Of a stretch of DNA of 33,481 nt, positions 1 through 33,481 are shown one piece after another. The DNA comes from Candidatus Peribacteria bacterium RIFCSPLOWO2_12_FULL_55_15 (GTDB lineage: Bacteria > Patescibacteriota > Gracilibacteria > Peribacterales > Peribacteraceae). The notes beneath the pieces were generated by a model that worked only from the letters and a program-made list of their open reading frames with translations, was not told the DNA's origin and made no database searches. Where the stretch lies: the NCBI GenBank assembly GCA_001789045.1, contig MFYG01000002.1, positions 1 to 33,481 of the forward strand. Reading direction: 5' to 3'. A program made the position numbers and the translations under genes. How positions within the stretch are numbered: position 1 is the stretch's first letter; each line of letters starts with the position of its first letter.

Positions 1-100
1 GTCAAATACTCTATCGCCCTTTTTCACTATGTATCAGGCTATTTGAACAAGAATATTGAATCTGGGGTCAGAAAACTGGGGCTTTTTAAGACAAATCGAA
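1..100. other. Displaced tRNA-Val 3' flank (no gene seen)
   Basis: No convincing coding frame is present. By position this is the host sequence that would originally have followed the 3' end of tRNA-Val before element 1 was inserted. It ends at the hexamer TGGTGG (101-106), where the shared left-end sequence of the element begins. This is an inference from the repeat geometry only. Confidence 0.35.
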
Positions 101-217
101 TGGTGGTGCCTGGGCGACAAAATTATAACCGATTTTCGGGAAAACTGGTGCGGCGGCTGAAAAATTCGGGGGTAGCAGCCGCCGTTGCCGTGACGATTTG
201 TAACTGCTCTTTTGCTG
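101..217. repeat. Left-end repeat, copy A
   Basis: It begins with TGGTGG and then ctgggcgacaaaattataac, nearly identical to copy B (21870-22052) and to the inverted copy C (about 1724-1869). An imperfect stem follows (ggtgcggcggctg with cagccgccgttgcc). The repeat then ends in a short inverted piece of the recombinase gene: read on the minus strand, 190-217 matches recombinase codons 34-42 (AAKEQLQIV). The first 70 bases equal the alternative 3' end of the recombinase gene. The SLH gene stop codon lies four bases beyond the repeat. Confidence 0.75.
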
Positions 218-220
218 CCG

Positions 221-1687
221 TCAACGTTCCGAGTATCGTTGATTTGCAGGATCGTAATGCCAATAAGAGTACCGAAGAGGAGTACGAGATTGAAGGATTC
301 GGATATCTGCATACCCATCATCATTCAAATCATTGATGAAGATAAAGTCTTTAAGCGACACTTGTCGCTTCTGAATCCTCGCGGCATTCTCTAGCATCAC
401 TGGAGAAAGACTGAATAAATCTATAGACGGAAAGAGAATTGTATCCCCCTGCTTTACTGTAAGAAAAGTAGGATTGAGGTCGTCGCCCCAGCTAATTCCT
501 CCATTTCCTTTGTCTCTGGACGGTGGATGTATATAAAAATCGAAATATCCATTATGTGTCGTATCATTTGCATATTGTCTCCATTCAAGCCAGTTGTATT
601 CAGGATCGTCGAATTGAAGCGTGACCGCGTCCGGTTCAACGTATGCGGTCCCCATCACTGCCCTATGTTTTTGGATTCCTGCCTTAAGCGGAAAAATATA
701 GCGAGAAATGTTTAAGTTCACCGTTCCAGATGAGCCAGGAATAAAACGTTCGTGCAATTCTTCAATACTGTTATCGAGGCAAATTTCCTCTAAGGCTTCA
801 TTGCCTCTTTCTCGCGGCATAAAATTGCTCATGTCGCTGGCAATTTCAAAAACCAGAACGGGGCAATCTGGCTGGGTAGTAGCTTGTTCTTTATAATTGC
901 CATGCACACCTTGTACATCCTCACTTTCTGCGCCAACAAAAACGACACTATCACTTGTAATAGATTCGACCTTCATTAATTGTAAAACATCCCCCTTACG
1001 CAAGGTAGCTCTGTCAAAGAATTGGGTTTCTCTCCGACTCAAGAGCGAAGGATCATGAAAAATCTCTAGGGACTGACTCGGACTATTATAGTGTTCACCT
1101 TCAAGTCTGTAGAGAATTTCCGCCATTTCACCCCTCGTCAACTTATCGGTCAATCCCATGATAGTTTTCGGGATGGCATCGTATGCTTCGAGACGGGCAA
1201 CAGGACCATAGTACCACTCGCCACTTGGTCCGTGATCAATGGGCGAATTGATTCCCACATGACTTGCATGTTGGACAGTGATGATTTTTGAGGCTTCTAC
1301 AAAGGATATGGTATTGACTGGCTTGAAGGTGCCATCTGGATAACCATCTATTAATCCACTGCACCGAGCGGCATTCACGAAAGATGCGAACCAACTCAAA
1401 CGTGGTACATCCGGGAAGTCGGTGAATAAATCACAATTGGTGCCGGATTGGAAAGTGCCACTTTCGACCATGATTTTCACAAATTCCGCACGATTGATCG
1501 TCTGATCTGGTCGGAACATTCCATCGGGATACCCACTCACAATTCCTTCTGACTGAACATAGAGAATAGCATCGTAGTTGGGATGCGATCGTGGAACATC
1601 CGGGAATGCAGCCTCAGTTTTGCTTGGGAAAAATAGAACGCCGAGAAGGACAGTACTGCCGATTATCTTGTAGATAGCTTCGCGCAT
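221..1687 (-). CDS. Secreted S-layer homology (SLH) domain protein
   Basis: This 488-residue protein is predicted to be exported and attached to the cell envelope. A basic N-terminus and hydrophobic stretch (residues 5-22, possible cleavage after KTEA) are followed by three SLH repeats at about 27-78, 91-138 and 155-197. The repeats show the typical pattern F.DV...HW/Y, G.I.GYPDG.F.P and .NRAEF. The C-terminal half (215-488) is not recognised, but near its end has an acidic NDLNDDGYAD stretch like calcium-binding or FG-GAP-type repeats. The start ATG has a good Shine-Dalgarno (aaggaatgt-ATG). The gene is cargo of element 1. Its stop codon lies four bases from the left-end repeat, so the native C-terminus may have been trimmed by the element boundary. 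SLH domains normally bind pyruvylated wall polymers; that this one does so is assumed. Confidence 0.85.
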   Translation of the reverse strand: MREAIYKIIGSTVLLGVLFFPSKTEAAFPDVPRSHPNYDAILYVQSEGIVSGYPDGMFRPDQTINRAEFVKIMVESGTFQSGTNCDLFTDFPDVPRLSWFASFVNAARCSGLIDGYPDGTFKPVNTISFVEASKIITVQHASHVGINSPIDHGPSGEWYYGPVARLEAYDAIPKTIMGLTDKLTRGEMAEILYRLEGEHYNSPSQSLEIFHDPSLLSRRETQFFDRATLRKGDVLQLMKVESITSDSVVFVGAESEDVQGVHGNYKEQATTQPDCPVLVFEIASDMSNFMPRERGNEALEEICLDNSIEELHERFIPGSSGTVNLNISRYIFPLKAGIQKHRAVMGTAYVEPDAVTLQFDDPEYNWLEWRQYANDTTHNGYFDFYIHPPSRDKGNGGISWGDDLNPTFLTVKQGDTILFPSIDLFSLSPVMLENAARIQKRQVSLKDFIFINDLNDDGYADIRILQSRTPLRYSYWHYDPANQRYSER

Positions 1688-1719
1688 ACATTCCTTATGT
1701 TAGGGAAATTTTGCGGATG

Positions 1720-1947
1720 GCGCTAGCCCAGTTCAAGCCGTCTTGCTTTTCCAGTTTCGCGTGCTGTTCTGACGGAAACGGTCGTGGCGTGGCGGCTGCC
1801 CCCCAATTTTCAGCTGCCGCGCCAATGTTCGCGGAAATCGGTTATGATTTTGTCGCCCAGGGACCACCAATTGCGACGTTCGGGGGTGGCGCGCAAAACG
1901 CGCCACCCTATTTTGGCTTCGTATTGCACCGCATTCTCTTTCCATTC
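1720..1947 (-). repeat. Inverted mosaic repeat, copy C (unintegrated-type att junction)
   Basis: Read on the minus strand from 1947, it encodes the end of the recombinase (NAVQYEAKIGWRVLRATPE) through the core TGGTGG (complement of 1864-1869) and on to WWSLGDKIITDFREHWRGS then stop. This is the C-terminus expected before integration. A stem-loop follows (ggcgcggcagctg with cagccgccacgcc), then ccgtttccgt. Next comes a forward fragment of recombinase codons 48-53 (cagaacagcacgcgaaac) and a fragment like codons 448-456 (aagacggcttgaactgggct). The part at 1870-1940 is an inverted copy of 3358-3426, so inverted repeats flank the intact recombinase gene. Confidence 0.75.
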
Positions 1948-1974
1948 GCCAACGGCAAAACTTTTCTTTTCTGT

Positions 1975-1980
1975 TATGAT
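1975..1980 (+). promoter_or_regulatory. -10 box TATGAT of the recombinase gene
   Basis: TATGAT is followed by six bases (tctctc) and the ATG, so the transcript would start at or next to the start codon (leaderless). No clear -35 or Shine-Dalgarno is visible. It lies just outside the inverted mosaic repeat. Confidence 0.5.
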
Positions 1981-1986
1981 TCTCTC

Positions 1987-3456
1987 ATGGACAACCGCTA
2001 TGTCATCTACGTCCGAAAATCGAGTGAGCAGGAAGAGAGACAAGCGTTATCCATCGCTGCTCAATTTCGTGAACTCGAAGAGTACGCAGCAAAAGAGCAG
2101 TTACAAATCGTCGCCTCCTTCGAGGAGGCCAGAACAGCACGCGAAACCGGACGAACCGTATTCGGAGAAATGTTGGGATTGATTGTGAATGGTGAAGCAG
2201 ATGGGATTTTGTCTTGGCATCCAGATCGCCTTGCTCGTAATGCCGTGGACGGCGGCCAGATTATCCATCTTCTCGACTGCGGAAAACTGAAAGACCTACG
2301 CTTCCCGACCATGACCTTCGACAATAGTCCGAATGGGAAATTCATGCTGCAAATCGCTTTTGGGCAGTCGAAATACTACACAGATGCTTTGAGTGAGAAT
2401 GTGAAGCGGGGTATCCGACAGAAGCTCAAACGAGGCGAATGGTCATGGAAAGCGCCGACGGGCTATCTGAATAATCCTCATACGAGGAACATCGACATTG
2501 ATTCAGAGAAAGCGCCTATCATTCGAGAAGCGTTCAGGCTGTACGCCACCGGAGAGTACACGCTCGATGCGATCAAGGACTTTCTCGTAGGGAAGGATTT
2601 CCGCAGTCGATTGAACAACATCATGGGCAAGGCCTCCGTCCAGACGATGCTGAAAAATCCCATTCACTGCGGACTCATGCAGGTGAACGGTGAACTGCAT
2701 GAAGGTTCGTTCAAGCCACTCATCAGCAAAGAGCTGTTCGACACGTGCCAACTGGTTATGAAGAATCGAGGTAAAATGAAGCACAGGAGAAACCAAGATT
2801 TTCATTTCGTTGGCTGGCTCAAGTGTGCGGAGTGTGATTGCTCCATCACTTGCCAGAGGCAGAAAGGGCATCACTATTACCATTGCACAAAGAAGAAAGG
2901 TCCCTGCACAAGCAAGCACTACCTTCGTGAGGAAAAGATACTTGAGCAAGCCAGAAAGATTGTCGAACAGCTTTCCATGCCCGATGAATGGGCGGACAGC
3001 ATGCTGCGGGAACTCGACAAGCAAGAAGTCCAGAGCAAGTCAGACCATCGGGCAGCCGTTCAGCACGTGAAGAATGAGAAGCGAGAATTGGAGAAGAAGC
3101 TGGAAGACCTCCTCGACCTTCGACTCGATGGCACGATTACCAATGACGAATACATTGTGAAGAAGAACAAGCTCGTATCTGCGAAGGTCGATCTTGACCA
3201 GAAAATCGCCCGAGCTGAACGGAACCATTGTGAGTGGCTAGAACCGTGTCGGCAGATGATTAGGCGCAGCAAGGAAGCCAAAAGTCTGCTTCACACCAAA
3301 GACTTCAAAGAAATCCCAACATTTCTCAAGCAAGCCGGCTCGAACTGGGCTTTGAAAGAGGATGCGGTGCAATACGAAGCCAAAATAGGGTGGCGCGTTT
3401 TGCGCGCCACCCCCGAACGTCGCAATTGGTGGGCAATACTGGATTTGAACCAGTGA
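1987..3456 (+). CDS. Large serine recombinase (site-specific integrase)
   Basis: This 489-residue protein cuts and rejoins DNA at attachment sites through a serine-DNA intermediate. The resolvase domain (about 4-145) has the YVRKSS motif with Ser12 as the likely nucleophile and DRLAR at 80-84. The recombinase domain spans about 150-275. A zinc ribbon uses Cys280, Cys283, Cys300 and Cys307, and a coiled coil covers about 358-410. The start at 1987 is chosen because the resolvase fold begins there; the open frame upstream (from 1711) runs over the mosaic repeat. The last residues (AILDLNQ) are encoded by the antisense strand of tRNA-Val, because the gene crosses the att core at 3427-3432. The pre-integration C-terminus, seen in copy C, would be SLGDKIITDFREHWRGS. 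All key catalytic and zinc residues are present, so it may be active. Confidence 0.93.
   Translation: MDNRYVIYVRKSSEQEERQALSIAAQFRELEEYAAKEQLQIVASFEEARTARETGRTVFGEMLGLIVNGEADGILSWHPDRLARNAVDGGQIIHLLDCGKLKDLRFPTMTFDNSPNGKFMLQIAFGQSKYYTDALSENVKRGIRQKLKRGEWSWKAPTGYLNNPHTRNIDIDSEKAPIIREAFRLYATGEYTLDAIKDFLVGKDFRSRLNNIMGKASVQTMLKNPIHCGLMQVNGELHEGSFKPLISKELFDTCQLVMKNRGKMKHRRNQDFHFVGWLKCAECDCSITCQRQKGHHYYHCTKKKGPCTSKHYLREEKILEQARKIVEQLSMPDEWADSMLRELDKQEVQSKSDHRAAVQHVKNEKRELEKKLEDLLDLRLDGTITNDEYIVKKNKLVSAKVDLDQKIARAERNHCEWLEPCRQMIRRSKEAKSLLHTKDFKEIPTFLKQAGSNWALKEDAVQYEAKIGWRVLRATPERRNWWAILDLNQ
2113..2129 (+). repeat. Small hairpin at the breakpoint of the repeat copies
   Basis: gcctcc-ttcga-ggaggc forms a perfect six-pair hairpin inside recombinase codons 43-48. 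Copies A and B lose homology to the gene directly before it, and copy C regains homology directly after it. The hairpin is therefore exactly what is replaced in the rearranged copies. Confidence 0.5.
3291..3432 (+). repeat. Right-end repeat of element 1 (attL-like)
   Basis: This 3' end of the recombinase gene is almost identical to 24451-24588, which abuts tRNA-Ala. It holds a perfect ten-pair palindrome (gggtggcgcg ttttg cgcgccaccc, 3389-3413) and ends in TTGGTGG, which merges with the CCA end of tRNA-Val. The palindrome 14-20 bases from the core is a good candidate for a recombinase-binding arm. Confidence 0.7.
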
Positions 3457-3502
3457 CCTTTCGGATGTGAACCGAACGCTCTAACCGCTGAGCTAATTGC
3501 CC
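3427..3502 (-). tRNA. tRNA-Val (CAC)
   Basis: Full cloverleaf of 76 bases. Acceptor GGGCAAT pairs with ATTGCCC, D stem GCTC/GAGC, anticodon stem TTCGG/CCGAA with loop TTCACAT (anticodon CAC, codon GTG), and T stem ACTGG/CCAGT with TTCAAAT. The discriminator is A and CCA is encoded. The last 30 bases are also the antisense of the recombinase 3' end, so the element restores the tRNA end on integration. It lies 43 bases downstream of dcd on the same strand. Confidence 0.95.
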
Positions 3503-3545
3503 ATACAATAAAGAGTCTACGGTATGGCGAACTCCAGAGGAAAGT

Positions 3546-4136
3546 TCAGGAACGTGTGACGAACTCTATATCCTGATCGAGGCGGCTCTCCTCCGGGAGC
3601 ACCTGACCATGGTATTTGCTCCCCGGCTTCTTATTGTACGGCGTCTCCGCGGGACTCGACATCGTCTCGAAGGCGATCTGACAAATGCGCATTCCCGCGT
3701 AGAGCGCCACCGGCATGCGATTGAGGTTGCTGATTTCGAGCGTCACCGTTCCGGAGAATCCCGGATCCACGAATCCCGCCGTCGAGTGGACGATGATCCC
3801 GAGACGCCCGAGGGAACTCCTCCCCTCCACGCGCACGACGAGATCATCGGGAACCGCAATATGCTCCCGCGTGACCCCGAGCACAAATTCGCCCGGTTGG
3901 ACGATGAACGGTTCTCCGTCGGGAACGGTGATCATCCTCATGTTCCCCACAAACGTCTCCGCCTGTCGCGGATCGAGAACCGCAAACTTGCTGTGCTCGT
4001 ACAACTTGAATGTGTTCCCCAGGTGCAAATCCATACTCGACGCATGAATATGCCAACTCTCCGGAGGATCTGCGGAACGTATTCGGACCCGCCCCTCGGC
4101 AATAACCCGCCGAATATCCCGGTCGGAGAGAATCAT
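3546..4136 (-). CDS. dcd: dCTP deaminase
   Basis: Dcd deaminates dCTP to dUTP (some relatives also hydrolyse it to dUMP), feeding dTTP synthesis in the cytoplasm. The protein has the family start MILSDRDI, the EGRSSLGRLGI motif and DPGFSGTVTLEISN with the catalytic glutamate. With this start it has 196 residues, near the usual 190-205. ATG at 4136 is preferred over a GTG at 4157 because family members begin MILSDRDI and because a -10-like TATGGT lies six bases upstream. It is divergent from the unknown gene at 4186, leaving only about 50 bases for both promoters. Confidence 0.93.
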   Translation of the reverse strand: MILSDRDIRRVIAEGRVRIRSADPPESWHIHASSMDLHLGNTFKLYEHSKFAVLDPRQAETFVGNMRMITVPDGEPFIVQPGEFVLGVTREHIAVPDDLVVRVEGRSSLGRLGIIVHSTAGFVDPGFSGTVTLEISNLNRMPVALYAGMRICQIAFETMSSPAETPYNKKPGSKYHGQVLPEESRLDQDIEFVTRS

Positions 4137-4185
4137 GGGAAAACCATAGCAGAGCACCCCCTTGCATCCAACGAGAAGTCACACG

Positions 4186-5211
4186 ATGATGGACGGCATG
4201 ACGGACAGGAAAGAAAATGAACGGCCAGAGGAAGCCAAGGACAACGAACCAGATTTGCGGGCGCTTTCCCGGCGACGGGTATCGCTCGTTGCGGAGTTTC
4301 AGACCTACATGCACATCACATTCGATGGGCTCTCCCTCGCCTCTCACGAAGAAACCGAGGCGCTCCGCACTCCCCTCCTCCAAATGGAACTCACGGAAGA
4401 GGACATCGGCGCATGGGAACATTTTCGCGCATTCCTCCCGAAACTCCTGAACGCAGCACAGGCGCTCCATGTCAAGATTGACGACCTCCTGCGGCAAGCT
4501 GCCGATGACCGCCTCCTGGATTCGAACGATATTGCTGCGTGGCATGCATTCTTCCGGAGTGCGAGCATCGATTTCCAGGGAAAGAAGAGGGGAGCAGAGG
4601 AACTCGCGAGAAACCTATCGCAAAAAATGCAAAATACGGACGAACATCCACCGAAGAAAAACCAGGAACACCAATCTGAGAAGAACATCCTAAAAAGAGA
4701 TCAGGACGTTGAACAGAGACCTCAGGAGACAAGAGCGCAGGAAAAGAATGAAAAAAACACTCCACAAGAAACCCTTGAGAAGAGAGAGGAATACACCCCA
4801 CAAAAGGAGCCACTCTCGCTCCTTCGGAACACACAAACACGTACACGGTGGCTCCTCACGCTCCTCCCCTCCCAAATTTCCCCCCTCTATACGGCCGCTG
4901 CCAAACGCGGATCCACCGCTTTGCATGCAGTACAGAAAACACTGGAACAGAGCCTAGTACGGCAAAATTTTGGCTTCTTACACAGGAAAGACACGATCAT
5001 CCTCACAGCGGAGAAACTCCGGAACACCGAAGAATCCCTTGCAACATGCCAAGCCTCTGCCGCACAGAATGAAGAGGCCAAAACAGTCATTCTGGAACCT
5101 ATCTCACTCGCCTCCCAATCTGTCGTCGTGCATGGCATTCATCAAACCCTCCTGGAAAACATAAAGACCCTGGAAAAATACGGAATGCAAGGCGTACAAT
5201 GCTTGCTATGA
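4186..5211 (+). CDS. Hypothetical protein with charged central linker
   Basis: No family is recognised. The protein has about 341 residues. The first 130 look helical and folded, a very polar stretch (about 140-215, rich in Lys, Glu and Gln) looks like a linker or coiled coil, and the last 120 residues are again helix-like. There is no signal peptide and no clear membrane segment, so it is probably cytoplasmic. The start is uncertain: ATG at 4186 or 4198, with only a weak GAGAAG upstream; a TTG at 4162 is less likely. The stop TGA overlaps the ATG at 5208 (CTATGA), so it is translationally coupled to the DM13-like lipoprotein gene, which suggests a shared role. Confidence 0.7.
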   Translation: MMDGMTDRKENERPEEAKDNEPDLRALSRRRVSLVAEFQTYMHITFDGLSLASHEETEALRTPLLQMELTEEDIGAWEHFRAFLPKLLNAAQALHVKIDDLLRQAADDRLLDSNDIAAWHAFFRSASIDFQGKKRGAEELARNLSQKMQNTDEHPPKKNQEHQSEKNILKRDQDVEQRPQETRAQEKNEKNTPQETLEKREEYTPQKEPLSLLRNTQTRTRWLLTLLPSQISPLYTAAAKRGSTALHAVQKTLEQSLVRQNFGFLHRKDTIILTAEKLRNTEESLATCQASAAQNEEAKTVILEPISLASQSVVVHGIHQTLLENIKTLEKYGMQGVQCLL

Positions 5212-5789
5212 GACATTCTCGTCTTGCACTCCTGAGTATCGCCATCACTCTCGGAGGATGCCTTCCAATAGCACAAGAACGCCAAGAATATGACCCTTTG
5301 AGCAATCCTCTCTATGCGAAACGCTACTATGACGAACTTCTGGAAAATCTCGTTTCGCTCTCTATTTATAAAAATCCTATTCTCCAGAAAAAAGGAAAGG
5401 AGAAGAAGGTCGAACTTTCGCGACGTGATGCCATCATGAAAGCCAAAGAAGCAGAACAAAAGCAACGGAGTGGTACAAAGGGGGCATTCATCCCAATGGA
5501 AGAGTACGCACATGGAATCGCTCTTCTCGACGGTCACACCATTTACCTCTCCTCAGACTTCGAGGTAACGCCGGGAATCTCCCTTCACCTCTTCCTCACG
5601 ACTGCCGTCGACCCTCGTGATACGCCCTTTCCCGACCCCGATGCGATTGATTTCGGCCCACTCCAAAGCGCCTACGGAGCACAAGCATTTACAGCAAATC
5701 TTCCTGCGTCCACTATCCTCTACCGCACGGCAGTCCTCTGGGACACCGCATTAGAACGCCTGGTGAGTTTCGCTCAACTGAGCGAATAA
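5199..5789 (+). CDS. DM13-like domain lipoprotein
   Basis: A 196-residue lipoprotein. The signal peptide ends in the lipobox LGGC (Cys21 from the first ATG), so it would be anchored on the outer face of the membrane. The C-terminal half resembles the DM13 domain: DFEVTPGISLHLFLT, then IDFGPLQSAYGAQAF, then LYRTAVLWDTALERLVSFAQL, matching the family order 'GP.L.VYL... LG.LK...G.Q.Y.. ...Y.SV.IWC..F'. DM13 domains have been proposed to act in redox chemistry through a nearly invariant cysteine. Here that position reads VLWD, so the cysteine appears replaced by aspartate. Either the 5199 ATG or the 5208 ATG (overlapping the upstream TGA) may start it. The next gene, convergent, is a DsbA-like lipoprotein. 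Confidence 0.75.
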   Translation: MLAMRHSRLALLSIAITLGGCLPIAQERQEYDPLSNPLYAKRYYDELLENLVSLSIYKNPILQKKGKEKKVELSRRDAIMKAKEAEQKQRSGTKGAFIPMEEYAHGIALLDGHTIYLSSDFEVTPGISLHLFLTTAVDPRDTPFPDPDAIDFGPLQSAYGAQAFTANLPASTILYRTAVLWDTALERLVSFAQLSE

Positions 5790-5790
5790 C

Positions 5791-6411
5791 TCAAAGCTTC
5801 TGCTGCATCTTCTTCACGAGTTCATCGATGGCATCGGTAATCACTTTCAGTTCGTTTTGTACCGGCTCACCATTCACAAAGAACGTGGGTGTGCCCTTCA
5901 CTCCGACACTCTTCCCTTCCTCGTAATCTTCGAGAACCGTATCCTTCTTCATACGGGACTTGAGGCAGCGTTCAAAAAGAGGGACGTCGAGTTTCAATTC
6001 CTTCGCCCACACCGGTAAAATATCGGAACGAAGATCCAACTGTTTTTCGTATGCGATATCGACGAAATCCCAGAACTTTCCCTGATCTGCCGCACACTCA
6101 CTCGCCTGTGCCGCCACCATGGCATGACGGTGGAGGGAGACGATGGGAAAATGCTTAAACTCAAAACGGACCTTCGCGCCGTAATTCTCTAAAAGAGGCT
6201 GCACGATCTTCGACTGTGCCACCCGACATGCAGGACATTGAAAATCCCCGAATTCGTGGATGACGATGGGAGAAGTCATGTTACTCTTCGGATGCGGACC
6301 CTTGTGCGATTCCGCCGAAAGTCCCGTCTTGTCGACACAGGCAGTAAGGAGAAAAAGACAGAGGAAGCCGGTGAGGAGGAGTGGGAAACGGTATCGCATA
6401 AGTGATGTCAT
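5791..6411 (-). CDS. DsbA-like thiol oxidoreductase lipoprotein
   Basis: A 206-residue protein of the DsbA/thioredoxin_4 family, expected to form or isomerise disulfides in exported proteins. The signal peptide ends in the lipobox LLTAC (Cys25), so it is lipid-anchored outside the membrane. The active site is CPAC (Cys59, Cys62) in FGDFQCPACRVAQ, and the cis-proline loop is VKGTPTFFVNG. ATG at 6411 has a GGGTG nine bases upstream; ATG at 6399 is also possible, and the TTG at 6432 is not needed. The gene converges with the DM13-like lipoprotein gene, with almost no gap between their ends. A likely electron partner is the CcdA fusion at 24777. Confidence 0.92.
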   Translation of the reverse strand: MTSLMRYRFPLLLTGFLCLFLLTACVDKTGLSAESHKGPHPKSNMTSPIVIHEFGDFQCPACRVAQSKIVQPLLENYGAKVRFEFKHFPIVSLHRHAMVAAQASECAADQGKFWDFVDIAYEKQLDLRSDILPVWAKELKLDVPLFERCLKSRMKKDTVLEDYEEGKSVGVKGTPTFFVNGEPVQNELKVITDAIDELVKKMQQKL

Positions 6412-6445
6412 GGTACACGTCACCCTTCCCAATGCAATCCGGCCC

Positions 6446-6478
6446 CTCCCTTCCCCTCTCCCGCGGGGAGAGGGAATC
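6446..6478. repeat. REP-like palindrome (CCTCTCCC/GGGAGAGG)
   Basis: cctctccc-gcg-gggagagg is a perfect stem, in the gap between the dsbA-like gene and dnaX. Related copies lie at 16751, 17688, 24681 and 26103. It is directly upstream of the dnaX -10 box, so it may insulate the two divergent genes. Confidence 0.65.
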
Positions 6479-6480
6479 GC

Positions 6481-6486
6481 TATACT
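6481..6486 (+). promoter_or_regulatory. -10 box TATACT of dnaX
   Basis: TATACT lies seven bases before the GTG start of dnaX. No Shine-Dalgarno is present, so the dnaX mRNA is probably leaderless. No convincing -35 is visible inside the upstream palindrome. Confidence 0.5.
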
Positions 6487-6493
6487 CCCCCCT

Positions 6494-7927
6494 GTGTCGC
6501 TCTACAGAAAATACCGGCCGAAAACCTTCGCTGGAGTTATTGGACAAAATCATATCGTCCAAACGTTGGAACGAGCAGTGGAACGCCAGGAAATCGCCCA
6601 CGCGTATATCTTCTCCGGTCCACGCGGAACGGGGAAAACATCCATGGCACGCATCCTTGCGACCGTCATATTGACAAAAGGAATCACGGACATGACCATC
6701 CGAAGTCAGATCCTGAAAGGGATAGAAGAAGAGAATCTCGTAGACTTTCTGGAAATTGACGCCGCGAGCCATACACAGGTGGAGAATATCCGTGATCTCA
6801 TTGAGAAAATACAGTTTTCACCAGTGGCGGCAAGCGCGAAAGTCTATGTCATCGACGAGGTGCATATGCTCAGTAAGAACGCATTCAATGCCCTCCTGAA
6901 AACCCTTGAAGAACCGCCCAAATACGCATACTTCATTCTGGCCACAACAGAACTCTGGAAAATTCCCGCTACGATCCAATCCCGCTGCCAACGTTTTGCT
7001 TTCCATCCTCTACGGGAAGAAGACATCATCCGGCAACTGCAATTCATTGCTGACCAGGAACACATCACGATTGACCGCCCGGCTCTTCGGACTATTGCGC
7101 ACCATGCCCAGGGTGGCATGCGCGATGCTATCGCGCTCCTCGATCAACTTCGTTCCATAGGAAACATCACTGCGGCAGAAGTAAAACGGAGTATTGGTGA
7201 AAGTGGAGAAGAACTTGTTGCCACGATGTTCGATGCTCTCGAAAAGCACAATGCAAAGACCATAACTGACCTCACGCAAGAGCTCGAAGAGCGAGGAATC
7301 CCACCGGAGCTCTTCCTCCGAGAATGTCTGGTTGCCACCCGCCGCACACTACGGGAAGCAGTGGAAGATGGGGAATCTCCCACCCCATTCCTCCACCTCA
7401 TGGACACCCTCCTCACAGCCCTACGCGAGGTACGGTGGTCCCCACTCCCCTCCCTCGTCATAGAATCTGCTTTTCTGTCGCTCTGTCACGAGGAAAAGGA
7501 TGCGGAACGGTCATTCTTTGGATGGAAACGGCGACGGGGAACGGACAAAAAAAAAGAACAAGAGGAGAAAACACAGGACACCAAATCCTCTGCCATTCTT
7601 GAGGCTCCGGAAATTGCCCTGGAAACACTGCAAGACCGGTGGTCAACCATCATCCCAACCGTTCGATCTCCGGCAGTACGCATGTCTCTGAAGAACTGTC
7701 GCCTCTCATCCCTCGAGGGAACAAACCTCACCATGATCTTCCAATCAGCATTCCATCGAGACAAAGTTGCCGAAGTCGCGGCTTCGAGGGAAATTGAGCA
7801 ATGCATCGCCTCCGTCTTCAAGGCGCAAATCCGCATCCGGTGTCTCCTGGAAGAAGAGAAAAATCCGAAGACACTTTTGCAAACGGACGCCGTCGATCTC
7901 GCACAGGCCGCCGCAGAGGTGTTCTAA
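6494..7927 (+). CDS. dnaX: DNA polymerase III clamp-loader subunit tau/gamma
   Basis: DnaX is the ATPase of the clamp loader that puts the sliding clamp on DNA at the replication fork. From a GTG start the protein has 477 residues and begins SLYRKYRPKTFAGVIGQ, as the family does. Walker A is GPRGTGKTS (42-50), Walker B VIDEVHML (119-126), and the SRC arginine-finger motif is at 163-165; GGMRDA is also present. The four-cysteine zinc module that normally follows Walker A is missing: residues 57-80 contain no cysteine. A run of nine A (7547-7555) at codons 352-354 separates the conserved three domains from the tau-like tail and may cause slippage. The upstream open frame from 6260 is not used, since family homology starts at 6494. 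Confidence 0.93.
   Translation: MSLYRKYRPKTFAGVIGQNHIVQTLERAVERQEIAHAYIFSGPRGTGKTSMARILATVILTKGITDMTIRSQILKGIEEENLVDFLEIDAASHTQVENIRDLIEKIQFSPVAASAKVYVIDEVHMLSKNAFNALLKTLEEPPKYAYFILATTELWKIPATIQSRCQRFAFHPLREEDIIRQLQFIADQEHITIDRPALRTIAHHAQGGMRDAIALLDQLRSIGNITAAEVKRSIGESGEELVATMFDALEKHNAKTITDLTQELEERGIPPELFLRECLVATRRTLREAVEDGESPTPFLHLMDTLLTALREVRWSPLPSLVIESAFLSLCHEEKDAERSFFGWKRRRGTDKKKEQEEKTQDTKSSAILEAPEIALETLQDRWSTIIPTVRSPAVRMSLKNCRLSSLEGTNLTMIFQSAFHRDKVAEVAASREIEQCIASVFKAQIRIRCLLEEEKNPKTLLQTDAVDLAQAAAEVF
7547..7555 (+). promoter_or_regulatory. Nine-A slippage site in dnaX
   Basis: The run reads GAC AAA AAA AAA GAA in frame. One added A shifts into a frame that ends about 16 codons later with a TGA at 7600-7602, giving a short product ending near residue 369. 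One lost A gives a stop at about 7691. Nine-A runs in dnaX cause transcriptional slippage in Thermus thermophilus, and A AAA AAG causes ribosomal frameshifting in E. coli. Use here is inferred. Confidence 0.55.
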
Positions 7928-7951
7928 TCAGTCATAGACACAATCTTCTCC

Positions 7952-8539
7952 ATGAACACCGCAACGGAAAAGCAGCGCATACGTGATGCCATACGAGAAC
8001 GCCTCCAACATCTGCCATCGCAGACGCTCGCTCGGGAGAGTCACCTCATCTGCAAGCGTCTCACCGATCTTCTCCCTCCCAAGCCTATCGTCCTTGCTGC
8101 CTTCTTCCCACTCAAAACGGAACCGGATATCCGCCCCTTCCTTCGGTCGCTCCTGAAAAACGGCGCAGAACTCTACCTCCCGAATTCCAGCACATCGCCC
8201 TTCCTCTTCCGCCGCATCACGAACCTACTGGAACTGAAGATCGGTCCGTGGAATATCCCGGAACCGCCCATCACCGCATCTCCCATCGACCCATCGCGCC
8301 TACAGTACGCCCTTATCCCTGGCCGTGCCTTCGATGAGGAAGGATGGCGCATTGGACGCGGCAGCGCAGGATACGATCTCTGGATACGGCAGCAACGCAA
8401 GGAACATCCAAAGACGCTCTTCTGGGGCATTGCCTTCGAGTGCCAAATCCTCCCAACAGTCCCGCACGCGGAACACGATGAACGGATGGATGGGATTGTC
8501 ACAGCCAGTGGACTACAACATACCACCTACAACCTATAA
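7952..8539 (+). CDS. 5-formyltetrahydrofolate cyclo-ligase
   Basis: A 195-residue enzyme that uses ATP to turn 5-formyl-THF into 5,10-methenyl-THF. Family landmarks are the early lysine/arginine helix (KQRIRDAIRERL), FFPLKTEPDIRPF, PGRAFDEEGWRIGRGSAGYD (the nucleotide-binding motif, normally G.GGGYYDR), and CQILPTVPHAEHDERMDGIVT. The GYYDR part is altered to AGYDLW. The gene lies 25 bases after dnaX and ten bases before glyA, so folate one-carbon steps are grouped: glyA makes 5,10-methylene-THF and also the 5-formyl-THF that this enzyme recycles. The last residues (LQHTTYNL) come from an acctacaacct-type simple repeat that recurs at 26148-26185. No Shine-Dalgarno is visible. Confidence 0.88.
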   Translation: MNTATEKQRIRDAIRERLQHLPSQTLARESHLICKRLTDLLPPKPIVLAAFFPLKTEPDIRPFLRSLLKNGAELYLPNSSTSPFLFRRITNLLELKIGPWNIPEPPITASPIDPSRLQYALIPGRAFDEEGWRIGRGSAGYDLWIRQQRKEHPKTLFWGIAFECQILPTVPHAEHDERMDGIVTASGLQHTTYNL

Positions 8540-8548
8540 CCTATAGCC

Positions 8549-9814
8549 ATGCCGACATATGAGCACCTTCGAAAAGAAGACCCAGAGATATTCGCTGCGC
8601 TCACGGGCGAGATGCGCCGGCAGCAGGATGGCGTGGAACTCATTGCCTCGGAAAATTACATTTCCGCCGCGGTCATGGAAACCATGGCGTCCGTCTTCAA
8701 TAACAAATACAGCGAAGGATATCCCGGCCGACGGTACTACGGTGGTCAGGAATTCACCGATCAAGCGGAAACGCTCGCAATCGAACGCGCGAAGACCCTG
8801 TTCGATGCGGGTCACGCAAACGTCCAGCCGCATGCGGGAGCTCCGGCCAATATCGCGGTGTACTTCGCCCTCCTCGAACCAGGGGACACCGTGATGAGTA
8901 TGGACCTCAGCCATGGAGGTCACCTCTCGCATGGACATCCCGTCACCTACATGACAAAAATTTTCCGCTTCGTCCGCTATAAGATGAAAGATCCGGAGAC
9001 CGGCGCCATCGATTATGACGCCATGCGGACCGTTGCGCGACAAGAAAAGCCGAAAATTCTCCTAGCCGGCTTCTCCTCCTACCCGCGCGAGCTCGACTAC
9101 GCCGCAATGAAGGCGATCGCGGACGAGGTGGGCGCCATCACCATGGCAGACATGGCGCATATCGCCGGCCTCATAGCGGGAAAAGCCCTCCGCAATCCCT
9201 TTGCAGACGGCTTTGATGTTATCACGACCACGACGCATAAAACCCTCCGCGGCCCCCGCGGTGGAATGATCCTCACGCGCACACCGGAAATCGGTCAAAA
9301 AATCGACAAGGCGGTCTTCCCGGGCTTTCAGGGCGGCCCCATCATGCAGATGGTCGCCGCGAAGGCCGTCGCCTTCGGCGAGGCACTGCAGCCGGAATTC
9401 CGCGTCTATGCGCAGCAGGTCATCCGGAATGCCTCTTTTTTGGCAGCTTTCCTCATGCGCAACGGCGTGAAGCTCGTAACGAATGGTACGGACAACCACC
9501 TCCTCATCATCGACTGCATCCGCTCCTGGAACCTCTCCGGCGGGGCCGTGGAGCGTGTCCTCGACCAGGTGAACATCACCACGAACAAAAACATGATCCC
9601 CGATGATCCCCGGAAACCCATGGACCCTTCGGGCCTGCGCATCGGCGCCCCCGCCGTCACCACCCGCGGGATGCGAGAGCCGGAAATGGAAATCCTGGGA
9701 ACATTCATGCTCCGCGCCATCGAACACCGGGGAGATCCCGCAACCCTCCGCGACGTCCGTGAAGAAGTGACGGCGTTCTGTAGAAAATTCCCCGTTCCAG
9801 GGGCGCAAGCGTAA
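8549..9814 (+). CDS. glyA: Serine hydroxymethyltransferase
   Basis: A 421-residue PLP enzyme that exchanges a one-carbon unit between serine and tetrahydrofolate. Conserved parts include ELIASENYIS near residue 30, KYSEGYPGRRYYGG, VQPHAGAPAN, DMAHIAGLIAG and the PLP-lysine motif TTTTHKTLRGPRGG with the lysine at residue 231. The length is normal for the family. The ATG follows the cyclo-ligase stop by ten bases. A -10-like TATAAC lies eight bases upstream inside the simple repeat, so it may also have its own leaderless transcript. An AT-rich hairpin (aatgtat/atacatt, 9833-9853) follows the gene. Confidence 0.97.
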   Translation: MPTYEHLRKEDPEIFAALTGEMRRQQDGVELIASENYISAAVMETMASVFNNKYSEGYPGRRYYGGQEFTDQAETLAIERAKTLFDAGHANVQPHAGAPANIAVYFALLEPGDTVMSMDLSHGGHLSHGHPVTYMTKIFRFVRYKMKDPETGAIDYDAMRTVARQEKPKILLAGFSSYPRELDYAAMKAIADEVGAITMADMAHIAGLIAGKALRNPFADGFDVITTTTHKTLRGPRGGMILTRTPEIGQKIDKAVFPGFQGGPIMQMVAAKAVAFGEALQPEFRVYAQQVIRNASFLAAFLMRNGVKLVTNGTDNHLLIIDCIRSWNLSGGAVERVLDQVNITTNKNMIPDDPRKPMDPSGLRIGAPAVTTRGMREPEMEILGTFMLRAIEHRGDPATLRDVREEVTAFCRKFPVPGAQA

Positions 9815-9877
9815 GCGAAAAAGCGTACAAAAAATGTATTCAAAACATACATTCCACGGCAAAGCCACACAAAGAAC

Positions 9878-9905
9878 TTGCGCAAAAATTCGGGGCGAAT
9901 ATGAT
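9878..9905 (+). promoter_or_regulatory. Promoter upstream of the structured intergenic region
   Basis: TTGCGC (9878-9883), a 16-base spacer and TATGAT (9900-9905). The expected start is near 9912, exactly where the first hairpin of the intergenic region begins. No coding frame with a recognisable product follows. Confidence 0.5.
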
Positions 9906-9910
9906 AGCAC

Positions 9911-10370
9911 GATTTGCCGATGACGAATCTGCAAATCCAAATACAAACACTTCGCCTCCTTCCTGCGGACGGAGGCACCCGGGGTCCAGGCCGGGGCCTG
10001 GACCCCACCCTTCGCTCCTTCCCATCACCACCCATAGCAAGAGAGAGGAAAATGCCCATTGGCGATGGTGGTCATTTTCCTCTCTGCTCTGCAACGTTTC
10101 GTACGATAGATGTGAGGTTGCACTATCGTACGCTCCCCTCCCTCCCCAGTGTTCCCCATGCGCCCCTTCGGCCGTGACGGTGAACCGGCACGGGGACCTC
10201 GTTTGGTCACGAGGAGAAACAAGAGACCAGAGCACGGCAGAGAATCGAGGGCGCCTCCCCTCCGTCATCCTCCACTTTTGTACCAGCTCAGCATCCTCCC
10301 GTGAAGATATTGATAGCTGCGGAGGACGGCAACATACACACAAAAAGGTCCAAGCGATTGGGCCTTTTTG
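9911..10370 (+). ncRNA. Candidate structured RNA, about 460 bases, class unknown
   Basis: This gene-free stretch between convergent genes holds a string of strong hairpins. They are GATTTGC/GCAAATC (9911-9937), GCCTCC/GGAGGC (9954-9976), a perfect twelve-pair stem ggggtccaggcc with a two-base loop (9981-10006), a perfect thirteen-pair stem agagaggaaaatg (10042-10085), a perfect ten-pair stem cgtacgatag (10100-10132) and a nested ccgtg/cacgg stem (10172-10193). A promoter precedes it and a terminator ends it (10342-10369). I do not see the RNase P GAGGAAAGTCC box, the tmRNA tRNA-like ends or the SRP RNA core. The direction is inferred from the promoter; a mobile palindrome cluster without function is the alternative. 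Confidence 0.5.
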
Positions 10371-10372
10371 TT
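10342..10372. terminator. Bidirectional terminator
   Basis: aaaaaggtccaa-gcga-ttgggccttttt forms a twelve-pair stem with one G-T pair. On the plus strand it is followed by gtttt and would end the candidate RNA. On the minus strand it ends in ttttt and would end the TraG-like gene, whose stop codon is three bases away. Confidence 0.85.
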
Positions 10373-13072
10373 TTACTCCTTCCCTTCTCTCGCCTGCAGC
10401 ATCGTTTTGCTCGGCGGCGGAATCCCGCCGCTTGTTTCGAGCTTCTGTACAAGATCTGCCTTCTGTCGCACCTCCTCCGGCGTAAGGATTGCGCCCGTAA
10501 ACTCCTTCTTGCGCAACGCATTGAACGCGTTCACCCACATCTCCCGATCCCGCCATTTCCGGTACTGCTCCAGGGTCATCTTCTTGGCCAGCGCCCGCTT
10601 TCGTTCCTCTTCCTCTTTCTCCTTGAGTTTCCCAGCCTGCTTACAACCCTTCGCGGCCTCCGCGGCAGTCGCCGCCCACCGAAGAATCTTCTCCTCCACG
10701 CCCGCCCGCTCCTCGGCATACCTCTCGCGCGAAAGCGCGCGAATGAGATCGACGCGTTTGGCATTCTGTGCGATTGCCGGCGGTGGAAGCGTATGGACCG
10801 AGAACGGCTCGCTCGTAATACCGTCCACCATCAGCCGCATGTACACGTGGTACTTCGGGAGACTGAGGAGATCCTTCGGCGTGACCTTCTCTTCCAGTTG
10901 AAGGCTCAGGACTTCCGCGTCGTCGGAGCCCACCTGAAAGCTCACTAGCGTCCCCACGTTCCCAAACACCGCGTCCCTGAGCTTCGTATCGCGCTCGCCG
11001 AGGAGAAGCTGCGTCACGTATTGGTTCGCCATCGTGAGGCTGAGCCGGTACTTCCGCGCCTCCGAGAGGATCGTGGCAAAGGCGGGGGTGGCAAAGTTCT
11101 GGAACTCATCGACGTAGAGGAAGAAATCCCGCCGCTCCTCCTCGGGAACATCCGCCCGGCTCATGGCGTCGAGCTGGAATTTCGTCACGAGCATCGTGCC
11201 GATGAATGCGGACGTGTCTTCCCCGATCTTCCCCTTGCTTAGGTTCACCAAAATAATTTTCCCCGTATCCATCGCGTGGCGCAGGTCGAGGCGCGAGCGC
11301 GTCTGTCCGACGATGTTGCGAATGAGGGGAATACTCAGAAGCTGTCCGATCTTATTGATGATGGCAGCAGTCGCCTCCGTCTGGTACTTCTCGCTCCAGG
11401 AGGGGTACTCCACCTCCCAGAAGCTCTTCACGAGAGGATCGGTGACGCGCTCCATGACCTTGGCACGAAACACCGCGTCACTGAACATCCGTGGAATGCC
11501 GAGCATGGAAGTTCCACCAGCCTCCACCAGCGCGAAGAGCGTATTGCGCAGAATGTGCTCCATCCTTCCGCTCCACACGTCGGGCCAGAGCTTCGTGAAG
11601 ACGCTCATAAGCCCCGAAACAACATCCGCACGCTGCTCAGGATTCCCGCATTCCAGCACATTGAAGGAAAGGGGATACTCCCGATCGGACGGGTCGAAAA
11701 GGACGACATCGTTGATGCGCCTCTTCGGAACCCATCGGAGAATAGCGTCAATGAGATCACCATGGGGATCAATCACGGCCACACCGCGCCCCGCCTGGAT
11801 ATCGCTCTGCACCATATTTTGCAGGAGAACTGACTTCCCCATCCCCGTTTTTCCGATGACGTAAACATGACGGCGACGGTCATCCGTCTTTATACCAAAG
11901 CGTAACCGCCGCCCACGGAATACTGCATCCCCGAGAACAGTGACATCAGGCATGGCTCCATCGCCGGAAAGAGGAAGATTCACCGGCGGTTCGAGCTTCT
12001 TGCTCAGCACCCGATCAAGCATGGGCATCTGCACAACCATCGTTGGAATATGCCAGAGTGTTGCCAGTTCTTCGACGGAAAGAATCGAAGAACGGCCAAG
12101 ACCCGAAGGAAGGCGCGGAACGCGCCGTATGGGACATAAAGTGAAGCCGTTGCAATGGGGCAAAGTGAACTGACGGAAATTACTCATAATCTCTAAAATT
12201 TTGGCCTCCGCCTCCTGTACACACGCAGATGGTGTCACAATGTTCACACGCAGTGTCGTCCGAAAGAGGAGACGGTTCATCTTATCCACCGCCCCGGCAA
12301 GCGCATCTTCACAATCATGACTCCGCGTGTTCGTCTTTGAGACCGGCTCCTGTGCATCCAGATCTTGGGAAAACTCCTCTCCAGAGAGAGGAGAAATATG
12401 CGTTTGTGGTTGAAATGACGCAAACCATACACGAAAGCCCCCAAGAAGAACATCGAAAGGAAAGAGGAGAAAACGCCGCCATCCGCGTGCTAAGTGCACC
12501 CTGGCAAAAAGACGGGCATACGCGGGCCAATGTGCGGAAATTCCTTTTGTCAGGAACGGGAGAAGTTTGAGTGCCCGATGCCGGTACCATCCCCCAACAG
12601 GAACGAAGACCATCTGCACATGTCCACGCATACCAGGGTTGGTATAGGACACGAGAGCTGACGTGATGCCCGCGACAGTATCCACGCTCTGCCGCAGAGT
12701 GAGATCATAGAACTGCGAATATCGCTTGATCGGAAATAGATCGGGCGCAGTGAGCATAAGTTCCGCGGAGATGACCTCCTCTCCCGGACCTATACTGAAA
12801 GGATCCGGCGAGACGAGTTCAATTTCCACATCCGGATACTGGCCGTAGATTTGACTCTCAACTACCGGGGCAATATGGCGGTGGACACGCACATAGAAAC
12901 CAACCCTCCCTCCAGAAAACCCCATCTCGAGAGCAATGACCGATCGCTTGCCTTTCAGAGCATGGAGAGAGGAAAGAACCGACTCCATCATGAGCGGACC
13001 ACGACCAACACTATCATCCTCTGGATCCGGGAGTGGCGGCCGCACGAGGAGAAGCACCATATCCTCTGGCAT
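10373..13072 (-). CDS. TraG/VirB4-like ATPase (type IV secretion-type)
   Basis: A large P-loop ATPase of the HerA/VirB4/TraG group, about 899 residues. The N-terminal third is a CPR-type domain (YVRVHRHIAPVVESQIYGQYPDVEIE). The motor domain has Walker A GKTGMGKS (about 407-414), IDPHGDLIDAIL and Walker B FFLYVDEFQNF, followed by TANQYVTQLL and a long charged C-terminal tail. Such proteins energise DNA or protein transfer or type IV pilus-like machines; no other transfer gene is near. ATG at 13072 gives a 16-base gap after hrcA. ATGs at 13141 or 13162 would overlap the hrcA 3' end and add a hydrophobic start (TILWRLISLLISS), which could be a membrane anchor. It is the last gene of a gyrA-rpmE-hrcA cluster. 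Confidence 0.85.
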   Translation of the reverse strand: MPEDMVLLLVRPPLPDPEDDSVGRGPLMMESVLSSLHALKGKRSVIALEMGFSGGRVGFYVRVHRHIAPVVESQIYGQYPDVEIELVSPDPFSIGPGEEVISAELMLTAPDLFPIKRYSQFYDLTLRQSVDTVAGITSALVSYTNPGMRGHVQMVFVPVGGWYRHRALKLLPFLTKGISAHWPAYARLFARVHLARGWRRFLLFPFDVLLGGFRVWFASFQPQTHISPLSGEEFSQDLDAQEPVSKTNTRSHDCEDALAGAVDKMNRLLFRTTLRVNIVTPSACVQEAEAKILEIMSNFRQFTLPHCNGFTLCPIRRVPRLPSGLGRSSILSVEELATLWHIPTMVVQMPMLDRVLSKKLEPPVNLPLSGDGAMPDVTVLGDAVFRGRRLRFGIKTDDRRRHVYVIGKTGMGKSVLLQNMVQSDIQAGRGVAVIDPHGDLIDAILRWVPKRRINDVVLFDPSDREYPLSFNVLECGNPEQRADVVSGLMSVFTKLWPDVWSGRMEHILRNTLFALVEAGGTSMLGIPRMFSDAVFRAKVMERVTDPLVKSFWEVEYPSWSEKYQTEATAAIINKIGQLLSIPLIRNIVGQTRSRLDLRHAMDTGKIILVNLSKGKIGEDTSAFIGTMLVTKFQLDAMSRADVPEEERRDFFLYVDEFQNFATPAFATILSEARKYRLSLTMANQYVTQLLLGERDTKLRDAVFGNVGTLVSFQVGSDDAEVLSLQLEEKVTPKDLLSLPKYHVYMRLMVDGITSEPFSVHTLPPPAIAQNAKRVDLIRALSRERYAEERAGVEEKILRWAATAAEAAKGCKQAGKLKEKEEEERKRALAKKMTLEQYRKWRDREMWVNAFNALRKKEFTGAILTPEEVRQKADLVQKLETSGGIPPPSKTMLQAREGKE

Positions 13073-13088
13073 GCATGTTCCAAACACA

Positions 13089-13799
13089 TTAGGAACGGAA
13101 GAGATCAGCAATGAGATCAAGCGCCACAGTATTGTACGCATAGTCCATACGAAGAGGGCCAATAATGCCGATCATTCCATGCTGCCCACGCATGGCATAA
13201 GATGTCACCATCACACTACAGCTCTGCAGTTGAGGGAGAAGATGCTCATCGCCGATGTAGTACCGGACACACTCATCGATCTCTATATGATCAAGAAATG
13301 CCGCGAGGGTTCCCTCGAGCGTCTCCGCCACACCCATAGCCAGAAGTGGGTCTGCTTGAAACTCCGGCTGACGCAGAGCATTCGCAAGCCCCACATAGTG
13401 GACGCTGGGCTTATGCGGAACGGTGGCAAAGGCGATATTCGGCATCATGCGAGAGAGGAAGAGAACAGCATCGTAGACCCGCTCCTGATCCTTGCGTTGG
13501 AAATAGACCTCCTTGAGGGTCTGGAATCTCTGACGAACTCTACGCTCCTGTGCAGACGGTTCCATAAAATCTCGGACATACATCCGGTACCCCTTCGCCG
13601 TTGGAACACGCCCAGCAGAAATATGAGGCTTTTGAATGAGTCCCTCCTCTCCCAACACCCGCATTTCGTTGCGAACAGTGGCGCATGAGCAGCGAAAATC
13701 GGCATGATGCCGGAGAAGTTCCTGGGACCCGACAGGCACCGCCGTTTGGATAAATTGATCAATGATCGCAACAAGCAACTTACTCTGCCGGATATTCAT
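13089..13799 (-). CDS. hrcA: Heat-inducible transcription repressor HrcA
   Basis: HrcA represses chaperone genes by binding the CIRCE operator. The 236-residue protein has the winged-helix start (MNIRQSKLLVAIIDQFIQTAVPVGSQ) and the signature SCATVRNEMRVLGEEGLIQKPHISAGRVPTAKGYRMYV. The C-terminal regulatory part is recognisable but short (the family is usually about 340 residues), so the dimerisation/inserted domain is reduced. Its ATG overlaps the rpmE stop as ATGA, so the two are translationally coupled. No CIRCE inverted repeat (TTAGCACTC-N9-GAGTGCTAA) and no grpE, dnaK or dnaJ are found in the window, so its targets lie elsewhere. Confidence 0.93.
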   Translation of the reverse strand: MNIRQSKLLVAIIDQFIQTAVPVGSQELLRHHADFRCSCATVRNEMRVLGEEGLIQKPHISAGRVPTAKGYRMYVRDFMEPSAQERRVRQRFQTLKEVYFQRKDQERVYDAVLFLSRMMPNIAFATVPHKPSVHYVGLANALRQPEFQADPLLAMGVAETLEGTLAAFLDHIEIDECVRYYIGDEHLLPQLQSCSVMVTSYAMRGQHGMIGIIGPLRMDYAYNTVALDLIADLFRS

Positions 13800-14020
13800 G
13801 ATCCAAGTATACCCTTCGCAGCCTCACTGCGCTTCCGGAAGCGTTCGATGCGCCCTCCACGCCGCTCCTTCTGCTGCTTCCCCGTGTACACCGGATGGCA
13901 ATTGCGACATGTCTCGACAGTCTGTTCCTTTGTGGTATTGGGAATCGCAAACACACTCCCGCACGTCGTACAGGTGGTCTTCGCCTTCGGATAGAACTCA
14001 GGATGGACGTCTTTCTTCAT
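13796..14020 (-). CDS. rpmE: 50S ribosomal protein L31
   Basis: A 74-residue bL31 of the zinc-binding type. It starts MKKDVHPEFYP and carries Cys17, Cys20, Cys38 and Cys41, then CHPVYTGKQQ and GRIERFRKR, all as in the family. ATG at 14020 is chosen because the family begins MKKDIHPE; a -10-like TATGTT lies six bases upstream. It sits 40 bases after gyrA and overlaps hrcA by ATGA. The zinc-containing form suggests the cell does not depend on the zinc-free paralogue for this subunit. Confidence 0.95.
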   Translation of the reverse strand: MKKDVHPEFYPKAKTTCTTCGSVFAIPNTTKEQTVETCRNCHPVYTGKQQKERRGGRIERFRKRSEAAKGILGS

Positions 14021-14060
14021 AAAAGAAACATAGAAGAAAACGGCCACAAGCGCAACACCT

Positions 14061-16691
14061 CTACACCTTCGCCGCCGCCTTCCGCGCCCGCACGGGCTTC
14101 TCCTCAGTAATCCCCTCCACCTCCTCCTCCCACTCCTCCCGCGCCGCTTCCTCCACGGCCTTTTCCGCCTCCTCGTCGCGGAGCACGACGCTCATGCTGG
14201 CCACTTTATCCCCACCATCGAGTCGCATGACAATGACACCTTGGGTCGCACGACCCTGGAGAGGAATATCTGAAAGACGCATCCGAATCGCCTGTCCCTG
14301 CTTACTGAGACAGAGAAGATCTCCATCCGCCCCCTCCTCAAGCACACATCCTCCAACAATATTCCCGGTTTTCGTCGTTAACTGTGCAGCTTTTACCCCT
14401 GTCCCTCCCCTCCACTGGAAACGGTACTCTTCCACAGAAGACATCTTTCCAAGACCGTTCTCCATAACCACGAGAAGTTTGCTCTTCTTCGCATCGCGCA
14501 CCGCCGCCGCTTCGACAACATGATCTCCCCCGGTCAACTTGATACCACGGACCCCAGCTGCCGCCCTCCCCATCGACCGCACATCGTCCTCTTTAAACCG
14601 AATCGCCTTCCCTTGCCGAGTGAGGAGGAGAATCTCGCTTGCCGAGTTCGTCGTCGCGACCCACTGGAGATCATCGCCCTCGGGAAGCTTCTGCGCAATG
14701 AGACCCGAACGACGGATATTATGGAATTCCTGCACATCTGTCCGCTTCACCGTCCCCTTGTGTGTAACCATGAAAAGGTATTTCGCATCTTTGAGATCTG
14801 CCCGCAGAATAGCCGTGACGCGTTCCCCGGGCTTGAGTTGCAAAATATTCACGATTGCCTGTCCACGCGCCACCCTCCCGGCCTGCGGTAACTCATAAAC
14901 CGGCAACTGGAAAACACGCCCCGTGTTTGTGAAGAAGAGGAGATCATCGTGATTCATCACATGTAGCAGGGAGAGCACTTCATCATCCTCCCGCATGTCC
15001 ACCCCCTTCACCCCCTTCCCTCCACGGTGCTGCGCACGGAACTGGAGGGGACTGAGGCGCTTCACGTACCCGCTGCGCGTGAGGGTGACAATCATTGGTG
15101 CATTCGGAATGGTGTCCTTCGCGCTGAATTCCCCCGCTGGGGCAACGACGACCTTCGTCCGGCGCACATCCCCATACGCTTCTCGTAGCGCCGCGAACTC
15201 CTTGCTGATCACCGCATCGATCTTCTTCGGATCCACGAGAATGGCCTCGCACTCGGCGATGAACTTCTTTTTTTCTTTGAGCTCGTCTTCCACTTTCTTC
15301 CGCTCGAGTCCCGCGAGCGTCTGGAGCCGCATGTCGAGAATGGCCGCCGCCTGAAGCTCCGAGAGCTTGAACGTCTTCATGAGGCGTTCCTTCGCAACGT
15401 CCTTCGTCTCGCTCTTCTTAATGAGGGCGACCACCTCATCGATATGATCGAGTGCGGTCGTCAGTCCTTCGAGAATGTGCGCGCGTTCCTTCGCGCGGTC
15501 GCGATCGAACGTCACGCGCCGCGTCACGACCGTCCGGCGATGACCGATGAAGACCTGCAGGAATTCGGCGAGATTCATGAGGTGCGGCTGGATGCCGTCC
15601 TTGAGCGCAATGCAGTTGTAGCCGAAGCTCGTCTGGAGATCGGTGGAGTGGAACAGCTGGTTTAAGACCTTCTGCGGGTAGGCGTCTCTCTTCAATTCCA
15701 CGATGACGCGGATGCCGTCGCGGTCCGACTCGTCGCGGATGTCGGAAATCCCCTGGATCACCTTATCCTGAACAAGCTGCGCCATCCGTTCAACGAGCGC
15801 AGATTTGTTCACCTGATAGGGAATTTCCGAAATACGAATGTGGAACCTCCCGGAGTCCATTTCTTCAATCTCCGCCTTCCCGCGGATGACGACGCTGCCG
15901 CGCCCCGTGAGGTAGGCCTGCGCAATGGCCTTCTTATCGTAGACGATCCCCCCCGTCGGAAAATCCGGCCCCTTCACGAACTGGAGGAGATCCTCCACAG
16001 ATGCTTCGGGATGTGCCAGCACATGCTCGGTCGCATCGAGGAGTTCCAAAAGATTATGCGGCGGGATATTCGTCGCCATGCCAACCGCGATGCCAACCGT
16101 GCCATTGAGGAGGAGGTTCGGTATCTTGCTCGGGAGCACAACTGGCTCCCGCCTGGATGCATCGTAGTTCGGCCGGAAATCGACCGTTTCCTTCTCAATA
16201 TCCTGGAGCAACTCCTCCGCCATCTTCGTCATGCGCGCCTCCGTGTACCGCATCGCAGCGGGACTGTCGCCGTCGACGCTCCCGAAGTTCCCCTGCCCGT
16301 CGACGAGGAGGTAGCGCATCGAGAAAACCTGCGCCATGCGGACGAGCGCCTCGTAGACCGGTGCATCGCCGTGGGGATGGTACTTCCCGAGAACCTCTCC
16401 AACGACCGCCGCGCACTTCCGGAACCTCGCAGTGGGACGCAGGCCCATCTCATGCATCGCATAGAGAATCCTCCGGTGGACGGGCTTCAACCCGTCGCGC
16501 GCATCGGGGAGCGCGCGGCTCACAATCACGCTCATCGCATAGTCGAGGTAGCTCTCTTCCATCTCCGCAACAATCGCCCGCGGCTTGATCCGCCCAAGCG
16601 TCGAAAGCGTTTCTCCGGGAGCGGAGAGTGGCGGCTGTAAAGACGCCTCCGGCTTCTCATCCGGCACCGGCGCTGTATCGTTTTTAGACAT
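14061..16691 (-). CDS. gyrA: DNA gyrase subunit A
   Basis: An 876-residue type II topoisomerase subunit that cuts and rejoins DNA. The catalytic tyrosine is Tyr149 in [10 protein letters not shown]. The quinolone region reads [10 protein letters not shown], so the positions equal to E. coli Ser83 and Asp87 are Ala110 and Glu114. The C-terminal beta-pinwheel contains a GyrA box, QHRGGKG, which marks gyrase rather than topoisomerase IV. The tail is acidic and then basic. ATG at 16691 is preferred over a TTG at 16715. A TATCAT box lies 14 bases upstream. It is the first gene of the gyrA-rpmE-hrcA-ATPase cluster; gyrB is not in the window. Confidence 0.97.
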
Positions 16692-16724
16692 AGGAAGACC
16701 AAAGAATGATAGCAATTTTCACCG

Positions 16725-16812
16725 AAGAAAAAAGGTCGGCTTTTTTTCCTCTCCCATTTGGAGAAGGTTATGGTGAGGGGCAGTGTTCCCTCTACCAGCG
16801 GGTAGAGGGAAT
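16725..16812. repeat. Degenerate REP-like palindromes upstream of gyrA
   Basis: An aaaaaag/cttttttt hairpin is followed by a decayed cctctcccatttggagaagg...ggtgagggg unit and by ttccctctacc-agcg-ggtagagggaa (16786-16812). These belong to the same family as the copies at 6446, 17688, 24681 and 26103. Confidence 0.6.
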
Positions 16813-16818
16813 TTGAAA

Positions 16819-16873
16819 GAGACCACCCTTACGGGTGGTCTCGGTGGGCAATCCTAGGACTGCCCGGTTTTTT
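16819..16873. terminator. Double hairpin terminator region
   Basis: gagaccaccc-ttac-gggtggtctc (16819-16842) is a perfect ten-pair stem. A second stem, gggca...tgccc around tcc-ta-gga (16846-16865), is followed on the plus strand by GGTTTTTT. For the minus-strand gene at 16892 the first stem met is the second one, then the perfect stem followed by TTTC. The T-run points to a plus-strand transcript, yet no plus-strand gene precedes it. Confidence 0.65.
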
Positions 16874-16891
16874 CCTTCGCGAGTGGCCGGC

Positions 16892-17494
16892 CTATTCGGC
16901 TACTTCGACATCCACCTCATCGAAGATGCCATTCTTGGCGTCCTTACGGATTTGCTCGAGCTCGCAATCATATGGGGGACAAATGTCCTCCTCCAAGACA
17001 TCCTGGACCATTGCCGCCATACGCTCCTCCGGAGACTCGCCGACCGCGTAGGGACTGGCCCCTTCCGGAGGAGCGATGTCATTGGCCATGAGCGGAATAC
17101 CGACATTAGCGCCATTGGTCTGCTTGACCACAACAATGGACATAGCTACCACCAGGGAACTATGGCGCCACCGCGGCTTCTCTATGAACAGCATGGGAAA
17201 CAACATCACAACATCTTGATCGGTAGCGACCCGACCACAAAGGAACGTTTTTGGCTTCCAATTCTCGTCGATGAGACATTGCTCCGATGAGAATGGAAAA
17301 CCATCATCCAGACAGATGTCCTGGTAAAGGATGTACTCCTGCTCGTAGACAGTCCCAATAGGCAGCTGCGCCTGGCGCTCGTGGGCTGGGACGGTCCCAA
17401 TCTGCTGATTGCGGACATCGAAGTACCCGACAAAACGGCGCTCGACAGCAGTGAGTTCAACATCCCGCTCATGTGGATTCCTCTGATAAGCCAT
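16892..17494 (-). CDS. Hypothetical protein, orphan with strong Shine-Dalgarno
   Basis: I do not recognise this 200-residue protein. It has no signal peptide. A hydrophobic central part (VVMLFPMLFI and SLVVAMSIVVV) sits in an otherwise soluble-looking protein with an acidic C-terminus, and there are four cysteines. Unlike its neighbours it has a strong Shine-Dalgarno (AGGAGGG, eight bases before ATG), a clear sigma-70 promoter about 100 bases upstream and its own terminator hairpins, and it stands alone. Its base composition is less GC-rich than the flanking genes. These traits fit a gene gained separately or one that is strongly and independently controlled. Confidence 0.75.
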   Translation of the reverse strand: MAYQRNPHERDVELTAVERRFVGYFDVRNQQIGTVPAHERQAQLPIGTVYEQEYILYQDICLDDGFPFSSEQCLIDENWKPKTFLCGRVATDQDVVMLFPMLFIEKPRWRHSSLVVAMSIVVVKQTNGANVGIPLMANDIAPPEGASPYAVGESPEERMAAMVQDVLEEDICPPYDCELEQIRKDAKNGIFDEVDVEVAE

Positions 17495-17594
17495 GTGCCA
17501 AACCCTCCTCTAGATATGCGAAGGAACGGATGCCCAGCCAACAACGGCTAGGGGCAACCAATGTCCATCCCTGACCGCAAGCTAGACTTTGGAT

Positions 17595-17622
17595 ACCATA
17601 CTTTACTTTTTGTAAAAGTCAA
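17595..17622 (-). promoter_or_regulatory. Promoter of the orphan gene, with palindromic operator
   Basis: On the minus strand: TTGACT (17622-17617), 16 bases, TATGGT (17600-17595). The spacer and -35 overlap a perfect palindrome, ACTTTT-TGT-AAAAGT (17605-17619), well placed for a repressor. Confidence 0.6.
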
Positions 17623-17687
17623 TGGGAAATGGAACTGGCCGCAAAAACACACGCACACAGAGACTGGTGAGAATATCTCGTAAAAAC

Positions 17688-17774
17688 ACCCTCTCCCTTC
17701 GAAGGGAGAGGGTAGGGTGAGGGTTGTATTCTTTCAAACCCTCTCCCTGGCCCTCCCCCTTGAAAGGGGGAGGG
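17688..17774. repeat. Two REP-like palindromes before rsmI
   Basis: The first is a perfect 26-base palindrome built on accctctcccttc (17688-17713), followed by tagggtgaggg. The second is ccctccccctt-gaa-agggggaggg (17751-17774). The asymmetric tail gggtgagggg marks the orientation and also occurs at 24681 and, inverted, at 26103. Confidence 0.75.
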
Positions 17775-17796
17775 AATTCCATCGCCATTCTCCCCT

Positions 17797-18600
17797 ATGC
17801 TCTCCATCGTAGCCACCCCAATCGGCAATCTCGGCGACATCACACTCCGAGCCATCGAAACACTAAAAACATGCGATGCCATCGTCTGCGAAGATACACG
17901 GGTCACAGGGAATCTCCTGAAGCAACTTGGACTCTCCAAGAAAGAACTCATCAGCTTCCACAGCCACACACACCTCCAAAAAATTGAGGGAATCCTCGAA
18001 CGACTCGCCAAGGGACAACATATAGCACTTGTCAGTGACGCCGGCACACCCGGCATTTCCGACCCAGGCTATGCCATTGTTTCACGAATAGCACAACCTC
18101 TCTGTGGAACCGGGTGGTGCGGAGCGCAGGCCGATACAGTGTGGAACGGGGCGATACGAAGCGCAGGCCGATGCGGTTCGGATTCATCGGACAAGCGAGT
18201 ATTGCCACGTTCCACAGAAACAAAATCTAACTTCCATATAACAACTATTCCAGGCCCCTCCGCCTTCCTCGCTGCCATCTCTGCCTCGGGTCTCCCCATC
18301 AACCAATTCCTCTACCTCGGATTCCTCCCGATAAAAAAAGGACGGCAAACCCTCCTCCGATCTCTGCCTATAGAAGAACGAACGATCGTCTTCTATGAAT
18401 CCGTCCATCGCATTGAGCGAACACTGAACGAACTTGCAGAGGCCTTCTCTGATCAGCCACACCGTAAGGTCGTCATCGCGCGAGAGCTCACCAAGCTATA
18501 CGAGGAAATCATCCGCGCAACCATCGCCGATCTCCCAAGCGTCGCAAGCGCGATCATGAAGAAAGGAGAATTTGTGGTCGTGGTCGGCCCATTACATTAG
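17797..18600 (+). CDS. rsmI: 16S rRNA (cytidine-2'-O)-methyltransferase with inserted segment
   Basis: RsmI methylates C1402 of 16S rRNA using S-adenosylmethionine. Motifs are MLSIVATPIGNLGDITLRAIETL, CDAIVCEDTRVTG, LVSDAGTPGISDPG and IPGPSAFLAAISASGLP. Between ISDPGYAIVSRIAQ and HITTIPGPSA there are about 45 residues (around 102-146, from PLCGTGWCGAQAD to STETKSNF) where the family has only a few. This stretch is encoded by a palindromic repeat with a second copy at 20525. The frame stays open through it. The enzyme may tolerate the extra loop or may be impaired. At 267 residues it lacks much of the usual C-terminal tail. ruvA follows after about 30 bases. Confidence 0.92.
   Translation: MLSIVATPIGNLGDITLRAIETLKTCDAIVCEDTRVTGNLLKQLGLSKKELISFHSHTHLQKIEGILERLAKGQHIALVSDAGTPGISDPGYAIVSRIAQPLCGTGWCGAQADTVWNGAIRSAGRCGSDSSDKRVLPRSTETKSNFHITTIPGPSAFLAAISASGLPINQFLYLGFLPIKKGRQTLLRSLPIEERTIVFYESVHRIERTLNELAEAFSDQPHRKVVIARELTKLYEEIIRATIADLPSVASAIMKKGEFVVVVGPLH
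18101..18218 (+). repeat. Palindromic element inside rsmI
   Basis: A full hairpin unit spans 18141-18215: GTGGAAC and GGCGATAC pair with GTATTGCC and GTTCCAC, with an inner CCGATG/CATCGG stem. A partial tandem copy precedes it (18103-18140), and TCTGTGGAAC (18101-18110) pairs with GTTCCACAGA (18209-18218). The inner part is the same as at 20546-20568, while the outer stems differ. Confidence 0.8.
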
Positions 18601-18618
18601 GAAGACAATACGGTGTGC

Positions 18619-18624
18619 TATCAT
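18619..18624 (+). promoter_or_regulatory. -10 box TATCAT of ruvA
   Basis: TATCAT lies nine bases before the ruvA ATG, with no Shine-Dalgarno, so a nearly leaderless transcript is likely. Confidence 0.45.
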
Positions 18625-18633
18625 CACCGCCAT

Positions 18634-19215
18634 ATGATCTCCAGCCTCCACGGCACAGTGAAAAAGCACTGCGGAGGAGAGGTCACCATGGACGTCCACA
18701 ACGTGGGGTACAGGGTAACGACCCCGGCAAACGTCTGGGAACGTTGCGAGGACAACGCCACGGTGCGGCTCTGGATTTCGACGTACGTGCGCGAGGACCG
18801 CCTCGCGCTCTTCGGTTTCCTGGAGGAGAACATGCGGACACTCTTCGAAAAACTCCTCGAGCGCCCCGGCGTCGGTCCGCGCCTGGCCCTCGAACTCTGC
18901 GGCTGCCCGGCACACCTCCTCGCACAAGCCATTGCAGGAGACACCGAGATCCTCCACATGGTGAAGGGTGTCGGAAAGAAGAGCGCGGAGAAACTGGCGA
19001 TCGAACTGAAATCCCTCGCAAGCAAACACCCTGAACTCTTCGTAAGCCCGAATGGAACAATAGAACAGTATCCATCAGCGGGAGAGGATGATACCGCCGC
19101 GGCACTGAAAGGACTCGGATACGATCACTCAACTATTCTCAGTGTCCTCACGAAGCTCCCCAAGAACCTTCGCACGCCGGAGGAACGCATCACCGCCGCC
19201 CTCCGCTCCCTCTAA
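18634..19215 (+). CDS. ruvA: Holliday junction DNA helicase subunit RuvA
   Basis: RuvA binds four-way junctions and loads the RuvB motor during recombination repair. The 193-residue protein starts MISSLHGTV with the OB-fold domain (about 1-62). Two helix-hairpin-helix motifs follow: LERPGVGPRLALEL (usually V.GVGPK.AL) and VKGVGKKSAEKLAIELK. The C-terminal RuvB-binding domain is AAALKGLGYDHSTILSVLTKL. ATG at 18634 fits the family start and the -10 box nine bases upstream; a GTG at 18613 is less likely. ruvB and ruvC are not adjacent. Confidence 0.95.
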   Translation: MISSLHGTVKKHCGGEVTMDVHNVGYRVTTPANVWERCEDNATVRLWISTYVREDRLALFGFLEENMRTLFEKLLERPGVGPRLALELCGCPAHLLAQAIAGDTEILHMVKGVGKKSAEKLAIELKSLASKHPELFVSPNGTIEQYPSAGEDDTAAALKGLGYDHSTILSVLTKLPKNLRTPEERITAALRSL

Positions 19216-19250
19216 CCCCCAGCCTTCCCAAGAAGCTACTTCCTCACCCT

Positions 19251-20516
19251 GTGCTCCACGTCGATATCTCCGCAGCTCTCGCCAAGCTCCTGACCCCGAC
19301 CTACGGGATCACCAATCAGGAATGCACTCAACTCCGCACCGCCGTACGACGCCACGTCGAAGAATGGCTGCAGGAACGTCAAAATGGTGAGCACGCATGG
19401 TCCATGGATCCATATGACCGCCCGCTCCGTGAGCGCGTGAAAGAGTGTGCAAAACGCATCAGCAGTGCGCACTGCCAGGACATTCTCTGGATCGGCATCG
19501 GCGGGTCGGCCCTCGGCCCGCGCGTCGTTGTCGACTCCTTTCACTCTCCAAAAACCCCACGCTTCCACATTCTGGATACCGCCGACCCTGCGGCCATCCA
19601 AAACGCCGTCCATGCCATCGACTGGACGAAGGTGTTCGTGGTGATCGCCAGCAAGTCCGGCAACACCCTGGAATCCATGAGCCTCTTCTTCTACCTCTGG
19701 GACGAACTGCGAAAGCACCGGAAAGGAAAAGCCAAAGAACATGTGCTCGCCATCACGGACCCTGCCGAGGGCGCGCTGCGCCGCTTCTGCATCGCGCAGG
19801 GCATACCCATGCTCCCCATTCCCACGGACGTGGGTGGACGCTTCTCGGTCTTCACCCCCATCGGCCTTCTTCCCATGAGCCTCTGCGGAGGAAACATCGA
19901 TTCTTTTCTCCGGGGGGCCAAAGAAATGGATACGCTCTGCCAGCAAACCTCCCTGGAAGAAAACCCGGCGGCGCTGCTGGCCGTCGTCCAATTCCTCCTC
20001 GACACGAAGAAAAGAAAACACCTCCGCATCGTCATGCCGTACGGCAGCCGCCTCCGCCACATGGCCGCGTGGGATCAGCAACTCATCGCCGAGAGTCTGG
20101 GAAAAGGCCAAAGCCCCATCCCGCTCGCCGCGAATGGCCCCCGGGACCAGCACTCCCTCCTCCAGCAGTGGCTCGCAGGCCCCCGGGGCTTCTGGCATCT
20201 CTTCATCCGGGAACTCGAGAAACCTCGCGTCACAATCCCCACCACGGTGGAATCCACCTTCGCCTTCATTGCCGGGAAGACGTTCGGCGACGTTCTCGAC
20301 GCCTGCGAAGAGGGCACCGCCCACGCGCTCACGAAGAAAAAACACCCCAACGTCACGCTCTCCCTGAGCCGCCTGGATGAAGCCCACCTCGGACAGCTCT
20401 TCTTCCTCTTCATGGTGGAAACGGTCTTCCTGGGAAAACTGTACCGGATCGATCCCTACGGACAGCCCGCCGTCGAGCAGGGAAAAAAGATCACCAGGGA
20501 AATACTATCAAACTGA
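19251..20516 (+). CDS. pgi: Glucose-6-phosphate isomerase
   Basis: Pgi interconverts glucose-6-phosphate and fructose-6-phosphate. The 421-residue protein has the sugar-isomerase motifs GIGGSALGPRV, VIASKSGNTLES, DVGGRFSVFTPIGLLP, GPRDQHSLLQQW and, at the end, QPAVEQGKKI. The length matches the compact (about 420-450) bacterial form. It starts with GTG, 35 bases after ruvA, without an obvious Shine-Dalgarno. The family supports glycolysis and, in CPR cells, often links to an incomplete central carbon pathway; that wider context cannot be seen here. Confidence 0.96.
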   Translation: MLHVDISAALAKLLTPTYGITNQECTQLRTAVRRHVEEWLQERQNGEHAWSMDPYDRPLRERVKECAKRISSAHCQDILWIGIGGSALGPRVVVDSFHSPKTPRFHILDTADPAAIQNAVHAIDWTKVFVVIASKSGNTLESMSLFFYLWDELRKHRKGKAKEHVLAITDPAEGALRRFCIAQGIPMLPIPTDVGGRFSVFTPIGLLPMSLCGGNIDSFLRGAKEMDTLCQQTSLEENPAALLAVVQFLLDTKKRKHLRIVMPYGSRLRHMAAWDQQLIAESLGKGQSPIPLAANGPRDQHSLLQQWLAGPRGFWHLFIRELEKPRVTIPTTVESTFAFIAGKTFGDVLDACEEGTAHALTKKKHPNVTLSLSRLDEAHLGQLFFLFMVETVFLGKLYRIDPYGQPAVEQGKKITREILSN

Positions 20517-20524
20517 GAAGTGTA

Positions 20525-20588
20525 GCCAGACAGTGCGAACGCAGACCGATGCGGTTCGGATTCATCGGACAAGTGAGCGCTGTCTGGC
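20525..20588 (+). repeat. Palindromic element between pgi and trxA
   Basis: A 64-base hairpin: GCCAGACAGTGC pairs with GCGCTGTCTGGC (one T-G pair), enclosing CCGATG/CATCGG and the loop cggttcggatt. The central 31 bases are nearly identical to those of the element inside rsmI. The outer stem has a different sequence but pairs just as well. Confidence 0.8.
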
Positions 20589-20634
20589 GAAACGTTGGCA
20601 TGTATACTCCACCTGTTCCGTCCCCCTCTCTCCC

Positions 20635-20955
20635 ATGGTCACTCCACTCCTCGATACAGACTTCGATAAAGAAGTCCTTAAGTCTCAAATTCCCGTCCTC
20701 GTCGATTTCTGGGCTCCGTGGTGCGGCCCGTGCAAATCCATGCTCCACATCATGGAGGAACTGAGTACAGCATACGATGGCAAAGCGAAAATCATAAAGA
20801 TGAATGTCGATGACAACACGGAAACGCCGGCAAAGTTCAATGTGATGAGCATCCCTACATTCATCCTTTTTAAAGATGGCAAGGCTGTCTCGACTTTCAT
20901 CGGCGTGCGATCGCTGGAGGACATAAAGAAAGAGATCGACGCCGTCATGGAATGA
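20635..20955 (+). CDS. trxA: Thioredoxin
   Basis: A 106-residue cytoplasmic thioredoxin that reduces protein disulfides. The active site is WAPWCGPCK (Cys30, Cys33), the cis-proline loop is MSIPTFILFKDGK, and the buried aspartate lies in VDFWAPW. There is no signal peptide. ATG at 20635 fits the family; the open frame extends upstream through the palindromic element but has no homology there. A TATACT box at 20603-20608 is the likely -10, giving a short leader. Its stop overlaps the next start as ATGA. Thioredoxin is the usual cytoplasmic electron donor for CcdA/DsbD proteins such as the one at 24777. Confidence 0.96.
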   Translation: MVTPLLDTDFDKEVLKSQIPVLVDFWAPWCGPCKSMLHIMEELSTAYDGKAKIIKMNVDDNTETPAKFNVMSIPTFILFKDGKAVSTFIGVRSLEDIKKEIDAVME

Positions 20956-21296
20956 GAATGCTCCAGCTCATCGTCGGCTTCTCCCTGCCCGCGCTCCTCT
21001 CCGCCCAGGAATACGTGGAATTCGACGCGGCTTCCCCGCGCACGGGCATGCGCTACGCCCTCTCCATCATCGGCATCATCGCATCGTTCTTCCTGATAAA
21101 GTACCGGGAGCGGGTAGGGGAAATCACCGGGGAAGCCGAGTGGATGAAGAAGGTCGGCGGCGTCTACAATGTCATCGTCATCGTCGCCATCTTCATCTTC
21201 TTCTGGTCGCTCGCGACCATCACCGGTACGACCAACATCTTCCTGAAACCCCTCACCTTCCTCCTCCCCGGCAGCCGCAACCAAAACGCGTTCTAA
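20952..21296 (+). CDS. Small membrane protein of unknown function
   Basis: A 114-residue protein of no recognised family. An N-terminal hydrophobic stretch ends in LLSAQEYVEF and looks like a signal peptide or membrane segment (about 3-18). Two more hydrophobic stretches lie at about 36-50 (ALSIIGIIASFFLI) and 70-92 (VYNVIVIVAIFIFFWSLATI), separated by a charged loop. The pattern resembles the small pilin-like or holin-like membrane proteins found near type IV systems, but this is only a resemblance. Its start overlaps the trxA stop (ATGA), so the two are made together. Confidence 0.75.
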   Translation: MRMLQLIVGFSLPALLSAQEYVEFDAASPRTGMRYALSIIGIIASFFLIKYRERVGEITGEAEWMKKVGGVYNVIVIVAIFIFFWSLATITGTTNIFLKPLTFLLPGSRNQNAF

Positions 21297-21303
21297 ATCA
21301 GTC

Positions 21304-21340
21304 TTGCACTAAAAACACACTCATGGTACACTGGTGTTAC
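21304..21340 (+). promoter_or_regulatory. Promoter and operator of the toxin-antitoxin pair
   Basis: TTGCAC (21304-21309), 17 bases, TACACT (21327-21332). The -10 region overlaps the imperfect palindrome GTACAC-TGG-TGTTAC (21326-21340), a fitting operator for autoregulation by the antitoxin complex. Confidence 0.55.
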
Positions 21341-21358
21341 ACTTTTCTTTCTCGCATC

Positions 21359-21595
21359 ATGCCCACTTCCAAGCAACGTCTCAACCTCACACTCCCCAAA
21401 CATCTTGCAGTCTTTTTGAAGAAAATATCGCTACGGGACGATGTCCCCCAGGCAACGAAGGCTGTGCAACTCTTGGAACGCGCGTTGGAATGGGAAGAAG
21501 GTGAGTTCAAACAGAGTTTCATCGACGAAATGAAGCGCCGAACGAAGCAGGACAAACTGATCTCCGCGAAGAGAGTCCTGAAGGATCTATGGTGA
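21359..21595 (+). CDS. Antitoxin, RelB/RHH-like
   Basis: A 78-residue protein. The N-terminus (MPTSKQRLNLTLPKHLAVFLKKISLRDDVP) has the strand-helix pattern of ribbon-helix-helix antitoxins, followed by a long charged helix typical of the toxin-binding tail (ALEWEEGEFKQSFIDEMKRR). It overlaps the toxin gene by seven bases (ATGGTGA), as type II modules do. It should neutralise the toxin and repress the shared promoter. The family is inferred from shape and from its partner rather than from a strict motif. Confidence 0.8.
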   Translation: MPTSKQRLNLTLPKHLAVFLKKISLRDDVPQATKAVQLLERALEWEEGEFKQSFIDEMKRRTKQDKLISAKRVLKDLW

Positions 21596-21849
21596 AGATG
21601 GCCTTCCGCTCCTCTGCTAAGCGCGATCTTGCCAGAATTGCGCGCCCTCTTCGGCGAACGATCCTCGCTGCATGCCGTGATGTATTTGACGATTGGGCCA
21701 TCGGCAAACCGTTGAGAGGCCCGCTTTCCGGTTATCGCATGCATCGAGCCGGCGTCTATCGCATTCTCTACGCGGTTCGTGAAAGTGCCTCCATCGAGAT
21801 CGTCGCAATCGGGCACAGGAAAGATATATACGAACGGGTGACGAAATAG
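21589..21849 (+). CDS. RelE/ParE-family toxin
   Basis: An 86-residue protein of the RelE/ParE superfamily: FRSSAKRDLARI near the start, then PLRGPLSGYRMHRAGVYRILYAV and IEIVAIGHRKDIYERV, the standard end of RelE-type mRNA interferases. The basic and aromatic residues expected in the active site (Arg of YRMHR, Arg of YRILY, His of GHRKDIY) are present. It could cut ribosome-bound mRNA or, if ParE-like, poison gyrase; the GHRKDIY ending favours RelE. It ends 21 bases before the left boundary of element 2, so it is next to the element rather than inside it. Confidence 0.88.
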   Translation: MVKMAFRSSAKRDLARIARPLRRTILAACRDVFDDWAIGKPLRGPLSGYRMHRAGVYRILYAVRESASIEIVAIGHRKDIYERVTK

Positions 21850-21869
21850 ATGAGCCCTTCGATTGAGAA

Positions 21870-22052
21870 TGGTGGTGTCTGGGCGACAAAATTATAACCG
21901 ATTTCCGCGAACATTGGCGCGGCGGCTGATTTTGCTTCGCACCCCCCACAGCCGCCGCGCCGCCGAAACGCTGCTGCCGTTTCCGTGACGATTTGTAACT
22001 GCTCTTTTGCTGCGTACTCTTCGAGTTCACGAAGTTGCGCGGCGATAGACAT
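21870..22052. repeat. Left-end repeat, copy B
   Basis: It begins with TGGTGG and continues as in copies A and C. A perfect thirteen-pair stem follows (ggcgcggcggctg/cagccgccgcgcc with a 20-base loop), then ccgtttccgt. The rest, read on the minus strand from 22052, matches recombinase codons 21-42 (SIAAQLRELEEYAAKEQLQIV). This is the longest of the inverted 5' fragments. The first 70 bases encode the alternative recombinase C-terminus. Confidence 0.78.
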
Positions 22053-22186
22053 TCTTTGTTCTTATTGCGGCGAGGGAATATCGCGGCAGTTCGTGAGGCA
22101 GCTCAATGTAAGCAGGATCTCACACCCCACCCAGAACCGCCGAGAAACCCTTTTCAGGCATCGAAGAATCTGCCCCCTTACGTCGC

Positions 22187-22792
22187 TCAACAGCCGAACT
22201 CCCCTTCGATGCAGGGGGAGATGGTATCGGAGAGTTTCGGCGAACCTGGCTCAGGCCCCTTGGCGATGTACTCCTCCGCTTTCGTTGCGCTCCACTCGTG
22301 CTCGTGGTTCCAGAGCGTCCAGAAGTGCCGCCACTCGTTCCATCCGATGCCCAGGTGCTTCACGTACACGCCGTGCTCCGCGAGCATCTTGCCGATCTTC
22401 CTCCCCGTCATGCAGGGCATGGAGTAGCAGTAGACGATCACGTCCTTCTCCTTCGGCAACGCGCGGAATGCGCCGACGATGCGATCCACATCGCCGTAGG
22501 CAGAGGTATCGGGATCGGCGTAGGCGGGGATGCTCACTGCGCCGACGATGTGCTCTTTGTCGTATTCCTGCCGGCTGCGGAGATCGACGAGGAGGTAATC
22601 CGAACTGCCTCTGTCCATTTTTCCCCGTATGCTGTGCGGACTCACATGCACGGCGTTCTCGATGTTGTAAAAATCCGCGATGAGGGAAGAGGGGTCATGG
22701 GAGCGCCAGCGCAGGACGCCGAGTGCGGCGGCGGTTCCGCCCAATGTTCCGAGGAGGAGGGAGAGGAGGAGAAAGGAGAAGGACTTTTTCAT
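22187..22792 (-). CDS. Membrane-anchored rhodanese-domain protein
   Basis: A 201-residue protein with an N-terminal membrane anchor (about 5-28) and a rhodanese domain on the outer side. Domain marks are LLVDLRSRQEYDKEHIVGAVSIP and VIVYCYSMPCMTGRKIGKML, where Cys122 is the expected sulfur-carrying cysteine; the usual C..G.RS loop reads CYSMPCMTGRK. A second cysteine (Cys127) in the loop could form a disulfide. A Shine-Dalgarno-like GGATGG lies five bases before the ATG. It is cargo of element 2 and follows the unknown gene by nine bases on the same strand. The C-terminal 45 residues have no recognised role. Confidence 0.88.
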   Translation of the reverse strand: MKKSFSFLLLSLLLGTLGGTAAALGVLRWRSHDPSSLIADFYNIENAVHVSPHSIRGKMDRGSSDYLLVDLRSRQEYDKEHIVGAVSIPAYADPDTSAYGDVDRIVGAFRALPKEKDVIVYCYSMPCMTGRKIGKMLAEHGVYVKHLGIGWNEWRHFWTLWNHEHEWSATKAEEYIAKGPEPGSPKLSDTISPCIEGEFGC

Positions 22793-22801
22793 AATTCCAT
22801 C

Positions 22802-23401
22802 CTAAGCGTCGTCCTTCGTAAAATCAACGTCGGGTATCTTCCACGGCGGGGACGGGGCTTTGGAGGGATTCTTCCACTTCGTTCCGTAGATGTGGAATTC
22901 GCTCCGCTCGCAGAAGGCGAGCGAACCGGGCGGCGGCTCCTCCGCTTCCTCGTCGATTTCCGCATCCGGCGGAGCGAGCACCACCGTGGATTCCGCGTCG
23001 TCTTCTGCGACAATGTCCACGGAGAGGACGGAGGAGAGGTTGCGCGGCGACTCCGGCTCTTTGATGTCCTGCGGAACGCGCTCCGCCGGAATGCCATTCG
23101 CATTGAGTGTGGAAACCAGGAGGTTGCGCAGGCCGCGGTAGAGACATGCCGCGCCCATTCCCCACGGCGTCGCGCGCGACTGGAGGAAGATTGTTCCCGG
23201 GAGCTTGCGGAGCGTGACGAGGCGGATGTGCCTGCCGACCGGCATGGCGGGGAGGGTCGCGCGGAGGTGGTCCAGCGTTTTCTCGATGATGCGGCGGACC
23301 TCAGAATCAATGATCTCGACTGATTCACTGCACATCCGGATCGGCTCAACGTCGATCACGAGCGGGTCGGGAGTCTCGTTCAGCCACTGCTCAAGATCCA
23401 T
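22802..23401 (-). CDS. Hypothetical protein of element 2
   Basis: About 199 residues, family not recognised. The first 115 residues look folded (MDLEQWLNETPDPLVIDVEPIRM, then IIEKTLDHLRATLPAMPVG and MGAACLYRGLRNLLV). The C-terminal part is acidic and proline-rich. There is no signal peptide. The start ATG at 23401 is chosen because a TATACT box lies seven bases upstream, a spacing seen at other starts here. The gene reads directly into the rhodanese gene, so they probably form one transcript. The other strand also has a long open frame, but it lacks any recognisable motif. Confidence 0.65.
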   Translation of the reverse strand: MDLEQWLNETPDPLVIDVEPIRMCSESVEIIDSEVRRIIEKTLDHLRATLPAMPVGRHIRLVTLRKLPGTIFLQSRATPWGMGAACLYRGLRNLLVSTLNANGIPAERVPQDIKEPESPRNLSSVLSVDIVAEDDAESTVVLAPPDAEIDEEAEEPPPGSLAFCERSEFHIYGTKWKNPSKAPSPPWKIPDVDFTKDDA

Positions 23402-23428
23402 GGGAAGGAGTATAGCACCATGGCGAAA

Positions 23429-23490
23429 CACTCCTCTCCCTTCCAGCCTTCGCCAAGGCTACTGCCGGCAAGCAAGGGGTGAGGGCAGCT
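23429..23490. repeat. Degenerate REP-like sequence at the sigma-fragment 3' end
   Basis: ctcctctcccttccagccttcgccaaggct...ggggtgagggcagc keeps the cctctccc start and the ggggtgaggg tail of the REP-like family, with an altered middle. It marks the point where sigma-factor homology stops. Confidence 0.45.
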
Positions 23491-23899
23491 GCAGCTTTAG
23501 AGAAATTCCGCCAGGCGCGGCATGTCCGTTGGGCGTTTGGATGAGGTCGGAGACCGTCACGGCTTCGTCGCCTTTTCCTTCGAGCGGTGTGTCTATGCTC
23601 AACGTGGGACGGGATGCAGCAGCCGCCGCGGCAAGCGCCCACCGGCCCTCGCCGGAGATTTTCTCCAGGAGACTTATGGGCGGTTCTTCTCCATGGGTCG
23701 CGATGTATTCCTGTTCTGCGAAGGACGCTCTCTGCGCCTTGCCGCGGACATGCACGGGGACGCGCACGGTGGTGCCGGTGTCGGCAAGCGCGCGGGTGAA
23801 CGACTGGCGGATCAACCATGTGGCGTAGGTGCTGAATTTCCATCCGAAGCGCGGCTCGAATTTCTGCACGGCGCGCAGGAGCAGCTCTTCCAAGCAGTG
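23459..23899 (-). pseudogene. Truncated sigma-70 family factor (regions 2.3-3 only)
   Basis: The minus strand encodes [35 protein letters not shown] and [15 protein letters not shown], the classic region 2.3-2.4 of a sigma-70 factor that melts and reads the -10 box. Part of region 3 follows ([22 protein letters not shown]) up to [21 protein letters not shown]. Regions 1 and 2.1-2.2 are missing where the transposase remnant begins (about 23900), and region 4 is missing where a REP-like sequence begins (about 23430-23485). Both ends are lost, so it is best read as a pseudogene, although about 140 codons remain open. Confidence 0.8.
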
Positions 23900-24190
23900 A
23901 ACACGTTCCTGGAGGAGAGAGGTCTACTCGTGAAGAAAGGCACACTGGAAGACGCCACCGTTATTGAAACGGCGAAGAGCAGGAAGAACAAGAAGAAGAA
24001 GTCTCGTGTGCGTTCCTTCGTCGAGCACCCCTACAACATCATCAAGAACCGGTTCCACGTGATGAAGACCCGGTACATCGGACTCACGAAGAACACCGCC
24101 TACTTCCTCGGACTCTGCATGCTCTCCAACGTGTACATCGCACGCAGACATCTCCTCCCAAGGGGATGCCATGCCTTAACACCGGGAAAT
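23900..24190 (+). pseudogene. IS5-type transposase remnant with internal deletion
   Basis: The plus strand encodes [23 protein letters not shown], resembling the GL.VK.GT.VDATII stretch of IS5-family DDE transposases. After a short lysine-rich joint it jumps straight to FVEHPYNIIKNRFHVMK, RYIGLTKNTAYFLGL and SNVYIARRHLL, the C-terminal part with the last catalytic glutamate (VEHP). The N-terminus and the middle, including the second catalytic aspartate, are gone. It seems to have interrupted the sigma-factor gene and then decayed. Confidence 0.8.
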
Positions 24191-24290
24191 CCGGTCCCAC
24201 ACGTACTACCCCGCAGAAAATTGCCACCACTGGCAAGGAGAAAAAGAGCCAGGGAACCACTACAGAAGCCTAGAAGAGGGATTTTTCAGC

Positions 24291-24591
24291 GATTCCCAAT
24301 GACGAATACATCGGAAAAAAGAACAAACTCGTTTCTCAGAAGGTCGATCTTGACCAGAAAATCGCCCGTGCTGAACGGAACCACTGTGAGTGGCTAGAAC
24401 CGTGTCGGCAAATGATTTTACGCAGCAAGGAAGCCAAAAGTCTGCTTCACACAGAAAATCTCAAGGAAATCCCAACATTTCTTAAGCAAGCCGGCTTGAA
24501 CTGGGCTTTGAAAGAGAATGCGGTGCAATACGAAGCCAAAATAGGGTGGCGCGTTTTGCGCGCCAGCCCCGAAAGTCGTACTTGGTGGAGC
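24291..24591 (+). pseudogene. 3' remnant of a serine recombinase gene
   Basis: This matches codons 384 to the end of the recombinase at 1987-3456 at both DNA and protein level (NDEYIGKKNKLVSQKVDLDQ, ERNHCEWLEPCRQMI, SKEAKSLLHTENLKEIPTFLKQAG). It has the same palindrome and the same TTGGTGG end. It crosses the core into tRNA-Ala and stops at once (WWS-TGA, stop at 24592-24594). Everything upstream, including the catalytic domain and zinc ribbon, is missing. The copy differs from that of element 1 by scattered substitutions, so it is not an assembly duplicate. Confidence 0.9.
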
Positions 24592-24659
24592 TGACGAGAT
24601 TCGAACTCGTGACCCCCTGCTTGCAAAGCAGGTGCTCTAGCCAGCTGAGCTACAGCCCC
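24583..24659 (-). tRNA. tRNA-Ala (TGC)
   Basis: Full cloverleaf of 77 bases. Acceptor GGGGCTG pairs with CAGCTCC, anticodon stem CCTGC/GCAGG with loop TTTGCAA (anticodon TGC), and T loop TTCGAAT in ACGAG/CTCGT. Discriminator A and encoded CCA. The terminal CCACCA is the proposed attachment core of element 2. Confidence 0.96.
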
Positions 24660-24680
24660 CACACCCAACATACTACCAAA

Positions 24681-24716
24681 TGCCCTCTCCCATTGGGAGA
24701 GGGCAGGGTGAGGGGC
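24681..24716. repeat. REP-like palindrome
   Basis: tgccctctccc-att-gggagagggca is a perfect stem followed by the tail gggtgagggg. It lies between tRNA-Ala and the thioredoxin-CcdA gene. Confidence 0.75.
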
Positions 24717-24747
24717 CGTTTAGCTGGCCAGCCGGGGGCGGACGCGG

Positions 24748-24753
24748 TATAAT
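24748..24753 (+). promoter_or_regulatory. -10 box TATAAT of the thioredoxin-CcdA gene
   Basis: A consensus TATAAT 23 bases before the ATG at 24777, giving a leader of about 16 bases. No good -35 is seen at the usual distance. Confidence 0.45.
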
Positions 24754-24776
24754 GCGAAGAGCATCTTTCTTCCATT

Positions 24777-26021
24777 ATGCATCGCCTCTCGACCTGGCTC
24801 CTCCTCGCGTTCGTCCCGGCAGTCCTCCTTTCACTCTACCTCCCCGAACGCGCATTCCGCGGCGTCGTGCCGGAAGGCCGGTACCTCTCCACGCCCGGAG
24901 CCGACATCGTCGCAATCGTCCGGGACGGCTGCCCGCACTGCGCCAAATTCGAGGAACTCGCGAATGAACGGGGATGGAACGTGGAGTACCGCGAGATCAC
25001 CGACATCGGGACGCCGGAGCTCTTCGAGGAAATCCAGAACGTCGCCCCCTACCTCCAGCAGGGCGTCCCCACGATCATCATCGACGGCAACATCACGCAA
25101 GGCTACGAGACGCACGAGACGACGGGGACATATCTCCAAAAACAGTACGAAACGTGCCGCGCCAGACTCGACGGCTGCCTCCCTTTCACAATGTTCCTGC
25201 AAACGGCGAAGGATGTTCCCGTCACAAGCGCGGCGGGCGTCTGCACCGAGAACTGCGAAGCGGATACGGGCAAATACGTTTTCGATCTCTGGGTGTTCGG
25301 GAAAGTGGACCTCCTCACGCTCTCGCTCCCCGCGCTCTCCGTGCTCCTCGGCTTCCTCGACGGCTTCAATCCGTGCGCGATGTGGGTGCTCATCACCCTC
25401 CTCACGCTCCTCATCGGGACGAACGACATGCGGAAAGTATGGGTCATCGGCGGAACGTTCCTCTTCGTGAGCGGAGTGATCTACTACATCTTCATCGCCG
25501 CGTGGCTCAACGTGTTCCTCGTCATCGGCTATAATCTCTGGGTCCAGAAGATCATTGGGGCCATCGCCATCGGCGCAGGCGGCTTTTACCTCTTCGAAGC
25601 GTTTGGGAAGGATCCCAATGTCTGCCAAGTCACCGGTAACGCACGACGCCAGAAAATCATCGAACGCATGAGGCAGATAACACAAATGGCGCAATGGCCC
25701 ATGATGATCCTCGGGGTCTCCATCCTCGCAATCTCCGTGAACATGATCGAACTCGTCTGCACGGCGGGACTCCCGGCAATCTTCACGCAGATTCTCGCCT
25801 TCAACGACGTAAGTCACCTCGCGAGGTACGGCTACCTCGCCCTCTACATCCTGCTCTACATGATCGATGACGTCATCATTTTCGCGATCGCGGTCTACAC
25901 GCTCCACGCGACCGGCCTCACGACGAAGTACCGCCGCTTCACCCTCATCTTCGGCGGTCTCCTCATGTACGTCCTCGGCTTCCTCCTCATCTTCTGGCCG
26001 GATATGTTGGTGTTTAGTTAA
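24777..26021 (+). CDS. Thioredoxin-like domain fused to CcdA/DsbD-type membrane protein
   Basis: A 414-residue protein likely to carry electrons across the membrane. After an N-terminal membrane segment (about 6-22) comes a glutaredoxin-like domain with CPHC (Cys52, Cys55) and the cis-proline GVPTIII. A linker with further cysteines leads to a six-helix CcdA-type domain. Its two redox cysteines lie in LDGFNPCAMWVL and MIELVCTAGLP, as in the CcdA/DsbD family. In that family, cytoplasmic thioredoxin reduces the membrane cysteines, which reduce an outer domain; here the outer domain is fused in front. trxA (20635), the DsbA-like lipoprotein (5791) and the rhodanese (22187) are possible partners. 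The TAA stop touches the tRNA-Cys gene without a gap. Confidence 0.92.
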   Translation: MHRLSTWLLLAFVPAVLLSLYLPERAFRGVVPEGRYLSTPGADIVAIVRDGCPHCAKFEELANERGWNVEYREITDIGTPELFEEIQNVAPYLQQGVPTIIIDGNITQGYETHETTGTYLQKQYETCRARLDGCLPFTMFLQTAKDVPVTSAAGVCTENCEADTGKYVFDLWVFGKVDLLTLSLPALSVLLGFLDGFNPCAMWVLITLLTLLIGTNDMRKVWVIGGTFLFVSGVIYYIFIAAWLNVFLVIGYNLWVQKIIGAIAIGAGGFYLFEAFGKDPNVCQVTGNARRQKIIERMRQITQMAQWPMMILGVSILAISVNMIELVCTAGLPAIFTQILAFNDVSHLARYGYLALYILLYMIDDVIIFAIAVYTLHATGLTTKYRRFTLIFGGLLMYVLGFLLIFWPDMLVFS

Positions 26022-26096
26022 TGGAGGTGCCGGTGGGAATCGCACCCACGCATGGGGGTTTTGCAGACCCCTGCCTTACTGCTTGGCTACGGCACC
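26022..26096 (-). tRNA. tRNA-Cys (GCA)
   Basis: Acceptor GGTGCCG pairs with CGGCACC, D stem GCC/GGC, anticodon stem GGGGT/ACCCC with loop CTGCAAA (anticodon GCA), T stem GTGGG/CCCAC. Discriminator T and encoded CCA, 75 bases. Its end TCCA lacks the CCACCA core used by the two elements, and no element is attached to it. Confidence 0.95.
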
Positions 26097-26102
26097 AACA
26101 TT

Positions 26103-26140
26103 GTGCCCCTCACCCTACCCTCTCCCGCGGGGAGAGGGAA
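26103..26140. repeat. REP-like palindrome, inverted orientation
   Basis: cccctcaccctaccctctccc-gcg-gggagaggg is the same unit as at 24681, in the opposite orientation. It follows the tRNA-Cys 5' end directly. A simple repeat of acctacaacct type (26148-26185) comes next, like the one that forms the end of the cyclo-ligase gene at 8516-8540. Confidence 0.75.
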
Positions 26141-26185
26141 CATGCACACCTACAACCTACAACCTACTCCCTACAACCTCCGCAC

Positions 26186-26749
26186 CTACTCCTCCGACCG
26201 GAATGTCACCCCATTCAAGATGAAAAGTACTTGTTTCTCAAGATCGCGCTCCGGCGAGAGAGGGAGCGTTGCGGTCACCGTGTAACCGACCTTCCGCACC
26301 ACCGTGCTCAGCTGGTAAAACCGCTTCGCCGGCTCTTCCGGGATTGGCTGGGCGGAGAACGTGTGTAAACGAATTTTCGCACCATCCACTGTGACATCCC
26401 GCTCATCGAGAACGGAAAACTCCGAGAGTGTCTGCACCGATTTTATACTCGCATCACTGTATGAAGCGGCATCCCAATCACGCACGAGAGGTTCCTTCGT
26501 CACCATCACCGTGGGAATCTGATTCGATGCAAATTGATCTGCCTGGAACACGGCAATAACCTCTTCCGGCACCCCGCGCGCGCGGAGACCCACGGGCTCG
26601 ACGGACTTCCATCCCGATGGCAGGCAGGTCCCAAACACCCCGTCCCAATACTGTTCGCGGCAGGAAAGCTCTTCTTTCCCGCCAGCGCAGCCAGCGAGGA
26701 GCAACGACCCCCCAAGGAGGGTAATGCCGAAAAACCGTCGAAAACGCAT
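26186..26749 (-). CDS. Lipoprotein of unknown function
   Basis: A 187-residue lipoprotein. The signal peptide ends in the lipobox LLLAGC, so it is anchored outside the cytoplasmic membrane. The mature part has two cysteines (SCREQYWDGVFGTCLPSGW) that could form a disulfide, and a PsbP/MOG1-like feel (LPSGWKSVEP near the start, then TFSAQP, YTVTATLPLSPERDLEKQVLFILNGVTF at the end). That likeness is weak. ATG at 26749 is chosen because of the signal peptide and the TATCAT box six bases upstream (26756-26761); longer upstream frames have no such signal. It is divergent from the large surface protein at 26874. Confidence 0.8.
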   Translation of the reverse strand: MRFRRFFGITLLGGSLLLAGCAGGKEELSCREQYWDGVFGTCLPSGWKSVEPVGLRARGVPEEVIAVFQADQFASNQIPTVMVTKEPLVRDWDAASYSDASIKSVQTLSEFSVLDERDVTVDGAKIRLHTFSAQPIPEEPAKRFYQLSTVVRKVGYTVTATLPLSPERDLEKQVLFILNGVTFRSEE

Positions 26750-26755
26750 GGAGCC

Positions 26756-26761
26756 ATGATA
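26756..26761 (-). promoter_or_regulatory. -10 box TATCAT of the lipoprotein gene
   Basis: TATCAT on the minus strand, six bases before the ATG at 26749. There is no Shine-Dalgarno, and a leaderless transcript is likely. Confidence 0.5.
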
Positions 26762-26834
26762 CAAGGAGAAGAAAAGAGAAGGAAAACGGATGTGGACGCA
26801 CACAAAAAATATTGCGAAATATCCTAGTGGCGAA

Positions 26835-26863
26835 TTGAGGCAAGAGGAGAAACAGGCTATACT
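26835..26863 (+). promoter_or_regulatory. Promoter of the Ig/FN3 surface protein gene
   Basis: TTGAGG (26835-26840), 17 bases, TATACT (26858-26863), then ten bases to the ATG at 26874. It is the clearest sigma-70 promoter in the window and leaves a leader of only about three bases. Confidence 0.65.
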
Positions 26864-26873
26864 ATAGAGATTT

Positions 26874-29237
26874 ATGGAGCGCCGCGTCCTTCTCGCTATC
26901 GGCATCCTTGCATTCCTGAGCCTTCCGGAAAGAGCGATTGCCACGAGCATCGATACCCGTGACACCGTCGCTGGACTCAGCACGGAAGTGATGCTTCGAG
27001 GTTTCCCTCCGGATTCCACCATTCCTGTCCATGTTGTGAGCGACGCAGAGAACCGCCGAACACTCGAGACAACGACCGATCATGAAGGATCAGCAAACGT
27101 GCGGATTCGCGGAGAATATCTTGAACGTGCGGGAGAATATGACGTTTCCGTTCCTGTCATGGATAACGCGATCCGTTCGCAGTTCACGGTACTCCCAGAG
27201 ACAGTGGATCCACTGCAATCAACAATAACCGCTGCGCGTCGCACGATCACGGCAGATGGCCGAGATATGCTCCAAGTACGCGTCCACTTGATGGACCGTT
27301 ACGGGAACGCCCTTGCCGGTCGCCCAATCGCGCTTATATCGAGCCGATCGCAGGATCACATTACCCCAGTGGAACGCGAGACGAATCGCGAGGGCATACA
27401 AGAGTTCACTGTCCGCGCAGAAGAAGCCGGAGACATGCTACTGCGAGCAATGGATCTCCTCAATAGTGCAACCATTAAAAGCACCATCGCTGTAACGGCG
27501 ATCCCAACATGGACAGGAACATCCCGAGGATACCAAGCGCTTTCCGCACAGGTCAGCGAGGAATTCGAAAGCGTCGTCGTGGAATTTGAAGTCAAGGTGG
27601 AACCGCCGATGTTGCAAGTGGAAAAGGAAGCACAAAGGGTCACTGTACGGGCGCTTGACCGCATGGGAAGGACGGTGAGGAGCTATCTTGGGAAGATTAT
27701 ATTCACGACGACGGATCCTGAAGCGACCGTTCCCGTCATGCAGCGTCTAAATTACGGGGAGTATCAGTTTGAGGAACGCGACCAGGGATTCCGCCAATTC
27801 ACATTGGCACTGCGCTTCTACAGTCCAGGAGAACACACGCTCACTGTTGAGACAAGTGAAAACCCAACCGTGAAAGGGGAGGCAAAAATAACTGTCGTTG
27901 ATTCAGGAATAGGACAGAGAAAACGCGATATCGAAATCACATCCCACGTGGATAATCAGTTTATTAACCACACCGCAATAACGCTCGAAGGAAAAGGCCC
28001 TCCTCTCATTAATATCCGCGCACTCGGTGGAAAAGAAGACGTCGCCGGAGAAACGGCGGCAGATGGGACGTTCCGCATCCCTGTAAAACTGGACCAATCA
28101 CGCCGAGAATTCACCATTCGCGTCCAACAGAAACCGGAGGAAGGGTCTGCGGATTCTGGCCCAATCATGCTCATCCTGGACACAGCGCCACCGGAAATCA
28201 CAAGCATTGCATTCTCTCCGGAAAAACCGAACCCGCAAACGGGCGTCCTGGTCATTGCCATCGCAGAACCGCATCTGAAAAACTTCCACATGCGTCTTAC
28301 GGAAACACCGGAAGGTGACCCGACAACCATCTCTCTAGAAGAAACATCGACTGCAGGAACATACCAGTCACTGTTTACCGCTCCGAACATCGGAAATTAT
28401 CAACCGCTTTTCAGTGCGGAAGACGAGGCAGGGAACAGTACAGAACTACGAAGTATGCTCACCGTTGTTCCAAAGCCTCTCTCGAAAGTGGAGAATGTCC
28501 GTGGAAAAGCCAACGGTACCGCGGCAACGCTCGAGTGGGATCCCGTACCAGACGATGTCGATGGATATCGCATTTATGTTGGAGAAGATCCTCTTCAGGC
28601 TCTCTATTCACTCAATACCGGACGCCCCACCACACGCGCCACAGTCTCCGGTCTCCTCCCAGGAAAGACGTACTACTTCTCCCTAACAGCGGTGAAAGGA
28701 GATGGGGAAAGTATAGAAAAAAGCACACCGGCAAAAGTGGATATCATCGGACTGACATTGAACGTGACAGAAGAGGACAGCGGTCTTCTCCTCGAATGGC
28801 CGAACATCCCGGATTCTCTCCCCATCTCGTCATTCATCCTCGAGTATGGAACAACGCCGAACAACTTCATAGAACAGCGCACGCTGAACGGAGCTCTCCG
28901 CAGTTTTACACTCCACGACCTCATCAATGACATTACATACCACCTCCGCCTTACCCCTGTGAATCTCACTGGAGAGATTCTGAACGACCTTGCTGCGCTC
29001 GGTACAGGAACACCGAAAGGAACTGGGTTTCGGCCAATGCCAACAGAACCGATCCCCCTGAGACCCAACGTTCCACAGCCACCAAAAACCAGTGACTCCG
29101 GCTTCCCACCAATCATAGGATGGTTCGCCATCATACTGACTTTAGCTGGGACCATCCTCTACATACGACATCGCCGTAGTACGCAGAAAACCATCGCCTT
29201 CCTCCAAGCAATGCACACACAATACCGCATGGTCTAG
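26874..29237 (+). CDS. Large surface protein with Ig-like and FN3 domains
   Basis: A 787-residue exported protein. The signal peptide (about 1-24, cleavage near ERAIATS) is followed by several Ig-like domains, including one of the Big_1/invasin type (STITAARRTITADGRDMLQVRV ... DRYGNALAGRPIALIS, about 117-210), and further beta-sandwich repeats up to about 530. Two fibronectin type III domains lie at about 535-625 (ATLEWDPVPDDVDGYRIYV) and 640-725 (LLLEWPNIPDSL). A proline-rich spacer leads to a C-terminal membrane helix (GWFAIILTLAGTILYI) and the basic end RHRRSTQK. It would stand out from the membrane and may bind other cells or matrix, which would suit an episymbiotic CPR lifestyle; that role is inferred. 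It may share its transcript with the gene at 29313. Confidence 0.88.
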   Translation: MERRVLLAIGILAFLSLPERAIATSIDTRDTVAGLSTEVMLRGFPPDSTIPVHVVSDAENRRTLETTTDHEGSANVRIRGEYLERAGEYDVSVPVMDNAIRSQFTVLPETVDPLQSTITAARRTITADGRDMLQVRVHLMDRYGNALAGRPIALISSRSQDHITPVERETNREGIQEFTVRAEEAGDMLLRAMDLLNSATIKSTIAVTAIPTWTGTSRGYQALSAQVSEEFESVVVEFEVKVEPPMLQVEKEAQRVTVRALDRMGRTVRSYLGKIIFTTTDPEATVPVMQRLNYGEYQFEERDQGFRQFTLALRFYSPGEHTLTVETSENPTVKGEAKITVVDSGIGQRKRDIEITSHVDNQFINHTAITLEGKGPPLINIRALGGKEDVAGETAADGTFRIPVKLDQSRREFTIRVQQKPEEGSADSGPIMLILDTAPPEITSIAFSPEKPNPQTGVLVIAIAEPHLKNFHMRLTETPEGDPTTISLEETSTAGTYQSLFTAPNIGNYQPLFSAEDEAGNSTELRSMLTVVPKPLSKVENVRGKANGTAATLEWDPVPDDVDGYRIYVGEDPLQALYSLNTGRPTTRATVSGLLPGKTYYFSLTAVKGDGESIEKSTPAKVDIIGLTLNVTEEDSGLLLEWPNIPDSLPISSFILEYGTTPNNFIEQRTLNGALRSFTLHDLINDITYHLRLTPVNLTGEILNDLAALGTGTPKGTGFRPMPTEPIPLRPNVPQPPKTSDSGFPPIIGWFAIILTLAGTILYIRHRRSTQKTIAFLQAMHTQYRMV

Positions 29238-29312
29238 ATTGAGGGAAAAGACTTGCCTAATGCCCATGCGTGCCGGTACGTTAATGATGTGACGAACGAC
29301 CATCTCATCCAC

Positions 29313-29900
29313 ATGCAAGAGCTTATCGAAAGCGCAATTTCATCGTTAAAAACAGCCCAGGCCATGCTGCGGGATACAACGGGTATTGCCGATCCGGCCC
29401 ACGAACGCCACATGCTGAACGCAAATCGCCTCGGTGGGAAGGTGGATGGAAAGATTGTTGAGGGGGTCTTCGACGGACAGAACATGGTCGACGCGGACGG
29501 GAACACCTACCCCGTGCCTGCAAACTATGCATCAAAGAGCAAACTCGTGGAAGGCGACGGCATGAAACTCATCATTACCGACGAGGGAAAATTCATTTAC
29601 AAGCAAATTGCCCCCCTGGAACGGCAAACGGTAAGAGGCGTCCTCATCCAGGAAGATGGGCAATATAAGATTCTTGCTGAGGGAAAAACGTACCGGGTCC
29701 TCCTAGCCTCTGTCACATTCTACCGCGCTGAGGTTGGGGATCAGATTGTCATCCTCCTTCCAAAATCACAAGAAGCACATTGGGGAGCGGTGGATGCAGT
29801 TATACCCCGACATATCGCCGAAAGATCAGCAAAGGGAATCTTCAAACAACCTGCCGATGAAGGAGAAGATGGCGAACTGACACCAGCGGTCCACACCTAG
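29313..29900 (+). CDS. CPR-type conserved protein (VFDGQNM family)
   Basis: About 195 residues from ATG 29313. An N-terminal helix (MQELIESAISSLKTAQAML) is followed by a beta-rich domain with VEGVFDGQNMVDADGNTYPVPANYASKSKLVEGDGMKL and by a second one (KTYRVLLASVTFYRAEVGDQIVILLPK). I recall this sequence pattern from many CPR/Patescibacteria genomes, where it is unassigned or given an unsafe ribosomal-protein label; I cannot verify this here. There is no signal peptide. The frame is open from a TTG at 29253, but the helix start at 29313 looks natural. It stands in a plus-strand series with the TPR gene, secF and tig. Confidence 0.75.
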   Translation: MQELIESAISSLKTAQAMLRDTTGIADPAHERHMLNANRLGGKVDGKIVEGVFDGQNMVDADGNTYPVPANYASKSKLVEGDGMKLIITDEGKFIYKQIAPLERQTVRGVLIQEDGQYKILAEGKTYRVLLASVTFYRAEVGDQIVILLPKSQEAHWGAVDAVIPRHIAERSAKGIFKQPADEGEDGELTPAVHT

Positions 29901-29936
29901 TCGATAGGGGAATCCTCCTCTGCTAGGCTGAGCACC

Positions 29937-31253
29937 ATGCAAGCCTCCGCCCGTTTTGTCATCCCAATTGCAAGCGCCCTCCTTCTCACCGTGTGTATCC
30001 TCGGAGGACTCTGGTGGGAACTGAAGAAGAGCACGGCCTCTCTCCTTCAATATCAACAAAACCTCCAACAAGAGGAACCCCAAACTCCCAATGGCACTGC
30101 ACCATCCACGGAACCTCCTGATACTGATCCAAGAACACGGGCACTCATCTCCATCCGACAAGGGGATCTATTCGCTATACAGGGAGAATGGGCCTCCGCA
30201 GAGCGCGAATACACATCATCTGTGAAGGAAGGAGGAGGAGTGCCCGCCTTGCGTAAACTCGCCCAGGCTCAATTACAACGCCGAAATCTCCGCGGAGTGC
30301 GCCAAACGATTGATCAACTCCGTCAGGAAAACGTCCGCAGTGAAGATATCACGCTCCTCGAAGGGATCGTTCTCCTGCGTACTGGCGAATTGCAAAAACT
30401 TGCCGAACGCCTCGAGGTGATCCCTGATTCTCCACAAGCACACTATCTGAGCGCCCTCCTCGCCATCATTATGGGCAATCATGAAAAAGCGAAAGCTGAG
30501 CTTGATGAAACGAGTGCGGGATGGGAACCGATCCTCCGCTCCTATGCAAAAACCCTTCAGGCGGCGTACGAGGAATATGCGCTCTTCCCTGAAAGCCCCT
30601 CTATTCATCTTCTCACTCTCCTCTCTCGCGCCCTTGCGCAGGTACAGGAATGTGAAATCGCTCTCCCCATCCTCGCAAGCGTTACCCAGAAACAAGATGA
30701 CTACCGTGATGCATGGATTGTCCAAGGATATTGCGAACTCACGACCGAACGAACCGAGCAAGCGCTGATCTCTCTTGAACGAGCGTACGCGCTCGATCCG
30801 GAGAAACCGGAAATCCAATACTTCCTTGCCAGAACATATGGAACACTAGGAAATCATCGCAGCGCTCTCACCTTCTTCCAATACAGTCTCAGGAATGGTT
30901 TCACGCCGGAACACGAGATTCGTCGCCGCATCGCTCGCGAAGCAGACGCCATGGGAGAAATCTCGCTCGCGCTGGAACAGTACAGCGCTCTCCTCCGTCT
31001 CCCGGAAGCACGCAGAGATGATCTCGAAGATGCTATTCAGTTTGCCCTCCGCGTGGAACAGAAAGAAGAAGGATATGCGCTTGCCACCAAAGGGGCAGAA
31101 CGCTGGCCCAACGACGCACGCGTCCTCTACCTCCTCGGATGGACCGCCTCAGAAACAGGGAGAAATGATGAAACGAACCGGGCGCTGGAACAGGCTCTGA
31201 AGATCAACCCAACCTTCACGGCCGCTATAGAACTCCAAAAGAAAATCCGCTAA
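29937..31253 (+). CDS. Membrane-anchored TPR protein
   Basis: A 438-residue protein with one N-terminal membrane helix (about 7-28, FVIPIASALLLTVCILGGLWW), a Pro/Thr-rich spacer and then tetratricopeptide repeats over about 68-438. Clear TPR units include ALISIRQGDLFAIQGEWASAEREY, ALISLERAYALDPEKPEIQY, FLARTYGTLGNHRSALTFFQ and VLYLLGWTASETGRNDETNR. TPR arrays hold partner proteins; an anchored one before secF may help assemble an export or pilus complex. secF begins ten bases after its stop, so the two are probably co-transcribed. A TAGGCT seven bases before the ATG is a weak -10 candidate. Confidence 0.85.
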   Translation: MQASARFVIPIASALLLTVCILGGLWWELKKSTASLLQYQQNLQQEEPQTPNGTAPSTEPPDTDPRTRALISIRQGDLFAIQGEWASAEREYTSSVKEGGGVPALRKLAQAQLQRRNLRGVRQTIDQLRQENVRSEDITLLEGIVLLRTGELQKLAERLEVIPDSPQAHYLSALLAIIMGNHEKAKAELDETSAGWEPILRSYAKTLQAAYEEYALFPESPSIHLLTLLSRALAQVQECEIALPILASVTQKQDDYRDAWIVQGYCELTTERTEQALISLERAYALDPEKPEIQYFLARTYGTLGNHRSALTFFQYSLRNGFTPEHEIRRRIAREADAMGEISLALEQYSALLRLPEARRDDLEDAIQFALRVEQKEEGYALATKGAERWPNDARVLYLLGWTASETGRNDETNRALEQALKINPTFTAAIELQKKIR

Positions 31254-31263
31254 CATCCGCACT

Positions 31264-32133
31264 ATGTCGTTCATCGGGGCATCTCGCGTCCTACTCCCAT
31301 GCTCACTGGCCCTCGCCATCGGATCCTGTGTCCTACTTCTCTACCCTGGCCCACGCCTGAGTGTGGAATTCACCGGAGGTACCCTCATGGAAATCCAGCT
31401 TCCAGATGGCAAGACAAAGGAAGACCTTGCTACAATCCTCCCAGAAAACACCTCCATTACCTCTACACGAAACGGCAGTATCCTTATCCGTTCCCGTGTA
31501 CTTGGAAATGAAGAACACCGTGCCATCGGAGAACAGATAGAAAAGCAACTGGGCCCGAGTCCTGAACTCCAATTCACCACAATCGGACCAACGGTCGGAC
31601 GGAGTCTCCGCATCCGTGCTCTCTGGGCAATAGCTGTCGCGGCGGTGGCCATCATCATTTACCTCGCCTTCGCCTTCAGGAAAATCACGCATCGCCTCAG
31701 TCCATGGACATTCGCCATCAGCGCCATGATCGCCACTTTCCACGACACACTGATCACTCTGGGAATTTTCACGATCATCAGTCGTTTTACCTCCTTTGAA
31801 ATGGACCTCCTCTTTGTTGCCGGCCTCCTCAGCATCATAGGATATTCAGTGAACGATACGATCGTGGTGTTCGACCGCATTCGCGACAACATTTTCCTCG
31901 ACACACACCGAGAAGATTTCAGCGCTCTTGCTGAGCAAAGCATACGGCAAACCATGACACGGACAATCAATACCGGAACAGGGGTGATGATCATGCTCTT
32001 TGCTTTATTCTTCTTCGGTGCAGAGAGTATTCGCTGGTTCGTTCTCACACTCATCGTCGGCACTATCATAGGAACGTATTCTTCCTTCTTCGTCGCCATA
32101 CCGCTCCTAGTCTGTAGGAAAGAGAAATCCTAA
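31264..32133 (+). CDS. secF: Protein translocase subunit SecF
   Basis: SecF helps the Sec channel by pulling exported proteins with the proton gradient. The 289-residue protein has six membrane helices and the outer domain between helices 1 and 2. Family motifs are LSVEFTGGT, TIGPTVG, ATFHDTLITLG (the HD.LI motif), GYSVNDTIVVFDRIRDN and TINTGTGVMIMLFALFFFG. SecD, usually directly upstream, is not in the window; the TPR gene takes that place. The short N-terminus is normal. tig follows after six bases. SecF next to a ribosome-bound chaperone links export with nascent-chain folding. Confidence 0.95.
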   Translation: MSFIGASRVLLPCSLALAIGSCVLLLYPGPRLSVEFTGGTLMEIQLPDGKTKEDLATILPENTSITSTRNGSILIRSRVLGNEEHRAIGEQIEKQLGPSPELQFTTIGPTVGRSLRIRALWAIAVAAVAIIIYLAFAFRKITHRLSPWTFAISAMIATFHDTLITLGIFTIISRFTSFEMDLLFVAGLLSIIGYSVNDTIVVFDRIRDNIFLDTHREDFSALAEQSIRQTMTRTINTGTGVMIMLFALFFFGAESIRWFVLTLIVGTIIGTYSSFFVAIPLLVCRKEKS

Positions 32134-32139
32134 TCCCAC

Positions 32140-33132
32140 ATGGGCGACGCGCCTCCCGTCATCGAAAAGCTATCACATGCGCGCACGCGCTGCACATTTA
32201 CTATAGCCGACCCAGAGCGCTCTGCCCTGGAACACGGAGCCCTGGAACGCATGGCAAAAAAATCGCAGGTGAAGGGATTCCGGACAGGACATACCCCATT
32301 GGAAATCATCAAAGTGCAAACCAAACCAGAAGCACTGACGGAGCATATTATCCATGCCTTCCTCCAAGAACATCTCCCAAAACTCCTGAAGGAACAGAAA
32401 CTCACACCCATCATCCATCCTAAGATCGAGCTCACGTCCCATACACCGATCACCCTCTCGATCATCATCGTCGAGAAGCCAGCGGTAAAATTTCGCGGAC
32501 AGGACGCCCTCCGCATCAAAAAGAAAGAGATCATTGTCACAAACGAAGAAATCACCAAAACACTGGATACCCTCAAGAAGGAACACGCCATTGCAGAATG
32601 GACCGATGCGGTCACCCAAAAACAATGGGGTATCCCCTCACTCGAGCATCTCCGAACATCGATCACAGAGGCGCTGAAGCGCCAGAAGGAACAGGCCGAA
32701 CAGAAGCGGCGGGAGGAAGCATTCTTCGAGCAAGTCCAGAGTGGAATCGACATCGATCTCGCACAGGAGCTCCTCGAAGACGAGGAACGGCAGATGCTCG
32801 GCTCCCTGCAAGAGAACCTCCGCACCCAGAACCTCTCCTTCGCCGAGTGGCTGAAACGCACGAAGAAGTCAGAAGAAACAGTCCGCACAGATATGCGGCA
32901 AGGAGCAGAACGTCGCCTCCGCCTCCGCTTCGGGATCGATGCCCTCCTCCAAGAACACAACATCGCTGTCTCTGATGATGAACTCACAAAAGGCATCGCG
33001 GAACTCCTTCGGAGTCTCCCCCATGTTGAACGCGCCCGCCTCGCTCCCCTCTACACGCCGGGAGACGAAAGTTACGAGCGTTTTCGCTGGCAACGGCGCA
33101 TGCAGAAACTCCTCGCGATGTTCCTGGAATGA
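32140..33132 (+). CDS. tig: Trigger factor lacking the PPIase domain
   Basis: Trigger factor binds the ribosome exit site and shields nascent chains. The N-terminal domain has the ribosome-binding signature QVKGFRTGHTPLEII (family GFRxGKxP, about residues 43-57). The FKBP-type prolyl isomerase domain that normally sits between about 145 and 245 is absent: after VKFRGQDALRIKKKEI and ITKTLDTLKKEHAIAEW the sequence goes straight to the helical C-terminal arms (TSITEALKRQKEQAEQKRREEAFFEQ onwards). At 330 residues it is about 100 shorter than the E. coli protein, equal to the loss of that domain. It is probably the last gene of the secF transcript, ending at the hairpin 3139-3167 bases past 30 kb. 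Confidence 0.9.
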   Translation: MGDAPPVIEKLSHARTRCTFTIADPERSALEHGALERMAKKSQVKGFRTGHTPLEIIKVQTKPEALTEHIIHAFLQEHLPKLLKEQKLTPIIHPKIELTSHTPITLSIIIVEKPAVKFRGQDALRIKKKEIIVTNEEITKTLDTLKKEHAIAEWTDAVTQKQWGIPSLEHLRTSITEALKRQKEQAEQKRREEAFFEQVQSGIDIDLAQELLEDEERQMLGSLQENLRTQNLSFAEWLKRTKKSEETVRTDMRQGAERRLRLRFGIDALLQEHNIAVSDDELTKGIAELLRSLPHVERARLAPLYTPGDESYERFRWQRRMQKLLAMFLE

Positions 33133-33138
33133 ACTACA

Positions 33139-33167
33139 AAACCCCCGCAGCGCAAGCGCTGCGGGGT
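33139..33167. terminator. Strong hairpin between convergent tig and the partial gene
   Basis: ccccgcagcgc-aa-gcgctgcgggg is a perfect eleven-pair stem. On the minus strand it is followed by gttttg, so it best ends the minus-strand gene at 33208; on the plus strand it lies seven bases after tig. A second small stem, gaagcc/ggcttc (33181-33196), follows. Confidence 0.75.
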
Positions 33168-33207
33168 GGCAAGAATTCAAGAAGCCTCAAGGGCTTCAAG
33201 AGACAAG

Positions 33208-33480
33208 TCAGGGAACTTTCCGGGCGGCCCCGAGGAACACGTCGTCGTACGGGCTGTCAACCCAGTAGCTGCGGACGCGCACGCGACCCCCGCTGACGCT
33301 GAGTACGGCGTGGCCGCCATCCGGGAGCACTTCCGTGCAGCGGCACCAGTTGTCCTCGAGAAGATCGTTGCCGGTCTCCGTCAGATGGATAAGCAGAGCC
33401 GTGGCGGCGACGCAGACCGGCGCGGGCTTCCAGGCGGTGTCGATTCTGGCCAGGTGCCGGAGTTGTTCGTCCCAAGTCCT
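33208..33480 (-). CDS. Partial hypothetical protein (5' end outside window)
   Basis: The minus strand is open from the window edge to a TGA at 33208-33210, giving 90 C-terminal residues. They read RTWDEQLRHLARIDTAWKP, then PVCVAATALLIHLTETGND, LLEDNWCRCTEVLPDGGHA, VLSVSGGRVRVRSYWVDSP and YDDVFLGAARKVP. The composition is protein-like (alternating strands, two close cysteines) while the other frames give arginine-rich nonsense. No start is visible. The family is not recognised. It converges with tig, and the strong hairpin beyond its stop serves as its terminator. Confidence 0.7.
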   Translation of the reverse strand, partial: RTWDEQLRHLARIDTAWKPAPVCVAATALLIHLTETGNDLLEDNWCRCTEVLPDGGHAVLSVSGGRVRVRSYWVDSPYDDVFLGAARKVP

Positions 33481-33481
33481 C

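Follow-up and report, generated by a model that had tools for sequence, protein, structure and literature searches.

A large serine recombinase element with paired inverted attachment sites at the 3′ end of a tRNA-Val gene in a Candidatus Peribacteria genome

The window, a 33,481-nt stretch of a Candidatus Peribacteria contig, carries near its left end an integrated element (101-3432). From left to right it consists of attL, a gene for an SLH-domain cargo protein, an internal inverted attP, the gene for a complete large serine recombinase (LSR), and attR, which lies in a tRNA-Val gene. The hexamer TGGTGG occurs at both ends (101-106 and 3427-3432), the right copy being the antisense of the tRNA-Val(CAC) 3′ end. 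The initial annotation took these hexamers as the bounds of a tRNA-anchored serine-recombinase element; six bases by themselves would be weak evidence, but each copy does end a long repeat (LE or RE). A chance occurrence of the hexamer was rejected, since each TGGTGG copy terminates a 60-79 nt repeat present at other tRNAs. The same ends were also said to bound a second element at tRNA-Ala, and this element is indeed present in decayed form (LE 21870-21929, RE 24510-24588).

101..106, plus strand: attL core TGGTGG, where host flank 1-100 joins the element (sequence; core comparison in 42 elements)
101..171, plus strand: outer LE repeat (P′ arm), with an inverted copy at 1799-1869 and a direct copy at 21870-21929
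221..1687, minus strand: cargo, a secreted SLH-domain protein of 488 aa (PF00395, E=1.9e-24)
1725..1771, minus strand: short remnants of the recombinase gene, from its N- and C-terminal coding parts, beside the inner LE (inverted repeats I11, I14)
1799..1869, minus strand: inner copy of LE, in the opposite orientation to 101-171 (I3, 85% ungapped)
1864..1869, minus strand: core of a full attP (RE-TGGTGG-LE) that lies inverted within the element, an exact LE/RE overlap
1864..1942, minus strand: inner RE repeat, an inverted copy of 3354-3432 (99% over 79 nt)
1987..3456, plus strand: large serine recombinase (PF00239, PF07508, PF13408; stop position)
3354..3432, plus strand: outer RE repeat (P arm) with the hairpin GGGTGGCGCGTTTTGCGCGCCACCC, doubling as coding sequence for the recombinase C-terminus
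3427..3432, plus strand: attR core TGGTGG, antisense of CCACCA (tRNA positions 71-73 plus CCA)
3427..3502, minus strand: target tRNA-Val(CAC), intact (ARAGORN)
21870..21929, plus strand: attL and LE of the second element, a decayed member of the family (repeats D4, I5)
24286..24579, plus strand: recombinase C-terminal remnant of the second element (87% identity to residues 382-479)
24510..24588, plus strand: RE and attR on the right side of the second element (a 95% match to the RE repeat)
24583..24659, minus strand: tRNA-Ala(TGC), the target used by the second element (ARAGORN)

The recombinase is complete and has the composition of a serine integrase: an N-terminal resolvase domain with the catalytic serine, a Recombinase domain and a zinc ribbon, all above cut-off. 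Its open frame lacks a stop of its own and terminates inside the antisense of tRNA-Val. Among 11 clade relatives, the active-site residues R10, S12, Q26, D80, R81 and R84 and the zinc-ribbon cysteines 280, 283, 300 and 307 are invariant. These features and the domain matches bear out the earlier description of a full serine recombinase accompanied by an SLH protein, and the enzyme is predicted to catalyze attP × attB recombination. The nearest named NCBIfam models include the Ccr recombinases and XisF, at 54-82 bits, far below cut-offs of 375-900; the Ccr family models (CcrA/B/C) reach only 71, 69 and 54 bits against curated cut-offs of 700-900, which places the element outside the SCC group.

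Structurally, the element is built from two pairs of inverted repeats. At 1864-1869, RE and LE meet at a common CCACCA to form the internal attP, which the initial annotation overlooked. Sequence related to the outer LE extends to 218 and includes a short antisense piece of recombinase N-terminal sequence (192-218). A further LE copy lies elsewhere in the genome (C21:1757-1808), and the right-end repeat, which the initial annotation proposed to look for at other tRNA 3′ ends, was found at tRNA-Ala(TGC) (24510-24588), tRNA-Ile(GAT) (C13:429-507) and tRNA-Ala(CGC) (C11:10125-10203). The occupied tRNAs unseen by that annotation are Ile, Ala(CGC), Glu(CTC), Glu(TTC), Pro(CGG) and Ser(CGA), and up to eight tRNA genes are marked in a single 0.9-Mb genome.

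The same plan, [X-LE> cargo <LE]=attP=[<RE recombinase RE>]-tRNA, is common to 42 complete elements. In these, the two LE copies, and likewise the two RE copies, are inverted and agree at about 99% (median identities 99.3% and 99.0%), despite recombinase identities down to about 42%. An inverted RE pair with the attP junction was present at 58 of the 63 related loci tested. An assembly artefact was rejected as the source of the repeats, which also occur in single-contig genomes (G062, G188, G217). The LE pair of the window is less perfect than in most elements (71/79 matched, 4 gap positions) and the T-arm motif of its LE, discussed below, is degraded (ATCATAACC); judged from these two features, this copy may be ageing.

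A precise empty site defines the integrated unit in a relative. Genome G235 has the order comF, attL, 6.1 kb of cargo, attP, recombinase and tRNA-Ser(GCT), whereas in its congener G512 (G502 identical) the comF stop is followed by one base and tRNA-Ser. These loci bear on the possibility that the mobile unit is an IS-like transposon consisting of the recombinase and its 79-nt terminal inverted repeats (1864-3432), with the cargo as unrelated DNA. Near-perfect inverted repeats do flank the recombinase, but the LE pair brackets the cargo equally precisely in the 42 elements, the outer LE carries attL, and neither cargo nor recombinase is present at the G512 site. The empty site refutes this highly improbable reading as regards the main unit; serine recombinases, moreover, are not known to use terminal inverted repeats as transposase ends.

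The empty site suggested for the window itself, bases 1-100 joined directly to tRNA-Val, was not found in the comparison, for which the left flank offers 100 bases; no joined empty site was found in the genera of G011 and G188. The tRNA-Val/dcd site is occupied by a different cargo in G003 and free in G005, G014, G010 and G011; near dcd in these four relatives the tRNA-Val is unoccupied but does not have the same left flank.

Association with tRNA genes holds across the family. A facing tRNA 3′ end lies ≤150 nt from the recombinase match in 55 of 67 named relatives with room, against a chance expectation of roughly one at 0.127 tRNA/kb. Recombinase 3′ ends of the clade abut tRNA 3′ ends of about 16 isotypes, with the boundary at the tRNA gene and the tRNA intact. 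In other fetched genomes, 14/16 additional recombinases are likewise at a tRNA, several of them in single-contig genomes. Relatives by profile occur in 150/380 sampled genomes of the phylum (E≤1e-80), and the plasmid and phage collections searched yielded no clade member (best match 32% identity). The family is large, common in CPR bacteria and apparently undescribed. Distant serine recombinases of the relatives (26-33% identity), used as a negative control, showed no RE inverted repeat above shuffles; 12/21 also have a facing tRNA 3′ end at a distance of no more than 1 kb, and tRNA targeting is therefore wider than the clade. The remaining 9/21, including C12 of the source genome, have no tRNA within 1 kb.

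Target choice is reflected in two parts of the attachment site. In clean cases among the 42 elements, the attL, attP and attR cores have their last 3 nt in common, and attL may share only those 3; the attP core tracks the target's TGG-N73′-N72′N71′ by isotype. The sequence CGAAC stands at +19 in the LE of 38/49 elements and (C/T)GAAC at +14 in 49/49 tRNAs. The similarity of the LE and tRNA profiles peaks at shift 5 (permutation p=0.005): in the LE half of attP, the tRNA T-arm motif recurs at a distance from the crossover that exceeds its distance in the tRNAs by exactly 5 bp. In serine integrases, the motif read by the zinc-ribbon domain (ZD) is offset by 5 bp between attP and attB (PMC3783163), and on the P′/B′ side the motif here is likewise 5 bp nearer the center in attB. 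Such T-arm mimicry would explain how one clade uses many tRNAs. The initial annotation had suggested insertion at several tRNAs through the short core; the family does use many, but the core is probably only part of the target code and the shared T-arm motif the better explanation. A difficulty is that the left half of attB, formed by the downstream flank, has no common sequence beyond CCA, so that binding there must be non-specific; the P/B side likewise lacks a common motif.

These junctions also argue against a passive link, in which islands gather beside tRNAs by homologous recombination while the recombinase acts as a resolvase or is simply carried along. Many relics do lie at tRNAs, and in the source genome the C1 element adjoins an older RE copy at tRNA-Glu, an arrangement that could reflect homologous recombination. 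The junctions are, however, base-exact within tRNA positions 71-73, each target is tracked by the attP core, and the LE T-arm motif is offset by 5 bp, which leaves this the least credible of the alternatives, with almost no weight.

Segment 101-3432 is very probably a mobile island inserted by its own LSR at the tRNA-Val 3′ end. The recombinase would join attP (RE-TGG.N.NN-LE) to an attB made up of the downstream flank and the tRNA 3′ end. Crossover would fall within tRNA positions 71-73, so that the tRNA stays intact, with the CCA on the new junction coming from the element. The zinc-ribbon domain may read the conserved T-arm sequence (TTCGAACC, antisense) in attB, and LE would serve as the attP half-site with the same motif 5 bp further out. 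Since LE and RE are each present twice and inverted, the excised circle is expected to hold two near-identical inverted attP sites, flanking the cargo on each side. Integration through either would place the cargo outside and the recombinase beside the tRNA, and crossover between the two could turn a module round but not remove it. The analysis identified no recombination directionality factor for the element, which counts against this reading. Another objection is that equal use of both attP sites predicts recombinases in both orientations, whereas flipped cases are rare (L162, the C11 remnant and possibly L133; L162, at a contig end, has the inverted RE).

The same inverted sites could make the locus chiefly an invertible switch, flipping cargo or recombinase and so varying surface-protein or defense expression. 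Both modules are flanked by inverted att sites, the repeats are homogenized, and flipped recombinases exist (L162, C11). Recombinase orientation is nevertheless strongly biased towards the tRNA, the cargo is often a multi-gene restriction or defense operon with no switch-like promoter evident, the empty site records gain or loss of the entire unit, and attP × attP recombination is not normal for serine integrases. A switch as the chief function is accordingly unlikely.

The cargo differs among elements and includes restriction-modification systems, an AbiP2-type reverse transcriptase, an OLD-type nuclease, and SLH and other surface proteins, most cargo of related elements being defense genes. 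No relaxase or conjugation genes were recognized among the cargo proteins scanned. In the window's cargo protein, the SLH portion alone has wide relatives. SLH genes are ubiquitous in these genomes (8 matches in the source genome; a match in 58/59 genomes searched), and the proposal that the element specifically moves a surface-layer protein was rejected: given the variable cargo of the family, the SLH gene is incidental. The interpretation first placed on this locus is thus supported in part, while the underlying observation was sound and, if anything, understated.

Among known systems, the Dehalococcoides ssrA islands with DsiB (PMC3146451) also rely on a serine recombinase and sit at the 3′ end of a gene for a tRNA-like RNA (tmRNA), with variable cargo and an integrase frame that enters the RNA gene without its own stop. 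Unlike the present elements, they target the single-copy ssrA, insert in the T-loop instead of positions 71-73, have 20-bp direct repeats, and encode a CcrB-like integrase with a second small recombinase, together with a six-gene module; neither inverted LE/RE pairs nor an internal attP has been described for them. The tRNA targets, a single recombinase and inverted LE/RE pairs set the present family apart from this DsiA/DsiB module. Phage-type integrases (A118/LI, Bxb1, phiC31) resemble the present enzymes in the order of their domains, in active-site residues and zinc ribbon, and in having short att sites whose ZD motif is displaced by 5 bp between attP and attB (PMC3783163). Their attB sites, however, number one or a few and generally fall in protein genes or between genes, and each element has a single attP, whereas the clade follows tRNA T-arms and has two inverted attP sites. 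Tyrosine-integrase islands (Islander, PMC4383910; tycheposons) likewise insert small cargo at tRNA 3′ ends and leave the tRNA functional, but belong to an unrelated recombinase family and restore a longer tRNA fragment, compared with the exchange of about 3-6 nt including CCA here. Serine-recombinase IMEs (Tn4451 and relatives; PMC5704250) are also small, with very short direct repeats, but those described insert into or disrupt protein genes rather than tRNAs and carry mobilization genes. SCCmec-type cassettes, whose CcrA/CcrB/CcrC recombinases are among the nearest named models, target rlmH, and their model scores here are far below cut-offs.

Serine integrases have been stated as not known to specify tRNA genes (Islander, PMC4383910); the clade described here is a serine-integrase family with tRNA-gene targeting. 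On balance, this clade, frequent in CPR bacteria, probably uses the T-arm as an attB half-site at many, perhaps nearly all, tRNAs with only a 3-nt core retuned, and forms circles in which two homogenized inverted attP sites isolate the cargo from the recombinase module, a four-arm design not previously described. The family offers a natural test of the ZD-offset model for the directionality of serine integrases, as well as candidate enzymes for integration at tRNA sites common to most bacteria. Its cargo is rich in genes for restriction and other anti-phage functions, and it offers a concrete route for the turnover of defense and surface genes in ultra-small CPR genomes.

The genome that carries the tRNA-Val element (896 kb, 24 contigs, of which the window is one entire contig) belongs to a family that also includes a Candidatus Peregrinibacteria MAG. 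The initial annotation had proposed that TGGTGG bounds a segment with a full serine recombinase and an SLH protein; both copies were located, each closing a long repeat, here termed the left-end (LE, P' arm) and right-end (RE, P arm) repeat. The repeat was also said to bound a second segment at tRNA-Ala, which is borne out by the LE and RE copies found there. C11, C13 and C21 are other contigs of the same genome.

Ends, genes and repeat copies of the element
101-106: TGGTGG, left end, terminating a long repeat in the sequence
101-171: LE; inverted copy at 1799-1869
221-1687, minus strand: SLH protein, 488 aa
1987-3456, plus strand: large serine recombinase, complete
3354-3432: RE, 79 nt; inverted copy at 1864-1942, 99% identity
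3427-3432: TGGTGG, antisense of the final six bases of tRNA-Val(CAC), terminating a long repeat
3427-3502, minus strand: tRNA-Val(CAC)
21870-21929 and C21:1757-1808: further LE copies
24510-24588: RE copy at tRNA-Ala(TGC)
C13:429-507: RE copy at tRNA-Ile(GAT)
C11:10125-10203: RE copy at tRNA-Ala(CGC)

The hexamer at 1864-1869 is common to the inner LE and inner RE, the minus strand reading RE-TGGTGG-LE. This junction, overlooked initially, is a full attP site whose orientation is opposite to that of the element ends. The plan runs flank, LE, SLH gene, inverted LE, attP, inverted RE, recombinase, RE and tRNA. The decayed tRNA-Ala element has lost its inner LE and attP; in its interior (21930-24290) lie a gene for a rhodanese-like protein, a sigma-70-like frame cut short, and transposase-like scraps, and a ParD/ParE-like toxin-antitoxin pair (21345-21849) lies immediately left of its attL. 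Dispersed intergenic palindromes, CCTCTCCC(N)GGGAGAGGG, occur outside the element at 6449, 16784, 24678 and 26113.

A profile built from 11 relatives yielded 80 named loci, mostly CPR. Of these, 67 extend 160 nt or more downstream, and in 55 of the 67 the recombinase is faced by a tRNA whose 3' end lies ≤150 nt from the match, against about one expected by chance by our own estimate (tRNA density in these loci, 0.127/kb). Of 16 recombinases in additional regions, 14 likewise face a tRNA 3' end, several of the loci lying in single-contig genomes. The clade uses about 16 isotypes, with at least 22 switches on a tree of 42 recombinases, below all 200 shuffles (mean 29.2).

Direct evidence for mobility comes from a comF-like gene (ending LALAH-stop) in G235, followed by a few bases, an attL TGGCGG, cargo, attP and recombinase, with attR TGGCGG within tRNA-Ser(GCT). 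In the congener G512 the comF stop is separated by one base from the TGGCGG of tRNA-Ser(GCT), and G502 is identical in sequence; cargo and recombinase were precisely inserted or lost as one. At the orthologous tRNA-Val beside dcd, G003 has an element that is built the same way and whose four cargo genes are unrelated, and the tRNA-Val near dcd is unoccupied in G005, G014, G010 and G011. On contig C1, the end of an older RE copy (L019, C1:6000-20000, at 4298-4540) coincides exactly with the attL of the tRNA-Glu element now in place, suggesting that elements inserted serially at one tRNA.

The core common to attP, attL and attR is TGG-N73'-N72'N71'. The 49 elements tabulated were chosen because their attP core equals the tRNA core, so that the tracking of isotype is informative and the count itself is not.

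attP core by tRNA isotype
Ser: TGGCGG
Leu, Arg, Phe: TGGTGC
Gln: TGGCTG
Val, Tyr, Lys, Ala: TGGTGG
Glu, Trp: TGGCAG (one Glu element, TGGTGA)
Asn: TGGCTC
His: TGGGGT
Pro: TGGTCG

In many elements attL lacks TGG, and the shared part can shrink to the last three bases (L108, TTTCGG against TGGCGG), which argues for a crossover at tRNA positions 71-73. Where TGG is missing from attL, the encoded CCA beside the tRNA would have been supplied by the element.

Past the core, the LE consensus contains GTtCGAAC, and the tRNA half contains GGAtTCGAACC, which is the T-arm read in antisense. When the two profiles were slid past each other, similarity peaked once, with LE and tRNA offset by exactly 5 bp (0.100; next best, 0.040; p=0.005 by column permutation). 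Of the 49 LE, 38 have CGAAC starting at +19, where about 0.0009 per element would be expected by chance, and all 49 tRNAs have (C/T)GAAC starting at +14. Counted from the dinucleotide, these motifs match the positions known from the LI integrase: Rutherford et al. showed that its zinc-ribbon motif spans positions 16-24 of the attP half-site, and their model of attB sets it 5 bp closer to the centre (PMC3783163). The simplest reading would be that the zinc ribbon recognises the tRNA T-arm. In the window's own LE the motif is degraded (ATCATAACC).

A near-perfect inverted RE copy lies upstream of the recombinase in 58/63 loci, and an inverted LE copy farther out in 32 of the 41 with room. Across 42 complete elements, median identity is 99.3% for LE pairs and 99.0% for RE pairs (18 perfect in each case), with 0.7-9.1 kb from outer LE to attP. 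The recombinases are as little as about 42% identical to that of the window; that the pairs nevertheless remain about 99% alike argues that the repeats are being homogenised or re-made. The circular form would carry two mutually inverted attP copies; integration through either would give the same outer order, crossover between them would invert without deletion, and the twin sites would keep cargo apart from recombinase. The recombinase 3' end nearly always lies at the tRNA (flipped in L162, the C11 remnant and possibly L133), a putative reason being that the tRNA promoter would read a flipped recombinase. Its frame has no stop ahead of the tRNA 3' end in 38/42 elements, terminating inside the antisense tRNA in 29 and past it in the remainder.

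Distant serine recombinases (26-33% identity) at L032, L035, L039, L041, L042, L044-L048, L050 and L051 also face tRNA 3' ends; tRNA targeting by CPR serine recombinases may be wider still than this clade. An inverted RE was sought in the distant tRNA-facing recombinases of the same genomes and was absent, so the four-arm plan of paired LE and RE apparently characterises this clade. On contig C12 (L020, 5223-6626) the window's genome has a third serine recombinase, from another clade (35% identity); it adjoins type I restriction-methylase genes, with no tRNA nearby.

The emphasis on movement of a surface-layer protein was not supported: SLH genes are common across these genomes, so SLH cargo is not special, and cargo is varied. 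Within the genome, the tRNA-Val element carries the SLH protein and the tRNA-Glu element (C1) an MvaI/BcnI-type restriction enzyme with a DNA methylase. Among relatives, the cargo includes restriction-modification of types I, III and IIG, HEAT-methylase, OLD/AAA nuclease and PDC-S18, together with an AbiP2 reverse transcriptase (E=6e-178), surface proteins of SLH/Lcl_C and fibronectin-like kinds, and small secreted proteins. In a Nomurabacteria element (L147:3411-4913) an AbiP2-type defence reverse transcriptase stands beside type I restriction genes. The cargo of the sister element at tRNA-Val (L072:3250-6945) includes a 666-aa protein read by eye as GHKL-ATPase-like; its partner proteins have no Pfam match, two also no PADLOC match, and this cargo is a candidate new defence system.

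According to Islander (PMC4383910), no serine-family integrase is known to target tRNA genes. One near case in the literature is the ssrA islands of Dehalococcoides, whose DsiB frame overlaps ssrA (PMC3146451), running into the RNA gene as the clade's recombinase frames do. Our literature search covered few subscription papers or preprints, so novelty is provisional; within it, neither the family nor the paired inverted attP was described. The family would comprise site-specific serine-integrase islands with a target logic and an architecture that are both provisionally new.

Follow-up and report, generated by a model that had tools for sequence, protein, structure and literature searches.

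A serine recombinase family of Patescibacteria whose C-terminal tail appears to be exchanged for tRNA antisense sequence on integration

Introduction

Can a mobile element rewrite its own integrase by inserting at a tRNA gene? The question is raised by a large serine recombinase gene of Candidatus Peribacteria bacterium RIFCSPLOWO2_12_FULL_55_15, which ends inside a tRNA. The window analyzed here is the whole 33,481-nucleotide stretch 1-33,481 of contig MFYG01000002.1 (GCA_001789045.1). A sequence-only reading of this DNA had placed the attachment core within the coding sequence and proposed that each integration makes a recombinase with a different tail, possibly switching the enzyme between integrating and excising forms. 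That serine integrases are kept from re-acting after integration is usually attributed to a separate directionality factor, and overlaps of int and attP are known from the actinomycete elements SLP1 and pSAM2. If recombination edits the C-terminus of the enzyme, the attachment site itself could encode direction or shut-off. Possible outcomes of tail loss include separate integrating and excising forms, a disarmed enzyme, or an effect on stability only.

The recombinase gene and its elements in the window

The gene (1987-3456, plus strand) codes for a protein of 489 residues, in which domain search and structure prediction identified Resolvase, Recombinase and Zn_ribbon_recom domains and a long coiled coil. 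By sequence, the nearest solved structure is YokA, and the A118 integrase was matched as well; apart from scattered unrelated helical proteins, the structure matches miss the tail. As had been read from the sequence, the frame passes through TGGTGG, ending ...TPERRNWW and then AILDLNQ, with the stop at 3456 inside tRNA-Val(CAC) (3427-3502, minus strand, by tRNA call). The last seven residues are thus encoded by the antisense of the tRNA, and TGGTGG corresponds to the encoded 3′ terminus of the tRNA, CCACCA, read on the opposite strand.

This tRNA is the target of E1, an element of 3.3 kb (101-3432). Its left core TGGTGG (101-106, plus strand) is a direct repeat of the right core (3427-3432), which closes the recombinase 3′ end, or P arm (3354-3432, plus strand), with the crossover inferred at 3431-3432. 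The left core is followed by a P′ arm (107-160, plus strand) that would code for CLGDKIITDFRENWCGG and a stop once joined to the recombinase. Between the left end and the recombinase lies a cargo gene on the minus strand (221-1687), assigned by domain search to an S-layer homology domain protein.

Directly upstream of the recombinase start, the 3′ end of the gene recurs in inverted orientation (1864-1942, minus strand), ending in a core at 1864-1869 and continuing into a P′ arm (1810-1863, minus strand) that codes for the tail SLGDKIITDFREHWRGS and a stop. The two P arms, 1864-1942 and 3354-3432, match over 79 nt at 99%, and the P′ arm of E1's left end shares 85% identity with that of the inverted copy over 40 nt. 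This inverted copy, termed copy C, had been taken for a recombinase frame that reads through the core into a tail of its own. The reading holds for the letters, since minus strand 1810-1942 gives ...RNWWSLGDKIITDFREHWRGS and a stop, but the copy comprises no more than the final 26 codons of the gene and is not a third recombinase. Copy C is instead an intact, attP-like P-core-P′ site.

A second, decayed element, E2 (21870-24588), was recognized by repeat comparison. It begins with a left core and P′ arm (21870-21929, plus strand; P′ at 21876-21929) and ends in a recombinase 3′ remnant (24290-24588, plus strand; core 24583-24588) at tRNA-Ala(TGC) (24583-24659, minus strand, by tRNA call). The frame there reads TGG TGG AGC TGA, that is, WWS and a stop, in agreement with the sequence-only reading. 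The P′ copies at 107-160 and 21876-21929 are the left ends of integrated E1 and E2. The window has no excess of the hexamer itself (21 occurrences against 15.9 expected, a count reached by 11 of 100 shuffles); what goes beyond chance is the repeats ending on the core, namely the inverted pair above and a 300-nt repeat at 90% between 3134-3433 and 24290-24589.

Two further junctions of the same subfamily occur in this genome, at tRNA-Ile(GAT) on contig C13 and tRNA-Ala(CGC) on contig C11, and their tails diverge from the core onward. Comparison of the same-genome copies thus places the start of C-terminal variation exactly at the core. An isolated left-end P′ arm lies at G000 contig C21:1757-1808, with no tRNA in the 3 kb examined.

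Relatives and generality

Relatives were taken as the best 80 from a scan of genome contigs covering 84,980 species, and were mostly entered as Patescibacteria in their record titles. Together with five of six viral loci (L164 was left out), they made up 85 loci (L079-L163). With the window and ten regions of relatives included, 71 of 87 entries were kept. Those dropped were the duplicates L079, L082 and L092 (of L059, L060 and L066), frames shorter than 1200 nt, entries with no anchor motif and entries with less than 250 nt upstream.

Among the 85 loci listed, ARAGORN called a tRNA at the 3′ end of the recombinase gene in 53 (counted by hand), the targets being Ser, Leu, Gln, Arg, Lys, Ala, Phe, Asn, Glu, His, Trp, Pro, Met and Val. 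Of the 71 elements, 62 have the 3′ end of their own gene repeated in inverted orientation. The core could be placed in 52 of the 62, the other ten having no TGG near the block end, and in all 52 the core begins, in the recombinase frame, with a Trp codon. Past the core, the tRNA-joined frame ends after 1-88 residues (40 copies with a complete end). Both the in-frame core and the different tail at each integration, as originally proposed, therefore extend well beyond the window. The original observation is confirmed and general in the family, an integration-coupled C-terminal change, here in a serine integrase.

The elements appear to be small integrative elements of Patescibacteria, carrying a large serine recombinase and usually one cargo gene. 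A plasmid or phage home was rejected, as no close relative was found in PLSDB or INPHARED, where the highest identities among the places listed were 33% and 29%, respectively. No description of the recombinase family was found in the literature searched, which omits most subscription journals and preprints. Cargo ORFs vary widely and include S-layer, pilin-like, helix-turn-helix and methyltransferase-like proteins, assigned by eye except for the S-layer type. The contigs of L066, L098 and L154 stop a few nucleotides from the core, which would be expected of a sample containing several junction contexts side by side.

Attachment-site geometry

All 31 arms in which a tRNA was called have a TTCGAAC-like motif, the antisense of the tRNA T-loop, beginning 11 nt past the core. 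In each of the 48 P′ arms scoring at least 5/7, the best position of this motif, sole or shared, is 16 nt past the core; four other P′ arms scored below 5/7, and the window's own P′ motif is weak (4/7). For A118-type integrases, the zinc-ribbon motif of attP lies 5 bp more distal than that of attB (PMC3783163), and the difference between +16 and +11 corresponds to this attP/attB shift of serine integrases. From the motif geometry, we infer that the zinc ribbon reads the tRNA T-loop. The family appears to be able to enter many tRNA genes.

In the left flanks of 21 elements, the core is matched at positions 5 and 6 in all 21, at positions 4 and 3 in 19, at position 2 in seven and at position 1 in 15. 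The crossover was placed at positions 5-6 because the flanks always match there, which gives a two-base crossover common to both ends of the integrated elements. Outside the crossover, the flanks often have no encoded CCA, indicating that the element supplies TGG, i.e., the CCA of the tRNA.

The tail as DNA and as protein

Joined to P′, the recombinase frame would end after 11-45 residues (49 arms), with tail patterns such as CAFEKIRTDF, QLLNKIRTDL, SILELVRTHF and CLLNKIRTFF. Among P′ arms, 1389 of 2894 single-base codon changes are synonymous in the recombinase frame (a share of about 0.48); the other frames give 542 of 2374 and 173 of 2249 (about 0.22 and 0.09). Within the first ten codons of 44 distinct P′ arms, no stop occurs in the recombinase frame, as opposed to 26 and 11 in the others, and permuted columns give 9.5 stop-bearing arms on average. 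L154 was excluded from this frame test. The selection seen on P′ is an average over many elements.

The tRNA arms of 42 elements show no such frame-specific signal, with synonymous shares of 0.29, 0.27 and 0.34 and stops in 15, 9 and 6, whereas the P′ arms of the same 42 elements do show it. Pairs of arms are not independent, but a set of 27 representatives below 80% identity gives the same outcome. The single frame-0 stop among the 42 P′ arms was ascribed to L149, whose contig begins 2 nt into P′. Since the constraint on P′ is frame-specific and absent from the tRNA arms, the unintegrated enzyme would have a selected tail. A minus-strand mini-gene was considered for the inverted copy and rejected: an in-frame ATG lies upstream in just 13 of 49, and the inverted copy is not itself a gene. 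Protein-level selection on P′ must thus act when P′ is joined to the full recombinase, which is the unintegrated form.

A full gene with a P-P′ junction is present in one relative, L116, where AlphaFold2 predicts the tail as a helix (residues 476-489, pLDDT 83-84 per ten-residue block); the tRNA-coded end of the window's recombinase has a pLDDT below 50. The region (L116, 2564-4380) is rearranged, with the tRNA 5′ of the recombinase, a full recombinase with a P′ tail, and sense instead of antisense tracts. The junction was also seen directly in a recombinase remnant at G000:C1:10372-10485. The free P-P′ junction as such is deduced from the geometry, with this remnant and the rearranged L116 as its direct instances.

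A profile of P plus tail was run against 379 phylum and 288 class genomes, two overlapping sets. Neither set contained a recombinase-length frame (at least 400 residues) with P plus tail. Profile matches in frames of that length stop about the core (profile position 30 or below) in 10 of 11 and 25 of 26 cases, the remaining frame, the same ORF in both scans, having no recombinase match. Matches spanning both P and tail sit in short frames.

Tandem accretion was considered behind five P′-like 3′ ends (L090, L099, L106, L145 and L151); no notable second recombinase lies downstream, leaving it unproven for these, and it is supported for one element by the junction G000:C1:10372. Two of the five, L099 and L106, come from different genomes and have a common non-tRNA sequence past the core, TCGAACCTATTTTCAAAACAAATGATG, perhaps the P′ arm of another element.

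Integration therefore takes away a selected part of the integrase, and what replaces it shows no visible selection. As the tRNA-coded tails carry no selection signal, they are probably not a second designed form of the enzyme. The proposal of a tail switch is partly supported: it gains a substrate from these data, the lost tail being a conserved protein feature.

Consequences of tail loss

Loss of the tail may disarm or redirect the enzyme. In the sequence of events that we propose, the gene of the unintegrated form would run P-core-P′ and end in the conserved tail, predicted to be helical. Integration at a tRNA 3′ end would recombine the core, leaving the gene with P and adding tRNA antisense. 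The tail would be replaced by an arbitrary peptide, and the arm coding for it would stay at the far end of the element. The swap is backed by the in-frame core, the exchange exactly at the core, the attP/attB motif geometry and the selection on the lost tail. As to its effect, we consider it probable that the tail is needed for attP × attB recombination, such that integration at a tRNA 3′ end disarms the element's own enzyme. An active enzyme should be dangerous in a chromosome that keeps an intact inverted attP (copy C) among many tRNA targets, and disarming, which would protect that chromosome, is for this reason thought the most likely outcome. Against it, no excised circle was seen, and the last 21 residues of the phiC31 integrase are reported as non-essential (PMC5737554), so tails can be dispensable.

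Alternatively, the tailed enzyme might integrate and the tail-swapped enzyme excise (attL × attR) with no separate directionality factor. The in-frame core, the selection on P′ and its absence from tRNA arms would be equally expected here, and in phiC31 a C-terminally fused directionality factor allows attL × attR (PMC5737554). By eye, no recurrent extra gene is evident among the cargo ORFs listed. The tRNA tails of 1-88 residues, however, are unselected, and excision would have to come from the absence of the tail; no excision product was seen. We regard this switch as unlikely.

The tail might instead govern the stability or expression of the free-form enzyme, in the manner of a degradation tag, and have no part in recombination chemistry. 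Its position at the extreme C-terminus would suit such a role, and integration-dependent control by a C-terminal tag exists for the repressor of mycobacteriophage BPs (PMC4557955). The tail is predicted as an ordered helix, which speaks against a tag, and we consider this option quite unlikely.

The inverted P arms, present in 62 of 71 elements and 99% identical over 79 nt in the window, would also allow the module between them to flip, switching the gene between the P′ tail and a tRNA tail. L116 indeed shows a flipped order (tRNA-core-P-recombinase-P-core-P′-R2-Q-L). Yet a tRNA lies on the 5′ side in only two of 85 loci, L116 and L142 (partial), and the two P arms and two cores of L116 differ, which excludes a simple flip there. 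Moreover, an attP × attR pairing is not known as a usual serine-integrase reaction. We consider flipping very improbable. Least probable of all is an ordinary overlap, with attP at the gene's 3′ end by coincidence and the tail conserved purely as a DNA site. Although the P′ motif (the IRT codons) is itself the DNA recognition motif, frame-specific constraint extends outside and around it and is absent from the tRNA arms of the same elements.

Comparison with known systems

With large serine integrases (A118/LI, SPbeta YokA, phiC31, Bxb1), the family shares domain order, fold, the attP/attB motif shifted by 5 bp and the two-base crossover. It differs from them in the attP core inside the recombinase coding sequence, the many tRNA 3′ ends targeted and the inverted attP upstream. 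The archaeal suicidal integrases of SSV1, pTN3 and pT26-2 likewise carry att inside the integrase gene, which is altered on integration at a tRNA; they are tyrosine recombinases with a split gene (PMC8371274), whereas here a bacterial serine recombinase would lose its tail only. The review calls integrase self-disruption exclusive to archaea (PMC8371274). The elements described here would be a bacterial serine counterpart of these archaeal integrases.

In mycobacteriophage BPs, attP also lies inside a coding gene, and integration removes a C-terminal piece and changes activity. That gene is a repressor and the lost piece a degradation tag (PMC4557955), while here the gene is a recombinase. C-terminal additions change the reaction direction in engineered fusions of integrases with directionality factors as well; those constructs (PMC5737554) are artificial and the extra part is added, whereas the natural tail of about 11-45 residues is removed.

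Antisense tracts

The integrated elements also carry short stretches antisense to their own recombinase gene. In E1, all on the minus strand, these are R1 (192-218, antisense of 2086-2112, 27 nt, 100%), Q (1725-1748, antisense of 3328-3351, 92%) and R2 (1750-1771, 95%), the last matching the codons right after a 17-nt hairpin that lies within the gene between R1 and R2 (2113-2129, plus strand, identified by fold against shuffles). E2 has an R1 tract at 21987-22049 (minus strand, antisense of 2050-2112, 94%). Counting P blocks, the upstream regions of the 71 elements match their own gene 182 times in antisense and 10 times in sense; antisense matches amount to 2.6 per element versus 0.7 for mismatched pairs (n = 71).

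The tracts R1, R2, Q and L measure 13-37 nt and P 63-148 nt. Their gene positions are fixed (R2 at 116-136, Q at 1312-1340, P from 1340 to the core), with a different set in the second clade. R1 ends at gene nt 95-98 and occupies a more upstream position at the left end (28 of 71, counted by hand). An exact inverted match to L, the recombinase leader, occurs at the far side in 31 of 35, though not in the window. The tracts track the gene of their own element: of 487 sites inside Q or R2 that differ between two genes, 419 have both tracts agreeing with their respective gene, counted over pairs that are not independent. Cargo starts mostly within about 150 nt of the Q tract (28 of 35 elements).

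Twenty-eight elements have all of P, Q, R2 and L. Among them, at most 3 nt separate Q from P in 26, at most 5 nt the inverted copies of Q and R2 in 28, at most 4 nt those of L and Q in 26, and at most 6 nt inverted P from L in 22; of the six other gaps between inverted P and L, five have a fold no higher than the 5th percentile of shuffles. The same holds for the 17-nt stretch separating R1 from R2 in 27 of 28 relatives. Three blocks that abut pairwise at three places look like the arms of a three-way junction. Overall, the tracts resemble arms of three- and four-way junctions that have conserved hairpins where the arms meet. Tentatively, the element may have evolved a single-stranded DNA fold that holds a double-stranded attP and is used on cell entry or single-strand processing, and only that unintegrated form would make the tailed, active enzyme. 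Formation of all pairs at once would give a pseudoknotted fold, which counts against this proposal. A remnant second recombinase gene broken up by this cassette would also give the adjacencies, but fails to give the sequence tracking.

Other candidates were set aside. RNA-RNA pairing with the recombinase mRNA is not supported, there being no G-U excess (47 GU against 47 AC in the P block; 10 against 13 in Q plus R2), and a protein-coding upstream region was rejected, as no consistent plus-strand ORF runs through the U region. In the stretches searched with Rfam, tRNAs alone reach the gathering score. The architecture has no described counterpart in the literature searched, which omits most subscription journals and preprints. 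The stem sequence of the R1-R2 hairpin changes between relatives, within coding sequence.
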